Shown piece by piece: positions 1-37,247 of a stretch of 37,247 bases of DNA. Position 1 is the first letter of the stretch. Each line of letters begins with the position of its first letter. The notes beneath the pieces were generated by a model. That model did not search any database and had not been told where the DNA came from. It worked only from the letters and a program-made list of their open reading frames with translations. Made by a program: the position numbers and the translations under genes. Origin of the DNA: Acidobacteriota bacterium (GTDB lineage: Bacteria; Acidobacteriota; Blastocatellia; Pyrinomonadales; Pyrinomonadaceae); NCBI GenBank assembly GCA_019247455.1, contig JAFAOW010000236.1:1-37247 (forward strand), written 5' to 3'.

Positions 1-568
1 GGCGATGTCAGAGATGAAGGGTGTGACCCCTTACCCGGACGCGAACTTCACGATGCGCTTCACCTACGGTCGTGTAAAAGGCTACCAGTCGCGTGAGGCG
101 GAATTCAGAACACCCTTTACGACCATGAAAGGAATGATCGAGAAAGACACGGGCGAGGTTCCATTCGACGCTCCGAAGAAGCTGATCGATCTGCAAAAGG
201 CTCACGATTTCGGACGATATGGTCAGGGTGACAGTGTTGTGTTGAATTTTCTTGCTACCACGGACATCATCGGCGGCAATTCCGGCAGCCCCGTCATGAA
301 TGCCAATGGCGAGCAGGTAGGAATCGTTTTTGACGGGAACTTTGAGGGCCTGGGGAATGATTTCTATTTCGACCCAGCGGTTAATCGGACCATTGCCGTT
401 GATATTCGCTACGTCCTGTTCGTAACTGAGAAATTTGGCGGTGGAAAGTGGGTAGTGGATGAAATGAGGACCACTGGCGGTTCAAGAGGAAGATCGATGA
501 AGGGAGTAGCGGAATATTCACCGGCCTTGATCGACCTTACGGGCGATCAGGTAGCTGCGGGCTACTGA
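1..568 (+). CDS. S46 family serine peptidase (dipeptidyl-peptidase 7/11-like), C-terminal part, 5' truncated by window
   Basis: [35 protein letters not shown]...[13 protein letters not shown] motif typical of the S46 C-terminal catalytic region; frame is open to the window edge. Confidence 0.88.
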
Positions 569-590
569 TCTACGCCTGTACTTGGAAGAG

Positions 591-619
591 AAGGCCCGGG
601 TCAAGAACCTGGGCCTTTT
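591..619. terminator. Bidirectional rho-independent terminator between convergent genes
   Basis: aaggcccgggt (591-601) caaga acctgggcctt (607-617), followed by tt; lies between convergent stops at 568 and 623. Confidence 0.75.
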
Positions 620-622
620 CCA

Positions 623-1189
623 TTAGTATGCCGGACCAGGAGTATTTCCGGGCGGATCGTAGTTGCAGACAAGTACGACCTTCCATTTGGCATTCACGAA
701 CCGGTTAACACCGCAGCCCACCTTTGTTGTCGCTTTCCACATGACCTGCGTATAGTGGTTGCAGAATTTTCCCGGTGCGCACATCCCCGTCTTGTTTGTC
801 CAGTTAGATTCCTCGGACATCCACCGCTTAACTGCTGTTTTGACCGGTTCGCTCGGCTCTGATGCGACGAACATATTTTCGCCATAGCTAGAATCAGCCC
901 GGTGTTCAAAAACCCCGCGATTCGCCCATTGCTGGGCATACCGAGCGAGTGCGCAATCCCACGTCAGCGGAGTAAGCTTTTGCCTGGCTCGAGCTTCATT
1001 CTGTTCCTTGACCAGTTCCGCCTGCTCTGCATTCGTAAGGCCGTTCACTCCGCAAGGTTGCGCCGTCGCAGGATTCTGAATGCCTTTCTTTGAGATCGGC
1101 TTTTTGGTCTGACTCAAACCAGAAACCGCAAAAAAGGAGACAGTTAAGAACAAGATGAATAAACGACGAGAATAATAGGAGTATTTCAT
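623..1189 (-). CDS. CAP-domain (SCP/PR-1-like) secreted protein
   Basis: Signal peptide; HNEARA-like 'EQNEARARQKLTPLTWDCALARYAQQWANR', 'YGENMF', 'HYTQVMWKATTKVGCG', 'VVLVCNYDPPGN'. Confidence 0.9.
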   Translation of the reverse strand: MKYSYYSRRLFILFLTVSFFAVSGLSQTKKPISKKGIQNPATAQPCGVNGLTNAEQAELVKEQNEARARQKLTPLTWDCALARYAQQWANRGVFEHRADSSYGENMFVASEPSEPVKTAVKRWMSEESNWTNKTGMCAPGKFCNHYTQVMWKATTKVGCGVNRFVNAKWKVVLVCNYDPPGNTPGPAY

Positions 1190-1278
1190 TTTTTGCCCGG
1201 TCCTTCGTAATTTTGCGAGTAGATTACAACCGGATCAGCTTTCCTTGCAAGCGGGCAAAGGCGGAGCAAGATCGCCAC

Positions 1279-2091
1279 TTACTTCCCTGAAAAGTCGAGC
1301 TTGATGGAGTTCATGCCGCGAAGAATGATCTTCTGCCGCCGAACCACACGCTTTCGGTTCTTATCAGGGTTAAAGACGTTAAGCGGCGAAGGGATCATTG
1401 CGGAAAGGAACGCCGCCTCTTGAGGTGTCAGATCGGACGCGCTCTTTTTGAAGTAATTACGCGACGCCGCCTCAGCTCCGTAGATACCGTCGCCCCACTC
1501 GATCACGTTCAGGTAAAGCTCGAGGATGCGTTTCTTCGTAAGTTCGCGCTCGAGAAAATAGGTATAAACGGCCTCCCGGCCTTTTCTGAGGAAGTTGCGC
1601 TCCTCTGATAGAAAGAGATTTTTGGCCAACTGCTGCGAGATCGTCGATGCTCCCCGTTTGAAACTTGGCATGGATGGTATCCAATCATCCTGCTCCTTGT
1701 CGCACTCCTTTGGATCACTTTTATTCTCTTTCGCAGCTTGCAGACACTCTTCTCTGTCTTCTTTCTTGCCTTCCTCGACGCCCTCATCCCAGGCTTTCTG
1801 GATAGCTTCCCAGTCAAACCCGTTATGCTGGAAGAACCGCGCATCTTCTCCGGCAAGAACCGCCTTTTGAAGGTTCGGCGAGATCTGCTCGATGGGCACC
1901 CAGATCATGAATTTTCGTGGCTCTCGTCCTTCGGCAGCAGCCTGGGAGATCCGGTAATCGATCATGGACGTCGTAGTTGGATTCTCAGTTCTGAGACGGG
2001 AGATATTCGGAAACGTGATGAACTCAAAGAGAAGCCAGATCGCGATCGCGCCGATGAAGATGAGAAATATGTTCTTGGTCCAGTACCACAT
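1279..2091 (-). CDS. mtgA: Monofunctional biosynthetic peptidoglycan transglycosylase (GT51)
   Basis: N-terminal TM; 'AGEDARFFQHNGFDWEAI', 'RGASTISQQLAKNLFLS', 'KKRILELYLNVIEWGDGIYGAEAASRNYF'. Confidence 0.92.
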   Translation of the reverse strand: MWYWTKNIFLIFIGAIAIWLLFEFITFPNISRLRTENPTTTSMIDYRISQAAAEGREPRKFMIWVPIEQISPNLQKAVLAGEDARFFQHNGFDWEAIQKAWDEGVEEGKKEDREECLQAAKENKSDPKECDKEQDDWIPSMPSFKRGASTISQQLAKNLFLSEERNFLRKGREAVYTYFLERELTKKRILELYLNVIEWGDGIYGAEAASRNYFKKSASDLTPQEAAFLSAMIPSPLNVFNPDKNRKRVVRRQKIILRGMNSIKLDFSGK

Positions 2092-2098
2092 GCGCTCA

Positions 2099-2258
2099 GT
2101 GAATAGTGAATAGTGATCAGTGATTAGTCAAGGCAAATAAAGACTCTGCGGAAACATTCTGAGGCACTGATCCGGGCCGCAGCTTGTCCGCAGATGAGCA
2201 CTGCGGAATGGGAATGCGATCGCTCTTGACTATTCACCGATCACTATTCACTATTCAC
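2099..2258. repeat. 160-bp element bounded by near-perfect 32-bp inverted repeats made of degenerate heptamers
   Basis: Left arm 2099-2130 gtgaatagtgaatagtgatcagtgattagtca; right arm 2227-2258 tgactattcaccgatcactattcactattcac; reverse complement matches 30/32; internal hairpin tccgcag-atgagca-ctgcgga at 2187-2207. Confidence 0.9.
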
Positions 2259-2262
2259 TCAT

Positions 2263-3558
2263 ATGGGACGATACGACAACGTCGTGGCGGTGATCCTTGG
2301 AGGAGGCGCGGGGTCAAGACTCTTTCCTTTGACGCTTGAACGGTCAAAGCCCGCCGTGCCTCTCGGCGGCACCTATCGGCTGATCGATGTCCCAGTCTCA
2401 AATTGCATCAACTCTGAGATCACCCAGATCTTTGTTCTTACACAGTTTAATTCGGCCTCGCTGAACCGTCACATTTCGCGCACTTACCGCTTCTCGACAT
2501 TTTCCACGGGCTTTGTCGAGGTGCTCGCCGCGGAACAAACGAAGGAGAACGAAGACTGGTTTCAGGGCACGGCCGACGCCGTTCGCCAGATGCTGCCTCA
2601 CTTGCGCGACTGGAAGGTCGACACACTCCTGATACTCTCGGGAGATCACCTTTATCGGATGGATTACCGCCAATTTCTGGCGCGGCACTTTGACTCAGAG
2701 GCTGACGTGACTATCTCGGTCAACCCGTGCGGGTCAAGTGAAGCTGAAGGGTTCGGTCTGCTGAAAACAGATGATACGGGTCGGATCGTCGAGTTCAAGG
2801 AAAAACCTCAGGGAGACGCTCTTGAGCAAATGCGGGTCGACACGTCAAGGTTTGGCCTGTCGCGTGACGAGGCCATGACTCGCCCATTCCTCGCGTCCAT
2901 GGGAATTTACGTTTTCAACTATAAGAAGTTAGTGGAGCTGCTTGAAACCGATGTTTCGTGGGTAGACTTCGGCAGGGAGATCATTCCTGCGGCAATCGAA
3001 AAATACTCTGTCCAGGCACATATGTTCAAGGGCTATTGGGAGGACATCGGTACTATCCGGGCTTTCTATGAGGCAAATATCGATCTTGCGTCTCCCTTGC
3101 CGCAATTCAATTTCTTCGACGCGAGTGCCCCGATCTACACTCGCAGCCGTTACCTGCCGCCATCGAAGCTCCACGGCTGCGACATAGATAATTCGATGGT
3201 TTGCGAGGGCTGCATTTTGAACGGTGTACATGTCCGAAATTCGATCATCGGTCTGCGAAGCCGGATCGATAAGGATGTGACGATCGAGGATTCGATCATC
3301 ATGGGTTCAGACTTTTTTGAGTCCATGTCCGAGATCCGCTGGAACATAGAGAACTCCAAACCGCACCTGGGCATCGGAGAGGACTGCACGATAAAACGGT
3401 CGATCGTTGACAAAAACGTGAGGATCGGCAGCGGCGTAAAACTGATCAATCGGGAAGGCTTCGAGAATTACGATTCGCCCGACCTACCCGTCTACATCCG
3501 CGACGGGATAATAATCGTTCCGAAAAACGCAGTTATTCCTGACGGAACCGAGATCTAA
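2263..3558 (+). CDS. glgC: Glucose-1-phosphate adenylyltransferase
   Basis: '[41 protein letters not shown]', '[10 protein letters not shown]', '[11 protein letters not shown]', 'IVEFKEKP', C-terminal left-handed beta-helix. Confidence 0.96.
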
Positions 3559-4754
3559 TTTCCCTTTATCTTTGTTCTCTTGGGGACGAGGTAACCTTCG
3601 CGCGTGTGCACCGTTACGCCCGGTCGGTCAGTGCGAACCTTAATGAAAGTCTTCTTGCCAGGCACACGGTCCTGCTTTGGGTAATAACCGATGCTGTAAA
3701 ATTCGCGAAGCTCGCTTGCGATATGTGTGAACGCGTCTGTTACGGTACTCATCGACGTCGCTTTGTAAACGCGTCCTCCCGTGCGATAAGCGAGCTGATC
3801 GAGGTATTCTGCTGCTTTTTGATACTCCGCGGCAGTGGTTCCGGCAGCCCCAACGGTCGGGACTCCATTCGTAGGAGTTGGGAATGGCATTCCGCGGTCC
3901 GGATCCGATGCAATGGGTGGTGTCGGCCGTGGGTATATCTGTGGCGGGCCTCCGCCGCTCGTCCTGATCGTCACTGGGCCTTGGTTCATAACGGTTCCGC
4001 CATGACTCATCGTCTGAACGTCCTCAAAGGTGTCGTACTCGATGGGATAGATAAGCGCGTCTAGTTCCATCGCGTCGCTTAGGTTCTGCGAATTGCCGAC
4101 ACGGCGGCTCGTTGTGTCTACCCCATCGGTGAACATGATCACCGCCTTGCGGCCGTCGATGCTTCGCAGACGCGAATTGACGACGAGATCAACCGCTTCA
4201 TAAATGCTCGTGCCGGTGCCTATTCGTGAACTTCGGATTGCTCGGTAAATTTCCTTTCGATCGCCGGTCGCTTCTGTCAGAACATGTACATCCTGATCGA
4301 AGGAGACTACCATCACTCGGTCCTGCGGCCGAAGCTGGTCTATGAAGGCAATCGCTGCGGATTGAATATCACTGACCTTGAACTTCGCCGAGTAGCTCAT
4401 ATCTAGAAGGAGCACGACCGTAAAAGGTTCCTGCTCTCCCGAGAACATCGAGATGTCCTGTTCTACGCCATCCTCCGAAACGCGAAAATTCTCTTTCGAC
4501 AGACCGCCGACGAACTTACCGGCCCGGTCCATCACACGAACAGGCACCCATACGAGCTGCGTGTCCACCTTGATGACGTCTTCGTCATCAACCGGCCCTA
4601 CGCCTCTGGTGGTCTGAGTCGGTGACGGGGTGGGCCGCGCTGTTTCGTTAGATCTTTGAGGAATAATGGCGCCAATTCGTCCGGCCTGCCCGCGGGCCAA
4701 CAGCGCGGCGCAAAGTAAGATGATCAACAGGGTGAAATATCGGCGGCTCGGCAT
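3555..4754 (-). CDS. Secreted VWA-domain protein (VWFA-related Acidobacterial domain type)
   Basis: Likely start [27 protein letters not shown] '[11 protein letters not shown]'; '[14 protein letters not shown]'; C-terminal '[11 protein letters not shown]'. The ORF is open to 4862, but the signal peptide favours 4754. Confidence 0.85.
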
Positions 4755-4889
4755 CCAACTTGAATGATTACGAAGTTTTGATGCCCTTGCCGTGCAGAAA
4801 AGATGCAAGATCGGGGAACTCAAACGGAAACAAAAAAGGTGAGAAATCATATCACTTCCCACCTTCTGGATAATGATATTCCGAAAATC

Positions 4890-6059
4890 CTACCGGCCCG
4901 CGAGCGTTCTGTTGGTCTGACCAACGATATAACTTGTCTTTGCCCGGACTACGACATTCGGCCGCATAACGCGTATCTTTATCTGCCTTCTTTCGCCCAC
5001 GGTTCCGGCCGTTTCCGGGTAATAACCGAGCGAATACTGACGGCGAAGCTCCTCGGCGATCCCGGAGAACGCGGCGTCAATGTTGTATATCGAACCCGCT
5101 TCGAATTCGCGCCCGCCGCTATTTTCGGCTAGCTGTTCCAGATAGCGCTTACCTTTTGCATAGTCCTGCGAACTCGCGGTGCCGCCTCCACCTATGTTCA
5201 CTCCACCGCCCATGATCACACGGGCCCACCACGGAATGCCGCGTCCACCGCCTCCATTCCAGCCACCGTTATTCGAATCGTGCGAGGTGTCATAGCGAAC
5301 GGTATAAAACAGCGCGTCGATCTCCTCGGTATCGCGGACGGTGCTCTCGTAGCTAGCCCTTCGTGAGGTCGTATCGACCCCATCGGTAAAGAGCACCACG
5401 GCCTTACGCCCCTGCATCGTGCGAAGCTGTTGCGAGATAGTGTAATCGACAGCTTCATAGAGGCTAGTACCATCCCCAAATCGTGCCTGCTGAATAGCGC
5501 TTTCCAATCGGTACCGGTCCGACGTCGGAGCGCAAAGAAGATGAACGTCTTCGTCAAAGGCGATCACCTCTACACGGTCGCCCGGGCGAAGCTGATTCAC
5601 GAACGAGATAGCCGCATTCTGGATCTCGTCGATACGAAAAGCCGTCGACGGGCTAACGTCGAGCAAAAGAACAACAGTAAAGGGCTGCTCGGTGGACTGA
5701 AAATAATCTACCTTTTGCTGGACACCGTTCTCAAAGATCTGAAAGTCATTCTTCTGCAGACCTGAGATGAACCTGCCGTCCCGATCGAGTACCGAAACGG
5801 GCATCGTGACAAGGTTGGTTTCAACCTTGATGATCTCGTCGTCTCCGCCAGGAGGTGTGGCCGTTGCTTTTGGCGTCGCGCGGTCAGTCCCGTTGAGAAC
5901 GGGCGGGCCCGAGTTATCCGGCCCCGTGTACGGATCATCCTGCACTTTCGGCGGAGTGGAGGTTGGGGCCACACGAGGGCGAGACGATGTATTTCCCTGC
6001 GAAAAAGCAACTGACGCAAGGCACGCTGACAGCGAAATAATAATTGCGAACTTTTTCAT
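4890..6059 (-). CDS. Secreted VWA-domain protein, tandem paralogue of the preceding gene
   Basis: Signal peptide MKKFAIIISLSACLASVAFSQ; MIDAS 'LLLDVSPSTAF'; '[14 protein letters not shown]'; 'LRRQYSLGYYPE'; Gly-rich linker. Confidence 0.86.
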   Translation of the reverse strand: MKKFAIIISLSACLASVAFSQGNTSSRPRVAPTSTPPKVQDDPYTGPDNSGPPVLNGTDRATPKATATPPGGDDEIIKVETNLVTMPVSVLDRDGRFISGLQKNDFQIFENGVQQKVDYFQSTEQPFTVVLLLDVSPSTAFRIDEIQNAAISFVNQLRPGDRVEVIAFDEDVHLLCAPTSDRYRLESAIQQARFGDGTSLYEAVDYTISQQLRTMQGRKAVVLFTDGVDTTSRRASYESTVRDTEEIDALFYTVRYDTSHDSNNGGWNGGGGRGIPWWARVIMGGGVNIGGGGTASSQDYAKGKRYLEQLAENSGGREFEAGSIYNIDAAFSGIAEELRRQYSLGYYPETAGTVGERRQIKIRVMRPNVVVRAKTSYIVGQTNRTLAGR

Positions 6060-6134
6060 GAGCGCCACTGATCTCCGGGCAAATGTGCTTTGGGGAAAGC
6101 GCTGGTTATGATTAATCACATGGGGCAATAGTTG

Positions 6135-7325
6135 CTACGTTTTTTGACACAGCGCCTCGACCGCTAGTTGATGAAATTGCCGTCTTACAGCGTTTATATT
6201 CGCGAAAGGCAGCTTTCTATGGTGCGTCCGGTTCGTCAGAAGAATGAATACGCGGTCCTCGATGGGATCGATCCAGAGGCTGGTTCCGGTAAACCCAAGA
6301 TGGCCAAAGCTTTGCGGCGATAGCGGCGACCCGCCAGTGGATTCGGGGCTTGAGCCTAGTTGAAAGGCAAACGAACGGTGTTCGTTCTGCCCAGGGGTCA
6401 GATTCGTCCTGAATAGCTCACAGGTCTGCGGTTTTAGTAACTGCGTGTAATTTGGCAGAAATTGGAGGGCGATCTTGAATATCTCCTTGGCGGTAGAAAA
6501 CAGGCCAGCGTGTCCCCCCACCTCCCCCATGAAGTACGCATTGCCGTCATGAACTTCGCCCCAAATCACCTCGTCTCGAAAGACGTCCGCATTGTCCATT
6601 TTGTTATCCAAATAACCCTGCTCAATGCAGGTCTGCTTCTCGAACCCGTTTCCGGTTTCGCTCGCCGCAGTCCGTGGAAGATCATTCTTACCAATGGGTC
6701 CAAACCTGGTATCCAGAAGCCTCAATGGCTTAGCGATCATCGATTCAAAACCCTCGCGCAGCGATACCCCGCTCATTTTCTCCACGATCTTTCCAAGCGT
6801 AATGAAATTTGGGTCGCTGTACGTTACGGGTGCCGCATTCTCATCTGTCGGCAGCCGGCCGATCTCTTTGAGGACATTGCCGGGGTCCGGGTCCAGCAGG
6901 TAGAAAGGCCTCCAAGCCGGCAGCCCCGAAGTATGGCTTAAGAGTTGGGCTATCGAGATACCACGCTTATCGTCGTGGCCAAATTCCGAGAGGTAACGCG
7001 ATACGGCGTCAACCGTTCGGAGTTCACCTCGCTCAACGAACATGGCCATCAGCAGGCCGGTCACCAGGACCTTCGTCATGCTGGCGACATCGTAGATGGT
7101 GTCGGTCCGGGCGGGAATGATCTCGGGCTCAACAACCGCATTTCCTACGGCTCCGTGAAATACGATCTCACCCTCTTCCGCAACGAGGTAGACCGCCGAC
7201 GGAAAATCGCCCGCGGCGATCGGCTCTAGAAGGAACCCTGATATTGATGGCTCTGTTGTCACAGCGTTATTGTTCCTTTCAGAGCGTTGCGTCTCCGAGG
7301 GTAACTTCTTTCTTCCCGTTTCCAC
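6135..7325 (-). CDS. Serine hydrolase, beta-lactamase class C / PBP4-like fold
   Basis: 'YDVASMTKVLVTGLL' (SxxK), 'LLSHTSGLPAW', 'YSDPNFITLGKIVEKMSG', 'HLGFTGTSLWIDPIEDRVFILLTNR'. Confidence 0.88.
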   Translation of the reverse strand: METGRKKLPSETQRSERNNNAVTTEPSISGFLLEPIAAGDFPSAVYLVAEEGEIVFHGAVGNAVVEPEIIPARTDTIYDVASMTKVLVTGLLMAMFVERGELRTVDAVSRYLSEFGHDDKRGISIAQLLSHTSGLPAWRPFYLLDPDPGNVLKEIGRLPTDENAAPVTYSDPNFITLGKIVEKMSGVSLREGFESMIAKPLRLLDTRFGPIGKNDLPRTAASETGNGFEKQTCIEQGYLDNKMDNADVFRDEVIWGEVHDGNAYFMGEVGGHAGLFSTAKEIFKIALQFLPNYTQLLKPQTCELFRTNLTPGQNEHRSFAFQLGSSPESTGGSPLSPQSFGHLGFTGTSLWIDPIEDRVFILLTNRTHHRKLPFANINAVRRQFHQLAVEALCQKT

Positions 7326-7340
7326 TTCCTCTTACCTTAA

Positions 7341-7369
7341 TTGACACACTCGCATTGCGAAAATAGACT
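7341..7369 (+). promoter_or_regulatory. Putative sigma70-type promoter for the downstream small protein gene
   Basis: TTGACA (7341-7346), 17-bp spacer, TAGACT (7364-7369); strong SD ggagg just upstream of the ATG at 7400. Confidence 0.45.
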
Positions 7370-7399
7370 TGGTTTATATTTTATTTTGGAGGAATTCTC

Positions 7400-7876
7400 A
7401 TGAGCAAAGCTGAATCTGCTGATCTCTTACTAAAACTTTACGACCTTCGCCGCGAGAAAAAAATGAGAAAGGCCCGCAACTGGATCTTCTCATTCAATCC
7501 GACCAGTGCGGAGGAATATTGGACGACTATGATGGACCCCGAGGTCGGCGGCTATCTTCGAATGGTCACGTCGTACTGGGACATGGCTGCGGCGATGGTA
7601 AACCACGGGGCGATCGATGCTGACCTTTTTAACGAGACGGCCGGCGAACACATCATGGTCTTCGCAAAGGTGCAGCCGTTCCTCGCTGAGCTTCGCGAGA
7701 AGTTCCAGAATCCGAATGCTTTCAAGCATCTCGAAAAGGTCATCCTTGACTCGCCGGAGGGAGCCGAGCGCCTTGCCAAAACTCAGGAATGGATGCGAAA
7801 TATGGCCGCTGAATTCCAAGCGCGTGCCGCAGCTGCTAAGGATAAGAATGAAAGATCCGAAGAAGCGTCGGCCTAG
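7400..7876 (+). CDS. Conserved hypothetical protein, possibly DUF4760-like
   Basis: ATG at 7400 preceded by ggaggaattctc; compact helical protein, no diagnostic catalytic motif. Confidence 0.7.
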   Translation: MSKAESADLLLKLYDLRREKKMRKARNWIFSFNPTSAEEYWTTMMDPEVGGYLRMVTSYWDMAAAMVNHGAIDADLFNETAGEHIMVFAKVQPFLAELREKFQNPNAFKHLEKVILDSPEGAERLAKTQEWMRNMAAEFQARAAAAKDKNERSEEASA

Positions 7877-7900
7877 ATCCGGGCCGAGCGGGCTAAAAGA

Positions 7901-7923
7901 AGGGAGGCTTGCGCCTCCTTTTT
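7901..7923 (+). terminator. Rho-independent terminator
   Basis: ggaggc (7903-7908) ttgc gcctcc (7913-7918) followed by ttttt. Confidence 0.7.
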
Positions 7924-8908
7924 ACGTGGGCGAAACACCGATCCGGCTGAGGTGGCGTTCGATCTCCGCGAGTACGCCCTCAGCCAGAAAAAGTGCTCTC
8001 CGGCCATCCTCGCCCGTGACGGGGACGAGCGTATCGTTTTCGATCGAATCCAGAAACGAGGATATCTCCGTCCGCAGCGGTTCTGCATCGACGACCTCGA
8101 GTTTTTCAACCCTCATCGCGGCAAACGGGTGTGACGCGTTGCGATCAAGCGAAGTGATCGACACCGTCTTGTCTCCTGTGTCGAGAACTACATAGGCATC
8201 GCGCTGGTAAAATCGCGTCTTTCTCACCTTTCCAACACCCACCCGGGAGGCCGTAATGTTCGCAACAGCGCCATTCTCAAACTCGATCCGCACATTTGCC
8301 GTATCGACCTTGTCGGAGATGACGGGAATCCCTACGGCCTTGATCTCACGGACGCCCACGTCTTCGCCAACGAGCCACTGGATAGCGTCAAGATCGTGGA
8401 TCATCACGTCGAGAACGACGTCGACGTCTAGCGAGCGATTCGGAAAGGGGGAGACGCGATGGATCTCAAAGTAAAGTGGCGAGGTAACGCGCGGCCGAAG
8501 CGCGACCATAGCGGGATTGAACCTTTCGAGCTGGCCGACCATCAGTTTGGCCCCCGATCTCCCGGCGGCTGCTATCATCTGATCGGCCTCTGCGAGTTTT
8601 AGAGCGATCGGTTTTTCAACAAGGACATGAATTCCATTTTCAAGGAAGCCGCAGGCGATCCCGGCGTGCGATTCCGTCGGCGTAGCGATAGAGACCGCGT
8701 CGACCTTCCCGAGCAGCTTTCGCCAATCGTCAAAGATGCCGCAGGAATGAGCACGTCCGACCTCAGCGGCCGTCGCCGGGTCGGTGTCGCAAATACCCAC
8801 AAGTTCGACCCTGCCCTCAGCGGCTAATTCAGAGTAGTTTCGCGCATGGTGGCGCCCTAGACTGCCGACACCTACCGCGGCCACGCGCAGTTTGCGTTTC
8901 TCAACCAT
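7922..8908 (-). CDS. Gfo/Idh/MocA family oxidoreductase
   Basis: 'RVAAVGVGSLGRHHARNY' Rossmann motif, 'VDAVSIATPTESHAGIA', 'HVLVEKPIAL'. Confidence 0.93.
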   Translation of the reverse strand: MVEKRKLRVAAVGVGSLGRHHARNYSELAAEGRVELVGICDTDPATAAEVGRAHSCGIFDDWRKLLGKVDAVSIATPTESHAGIACGFLENGIHVLVEKPIALKLAEADQMIAAAGRSGAKLMVGQLERFNPAMVALRPRVTSPLYFEIHRVSPFPNRSLDVDVVLDVMIHDLDAIQWLVGEDVGVREIKAVGIPVISDKVDTANVRIEFENGAVANITASRVGVGKVRKTRFYQRDAYVVLDTGDKTVSITSLDRNASHPFAAMRVEKLEVVDAEPLRTEISSFLDSIENDTLVPVTGEDGRRALFLAEGVLAEIERHLSRIGVSPT

Positions 8909-8957
8909 AATTTGATTGGAAGTCGCTTTTCAGCAATACTTTACATTCTCAATTAAG

Positions 8958-10481
8958 ATGGCTGAAAACACAAAGAACGGCACGGGCAGCGGCCGCGGCG
9001 GCTGGTCGTACTGGCATATTGCGTTTTTCATCCTGGCCATAATTAACGCATTTTTGGGCCTCAATATCGCTCTACTTGGTCCTGATGAGCCGAGGTACGC
9101 CCAGGTGGGCCGCGAGATGCTCGAACGCGGCGATTGGATCACCCCGACACTCGGCGGATTCCTTTGGCTTGAGAAACCCGCGCTAGTTTATTGGCTCGAG
9201 ATCCTTTTCTACCGGCTCTTTGGAATTACGGAGTTCGCGGCGAGGCTCGGCCCCGCTCTGTGCGGAATTGGTACGATCTTTTTCCTCTGGATGATTGCGA
9301 AGATCGCCGCTCGGAGCCTTCCCGATACTTTTCGGGCGCTGCCGGTTTGGGTGTCGGTGGTCGCTGCATCGACTGGCGGAATGATCGCCTTTTCTCACGG
9401 GATCAGTTTTGATCTGGTCGTTACGTTTACCATCACAGCGTCATTGCTCGGTTATTTTGCTTTTGATCACGCCGAGGTCGGGTCATCACAGAGATACTCG
9501 TCACTTTTCGCGTTCTACTTTTTTATTGGGGCCGGCCTGCTGGCAAAAGGGCTCATCGGATCTGTCTTCCCTTTCGGCATCGTCGCGCTGTATCACCTGT
9601 CGAGTCGTCGTCGGCCTCGGCCGGGATTCGTTGTTAGTCTAACCTGGGGTTTGCCGGTGATCGCCGCAGTTGCGGCTTTGTGGTATTGGCCGATGTACGC
9701 GCGGCACGGCTGGCGGTTCGTCGATGAATTCATCATCCAGCAGCACTTTGAGCGTTTTACATCAAACAAATACCAGCATCCGCAGCCGATCTATTTTTTC
9801 CTCATCGTCCTGCCGTTGATGACAATTCCGTGGCTTCCGGCATTCTTTGGTGCTTGCTGGAGAGTAGTGAGGGGGATCGGTAAGAGAGCGGGCACCGGAG
9901 ACGCCTTTTCCTTACGAAACAGCACTATTCTCTTTTCATTGGTCTGGCTCCTCGTGCCGTTGGCGTTCTTTTCGCTGTCTGGCTCTAAACTTCCGGGCTA
10001 CGTTTTGCCGTCGCTGCCGCCCGCGATCATCCTCGCATCAATATTTCTGACGGATAAGATTCGCGACGGGAGAGGATGGAAAATGATGACGATGGCGACC
10101 GCCTTCGCCACGCTTATCGTCTCAATTTGCGCGATCTTATTCTTCCTACCGAAATATGCCCCAACGGACACCGCCAAGTTCTTGATCGAAGCCGCAAACG
10201 GGCGCGGATATTCAGGCGACCGCGTAACGGGAATAATGGTTGTCAGCCACAGTGCGGAATTTTATGCGGCAGGCAGGCTTTTGAGAACGGCCGATGGGCC
10301 TCAAAAGCAGTTCTATTGTGTTGAGGACCTCGCTATGGAAATGAAAGCGTCAGATATCAAGAGGCTTCTGGTATTCGTGCCCAATGCTCATTTGGCTGAA
10401 GTAGTAGATTCGCCGGCAGCACGCAGCCAACTGATCTCAACAAGCGGCGATCTTTCGATAGTGTCTGTTTCCATCGAATGA
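8958..10481 (+). CDS. Glycosyltransferase family 39 (ArnT/PMT-like) membrane protein
   Basis: 'LLGPDEPRYAQVGREMLERGDWITPTLGGFLWLEKPALVYW' ArnT-like motif; multiple TM helices; start 8958 preferred over 8916. Confidence 0.88.
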   Translation: MAENTKNGTGSGRGGWSYWHIAFFILAIINAFLGLNIALLGPDEPRYAQVGREMLERGDWITPTLGGFLWLEKPALVYWLEILFYRLFGITEFAARLGPALCGIGTIFFLWMIAKIAARSLPDTFRALPVWVSVVAASTGGMIAFSHGISFDLVVTFTITASLLGYFAFDHAEVGSSQRYSSLFAFYFFIGAGLLAKGLIGSVFPFGIVALYHLSSRRRPRPGFVVSLTWGLPVIAAVAALWYWPMYARHGWRFVDEFIIQQHFERFTSNKYQHPQPIYFFLIVLPLMTIPWLPAFFGACWRVVRGIGKRAGTGDAFSLRNSTILFSLVWLLVPLAFFSLSGSKLPGYVLPSLPPAIILASIFLTDKIRDGRGWKMMTMATAFATLIVSICAILFFLPKYAPTDTAKFLIEAANGRGYSGDRVTGIMVVSHSAEFYAAGRLLRTADGPQKQFYCVEDLAMEMKASDIKRLLVFVPNAHLAEVVDSPAARSQLISTSGDLSIVSVSIE

Positions 10482-11423
10482 TCAACCGCGGGTCGCACGC
10501 TCAAGACGGTCCATGATAGCAGCGCCGATTCCCTCAGTCGGGACTCGCTCACAATAGATCGTTTCGATCCCCTTCCGGTCGCATTCCCGGAAAAACTCGA
10601 AGAGTGTGTGGGCATATTCATTCAGATCGCCGCAGACCTTGGTCAACTCAAATGTCGCCGTTGGGCTGGATATCCCAATAAACGCGCTATGCCTTTCCGG
10701 TTGGGCAAGGTCCGTAGGATCGATGATCAAAACGCGTGCGTTCGGCGAATAATGCCGGTGCTTGAGTCCGGGACTCCTGACCTCACTGATCGCGAGTTCA
10801 TCAGCCATTTGGATCGAAGGTACTATTTCACGCAATTCCTCATAGGTGACAGCACCCTGCCGGAGAAGGATTGGATCCGGCCCCGTGCAGTCGACAACGG
10901 TTGATTCGAGCCCGATCTCGGTAGGCTCACCCTTCAGAATGCAGTCGATACGACCGTCCAGATCCTCAAGCACTGCCTCCCAGGTCGTGGGACTGGGCCT
11001 CCCGGAAAGATTGGCTGACGGAGCGACAAGCGGCGTCCCAGCCGCCTTAATAAGGCTTCGGGCAATCGCATTCCGCGGCATTCTGATGCCTACGGTATCG
11101 AGGCCCGCGGTTGCGATCAGCGGTACGGCCGGTGTCCTTTCAAGAACGACCGTCAGAGGCCCGGGAAAGAATCGATCGATCAGCGCCTTTGCCGAAGGTG
11201 TAATTTCGGCCGCGAGTATTCCTATCTGCTCAAATGTTGCGACGTGAGCGATCAGCGGATTATCGGACGGCCTTCCTTTGGCTTGAAAGACCTTGCGTAT
11301 GGCCTCTTCATCGAACACATTTGCTCCGAGACCATAAACCGTTTCTGTGGGGAACGCCACAACACCTCCATTCTTAACAAATGAGGCCGCTTCATGTGGA
11401 TCTTGTGTGATCAGGGTCTTCAC
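10482..11423 (-). CDS. L-threonylcarbamoyladenylate synthase (Sua5/YwlC/YrdC with C-terminal Sua5 domain)
   Basis: 'VAFPTETVYGLGANVFDEEAIRKVFQAKGRPSDNPLIAHV', 'VAPSANLSGRPSPTT', 'RSPGLKHRHYSPNARV'. Confidence 0.94.
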   Translation of the reverse strand: MKTLITQDPHEAASFVKNGGVVAFPTETVYGLGANVFDEEAIRKVFQAKGRPSDNPLIAHVATFEQIGILAAEITPSAKALIDRFFPGPLTVVLERTPAVPLIATAGLDTVGIRMPRNAIARSLIKAAGTPLVAPSANLSGRPSPTTWEAVLEDLDGRIDCILKGEPTEIGLESTVVDCTGPDPILLRQGAVTYEELREIVPSIQMADELAISEVRSPGLKHRHYSPNARVLIIDPTDLAQPERHSAFIGISSPTATFELTKVCGDLNEYAHTLFEFFRECDRKGIETIYCERVPTEGIGAAIMDRLERATRG

Positions 11424-11464
11424 GTCAAAGGGAAATTTAGCATCCCACAGGCTAAAATGTAATT

Positions 11465-13321
11465 GTGACGCTTGCCGAGAAGCTCAAAACCCTTCCGACC
11501 AACGCCGGGATATACATTCACAAGAATGCGGCGGGCAAGATAATCTATGTCGGCAAGGCCAAGAATCTGCGAAATCGCGTTCGCTCATACTTTCATGCGA
11601 GCCGAAATCACGATCCCAAAACGCGGCAGCTTGTAAGGTACATCGCCGATTTCGAATTCATTATCGTCGACAACGAGGTTGAGGCGCTTGTTCTCGAAGC
11701 CAACCTCATTAAGAAACACAAACCTCGGTACAATGTCTTTCTGAAGGACGACAAGTCGTACCCTCACCTTAAGCTCACGAACGAGCCGTTCCCTAAGGTG
11801 GTCATCACTCGAAAGATCGTTCGCGATGGATCAAGCTATTACGGTCCGTTTCTGCCGGCGACGATCGCTCGAAATACGCTGAATTTGGTCAATCGCGCGT
11901 TTCAACTGCGGACCTGCGAGATCGAGATCGACGGGAAGCTCCCGCGGCCTTGCCTTGAATATCATCTGAAGAGGTGTTTGGGCCCCTGTGTTAAGGGCCT
12001 TTGCACGCAGGACGAATACCTCGAGGCCGCGGCGGACGTTCGCACGCTGTTGGAGGGCAGGAACAAGGAGCTCGCCAAGTCTCTCGAGCAGCGAATGTGG
12101 CAGTACTCGGAAGAGAACAAGTACGAGCTTGCTGCAAAATACCGCGATCTCCATCGCACAGTTCTCGCTCTCGGCGAAACGCAAAAAATGGCCACGACGG
12201 CCGAACGCGATGTGGACATTTTTGGCTTTTACCGCGAAAGGCAGCGGCTCGCCCTGCAGTTATTCACCATGCGCGAAGGTCGTATCGTCGGTCGGCGCGA
12301 ATTCTTTTGGGAAGATCTGGCGGACGACGAAACATTCGATTCGGCGGAATTCCTAGGTACGGTGCTGACGCAATACTATTCGACCGATTATGTCCCTCTC
12401 GAGATACACGTTCCTTTCGACTTTCCCGATCGCGCCATTCTTGAAAAGGCGATGAGCGAACGCCGCGGCCGACGTGTCAAGATACAGGACCCGAAGCGGG
12501 GCAAGAACAAGCATCTCCTAACCCTTGTTGAGGCCAATGCCAAGATCGCGTTCGAACAGCGTTTCCGTGTGCTTAAGCCCGACACCGAAAAGGTTCTTGA
12601 AGAACTGCAGGAGCTGCTTGAACTTTCATACTTCCCCGAGAGGATCGAATCCTTCGATATAAGCAACATCTCGGGTTCGGAAAATGTTGCCGGGATCGTC
12701 GTCTTTGAGAATGGTAAGCCTGCGCGCGCTGCTTACCGGCGTTTCATTATCCGCACGGTCGAGGGGGCGAACGACTTTGCCTCGATGAATGAGGCCGTCT
12801 ACCGGCGGTACAAGCGGGCGATCGATGAACAGACTACGCTGCCGCAAGTGGTGTTCATCGATGGCGGTAAGGGCCAGCTTTCAGCGGCCGCCGCCGCCAT
12901 GCAGGCCCTCGATCTTGAGCAGATAAAGCTTGTGGGGCTCGTAAAGCCGCCCAAGCGCCACAGCGAGATCTCGCATTTGCTTATTCACGGGCGCGAGGAC
13001 GAGCCTATCCCTTTCGATCGAAATTCGCTTGCGTTCAGAATGATCCTGAACATTCGCGAAGAAACCCACCGGACAGCCGTGGAATTCCATCGCAAACGCC
13101 GTGAGAAAAGGGATTTCTCATCCGAACTCTCGGAGATCCCGGGCATCGGCGACAAACGAAAAATGAAACTCCTTCGCTCATTTGGCTCTATCGAGAGGAT
13201 CGCCAAAGCGAGTTTGGAGGAACTGAAGCCTTTCGTCGGTCAAAAAGCGGCAGCGTACATAATCGATCACTTCGAGCGACAAAGAGCCCTCGCGCCTTCT
13301 ACCGAACCGACCGCTGATTGA
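11465..13321 (+). CDS. uvrC: Excinuclease ABC subunit C
   Basis: GTG start; GIY-YIG 'GIYIHKNAAGKIIYVGKAKNLRNRVRSYF', Cys cluster 'CEIEIDGKLPRPCLEYHLKRCLGPC', 'FDISNISG', 'VFIDGGKGQL', C-terminal HhH. Confidence 0.97.
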   Translation: MTLAEKLKTLPTNAGIYIHKNAAGKIIYVGKAKNLRNRVRSYFHASRNHDPKTRQLVRYIADFEFIIVDNEVEALVLEANLIKKHKPRYNVFLKDDKSYPHLKLTNEPFPKVVITRKIVRDGSSYYGPFLPATIARNTLNLVNRAFQLRTCEIEIDGKLPRPCLEYHLKRCLGPCVKGLCTQDEYLEAAADVRTLLEGRNKELAKSLEQRMWQYSEENKYELAAKYRDLHRTVLALGETQKMATTAERDVDIFGFYRERQRLALQLFTMREGRIVGRREFFWEDLADDETFDSAEFLGTVLTQYYSTDYVPLEIHVPFDFPDRAILEKAMSERRGRRVKIQDPKRGKNKHLLTLVEANAKIAFEQRFRVLKPDTEKVLEELQELLELSYFPERIESFDISNISGSENVAGIVVFENGKPARAAYRRFIIRTVEGANDFASMNEAVYRRYKRAIDEQTTLPQVVFIDGGKGQLSAAAAAMQALDLEQIKLVGLVKPPKRHSEISHLLIHGREDEPIPFDRNSLAFRMILNIREETHRTAVEFHRKRREKRDFSSELSEIPGIGDKRKMKLLRSFGSIERIAKASLEELKPFVGQKAAAYIIDHFERQRALAPSTEPTAD

Positions 13322-13407
13322 CTTTCGCCCCTAACGGGTATACTTTTCGGCTGTTCCTCAACATTTGATCAAGGGCTTTACGGGATTTTCGTTCGGGAGA
13401 TTCTTTT

Positions 13408-13845
13408 ATGCTTATTCGCGTGTTAGCCGCAACTGTTGCCGGTGGGCTGGTCTTCTTCCTCGTCGGCTATATTCTGTTTGCTGTCCTGCTCGATCCGATC
13501 CTTCGAAACTACATGAACCAGTTTCCGGGCGTGATGAAAGAGCCGATGCCGGACATGGTCATGCTCGTTCTTTGGAACCTTGTGACGGCATTCCTCTTCG
13601 CCTTCATTTTTGATAAATGGGCGGGTATTCGAACATTCGTCGGCGGCCTCAAGGGCGGAGCGATCATTATGTTCATACTGATGCTAATGACCGACCTCAA
13701 CTACCTCGCGTTTACGAATCTTTTCAAAGGTTACGTCGGGGTGGTGATCGATGTCATCGCCGGAACGGTGCTCGGGACCCTCGCCTCCGGTGTTATCGGG
13801 TTGGTGCTCGGACTTATGAATAAAGACGAAAAAGCGGCCGCCTAA
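13408..13845 (+). CDS. Small integral membrane protein, about 4 TM
   Basis: Strongly hydrophobic 145-aa ORF, ATG after a ggga-rich leader; resembles DUF1761-like proteins but not diagnostic. Confidence 0.65.
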   Translation: MLIRVLAATVAGGLVFFLVGYILFAVLLDPILRNYMNQFPGVMKEPMPDMVMLVLWNLVTAFLFAFIFDKWAGIRTFVGGLKGGAIIMFILMLMTDLNYLAFTNLFKGYVGVVIDVIAGTVLGTLASGVIGLVLGLMNKDEKAAA

Positions 13846-13861
13846 AGTAAAATGGATATTA

Positions 13862-14278
13862 GTGGAGTATCCTCGACAATATCTTTACTTACGCATTGTT
13901 CGGGCAAAGCTTTTTATTGACGAACGTTACTCGTCGGCGATCGATCTGACGAACATCGCCGGCGAGGCCTGCTTTTCTAAGTATCACTTCTTTCGCGTCT
14001 TCAGATCGATCTACGGACTGACTCCGCATCAATACCTCACGCACGTCCGCATAGAAAAAGCCAAGGAGCTTCTCGCGGACGGCTCTCCCGTGGCGGCCGT
14101 TTGTTATGCCGTGGGCTTCGACAGTATTACCTCCTTCACTGGCCTTTTCAAGAGGAGAACGGGGCTCACCCCGGCCCGATACCAGCTCGCAGAAAATGAG
14201 CGGCGGCGGCGGATGGTCCACCAGGCCGCCGCCTTCGTACCCAACTGTTTCGCCTCCGAACAAGGCTGGAAAGAATAG
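13862..14278 (+). CDS. AraC-family transcriptional regulator (HTH domain only)
   Basis: GTG start; 'SKYHFFRVFRSIYGLTPHQYLTHVRIEKAKELLADGSPVAAVCYAVGFDSITSFTGLFKRRTGLTPARYQ'. Confidence 0.9.
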   Translation: MEYPRQYLYLRIVRAKLFIDERYSSAIDLTNIAGEACFSKYHFFRVFRSIYGLTPHQYLTHVRIEKAKELLADGSPVAAVCYAVGFDSITSFTGLFKRRTGLTPARYQLAENERRRRMVHQAAAFVPNCFASEQGWKE

Positions 14279-14339
14279 CAATTTTCGAGAATTGAAGACC
14301 GTTGACGCGTCCGCATATGCTGGCGACAATGGTCTCACT

Positions 14340-14750
14340 ATGATCACAAAACTAAATCACGTCTCGATCTTCGTCCTCGACCAGGACAGCGCTCACGATT
14401 TCTATGTCAACAAACTTGGTTTCAAGGTTCACACCGACGCCTCGATGGGTCCCGGCATGCGCTGGCTGACGGTCACGCCGCCGGAGCAGCCCGATCTTGA
14501 GATCAGCTTGATGGCTATCAATGAGGGAATGATGTTTAAGGGTGATTCTGCTCAAAAAATGCGTGACCTCGTCGCGGCCGGAACGTTCGGCTTCGGCGTG
14601 TTTGAATGCAACGATCTGAATGCCACCTACGAAGAGCTGAAGACCAAAGGGGTAGAGTTCAAAAAGCCACCAACAAAAGAGTTCTACGGCTATGAGGCAC
14701 TTTTTAAGGACGATTCGGGAAACTGGTTCTCGCTGGGTCAAAAGGAATAG
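14340..14750 (+). CDS. VOC (glyoxalase/bleomycin resistance-like) family protein
   Basis: 'MITKLNHVSIFVLDQDSAHDFYVNKLGFKVHTDASMGPGMRWLTV...'; ATG at 14340 within the longer 14106 ORF. Confidence 0.9.
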   Translation: MITKLNHVSIFVLDQDSAHDFYVNKLGFKVHTDASMGPGMRWLTVTPPEQPDLEISLMAINEGMMFKGDSAQKMRDLVAAGTFGFGVFECNDLNATYEELKTKGVEFKKPPTKEFYGYEALFKDDSGNWFSLGQKE

Positions 14751-14755
14751 AAAAA

Positions 14756-14809
14756 ACCCGTCGGGAACGGCAAGGCACAGCGACGAAACCTTGCCGTTCA
14801 CCAGCGGGT
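14756..14809. terminator. Structured convergent intergenic region, probable bidirectional terminator
   Basis: aacggcaagg (14766-14775) / ccttgccgtt (14789-14798) perfect 10-bp stem plus outer acccg/cgggt. Confidence 0.55.
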
Positions 14810-14844
14810 CCAGCGGACCTCGATGCAATTAGTTCATCTAGAGG

Positions 14845-15849
14845 TCATGGCTTTTTAACATAACTCTTGTGGACGATAAGCTTCGACTTTTCATCCCGAG
14901 CTTCATAAAGGACATTGTCCTTGTCTTCACGCGTCACGAGCTTGGCACCCGCACTTAGGGCCTGCTCTTTTGGCCGTGCTTTATCCGCATCGTCCAGGAA
15001 GCCTTTTACGGCGTCCGCCTTTACAGGATCCGCGAGCCGCACTCCCCTTGCCTGCGAAACGGCCTCGGTGGCGGAGGCCTTGAGCATTTTCGGCCATAGC
15101 TTTTTGAATAGGGCGTTCGACGCATAAACGTCCGCACTATTGATCTGGCCGTTCACAGCAAACGCGAAACCGATAACATCATCCTGGCCATTGAGCGCGT
15201 TAGAAAGGTGCCGGACATAGTCGTCCACGCTGGCGACAACGCGATCGTTCTCGAGACTGAGCTGAAGGCTTGATTCGGATGTCCGGGAAGTTATATTCCC
15301 GCCTCCGACGCCTTTCGCCAATCGTTCCTGCGCTTCAGAAACCTGTGCCCAGACATCGGACTGCGAACGCGCGCCGTTAGCCGCCATTTTCAGTTCTTTC
15401 GTAACGATCCTGTCGTTCGAGGAAGTGAACTTATCGGAATCCTCGTTGCCGCGCTTCGTCCACCGGCCGGACTCGACACAAAATGCCTCAATACTCACCC
15501 GCCCCGAGCGAGCAGGGATGATAATGCTGACGGCGAGTATTCGGTCCTGCTTGCCGCCTTTGACGATGTCGCCGGATTGGATGAATACATCGAATTCTTT
15601 CGAAAGGTTCTCTACTTCAAGTTCATTTACATCGCCCGTTTCATAAACGCGGAACAGGCCGCGCTCCAGAGCTTCCTGTAAGGTGAGGATATTCCCCTTC
15701 GTGTTCTCGTCCTTCCCGTGAATAAGAAAGATCGACAGGTTTTTGTACGTGAGTGGGGCGGAGACCCGATAACCGGCTGTTTGTGCGGCTGCGGCCGCTA
15801 TTAGAAGCAGACCAGTGGCGAGCAAGCCCGCAATTCTTCTTGCGTTCAT
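14845..15849 (-). CDS. Secreted protein with ARPP-1/DUF6569-like domain
   Basis: Signal peptide from MNARRIAGLLATGLLLIAAAAAQ (SD aaggag); 'LTYKNLSIFLIHG', 'LTLQEALERGLFRVYETGDVNELEVEN', 'VFIQSGDIVKGGKQDRILA'. Confidence 0.65.
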   Translation of the reverse strand: MNARRIAGLLATGLLLIAAAAAQTAGYRVSAPLTYKNLSIFLIHGKDENTKGNILTLQEALERGLFRVYETGDVNELEVENLSKEFDVFIQSGDIVKGGKQDRILAVSIIIPARSGRVSIEAFCVESGRWTKRGNEDSDKFTSSNDRIVTKELKMAANGARSQSDVWAQVSEAQERLAKGVGGGNITSRTSESSLQLSLENDRVVASVDDYVRHLSNALNGQDDVIGFAFAVNGQINSADVYASNALFKKLWPKMLKASATEAVSQARGVRLADPVKADAVKGFLDDADKARPKEQALSAGAKLVTREDKDNVLYEARDEKSKLIVHKSYVKKP

Positions 15850-16015
15850 AATTACTCCTTCAAGAGATATCAGGAGAGTGTCGCCGTTTAATACCTGAAC
15901 GCTTGTCAATGAACTTCTTGCAGCCGGTTCTGATGAATTTGGCATTCTGGGCGTTTGAGTTTAGAATTCCCTATCCCATTAACTTAAAAGTCAGCGAATC
16001 GAGGAGATAGCGTCT

Positions 16016-16972
16016 ATGTCAGCCACGGATAAGATCTCTGCCAAAGAGATAATTATTGTGTTCATCGTGTTGGTCGCGATGGGAATAGGAATGTTTGTAA
16101 CGCTTGGCGTTTTCAGCCGCGAATCGGAACAAAAGGAGCAGGTCGTGTCCGACGCAGGCGCTAAAGACCCAAATAACCTCGAGGTCTATATAAAGCTTCT
16201 TTCGGTCGATCCGATAAAGGGAGATGCCACGGCGCGGCTTGAATTCGTGCCTCACGGTAAGCTCGCCGCGGAAGACGGCACGCTTTCACAGGACCTTAAG
16301 TTCTCGATGCCTGCTGTAAACGGTAAGAACGAGGTCGAAATGAAAAAGGGCAAGGCGATAGCCGCTGTCGATGCCACGTTCAGCATGTACGGCGGCAATG
16401 CAGCCGACTACCCATTTGACGCGCATAAGGCATATTTCTATCTCTACGCGGACAAAGTCGCCCCCAAAAAGGAGGAGGCCCCAAAGCCACCCCCCGCAGA
16501 GGCTCACGATAGCGAACAGCCAACGGGTCACGAAGCGGCAAAGGCCGAGCCGGAATCGACCGAGGTGCCGCTAGACGTAAGCTTCTTCGGTTCGCTTCCC
16601 GGCTACAAGATCGGAGTGCAAAAGGAGAAAGAGTCCGATGAGACGTACGTAGCGGGCGATATCACAATTCAACGTTCGGGGCTGACCGTGGCCTTTTCGA
16701 TCTTTGTTGCCGCAGTAATGTGGGGGCTGTCGCTTGCGGTCCTTTTTTTGGTTGCGAGCCTGATCATTCGCGGCAGAAAGGTTGAGATCGCGATGTTCTC
16801 ATTTATGGCCGCGTTGTTGTTTGCCTATTACGCTGTCCGCAACAGCCAGCCGAATATTCCGCCGATCGGCGTTTATGGCGACTTCCTATCATTCTTCTGG
16901 GCGGAGATCCTCGTAGGAGCATGCCTCCTGGTGGCGGTCTTTACGTGGGTGTTCCGAGCGGCCAAGAGTTAG
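16016..16972 (+). CDS. DUF4436-like membrane protein
   Basis: N-terminal TM, 'KLLSVDPIKGDATARLEFVPHG', C-terminal TM cluster with 'YYAVRNSQPNIPPIGVYGDFLSFFWAE'. Confidence 0.7.
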   Translation: MSATDKISAKEIIIVFIVLVAMGIGMFVTLGVFSRESEQKEQVVSDAGAKDPNNLEVYIKLLSVDPIKGDATARLEFVPHGKLAAEDGTLSQDLKFSMPAVNGKNEVEMKKGKAIAAVDATFSMYGGNAADYPFDAHKAYFYLYADKVAPKKEEAPKPPPAEAHDSEQPTGHEAAKAEPESTEVPLDVSFFGSLPGYKIGVQKEKESDETYVAGDITIQRSGLTVAFSIFVAAVMWGLSLAVLFLVASLIIRGRKVEIAMFSFMAALLFAYYAVRNSQPNIPPIGVYGDFLSFFWAEILVGACLLVAVFTWVFRAAKS

Positions 16973-16974
16973 GT

Positions 16975-17592
16975 CTAATTCAGCGTCGGGGCGTCCGCGT
17001 GCGGAACGAAACACCTGCGGCAGCGGGCCTCATATTTATCCGAGGCTCCTACCTCTACGCGCGCTTCTGACTCGACCGTGCGTTGGGAGTAATTGGCCGT
17101 CGCCCCGCATTTGACGCATATCGCGTGCGTCTTTGTAATGAATTCCGCTATGGAGAGGAGCTGAGGCATAGGTTCAAACGGTTTGCCGGTGTAGTCCTGG
17201 TCGAGTCCGGCGATGATCACACGTTTTCCTGCTTCAGCGAGGTGATTTACCGCAGCGATCAGCTCCATATCGAAGAATTGCGCTTCATCGATTCCGACGA
17301 CCTGCGTATCGTCATCGATCTGGGACATCATTTGGGCCGTTGATGAAACCGGCACCGACAGATGCTTTTGTCCCGAGTGCGAAGCTATCTCCTCCACCGA
17401 GTACCGGGCATCTATGCCAGGTTTGAATACCTGGACCTTTTGCCTTGCGATCCTCGCGCGTGTCAAACGGCGGATCAACTCCTCTGACTTACCCGAAAAC
17501 ATCGAGCCGGCGATGACCTCGATCCACCCCGTACCATTTTGACGTACCTTGCGGCGTTCCTCTGCGTTGTCGAACGCAAACTCCTCAACCAT
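16975..17592 (-). CDS. tdk: Thymidine kinase
   Basis: '[36 protein letters not shown]', '[10 protein letters not shown]', zinc motifs 'CVKCGA' and 'CRRC'. Confidence 0.96.
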
Positions 17593-17662
17593 ATCTCTCT
17601 CTGCAGAACGTATTTGTCGTCGAAGAGAAAGAGGTTATCACGCCGATCGGCGGTTTGTCATT

Positions 17663-19231
17663 TTACTGAATGCGAAGGTCGGCGCCCGTCATTTCGGCAG
17701 GTTTTTCGATGCCCAGGATAGCTAAAACCGTTGGTGCAATATCGGCGAGTGTTCCTTCATCGCGAAGACTTATTCCGTCGGATCGATGATCGATCAGATG
17801 AAAGGGCACCGGATTGATCGTGGGCGCGCGATGGGAATTGCTCTCGCCGCTGCTGGACATTGCCTCGGCGCTTCCATACGACGAGGTAACCAAAACCACG
17901 CCGCTGGAGCGTTCGATCCGTTCACAGATGCCGCCAAGGCATGTGTCGACAAATTGGATCGCTGACACTGTTCTCTCAAAATCCCCCGTCTCCGACATGA
18001 TTCCGGCAGCTGGAATATTGACCACAAAAACGCTTTCGGGCGACGTTTCTACCGCCCGGATCAGGCGATCGGCGATCTTAAAGCTCTGAGACTCCGGAAA
18101 AGCGTCTGAGATGCCTACGGGCAGCGGCGGGAGTATCACTTCATGTTCAAAAGGCCGCAACGCCTCTGTTCCCCCATCGAATGATGTTGTAACTTCAGCA
18201 GACCGAACAGATTCAGTGATCTTTGTAACCGGCAGCCGATGCGATGCAAGGACGTCAACAAGCGAATTGTTTTCCGGCGACGGTGTAAAGGCAACGGGCA
18301 GCCCGAAGGCGGCGTCGTATTCAGTCAGACAAATAGTATCGATCTCTGGCTTTGTGCCGATCGCGCCCTCGGGGACACAGAGGGAACGCGTCAGTTGTCG
18401 CATGCCATCGGCCCTATGATTAAAGAAGACGACCAAATCGCCGTTCCTGACAGTTGCTACAGGAATATCTCTCTCCCTTTCGATCACGACCGGCGCAATA
18501 AATTCATCCGAGATGCCCCTTAAGAATGAATTGCGGATCGCCGCGACCGGATCCCTGTTTCGCTCACCCTCTGCATGTACCAGAAGGGTAAACGTGCGGG
18601 CCGTCCTTTCCCAGTGTTCTCCCGAGTCCATCGCGAAGAACCGACCGCACAAAGTCGCGATCTGACCCAAGCCGATATCCGCAAGCTTGATCTCGAGTGC
18701 CTCGACATACACGTCTGCTGTTCGAGGGGCCACATCCAGACCGTCGAGAATGCCATGAATAAAAACCTTTTGCAGGCCGCACGATTTCGCAAGGCGTAAG
18801 AGCGCAAAAAGATTCTCCGGTGACGAATGCACGCCGCCGTCACTTAAGAGGCCGACGAGATGCACGGCGGAATCGCGTTCCTTCGCCCTCTTAAAGGCCG
18901 AGTTCAGGATCTCATTCTTCTGAAATTCGCCGTTGGAAATGGCTTGTTTGATACGACTTGCGTCGGTCTGAGCGAGCCGGCCGGTTCCGATATTTAGATG
19001 GCCGATCTCCGAATTGCTCGGTTCGCCATTCGGCATCGCGGTCGCGAGAGTTGTCATTGGGAATCGCCGGCAGATCTCGTCGTAATAGGGCGTATGAGCA
19101 ACGGCTATCGCATTTGATTCCGTTCGCGGCGCGTAGCCCCAGCCGTCAAGGATGACAAGTGCGACGGGACGGCCGATATTCGTTCGTTCAGGATCCATGA
19201 GATTTTTGACGGAAGATGGCCGCTCAGGCAA
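17663..19231 (-). CDS. Homologue of cofactor-independent phosphoglycerate mutase with degenerate active site
   Basis: Colinear with GpmI: 'VALVILDGWGYAPRTESNAI', 'NSEIGHLNIGTGR', 'LLSDGGVHS', 'DEFIAPVVI', 'LADIAPTVLAILGIEKPAEMTG'; metal-ligand motifs altered (see findings). Confidence 0.9.
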   Translation of the reverse strand: MPERPSSVKNLMDPERTNIGRPVALVILDGWGYAPRTESNAIAVAHTPYYDEICRRFPMTTLATAMPNGEPSNSEIGHLNIGTGRLAQTDASRIKQAISNGEFQKNEILNSAFKRAKERDSAVHLVGLLSDGGVHSSPENLFALLRLAKSCGLQKVFIHGILDGLDVAPRTADVYVEALEIKLADIGLGQIATLCGRFFAMDSGEHWERTARTFTLLVHAEGERNRDPVAAIRNSFLRGISDEFIAPVVIERERDIPVATVRNGDLVVFFNHRADGMRQLTRSLCVPEGAIGTKPEIDTICLTEYDAAFGLPVAFTPSPENNSLVDVLASHRLPVTKITESVRSAEVTTSFDGGTEALRPFEHEVILPPLPVGISDAFPESQSFKIADRLIRAVETSPESVFVVNIPAAGIMSETGDFERTVSAIQFVDTCLGGICERIERSSGVVLVTSSYGSAEAMSSSGESNSHRAPTINPVPFHLIDHRSDGISLRDEGTLADIAPTVLAILGIEKPAEMTGADLRIQ

Positions 19232-19287
19232 CTCTTAAACAATTATAAACGATGCGCACGAGGGAGACGCAAGCTTCTTTTTCCAAG

Positions 19288-19719
19288 CTAATAAGCGTCA
19301 AGAGAGGTGCGCTCCATCCACCGGTCAGGATGCACGAGAGCAGAGAATCCGTGCTGCTTGTACAGGCCGTGAGCGTCTCTGGTCGCGAGCAGCCAACGCC
19401 GCATCCCTTGCAGGTCGGGCTGCTCGGTCATGACCTGCAGCAACCATTTACTCAGCCCCTTGCCGCGATGAGGCTCGACAACATAGACGTCGCCTACGTA
19501 TGCAAAAGTGGCCTTGTCAGTCACCAGGCGAGCAAAACCAACTTGTTCGCGCCCCTTGTAAATCCCAAAGCAAAGAGAGTTCTCGATCGCTGTCAGGGTC
19601 TTTTCCAGCGGGCGCTTTTTTGCCCAATACGATTCCTGCGACAGAAATCGATGAATAGCGGCGATATCGAGCCGCCTCTTGTCGGTATCTATCTCGTATT
19701 CACCCCGTCTAACTCTCAT
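19288..19719 (-). CDS. GNAT family N-acetyltransferase
   Basis: 'VGDVYVVEPHRGKGLSKWLLQVM...LATRDAHGLYKQHGF'. Confidence 0.92.
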   Translation of the reverse strand: MRVRRGEYEIDTDKRRLDIAAIHRFLSQESYWAKKRPLEKTLTAIENSLCFGIYKGREQVGFARLVTDKATFAYVGDVYVVEPHRGKGLSKWLLQVMTEQPDLQGMRRWLLATRDAHGLYKQHGFSALVHPDRWMERTSLDAY

Positions 19720-20214
19720 AAGGATCCCTCAAAAAGTCCTCCACCTCCGCCGTGCTCCTGAGAATTACGATACGCTTACCCCGGGCATTCGAGAGGTCGT
19801 CCATAACCCGCTTAAGGGATCTGTTCTTATATGTCCAGACCCACTCGATGAACTCGAGATCGAATTTCTCCACGCAGCCGGGTGCCATCTCTGGGCGGAC
19901 CTGGCCATAGTACCTCGCGGTACGCCTCAGGATGCGCCACATGCATAGCCAGCGGGGCATGTCGAGGAGAATGACCGTATCCGCCGCTTCCAGCCGCACC
20001 TGCCGCGAGCTGCCGTAGTTGCCGTCGATGATCCACGCGGGCTTCGCGACCTCAACCCGGAGAATATTCGCCCATTCGGGATCTTCAGTTCGGACCCAAC
20101 CGGGTTTCCAGAAGAGGGCGTCAAGATGAACGACGGGGATATTCGTAACCCCACCTAGTCGTTGTGCGAACGTTGTTTTCCCCGCGCCTCCTGAGCCAAG
20201 TACGATAACGCGCT

Positions 20215-20218
<4 letters not shown>
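19709..20218 (-). CDS. P-loop small kinase (FlaR / topology-modulation / adenylate kinase-like)
   Basis: 'MKRVIVLGSGGAGKTTFAQRLGGVTNIPVVHLDALFWKPGW', 'WIIDGNYGSS', 'DTVILLDMPRWLCMWRILRR'. Confidence 0.88.
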
Positions 20219-22046
<1,828 letters not shown>

Positions 22047-22091
22047 CTAATCGTAACCGAGCGAAAGAGGTCTGTGCAAAAGGGCTGCCAG

Positions 22092-23486
22092 TTATGGCTG
22101 GGCTTCCCCCGGAGGCTCGGCCATCGCCATCCGAACAAGCTTGATCCGCCGTTTCTCGACCTTTTCTACCTTGAAGGTATGCCCGTTGAACGGAACGACC
22201 TCGCCAGGCTCAAGAATTTGCCCGGCCTCGGACATCAAGAATCCGGCAATGGTCGTATAGGCCTCAGAAACCGGTAAATTCAACTCGAGGCGGCGATTAA
22301 GGTCGCGGACCGCGAGGCTGCCGTCAAGGAGATAGGTGCCGTCCGGTTGTTCCGCTATCTGCTCGTCCACCTCAACATCGTGTTCGTCAGAAATGTCGCC
22401 AACGATCTCCTCCAGGAGGTCTTCAAGAGTGATGATGCCTTCCACCCCACCATGCTCATCCACGACAAATCCGAAATGGAATTTATCATTTTGCATCTGC
22501 CGCAAGACATCCTCTAGGCGGGCCGTGTCGACCACGTAATTAGGCTTACGGAGGATCATCTCCAGCTTGAAGGACTTTGGGTTGTGCATGAATCCAACAA
22601 GGTCCTTGCTGTGAATGACGCCCGCTATCTCGTCGAGCGATCCCCGCTCGACCGGCAGACGCGAATAGCCGCTCTCGCGGAATACCCTTGATATCTCTTC
22701 GAGCGAACTCGCCTCGGTTACCGACACGATCTCAGTGCGAGGTATCATCGCTTCCTTAACCGTCGTGGCGGAGAATTCGAACACCTTGTTGATAAGGTTG
22801 CGTTCCTCCTCGTTGATCTGTCCGCTTTCCTGCGACAGGGCGACGAGTTGCCGCAATTCGTCCTCGGTGTAAACAGAAGTATGCGCGAGGGTCGATTTGA
22901 GCCCGATCGCCTTACCGACGAGGCGCCCGGCATAGTTGAGCACCGCAAGAATAGGCGAGAAGATCTTTGCAAATATTTCCAGCGGCCTTGCAGCGATCAA
23001 TGCAAATGTTTCTGCCCTTTCCAATGCGAACATTTTGGGAACAAGCTCGCCCAGAACCACGTGTAGAAATGAGATCGAGGCAAATGCGATGGCTATAGCG
23101 AGATAATGGGCAAGGACCACAGCGAACGGCGGCCCGCCGATCGACGTTGCAAATGGTATTAACAGATCTGCGATCGTCGGTTCCCCCACTACGCCGAGAC
23201 CAAGCGAGGCCAAAGTCACGCCAAGCTGCACGGCTGAAATGAATAGTGTTGGATCGTCCAGCAAGCGGAGGGCCGCGGCCGCAGCCCGACTTCCTTCATC
23301 AGCTAGCTTCTCGACCCTTGTCTTACGCACCGTGACCAGCGAGAATTCCGACGCGACGAAAAACGCATTCAATCCCACGAGCAGCAGGATCAGAAGGAAA
23401 TTCACGATCACCTCGGCCGCCGTGATCGAGTGCCCTGAATCAGAAACTTGGATAAGAAAAAGGAAACTACTGGCGGGATCGTCCAT
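22092..23486 (-). CDS. Hemolysin-family / CNNM-CorC-type transporter-associated protein (DUF21 + CBS pair + CorC_HlyC)
   Basis: 'NAFFVASEFSLVTVRKTRVEKLADEGSRAA', 'VKEAMIPRTEIVSV', 'FVVDEHGGVEGIITLEDLLEEIVGDISDEHD'. Confidence 0.94.
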   Translation of the reverse strand: MDDPASSFLFLIQVSDSGHSITAAEVIVNFLLILLLVGLNAFFVASEFSLVTVRKTRVEKLADEGSRAAAAALRLLDDPTLFISAVQLGVTLASLGLGVVGEPTIADLLIPFATSIGGPPFAVVLAHYLAIAIAFASISFLHVVLGELVPKMFALERAETFALIAARPLEIFAKIFSPILAVLNYAGRLVGKAIGLKSTLAHTSVYTEDELRQLVALSQESGQINEEERNLINKVFEFSATTVKEAMIPRTEIVSVTEASSLEEISRVFRESGYSRLPVERGSLDEIAGVIHSKDLVGFMHNPKSFKLEMILRKPNYVVDTARLEDVLRQMQNDKFHFGFVVDEHGGVEGIITLEDLLEEIVGDISDEHDVEVDEQIAEQPDGTYLLDGSLAVRDLNRRLELNLPVSEAYTTIAGFLMSEAGQILEPGEVVPFNGHTFKVEKVEKRRIKLVRMAMAEPPGEAQP

Positions 23487-23637
23487 TATTAGAGAACCGT
23501 CAATTTCATGGCCGAGCGTATCCGGGGGCCAACCGTGATCAATGAGTCGCTAAAGAACAGCGATTTTTGTTGAGTATACCATAGCGAAGCATCTAACCTC
23601 CCGATGCTCGTTTACAATTAGCGAGTAACATTTTAGG

Positions 23638-24219
23638 ATGAGAGTGATGCGCAACGCCCTCGTTTTCGCCACCGTTCTGACGGCTTTTATTTCGATCGCC
23701 TGCACTCCGCCGGCGGCCCCGGTTGAGGTGTCTAATAGGCCGGCTTCTGTCAATGAACGGCCGACAATGAATGCCCCGATGGCGCAGACCAAGCCACTCT
23801 CGGAAATGAGTTGGACGGACCAAAAAGATACGGTCCAGAAGGTCGGAGATCTCAAAGGGAAAGCGGTCATACTCGATTTCTGGGCAACGTACTGCGATCC
23901 ATGCCGCCGTGAAATACCCCATTTGAACTCGCTGCTTGCGAAGTATGGAGCTGACAACCTGCATATTGTTGGTGTGAACGTCGGTGGGGAAGAAGATTAC
24001 CCGGAGATTCCCAAGTTTATCGCTCAAACAAAGATCGATTATCCGATCGGCTTTCCCGAGCCGGCACTCGCAAATTACATATTCGCCCAGCAAGATGACA
24101 TTCCTCAAACCCTGGTGATCGACCGAAATGGTGCGGTGATCACAAAGGTTGTCGGGTTTGACGCCACGATCCAACACCAACTCGACGCCGCGGTTGAGCG
24201 CGCTGTAAAGGTCAACTAG
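23638..24219 (+). CDS. TlpA-like thioredoxin-fold lipoprotein
   Basis: Lipobox-like 'AFISIACTPP'; 'VILDFWATYCDPCRREIPHLNSL' CxxC; 'IPQTLVIDRNG' cis-Pro. Confidence 0.92.
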   Translation: MRVMRNALVFATVLTAFISIACTPPAAPVEVSNRPASVNERPTMNAPMAQTKPLSEMSWTDQKDTVQKVGDLKGKAVILDFWATYCDPCRREIPHLNSLLAKYGADNLHIVGVNVGGEEDYPEIPKFIAQTKIDYPIGFPEPALANYIFAQQDDIPQTLVIDRNGAVITKVVGFDATIQHQLDAAVERAVKVN

Positions 24220-24228
24220 CTTCCCAAT

Positions 24229-26181
24229 ATGCGAGATATACCTGTTGGTAACGGCAGTCTTCTCGTAAACTTCGACAACAAATATCAGATCCGGGATATC
24301 TATTTTCCACACGTCGGGCAAGAAAATCATACCGAAGGTTTTCCTTTTCGTTTCGGGATCTGGGTCGATGGGGATTTCTCGTGGGTCGCATCAGATGAAT
24401 GGCAGCGCCAGCTGAAGTATATTCCTGACTCGCTGATTACCGACGTCCGGCTTTTAAACTCGCGGCTTGGCATCGAGATCGGCTGTCGCGACATGGTCGC
24501 AGGCGGCGAGAATATCTACCTTCGGCGGATCGTTGTCACCGACCTACGGAACTCGGGACGAAACGTGCGAGTATTTCTTCACCACGACTTTCGGATCTAC
24601 GAGAACGAGGTCGGGGATACGGCCTTCTACGATCCCGACACGCTTTCGCTGATCCATTACAAAAAGCACCGCTACTTTTTAATAAACACCCTGCCGCATT
24701 TTGACGAATTCGCGACAGGTCGCAAAGCGTTTCGTGGGCAGGAGGGAACTTGGCGAGATGCCGAAGACGGGCATCTTCATGGCACCGCCATAACGGAGGG
24801 ATCCGTCGATTCAACCGTCGGGGTTCACGGCTTTGTGACTGGCGTCGCCGCATTTGAACTCTATTACTGGATCGCCGCGGGTTCCAGCCATCAAAAAGTA
24901 GCCTCTCTGAATAATACTGTTCTGAACACGGGCCCGTCAGGCTATTTTGAGCGCAGCAAGAAGAGATGGGATCATTGGCTGAAGAAGGGCACTGCTAACC
25001 TCAATTCCCTGCCGGACTCGATACGCGAATTATATCGCCGCAGCTTACTGATCATTCGGACTCAGATCGATAATGAGGGCGCGATTATCGCCGCGAACGA
25101 TCACGACGTCACCGAGCGAGCAACGGACCACTATAGCTATCTCTGGCCGCGTGATGGGGCTTTCGTAGCAAATGCCCTCGACCTTGCAGGCTATCCCGAG
25201 GCACCGTACAGATTTTTTGAATTGTGTTCCAGGATCGTGAACAAACGCGGCTACTTTCTTCAAAAGTACAATCCGGACGGTACCGTCGGTTCCGGATGGC
25301 ATGCATTCTGGGATTCGCGAAGGAAATGTGAACTATTTCCTATTCAACAGGATGAAACGGCCCTGGTCTTGTGGGCTCTTTGGGAACATTACTCCAAATA
25401 CCCGAACAGGGGATTTATCGAAGATGTTTATGAACGGCTGATCGAGAACACGGCGGATTTCCTGCTCACCTTTCGAGACGACGCGACCGGTTTACCGAAA
25501 CCCAGTTGGAATCTGTGGGAAGACCGCCGCGGGATCCATACATTTACCTGCGCCACAGTGGTGGCCGGGCTGCGCGCGGCGGCGAGGTTTGCTAATGAGT
25601 TTCGCGCGGGCGAAAAGGCTGGTAATTACTCGGCTGCGGCCGACGAAATCTGCGTAGCTATGCGGGAGCTTTACAGCCCCGAGCACGGTCGGGTCATGCG
25701 GGCGATGCTGGCTGATGCCGACGATAACCTGACGCCTGATCCCACCGTCGATGCTTCGTTGTTCGCAATCTTTTACTTTGGCTGTTTCGATGTCAATGAC
25801 GCACTCGTAGTTTCAACGATGTCTGCCGTGGAAGAACATCTGCTCCACACGACCGCCGTCGGCGGGGTCGCTCGATTCCAGAATGACGGCTATATGCTGT
25901 TGTCGGACAAGGTCTCGGGCAACTCCTGGCCGATATGCACTTTGTGGCTTGCCGAGTATTACATCGCACGCGCAACGGCTATTGAGCAGCTGAAGCCGGC
26001 ACTTGAACTCCTCGAGTGGTGTACAAACGTCGCGCTGCCATCCGGCGTTCTTTCCGAGCAGATCGACCCCCTCACCGGCACGCCGCTGTCCGTTTCACCG
26101 CTAACATGGTCCCATTCCACTTTCGTTGCCACTACTCACAGCTACTTGGCGAAACTCCGCGAATTATCGCCGGTACGATAA
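24229..26181 (+). CDS. Glycoside hydrolase family 15 (glucoamylase-like)
   Basis: 'YSYLWPRDGAFVANALDLAGYPEAPYRFFELC', 'WNLWEDRRGIHTFTCATVVAGL', 'LSEQIDPLTGTPLSVSPLTWSHSTFV'. Confidence 0.94.
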   Translation: MRDIPVGNGSLLVNFDNKYQIRDIYFPHVGQENHTEGFPFRFGIWVDGDFSWVASDEWQRQLKYIPDSLITDVRLLNSRLGIEIGCRDMVAGGENIYLRRIVVTDLRNSGRNVRVFLHHDFRIYENEVGDTAFYDPDTLSLIHYKKHRYFLINTLPHFDEFATGRKAFRGQEGTWRDAEDGHLHGTAITEGSVDSTVGVHGFVTGVAAFELYYWIAAGSSHQKVASLNNTVLNTGPSGYFERSKKRWDHWLKKGTANLNSLPDSIRELYRRSLLIIRTQIDNEGAIIAANDHDVTERATDHYSYLWPRDGAFVANALDLAGYPEAPYRFFELCSRIVNKRGYFLQKYNPDGTVGSGWHAFWDSRRKCELFPIQQDETALVLWALWEHYSKYPNRGFIEDVYERLIENTADFLLTFRDDATGLPKPSWNLWEDRRGIHTFTCATVVAGLRAAARFANEFRAGEKAGNYSAAADEICVAMRELYSPEHGRVMRAMLADADDNLTPDPTVDASLFAIFYFGCFDVNDALVVSTMSAVEEHLLHTTAVGGVARFQNDGYMLLSDKVSGNSWPICTLWLAEYYIARATAIEQLKPALELLEWCTNVALPSGVLSEQIDPLTGTPLSVSPLTWSHSTFVATTHSYLAKLRELSPVR

Positions 26182-26191
26182 ACTGGAACAA

Positions 26192-27640
26192 ATGAGAAAG
26201 GCCAAGATCCTCGCAACACTCGGTCCTGCTTCGCGCGATGCCGAGGTCCTGCGCTCAATGATCGAGAGTGGTCTCAACGCGATACGGATCAATATGTCGC
26301 ATGGGGAGCGAAGATCTCACGCTGCCGCTATCGCTTCGGCTCGAAAAGCTGCCGACGAGCTTGGGAAGCCTTTGTCGGTACTCATCGACCTCGCAGGTCC
26401 CAAGATCCGCACGCGTGATCTTAAAAATTCAGCTCCTGTCCAACTTGTTGAAGGCTCCCAATTCACGATCACGACTCGGGAGATCTCGGGTGATGCCAAT
26501 ATAGTATCAACAAATTACGATGGGCTGGCAGGGGTCGTGCAGAAGGGAACAAAGATCCTGATAGATGACGGCGCCATCGACCTTCTGGTTGAATCTGTCG
26601 AGGGGACCGAGATAAATACGCGTGTGGTGACGGGAGGCATCCTTGCCGAGCGAAAAGGCATAAATTTGCCTCACACCTCCCTGCCTATTCCTTCCCTTAC
26701 AAGCAAAGACCGCGAGGACCTCGAGTGGGCGATCGAACAGAATGTGGACTACATCGCGCTATCCTTCGTTCGAACGGCAGAGGACTGTAAAGAGGTCAAA
26801 GACCTGATCAAAAAGCTTAATAGAAGGCAGCTCGGCCGCCCGTTGCTGGTCGCGAAGATCGAAAAGGCAGAGGCGATCGAGAACCTGAAGGACATCATTG
26901 CGCAGACAGACGGGCTCATGGTCGCACGGGGAGATCTCGGGGTCGAGACCAGTGTGGAACTCGTTCCGGTCTACCAGAAGCGCATAATTGAGCTTGCGGT
27001 CGCACACGACAAATTCGTCATCACCGCAACACAAATGCTCCAATCGATGGTGGAAAATCCATTTCCAACGCGGGCCGAAGCTTCAGATGTGGCGAACGCA
27101 GTTTGGGACGGGACGGACGCAGTAATGCTTTCCGCGGAGACGGCGAGTGGCAAACATCCCGTCGAGGCTGTCCAGACAATGGCCAAGATAATCGATTCAG
27201 CCGAAACGATCCGACCGGAGCAGCTCAAAAAGCCGGTGAAATTCTCGCAAAAAGCTACTGGCCGCACCTCCCAGGCGCTGTGCAAGGCGGCCGCTTACGC
27301 CGCACTCGAGATGCGTACGGATAAGGTTGCGGTTTTCACAGAATCAGGGTTAATGGCAAGGCGGTTGTCATCGGTGCGCTCCGGGCTGCAGACCTTCGCT
27401 TTGACGACGTCTTGCGACGCATGTAATCAGCTCTCCTTGATCTGGGGCGTGCAGCCGTTTGTCCACGAAGCTGTCTCGTCCGAGAACGACATGCTCAAGA
27501 TCGGTGAAAAGACACTGATTGACGCCCACGTGGTCGACGCGGGCGAGACCATCGTGATGATGGCTGGCCGATTGTCGGGGTTAGGGCTGTCCAGCTCAGT
27601 GATCGTCTGGACCATCGGACAGGATATCGCAGCCCGCTAA
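26192..27640 (+). CDS. pyk: Pyruvate kinase
   Basis: 'MRKAKILATLGPASRDAEVLRSMIESGLNAIRINMSHG', 'DGLMVARGDLGVE', 'ITATQMLQSMVENPFPTRAEASDVANAVWDGTDAVMLSAETASG'. Confidence 0.97.
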   Translation: MRKAKILATLGPASRDAEVLRSMIESGLNAIRINMSHGERRSHAAAIASARKAADELGKPLSVLIDLAGPKIRTRDLKNSAPVQLVEGSQFTITTREISGDANIVSTNYDGLAGVVQKGTKILIDDGAIDLLVESVEGTEINTRVVTGGILAERKGINLPHTSLPIPSLTSKDREDLEWAIEQNVDYIALSFVRTAEDCKEVKDLIKKLNRRQLGRPLLVAKIEKAEAIENLKDIIAQTDGLMVARGDLGVETSVELVPVYQKRIIELAVAHDKFVITATQMLQSMVENPFPTRAEASDVANAVWDGTDAVMLSAETASGKHPVEAVQTMAKIIDSAETIRPEQLKKPVKFSQKATGRTSQALCKAAAYAALEMRTDKVAVFTESGLMARRLSSVRSGLQTFALTTSCDACNQLSLIWGVQPFVHEAVSSENDMLKIGEKTLIDAHVVDAGETIVMMAGRLSGLGLSSSVIVWTIGQDIAAR

Positions 27641-28128
27641 CGCCAGTCCGGCGCCTGCGCCGGTGTAAAGACGGTCTTGCCAGACTGGTCTGTCTCGAAG
27701 CTTCCCTGCCATTTAGAAGTGTCGAATTCTGCTGGAGCCGTCAGTCCCCCTTTGACGGGAGCCTCATACACATCTTTCCAGTTGTCTCCGAGAAAAAACC
27801 AAAGAGCGTAAACGCACGCCGCGGTACCGATCGGCATGTTCATCGCGGCGATTACTCCCGCGATGATACTCGCGATCCGCGCCCAACCCTTGTGATTTCT
27901 CAGACCATAGGCTGCGATTATTGACGGAATAGTGAACAGAAGATAGAAGACCGTGAAGAAAGCGATCATTATCCAGAAAAAGGCCCGGGGCGGCCCAGAC
28001 CCGCGGCCGGGATCCGCGAAGAGTATCGCGCTGAACATTGCGATCATCATTACCAGCATCAATAACTGGAATCCCGCATGGGCAAGAAACACCCACGATA
28101 TGTACTTATTGTGCTGTTCGTTCGTCAT
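27637..28128 (-). CDS. Hypothetical membrane protein, about 4 TM
   Basis: Start MTNEQHNKYISWVFLAHAGFQLLMLVMM at 28128; the longer ORF to 28239 overlaps the VIT1-type gene. Confidence 0.7.
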   Translation of the reverse strand: MTNEQHNKYISWVFLAHAGFQLLMLVMMIAMFSAILFADPGRGSGPPRAFFWIMIAFFTVFYLLFTIPSIIAAYGLRNHKGWARIASIIAGVIAAMNMPIGTAACVYALWFFLGDNWKDVYEAPVKGGLTAPAEFDTSKWQGSFETDQSGKTVFTPAQAPDWR

Positions 28129-28135
28129 GATAAGT

Positions 28136-28828
28136 TCAAACGACGGCCCCGAATAACCTTCCCACGCCCCACGTAGCAACCATCGCGATCGCTCCCCAAA
28201 ACAGGACACGAAGGGCCCCGCGCACCATGCTTGCGCCACCGGCGTGAGCCGCCACCGCCCCGAGAATACAGAGAAATACCAATGAGCTGATCGCGATCGC
28301 CCAGATCAAATAGGCCATCGGCGCCTCTAGAGCTACCAGCAACGGCAGCGCCGCTCCTACGGAAAAACTTACGGCCGAGAAGACCGCCGCTTGAAGCGGG
28401 CGCGCACTCATGACCTCGCTGATCCCAAGCTCATCGCGCGCGTGAGCCGCCAAAGCGTCGTGTTCCATCAATTGGCGGGCAACCTCTTTGGCAAGCTCCG
28501 GATCAAGGCCGCGATCAACGTATATGTCCGCCAATTCCTGTAATTCGAATTCAGGCTCGCTTGCCAAATGCTGACGCTCGAGCTCGAGGTCCGCCTTTTC
28601 AGTGTCTGCTTGAGAATGAACGGAGACATACTCTCCGGCCGCCATTGAAAGGGCTCCCGCAAAGAGCCCGGCGACGCCGGCGAGCACGATCGCATGGTGC
28701 TCGGAGGCCGCCGCCGCAACCCCGATGAGCAAACCCGATGTAGAGACGATGCCGTCGTTCGCCCCGAGGACCGCAGCGCGCAGCCGACCGATCCGGTGAG
28801 AGCGATGCATTTCGTTATGGACCGACAC
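28136..28828 (-). CDS. VIT1/CCC1-family transporter (iron/manganese)
   Basis: 'LRAAVLGANDGIVSTSGLLIGVAAA', 'FAGALSMAAGEYVSVHSQADTEKADLELERQHL', C-terminal TMs. Confidence 0.93.
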   Translation of the reverse strand: MSVHNEMHRSHRIGRLRAAVLGANDGIVSTSGLLIGVAAAASEHHAIVLAGVAGLFAGALSMAAGEYVSVHSQADTEKADLELERQHLASEPEFELQELADIYVDRGLDPELAKEVARQLMEHDALAAHARDELGISEVMSARPLQAAVFSAVSFSVGAALPLLVALEAPMAYLIWAIAISSLVFLCILGAVAAHAGGASMVRGALRVLFWGAIAMVATWGVGRLFGAVV

Positions 28829-28942
28829 TATCGAAACGATATCACAAGCTAACGAAAGCTAACGAACCCGAAAACTTTTGTCATCCAGAGCACAATGAGC
28901 GGGCCCGACGAACGGTATTTTCAATGCTAACGATGGTGATCC

Positions 28943-28983
28943 ATTCCCCTTTTTGGGATCGTCAGATCGCTGACAAGGGGAAT
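28943..28983 (+). promoter_or_regulatory. Predicted RBS-sequestering stem-loop in the leader of the TPR gene
   Basis: ATTCCCCTT (28943-28951) pairs with AAGGGGAAT (28975-28983); inner GTCAG (28961-28965)/CTGAC (28970-28974) with loop ATCG; ATG at 28985. Confidence 0.55.
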
Positions 28984-28984
28984 T

Positions 28985-29851
28985 ATGCGGTACATTTTTC
29001 ATGGATTACTCGTTTTCACAGTCATTTTTTTTCTTCAAACCCCACTCTTGGCTCAAGATGTTCCGGGAACCGCGGTAAGCACAGGAATGAGTGCGCACGA
29101 AAACAGCGGTAAGGACCACGCAGCGGAAGTGGATAGGCTTCGGCAACGCATAGCGAATAACCCGCGCGACTGGGTAGCGTACAACGAACTCGGATTCTAC
29201 TTTGCAAATCAGGGTAGAAACGCTGATGCCGTCGCTCCCTTAAAACGAGCCGTTGAATTGGCTCCTGAGGCGCCGGCGGCTCATCTAAATCTCGCGATCG
29301 TTTTCGACCGTTTGGGAAGTTTTGCCGATGCGCTTTCTGAGACCGACACCGTTCTCACACTTGCCCCAGCAAACACTTTCGCTCTTCGCGAGAAATGCGA
29401 GCTGCTGGTGCTTTCCGAAGACGGTAGAGACGCAGTTCCGTGCTTTACTAGGCTCTTGAAGATCGTTCCTGAAACTGCGGATCTGGACTCACAATTGATT
29501 TACAGCTTCGTCCTTTACCAGGACCTGGATCCGGCCCGCGAAGCAGCCGACAAGGCGCAAGCCAGGTTTCCGAACGATCCCTCTCTCATTAACAGCATCG
29601 GCGTTTTGCTGTTCAGCGAGGGGAGATACAAGGACGCACTGAAGAATTTCTCCCGCACTCTGGAACTTGGAGGAAGAACAGACGCGGTCCGCTACAACCT
29701 TGCGGTCACGAGCCTTCAGTGCAACGACCGAAGTGCTGCCATCGAGCAGTATGCAGTGCTGAAAACGGCGGGATCGAGCCTGGCCAAAGAACTTTACGAC
29801 ATTCTTTACGGCGGGATGCTAATGAGCGTCCGCCCAAAGGCGACCCGATGA
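28985..29851 (+). CDS. Secreted tetratricopeptide-repeat protein
   Basis: Signal peptide MRYIFHGLLVFTVIFFLQTPLLAQ; TPR units 'WVAYNELGFYFANQGRNADAVAPLKRAVELAPEAPAAHLNLAIVFDRLGSFADAL'. Confidence 0.88.
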   Translation: MRYIFHGLLVFTVIFFLQTPLLAQDVPGTAVSTGMSAHENSGKDHAAEVDRLRQRIANNPRDWVAYNELGFYFANQGRNADAVAPLKRAVELAPEAPAAHLNLAIVFDRLGSFADALSETDTVLTLAPANTFALREKCELLVLSEDGRDAVPCFTRLLKIVPETADLDSQLIYSFVLYQDLDPAREAADKAQARFPNDPSLINSIGVLLFSEGRYKDALKNFSRTLELGGRTDAVRYNLAVTSLQCNDRSAAIEQYAVLKTAGSSLAKELYDILYGGMLMSVRPKATR

Positions 29852-29858
29852 ACCTTTG

Positions 29859-30437
29859 CTAGTGATACTTGGATGGCACGTTAACTCGACCCCATCGCAA
29901 GGTGGTCGCCATCCAGATCAACTCCTGCAGAAAGGCATCCGCTCTTGCATTGTATGCTTCATCGAGCAGGTTGCCATCCTGGCTAAACTTGTCCTGAACA
30001 CGGGGGAAATTCAGGTCGGTAAATGTTACGGCAAGGCCAAGTTCACGAACCATGTTGACCATCGATTCGATAACCCGCGTGCCGCCCCAAACTTGTTGGG
30101 ATACGGCGACGAACCCCACGGCCTTGTGGATGTATTCGCGAAGGAGAAGGTCCAGAACGCCTTTCAATGGCGCCGGAGGTCCATGATTGTACTCGGGCGT
30201 AACTATTATCAGCCCATCCGCCCGAAGAATGGCATCACGCCATTCCGGAAACCTCTCCTTTATCTCCTGTCCGTAGTGGTCGTACGGAAGGTGAAAATCA
30301 CGCACGTCGAACATCTGCGTCTCAATATCGGGACGCTCGTCGACCCGTGAGAGGAGCCACTTGGCGACGTGTTCGCTGTGGCGTCCCTGCCGGTTCGTGC
30401 CGAGAAGTAGAGGAATAAAAAGTTTTCTTTCCTCCAT
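29859..30437 (-). CDS. NAD(P)H-dependent FMN reductase family protein
   Basis: 'LLLGTNRQGRHSEHVAKWL', 'DGLIIVTPEYNHGPPAPLKGVLDLLLREYIHKAVGFVAVS'. Confidence 0.9.
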   Translation of the reverse strand: MEERKLFIPLLLGTNRQGRHSEHVAKWLLSRVDERPDIETQMFDVRDFHLPYDHYGQEIKERFPEWRDAILRADGLIIVTPEYNHGPPAPLKGVLDLLLREYIHKAVGFVAVSQQVWGGTRVIESMVNMVRELGLAVTFTDLNFPRVQDKFSQDGNLLDEAYNARADAFLQELIWMATTLRWGRVNVPSKYH

Positions 30438-30438
30438 A

Positions 30439-30987
30439 TCAAAAGAACATCACCCCATACCCCTTGTTCTGATATGCAAGTAGAACAAGATACGCGTCCG
30501 CGGCGACTCTTACGTCGGGGGTTAACGTCTTTGGATCGATTTTGTTGCCCGCCAGGTGCTGGCCGCAGACGTAGAGTTCAACGCCCATCTTGCGCATTTT
30601 CGACAGCGTAGCCAGATTGGGATTGTCGATGCCGTATTTAGCACGATAGTGTTCGTTGTCGAGGATACCGTCGGTCGCCGCTCCGTGAAATACCAAAACA
30701 AAATGCGTGTTCGATCGAAGCGTTCCGCCAACGGCGAGATCGTTCAACAGCCCTCCCACGGCATTAACCGCCGGTATAAGGGCGTCCGGAGTCTTGGCCA
30801 TTTTCGTGGCGTCAAAGATACCCGAGTAACTGCTTTTTGGCGTCGGTGACAGCGCAGCGCCTGGAATTGCGACATACGGATCGGCCTTTTCGATAGCCGG
30901 TGCCTTTGGCTCCGGCCACATCTGAGCCAAACAAGAAAAAGAGACTGCACACAGGAACACCCCGATCAAGAAAGCGCGAACCATCAT
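30439..30987 (-). CDS. Secreted DsrE-family protein
   Basis: Signal peptide; 'NTHFVLVFHGAATDGILDNEHYRAKYGIDNPNLATLSKMRKMGVELYVCGQHLAG'. Confidence 0.8.
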   Translation of the reverse strand: MMVRAFLIGVFLCAVSFSCLAQMWPEPKAPAIEKADPYVAIPGAALSPTPKSSYSGIFDATKMAKTPDALIPAVNAVGGLLNDLAVGGTLRSNTHFVLVFHGAATDGILDNEHYRAKYGIDNPNLATLSKMRKMGVELYVCGQHLAGNKIDPKTLTPDVRVAADAYLVLLAYQNKGYGVMFF

Positions 30988-31042
30988 TATCCACCTCCGA
31001 TCTATTTCGATCAGTCGATGTTACTCCGCGCCATCTACCTGT

Positions 31043-31120
31043 GCAACAGTATCGCGGCTAGCGCGTTCGGCCCGCCAGCTCGTGCCGAGAGGAACAGGAA
31101 TACAAAGTCTTCTCATCCAT
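31043..31120 (-). pseudogene. Decayed N-terminal fragment of an FMN reductase gene (related to 29859-30437)
   Basis: Plus-strand 31081-31120 cgtgccgagaggaacaggaatacaaagtcttctcatccat matches 30395-30437 region cgtgccgagaagtagaggaataaaaagttttctttcctccat; shifted-frame peptide 'IPVPLGTSWRAERASRDTVAQ' resembles 'IPLLLGTNRQGRHSEHVAK'. Confidence 0.55.
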
Positions 31121-31124
31121 AGCG

Positions 31125-31997
31125 CTACTTCCGCGTAAAAGTGAGTTCGAGGAATGCATAGGAAATGATGATCTTTGAGTTCACGATACGTGCTTCGGAT
31201 CGATTTCCCATGAAAGTCGCGTTAAGCGTCTCCGTATTAACGGCCGTAAGCGAGATCTCCTGTACCTGCTTCCCCTTATCAGCGGCACCGGCGCAATCAC
31301 CATTGGCTGTGACCGGACCGCTCCAGGTGTTCGCGCCTTTCTTGGTTAAATTGATCGTATAAAGGATCACACAGTTATCGCTAAGTATCTTCAGCGGAGC
31401 GGTCCATGTACCGGTCAAGTCACCTGGGCCCTTCGGCGCTTCTTTGTCGTCAATATCCGTAGAAATATCCGAGCCTGAGTCAACCTCGTCCTTAGGTAGC
31501 GGACACTTGTTGACGGACATGGTCGTACGCAATTCCTCGCGCTTCTTGGTCAGCTCGGTCACCGTCCCTTTTAGCTTACTAAGCGTAAGTTCAAGTTCGT
31601 GATATTTGGGCTGGTCGTAAAATGTGTTTGCATTAAAATTAGGAGCCACGCGCAGCTCAAGCATTTCCTGGCTCGTTTCGAGCGACTTTAGGTCCGCGGC
31701 TGTCTCAGCCGAGTGGTCGCCTCCCTCGATCTTCGCTTTCGCCGTTTTGATGCGCAGCTTTACGGATCCGAGTTCCTCTTGAAGATCGTCCTTCGTCGCC
31801 TTGCCGTTCTCCATCGTATTGATGATTTCGCCGAGTGCGTGCTCTCGAACCGTCGAAACCTGCAGCAATTTTTCGTTGTCTTTATAGCTCAGGGCCAGAT
31901 CGTCGCAACGATCAAAGGTCGAGGCCGCAGCGAAACCCGCAAAGATCAGAGATAAACACAAAAGCGCTATCGAGCGCGGCAAGATTCGAGTATGCAT
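31125..31997 (-). CDS. Hypothetical secreted protein: N-terminal helical/coiled-coil, C-terminal beta-rich domain
   Basis: Signal peptide; charged helical middle; 'LTGTWTAPLKILSDNCVILYTINLTKKGANTWSGPV' beta-rich tail. Confidence 0.7.
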   Translation of the reverse strand: MHTRILPRSIALLCLSLIFAGFAAASTFDRCDDLALSYKDNEKLLQVSTVREHALGEIINTMENGKATKDDLQEELGSVKLRIKTAKAKIEGGDHSAETAADLKSLETSQEMLELRVAPNFNANTFYDQPKYHELELTLSKLKGTVTELTKKREELRTTMSVNKCPLPKDEVDSGSDISTDIDDKEAPKGPGDLTGTWTAPLKILSDNCVILYTINLTKKGANTWSGPVTANGDCAGAADKGKQVQEISLTAVNTETLNATFMGNRSEARIVNSKIIISYAFLELTFTRK

Positions 31998-32075
31998 ACG
32001 CCTCCTATCTGATTGAAACGGAATTGAATTATGCGGCTTTTATATCCCCTCTGCTGATCTTTGTCAACAAAAAGG

Positions 32076-33119
32076 CTATTCGGCGCTGAGGACTTGGGCG
32101 ACAGTCTCTTTCTTGAGCTGGCTGCGAAGCTTTGAATACTCAGCCAAAGAGACCTGCGGGTCGCGCCAGGCGTCGAGATGTCCGACTTGATGGACGCATT
32201 GAATGGTGCAGTTTGGTGCGCACCATTTCTCGGTATGGTATTCGCGGTCCATGTCTGCGTGAGTATATTCGAGAAGTGGGATACCGGGTGTTCCCCGCTG
32301 CTGTGAGCACCAGCTGACGATCCCGGCCTCGTCAACGTAGAGATAACGGGCTCCGGCGCGGCAGCGCCATTCATACTGGCCGCCGTCTACGAGAGCGTCC
32401 TGAAACCAATTCCACCGGGCGTAGCTTTTCGTGCCCTTTTGTTTGATCTCTTTGTAAACCTCTTTTTCGCGGGGCGTAAGGCCTTTTAACAGTCCGTCCC
32501 CATCGTGAATGACGCCAACGGTCGAAGAAAATCCGAGCCCTCGGGCTCGCGATGCGATCTGAAGCGCCTCCTCGGGATTCGCCACGCCGCCTCCGACAAC
32601 CGAATTGATGTTGACCTTGAATTTTGCGTACTGCTGCAGGTTTACGAGCTTTGCGTCCAACACCTTGAGGCTCTTTTTCGAAACGTCGTCCGGAGTGACG
32701 TTATCGATAGAGATCTGCAGGTAATCGAGGCCGGCCTCATTGAGCTTTTTGACCTTTTCCGGCTGGAAGTAATAACCGTTCGAGATCAGCCCCGCGATCA
32801 TCCCGTGATGCCGAATGCGGGCGATGATGTCGCAGATCTCCGGATGCATCATTGGCTCGCCCCCAGATATCGTCACGACCGAAGTTCCGAATTCAGCAAG
32901 CTTATCTATGCGTTCAAGCATTGTGGAAAGAGGTACGGGATCGCTGGTCTTGTCGTACTCGTTGCAGTAAGTACAAGCGAGATTGCACCGCCTCATCGGA
33001 ACGATGTGAACTAACACGGGATGCCGGGTCGAGACAAAAGCCTTGACCGTGTGCTTAACACCACGCGTGAATCTCGAAAAACTGCTTGCCTTAGGCATAG
33101 GGCGCGGGCTCGGAGCCAA
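32076..33119 (-). CDS. Radical SAM protein with Cys-rich (SPASM-like) C-terminus
   Basis: '[17 protein letters not shown]' CX3CX2C; '[11 protein letters not shown]'; C-terminal Cys at 'WRCRAG', 'SWCSQQ', '[10 protein letters not shown]'. Confidence 0.9.
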
Positions 33120-33159
33120 ACGTTAGATTATAGAAATTGAGGGACCCCTTTTCAATTCA

Positions 33160-33184
33160 AAGGCCCCGATAAACGGGGCCTTTT
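33160..33184. terminator. Rho-independent terminator-like hairpin between lolA-like gene and radical SAM gene
   Basis: aaggccccg (33160-33168) ataaa cggggcctt (33174-33182). Confidence 0.7.
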
Positions 33185-33202
33185 GCTAAAACTCGTGTTA
33201 AT

Positions 33203-33910
33203 TCAGACCTTCTTTTTCGTCGTGTTGCTCGGATAAGATAGCTTGAAGATACTAGCGTTCAGCGTCGCGTTCGAATTCAACCTTTCGAGCAGTACCGTGG
33301 TGGTATCGTTATTGATCTCCAGTATCTTCGCCTGCCTCGGAGCACCGTTTCCGTCAACCCAAAGATCGGCGGATCTGTAGCTTGATTGCGCCTTCGGCGT
33401 GAGTTGAAGATGCCAGCAAGTCGTTCCGTCCTTGATCGTCTCTTCTCCAATGTAGACAACGCTGTAATTCGCGCTCAATTGAGTGCGGGACATGGTCATA
33501 AAAGCTAACGCATTGCCGGCACCCTTGTCCTTGCTGTTTTTGCCGACCGTGCCCTGGTACACAATATTCTGGCCAGGCGAGTAGAGCTCATAGTTATCAC
33601 CAATCACCGATATCGACTCGCTAAAAGCTCGCCCATTTCGCGTTTTCCAGTCGATACGAGCGTAATTCTTGCCGTTGGCGATCCTTGCAGTTTTCGGAAT
33701 ATAGCTAGTCGTGCCCGTCTGTGTGTCGGATGCACCAATTGCTGTGTCGGTCTTCACCATCGTAACATCGGCGGTGAACGAGATGAGTGACTTGTTATAG
33801 TTGTCCATCCGCTTCAGAATCTCTGGTAGGATCTGGGCATTCGTGCTCGAAGCGGTGCCTAAAAGACTGAAAATTCCAATAAATAAAGCAGTTCTAAGAT
33901 ATTTGCTCAT
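33203..33910 (-). CDS. LolA-like outer-membrane lipoprotein carrier/sorting family protein
   Basis: Signal peptide MSKYLRTALFIGIFSLLGTASSTNA; 'ILKRMDNYNKSLISFTADVTMVK', 'YELYSPGQNIVYQG', 'LTPKAQSSYRSADLWVDGNGAPRQAKI'. Confidence 0.75.
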   Translation of the reverse strand: MSKYLRTALFIGIFSLLGTASSTNAQILPEILKRMDNYNKSLISFTADVTMVKTDTAIGASDTQTGTTSYIPKTARIANGKNYARIDWKTRNGRAFSESISVIGDNYELYSPGQNIVYQGTVGKNSKDKGAGNALAFMTMSRTQLSANYSVVYIGEETIKDGTTCWHLQLTPKAQSSYRSADLWVDGNGAPRQAKILEINNDTTTVLLERLNSNATLNASIFKLSYPSNTTKKKV

Positions 33911-33944
33911 AAAGATTGTGACGAAATGTAGCCGCGTAAGGCTG

Positions 33945-34133
33945 TCATTCACTGCGGTCGCGAGACATGTCGGCAGATAGGACGGTCGAAGCTTGTTGTT
34001 GGGTTGCAGGCGGCTTCGGCTTGTTGAACCACTCTTTCGGCGTGCCAAAGATAAAAACAAGGCACAAAAGACAGAGAACGTCCCATTGCCACGATGCCCG
34101 CTCATACTTCCAATTGATTATGTCCTTGAGCAT
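33945..34133 (-). CDS. Small single-TM protein (62 aa)
   Basis: MLKDIINWKYERASWQWDVLCLLCLVFIFGTPKEWFNKPKPPATQQQ...; fits between lolD and the lolA-like gene with one TM helix. Confidence 0.65.
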   Translation of the reverse strand: MLKDIINWKYERASWQWDVLCLLCLVFIFGTPKEWFNKPKPPATQQQASTVLSADMSRDRSE

Positions 34134-34138
34134 TTAAG

Positions 34139-34810
34139 CTAAACAACGTGCCCGTCACGCATCTGTATCGTACGCGTACACACCGCCGCCGCCTCCGGGT
34201 TGTGCGTGATCATTATGATCGTCTGACCGAGCTTTTGATTAAGCTCCTTGAACATATCAAGAACGATCTGCGAATTCTCAGTGTCAAGATTTCCCGTCGG
34301 TTCGTCCGCGAGAATGATCGCCGGGCTATTTACCACCGCCCGAGCGAGTGCAACACGCTGCTGCTCGCCGCCGGACAATTCCAGCGGCTTATGGTGCATT
34401 TTATCCTCAAGCTTTAGCAGCCTCAAGACCTCTCGCCGCTTGTCGCTGCTCTTGGAACCGTCGCCGGTGTGTATCTTTTCGGCCAGCTTGAGATTTCCCT
34501 CAGCCGACAGCGTCGGGAATAGGTTGAACCTTTGAAACACGAAACCGATCTTTCGCCGGCGAATGTCCGTTCGACGGGCGTCGGACACCTTCGAAAGGTC
34601 CTCGCCATCGATAACAATACTGCCGCTCGTCGGGCTCAAAAGCCCGCCCATCAAATGGAGCAACGTCGATTTTCCGCAACCCGACGGGCCCATAATGGCG
34701 ACGAATTCCCCCTCATTCACCTCGAGTGTGACACCGCGGAGCGCGGGTACCGATATCTTGCCTACGCGATAGGACTTCGCTAGGTCGACCGTGCTAAGGA
34801 TCGCTGTCAT
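34139..34810 (-). CDS. LolD/MacB-type ABC transporter ATP-binding protein
   Basis: Walker A '[10 protein letters not shown]', '[14 protein letters not shown]', '[15 protein letters not shown]', 'MITHNPEAA'. Confidence 0.95.
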
Positions 34811-35889
34811 TTGTCGTCGTGATTGGTCGCGATCTTGGTATTTGCGTTCGGATTTGCCTGAAGGGCTTCACGCAATTTTTTGTCGAGATCTACTTCCTCG
34901 AGGCCCCAGGAATTTTCGAGAACGAACGCAGTGTCAGGAAACTTAGTGCCAATGGTCACTTCCACAGGGGACTGATATGTGAGACGCATCGCATACCGCT
35001 CCTTGGGCCGCGTCACCAGGATCTCCAGCGGAAGATTCGCGTAATCAGGTGTATCCGTGAGATTTCCCTGTTTGCCGTAAACAATGTCAGATTCGATCTC
35101 GCCCTTCTTATCGAAGATCTGCTGGCGAGCAAGCCTGATCGCTCCAACACGGTCGAACCAGAATCGCCGTTTGATCATTAGCCCGCCATCCTGCAAACGG
35201 GCAAATTCGTCCAGAAGGTAGAATCCTCGCATCACCATGCGAGTGGGGGATTTACTGCTCTGGGTGGTATCCTCCTCAGCTTCATAGATCGTGCTTTGTG
35301 TGTAAAGGTTGGCTTGCTGATCGATCGGCCGAACAAGCAGAGCGTCCGTAAAATGCTGCGGTCTCAAATTAGCAAACGCATTTACCTTTTGCCCGCTATT
35401 CTTGGCGTCTTCGAGTTCTTCTTTACTCAACGTCTTCTGAAGCTTGGAATAATCGGCGTTGTTGGTACCCTTGACGAATTTCTTGAACTTTCCGCCTGCT
35501 CCGTCTTGTAAGATCGCCACTCGAAAAGTCTCACCATCGGAAGTCATTTGTGCCACATCTGATCCCACAACAGGAACCGATACTTTCAGACGGATCTTTG
35601 CAGGCCGTTGCACGACGACCTCGCCGGGAGCCTCGCGATACACCTCTTTACTACCGAACGCGGCGAAGGAGTTATCTTCAAATTTGAGGTACATCTTCGC
35701 CCGCATCGAGTCGACCTTCGCAAAACGATCGACCTCCTTCATCAGATCGGCTTGGCTGGCGTCCGTGACCGCAGGAACAGCGGCGGTCTTCTCCTTGGTC
35801 TTTACGATCCCGCACGAGGCGCTGAAAAGAGAGAGTGCGGCTATCACCACCGCACTGCCATAATACCTTTCCCAGTTCGTCGACTTCAT
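34807..35889 (-). CDS. LolA/LolB-fold-like lipoprotein (DUF4292-like)
   Basis: Lipobox 'LFSASC'; '[12 protein letters not shown]', '[36 protein letters not shown]', extended beta-strand pattern; 4-nt overlap with the ATPase gene. Confidence 0.68.
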
Positions 35890-36015
35890 TCGAATCTGAT
35901 GTAAACGCAACAACTTACAGTTGCAGCCTAAACTAAAGGCAGCCACGCGTTTGGAGGGAACACGGGGTCACTAAACGGAAGATAATACCACTTCAAAAAC
36001 CTATATTCTAGCCCG

Positions 36016-36058
36016 CAAAAACGCGGGGCCCCGGCCTTTCCTGGCCTAGATCCCCGCG
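36016..36058 (-). terminator. Rho-independent terminator downstream of the cytochrome oxidase genes
   Basis: Minus strand CGCGGGG ... CCCCGCG (36058-36052 / 36028-36022) followed by TTTTT. Confidence 0.75.
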
Positions 36059-36079
36059 AATCAATATTCGAGAAGCTGC

Positions 36080-36409
36080 CTAGTTGGAAAAAACGCCCGT
36101 GTTACGCGTGAGATAATCCTGCATGGTGTAGGCGAACATGATCGCGAGCCAGAAAAAACTGCCCACACAAGCCAGCCAGATCAGCCGCGGACTCCACCGA
36201 ACGTGCATGAAAAACAGCATCACGCAGGTCATCTTTGTAAAGGCGATGAGAAGGGCGACGAGCGTATTAGCACCCGGGAAGATGAAATCAAGATCCACCG
36301 TCGCGACAAAATAGGTAAGGATCGTCCCGACCACGAGGACGGCAAAAACGGCCAGATAACCGGGTATCCCGATATGGCCTTCGCCTGAATCTATGTGTTT
36401 CTCCGACAT
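36080..36409 (-). CDS. Cytochrome c oxidase subunit IV (prokaryotic, CyoD/CtaF-like)
   Basis: Three TMs; 'ALLIAFTKMTCVMLFFMHVRWSPRLIW'. Confidence 0.88.
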   Translation of the reverse strand: MSEKHIDSGEGHIGIPGYLAVFAVLVVGTILTYFVATVDLDFIFPGANTLVALLIAFTKMTCVMLFFMHVRWSPRLIWLACVGSFFWLAIMFAYTMQDYLTRNTGVFSN

Positions 36410-36410
36410 A

Positions 36411-37247
36411 TTATCCGTGCATAAAATGCCGCCCTAACAAATAAAGCAGCGGGAAAAGGAATATCCAAACAATGTCGACAAAGTGCCAATAAAGACCTGA
36501 CATTTCGACCGGCATGTAGTAATCACCGTTATAGTTGCCCTTATAAGCGGTCCACAGCAGCCAGGTCATGAGGATGAGCCCGACGATCATGTGTAGGGCG
36601 TGCAGGCCGGTCATCACGAAGTACAGATAATAGAAGATACGGACCTTGTCGCGGAACTTGTCAGCGTCGATCTCTCCATTGGAAAAGTACCCTATCTTCT
36701 CTGACTGTGTAAGAAAGTTATGCTCCTGGCCCAGCTTTGCCAGAGAACAATCGGTCCAAATGAATTCCCCTCGCGGATTCGGATGCTGTTCGGCCGCCGC
36801 ATTATGGTCGACCTCCCAACATGGTTTCGCGGGTCCCTCATGCCCAGGGGCCATGGGAACGCGCTTGTTCAACCCGGCCACCGGGACCAGGCCATGATTG
36901 TACTTGTCCGTATATTCGATCGCCTTTACGCCCAGAAAGGTCGCGCCGAAGGCCATCGTCAAGATGATCAGCACCACCTGCATCATCCGGTTGCCCTTTT
37001 GGGCGTAATAGACGGTCAGGGCCATCGTCAGCGAACTGACGATCAGCACGAGCGTATTCAGCCCGCCCCAAAAGGCATCGAGGTGATTTGACCCCGCAGC
37101 AAAGGCCATCGGGTACTTGCTTCGATAAACGAGATAGGCTGTAAAGAGGCCGCCGAAGAACATGATCTCCTGCACGAGGAACATCCACATTCCTATGGAT
37201 ACGCTCTCCTCCTGCTGACCCATGTCATCGAACTGATGCTGGAGCCC
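36411..37247 (-). CDS. Cytochrome c oxidase subunit III family protein, N-terminus cut by window edge
   Basis: '[25 protein letters not shown]', '[19 protein letters not shown]', '[20 protein letters not shown]'; codons upstream of the apparent ATG read GLQHQFDD in frame, so the gene continues past 37247. Confidence 0.93.

Follow-up and report, generated by a model that had tools for sequence, protein, structure and literature searches.

A phosphoglycerate mutase homologue, probably a maintained pseudoenzyme, at the enolase locus of Acidobacteriota that carry dPGM

The window analysed here is a stretch of 37,247 nucleotides (contig JAFAOW010000236.1, assembly GCA_019247455.1) from a soil-type Acidobacterium whose close relatives are Pyrinomonadaceae/Chloracidobacterium MAGs (Acidobacteriota). 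It carries a gene for a homologue of cofactor-independent phosphoglycerate mutase (iPGM, GpmI) in which many active-site residues are replaced, and this raises the question of whether the gene is decaying, encodes an enzyme with another chemistry or is kept for a protein that no longer catalyses. The reading favoured, with a probability of about 0.82, is that the iPGM was displaced by an unrelated enzyme, the cofactor-dependent phosphoglycerate mutase (dPGM), and became a maintained pseudoenzyme.

An earlier note, made from the letters of the window, had described an uninterrupted frame at 17663-19231 with end-to-end homology to iPGM. The homology holds, as the protein matches the Pfam families iPGM_N (1.2e-63) and Metalloenzyme (4.1e-40), exceeds the cut-off of the full-length family model TIGR01307 (430.6 bits against 330.65) and matches PDB entries 2ify and 1ejj at about 1e-110. 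Position and frame were also right; the strand, which had been left unstated, is minus, and the in-frame ATG at 19198 is preferred over the TTG as the start, since the alignments of most close relatives begin at residue 11-12 of the 522-aa frame (Table 1). An AlphaFold2 model built with 72 related sequences (pLDDT 92.2, pTM 0.85) has the two-domain iPGM fold, and the best PDB matches found with Foldseek are iPGMs, with TM scores of 0.81-0.87 for the closest (1ejj, 4my4) and an identity of 37-38% to the structures from Bacillus; phosphopentomutase and alkaline phosphatase rank behind them. The iPGM fold is thus predicted to be intact, though a homologue-guided prediction of this kind says nothing on the metal site.

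Table 1 Features of the window around the iPGM gene. Residue numbers are those of the B. stearothermophilus enzyme.
Feature	Position	Strand	Remark
Enolase (eno)	20718..22007	minus	syntenic with iPGM in intact and degenerate genera
GNAT acetyltransferase	19288..19719	minus	directly upstream of iPGM gene; retained where iPGM is deleted
TTG-initiated extension of iPGM frame	to 19231	minus	522 codons, uninterrupted
Degenerate iPGM (GpmI orthologue)	17663..19198	minus	511 aa from preferred ATG
Asp12 equivalent (metal ligand)	19145..19147	minus	kept
Ser62 equivalent	19010..19012	minus	kept in window; Ala/Pro in most genus relatives
Transferase domain (residues 77-310)	18281..18967	minus	constraint retained
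Arg153 to Leu, then retained Asp154	18734..18739	minus
Arg191 to Ser	18623..18625	minus
Arg264 to Gly	18404..18406	minus
Lys336 to Arg	18203..18205	minus	fixed across whole genus
Metal-ligand motif, Asp403 to Gly and His407 to Glu	17990..18004	minus
Metal-ligand motif, Asp444 to Ser and His445 to Tyr	17876..17881	minus	Tyr common only to window and G007
Metal ligand His462 to Pro	17822..17824	minus
Thymidine kinase (tdk)	16975..17592	minus	directly downstream of iPGM gene

Residues are numbered after the B. stearothermophilus iPGM (1EJJ), which served as the reference, and the substrate roles of the positions follow established knowledge of that enzyme. Of the binuclear metal site (D12, S62, D403, H407, D444, H445, H462) the window protein keeps D12 and S62 alone, the other five of the seven ligands being replaced (D403G, H407E, D444S, H445Y, H462P). 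Among the substrate residues (H123, R153, D154, R185, R191, R261, R264, K336) three arginines are gone (R153L, R191S, R264G) and K336R is present, while H123, D154, R185 and R261 are kept. With one exception these substitutions had all been named in the earlier note, as had D12 and S62 as the sole surviving metal ligands, and they are present in the alignment; the exception is the change of DGRD to DGLD, which is real but concerns Arg153 and not Arg154, position 154 being the retained Asp. A 5-residue deletion in the loop just upstream of Ser62 had been missed. The motifs align to iPGM with no gaps nearby, and in some 70 intact iPGMs of other assemblies all the residues stand in the same columns, so a realignment artefact is unlikely; a shift of the ligands to elsewhere in the protein, which had been named as a ground for giving up the pseudoenzyme reading, was not seen in the alignment. 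The protein is like iPGM/GpmI (TIGR01307, alkaline-phosphatase superfamily) in its two-domain fold, its orthologous locus and the six residues kept, and differs from it in five of seven metal ligands, three arginines, K336R and a shorter loop before Ser62, so that catalysis would, by the known chemistry of iPGM, not be expected and has presumably been lost. In the C. elegans iPGM structure the equivalent metal ligands are Asp426, His430 and His485 at site 1 and Asp37, Ser86, Asp467 and His468 at site 2 (PMC5382265).

The gene order CNNM-eno-(GNAT)-iPGM is common to genera with intact and with degenerate iPGM, which identifies the window gene as the resident, displaced iPGM and not a paralogue. 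It was the sole iPGM homologue found in the genome, a 3.28 Mb draft of 310 contigs with 97% completeness. At the level of sequence comparison, the gene is thus shown to be the vertically inherited iPGM of the eno locus and not a spare copy. In some members of the genus it is missing: tdk directly follows the GNAT gene in four genomes (G018, G028, G035, G036), a remnant of 22 residues is left in G029 and the gene is frameshifted in G002, so that it is dispensable. In G001 and G009 a contig breaks at the locus, and these two genomes do not count as losses. Two further proteins are encoded in the window between eno and the GNAT gene (19709-20721, minus), one of 168 aa that matches nothing in Pfam and a P-loop protein akin to the 'DNA topology modulation' family; either was found at the locus in part of the relatives only, and a protein with an ARPP-1 domain (14845-15945, minus) is near the locus in several relatives too.

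The earlier note had proposed looking for a second phosphoglycerate mutase in the genome, and one is present. The C-terminal 150 residues of a dPGM, including the HGN motif, were found at a contig edge, the N-terminal part not being recovered, and relatives carry full-length dPGM with RHG and HGN motifs intact in those checked. A search for an archaeal-type enzyme as a further backup gave nothing above the cut-off. Across the order an iPGM homologue was found in 101 of 119 genomes and dPGM in 65 of 119, and 15 active-site positions were tabulated for each iPGM sequence. All 33 usable orthologues of the window's genus, the window included, are degenerate, with 7 to 10 changes each, and the substituted form, whose conservation in relatives had been left as a point to be checked, thus recurs in about 33 species of the genus and in several other genera. 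Genomes with dPGM had 0 to 10 changes, and those of the family without detected dPGM kept every one of the 15 positions that was readable. The exceptions are G064 and G065 (85% and 91% complete), drafts of genus g21 whose close relatives have dPGM and in which a looser search gave weak histidine-phosphatase matches only. When sequences with two or more changes were counted as degenerate and those with fewer than two as intact or nearly so, the 101 tree sequences, which are not phylogenetically independent, divided into 47 degenerate and 6 intact with dPGM, and 2 degenerate and 46 intact without it; a sign test of this association had no power, the independent contrasts being too few. Ten further sequences of the class were intact at every readable position. 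It appears that the active site died because the unrelated enzyme took over the reaction. One genome (G119, 6% contamination) has dPGM in a genus otherwise without it and with intact iPGM, a case of either recent gain or contamination.

None of the 15 active-site positions was changed in every degenerate lineage, and as no lesion is common to all of them inactivation was probably partly parallel. Two genomes of g21 (G061, G062) keep all metal ligands and have lost R153, R191 and R264; G068 keeps all substrate residues and has lost S62, H407, D444 and H462; G075 and G077 carry R191K, R264Q and H462P. In a tree made without the active-site columns an intact genus, g31, fell inside the dPGM-carrying group, with weak backbone support, and parsimony on this weakly supported backbone required 3-4 changes. 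A single loss for the main dPGM-carrying group was not rejected (p-AU 0.39); joining g24 (G078, G079) to this group was rejected (p-AU 0.012), and g24 is a separate case. In another family of the class (G057, L243:11477-13897) a dPGM gene precedes, by 120 bases, an iPGM gene whose product carries D12S and H445N, a tandem that is apparently an independent early stage of the same process.

Selection was assessed as dN/dS (NG86) between close pairs. Four degenerate pairs of the genus gave 0.052 (G003/G017), 0.084 (G010/G019), 0.045 (G012/G015) and 0.087 (G021/G022), equally low as the 0.07-0.25 of intact pairs, and degenerate iPGM is shown by these substitution ratios to be under purifying selection in the genus. 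The suggestion in the earlier note that an intact frame points to selection rather than decay is borne out to the extent that simple decay is excluded in the close pairs at hand. For the window species, which lacks a close relative, what bears on selection is its open frame and conserved sites only. Under neutrality its branch should have gathered about 4 to 9 nonsense changes, and it shows none (P about 0.02 to 1e-4), and at sites invariant in 31 other genus members it differs at 0 of 50 in the transferase and 2 of 38 in the phosphatase domain.

Degenerate lineages evolve faster, the distance of iPGM relative to enolase being 4.56 against 1.78 in intact lineages, so that some relaxation is real. 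The rise is from 1.37 to 5.59 in the phosphatase domain and from 2.16 to 3.34 in the transferase domain. In the phosphatase domain the number of columns with at least 95% conservation drops from 118 in intact to 56 in degenerate sequences, while the transferase domain has 65 and 71; the intact and degenerate sets are of unequal phylogenetic depth, which makes it safer to compare the domains with each other. By these measures constraint is shown to have shifted from the phosphatase domain onto the transferase domain.

The alternative that fares best against these data, improbable as it is, holds that the iPGM has been degrading since dPGM took over and that its frame is still open in the window species by chance. 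It would account for the absences, remnant and frameshift described above and for a split copy in the genus, for the faster evolution, and for the additional lesions of the window protein, such as H445Y, which G007 shares, and the lost loop residues. The dN/dS values of the degenerate pairs nevertheless largely refute it for the genus, frames are open in about 33 species, most of them 48-65% identical to the window protein, the lack of nonsense changes on the window branch would be surprising, and the transferase domain is conserved as in intact iPGM.

Rather less probable is that the protein still works as an enzyme but by a different chemistry, as a phosphatase or transferase that uses another substrate and has either no metal or a different one. 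The earlier note had named an enzyme with new chemistry as a possibility, and this finds no support. The fold and part of the substrate pocket are retained, and 31 columns were considered as candidates for residues switched to a new function. Most of these (e.g. F260H, F149I, E225L) already occur in the intact, dPGM-carrying genera g31 and g33 and hence are older than the inactivation; the main genus-specific switches left are K336R, A400P and A376S, which, being nearly fixed in the genus, would fit a new activity. The proposal does not sit well with the nucleophile Ser62 being replaced by Ala or Pro in most members of the genus, nor with metal-ligand positions that vary between species without converging on one new set. 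An assembly or contamination artefact, conceivable for a draft in 310 contigs, is refuted by the recurrence of the degenerate form at a conserved locus in dozens of independent assemblies, near-complete ones of 2 to 8 contigs (G026, G022, G014) included, and its probability is negligible.

The displaced and maintained pseudoenzyme therefore remains the preferred reading. Two marks of a pseudoenzyme were found, catalytic residues missing from an enzyme homologue and purifying selection in the degenerate state (in close genus pairs), and the proposal of the earlier note, judged from residue losses, conservation in relatives and low dN/dS, finds support from sequence data. In the sequence of events envisaged, the resident iPGM of the eno locus would have found itself in a lineage with a dPGM able to cover the 2PG/3PG reaction, after which the binuclear metal site would have been lost along with part of the substrate site. 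That the apparently dead protein is maintained suggests a non-catalytic job not described before. Tentatively, and with the odds somewhat against it, the transferase domain, which retains half of the substrate pocket with His123, Asp154, Arg185 and Arg261 and, at 336, a basic residue, may bind phosphoglycerate or a similar ligand without turnover, and the protein could act as a ligand-dependent partner, regulator or scaffold of an enzyme of lower glycolysis, for instance dPGM or enolase. A wider and more doubtful extension would have displaced iPGMs repeatedly turning into phosphoglycerate-sensing regulators acting on dPGM or enolase in several acidobacterial lineages, with G057 at an early stage.

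A control function in lower glycolysis has a counterpart in the cyanobacterial PirC-PGAM system, where iPGM is the control point and the predicted position of the regulator is the interdomain cleft (PMC12077085); there iPGM is active and the target of a regulator, whereas the iPGM of the window is itself predicted to be dead. Within the literature searched, which leaves out most subscription journals, no earlier account of an iPGM pseudoenzyme came up. Pseudoenzymes and the displacement between iPGM and dPGM are already known, and what appears new is their combination, seen in a graded series of stages. The genomes offer a natural series in which a core glycolytic enzyme is first active, then partly damaged and finally conserved though apparently dead; the enzyme that replaces it can be seen alongside it, and the locus does not change. 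This makes it a testable question why displaced enzymes sometimes stay as pseudoenzymes rather than vanish. As the score of the degenerate protein exceeds the NCBIfam equivalog threshold for active phosphoglycerate mutase, automatic annotation would call it gpmI, and metabolic models would likewise count it as a working glycolytic step.

In the survey of Foster et al. 2010 (PMC2964296), in which genomes were called by homology search, the patchy distribution of iPGM and dPGM is explained by gain and loss. The passages considered describe redundancy, gene loss and pseudogenes with stop codons or truncations, and contain no full-length displaced iPGM under selection without its catalytic residues, unlike the case presented here. 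The authors also suggest that dPGM lacking a region of about 25 aa is monomeric. In family f3 iPGM was not found by homology search in G038, G042, G046, G050 and G054; in these five genomes and in G142-G145, of the same family, dPGM matches its model in two pieces, with about 24 model positions (122 to 146) absent between them, and it resembles the form without that region (PMC2964296).
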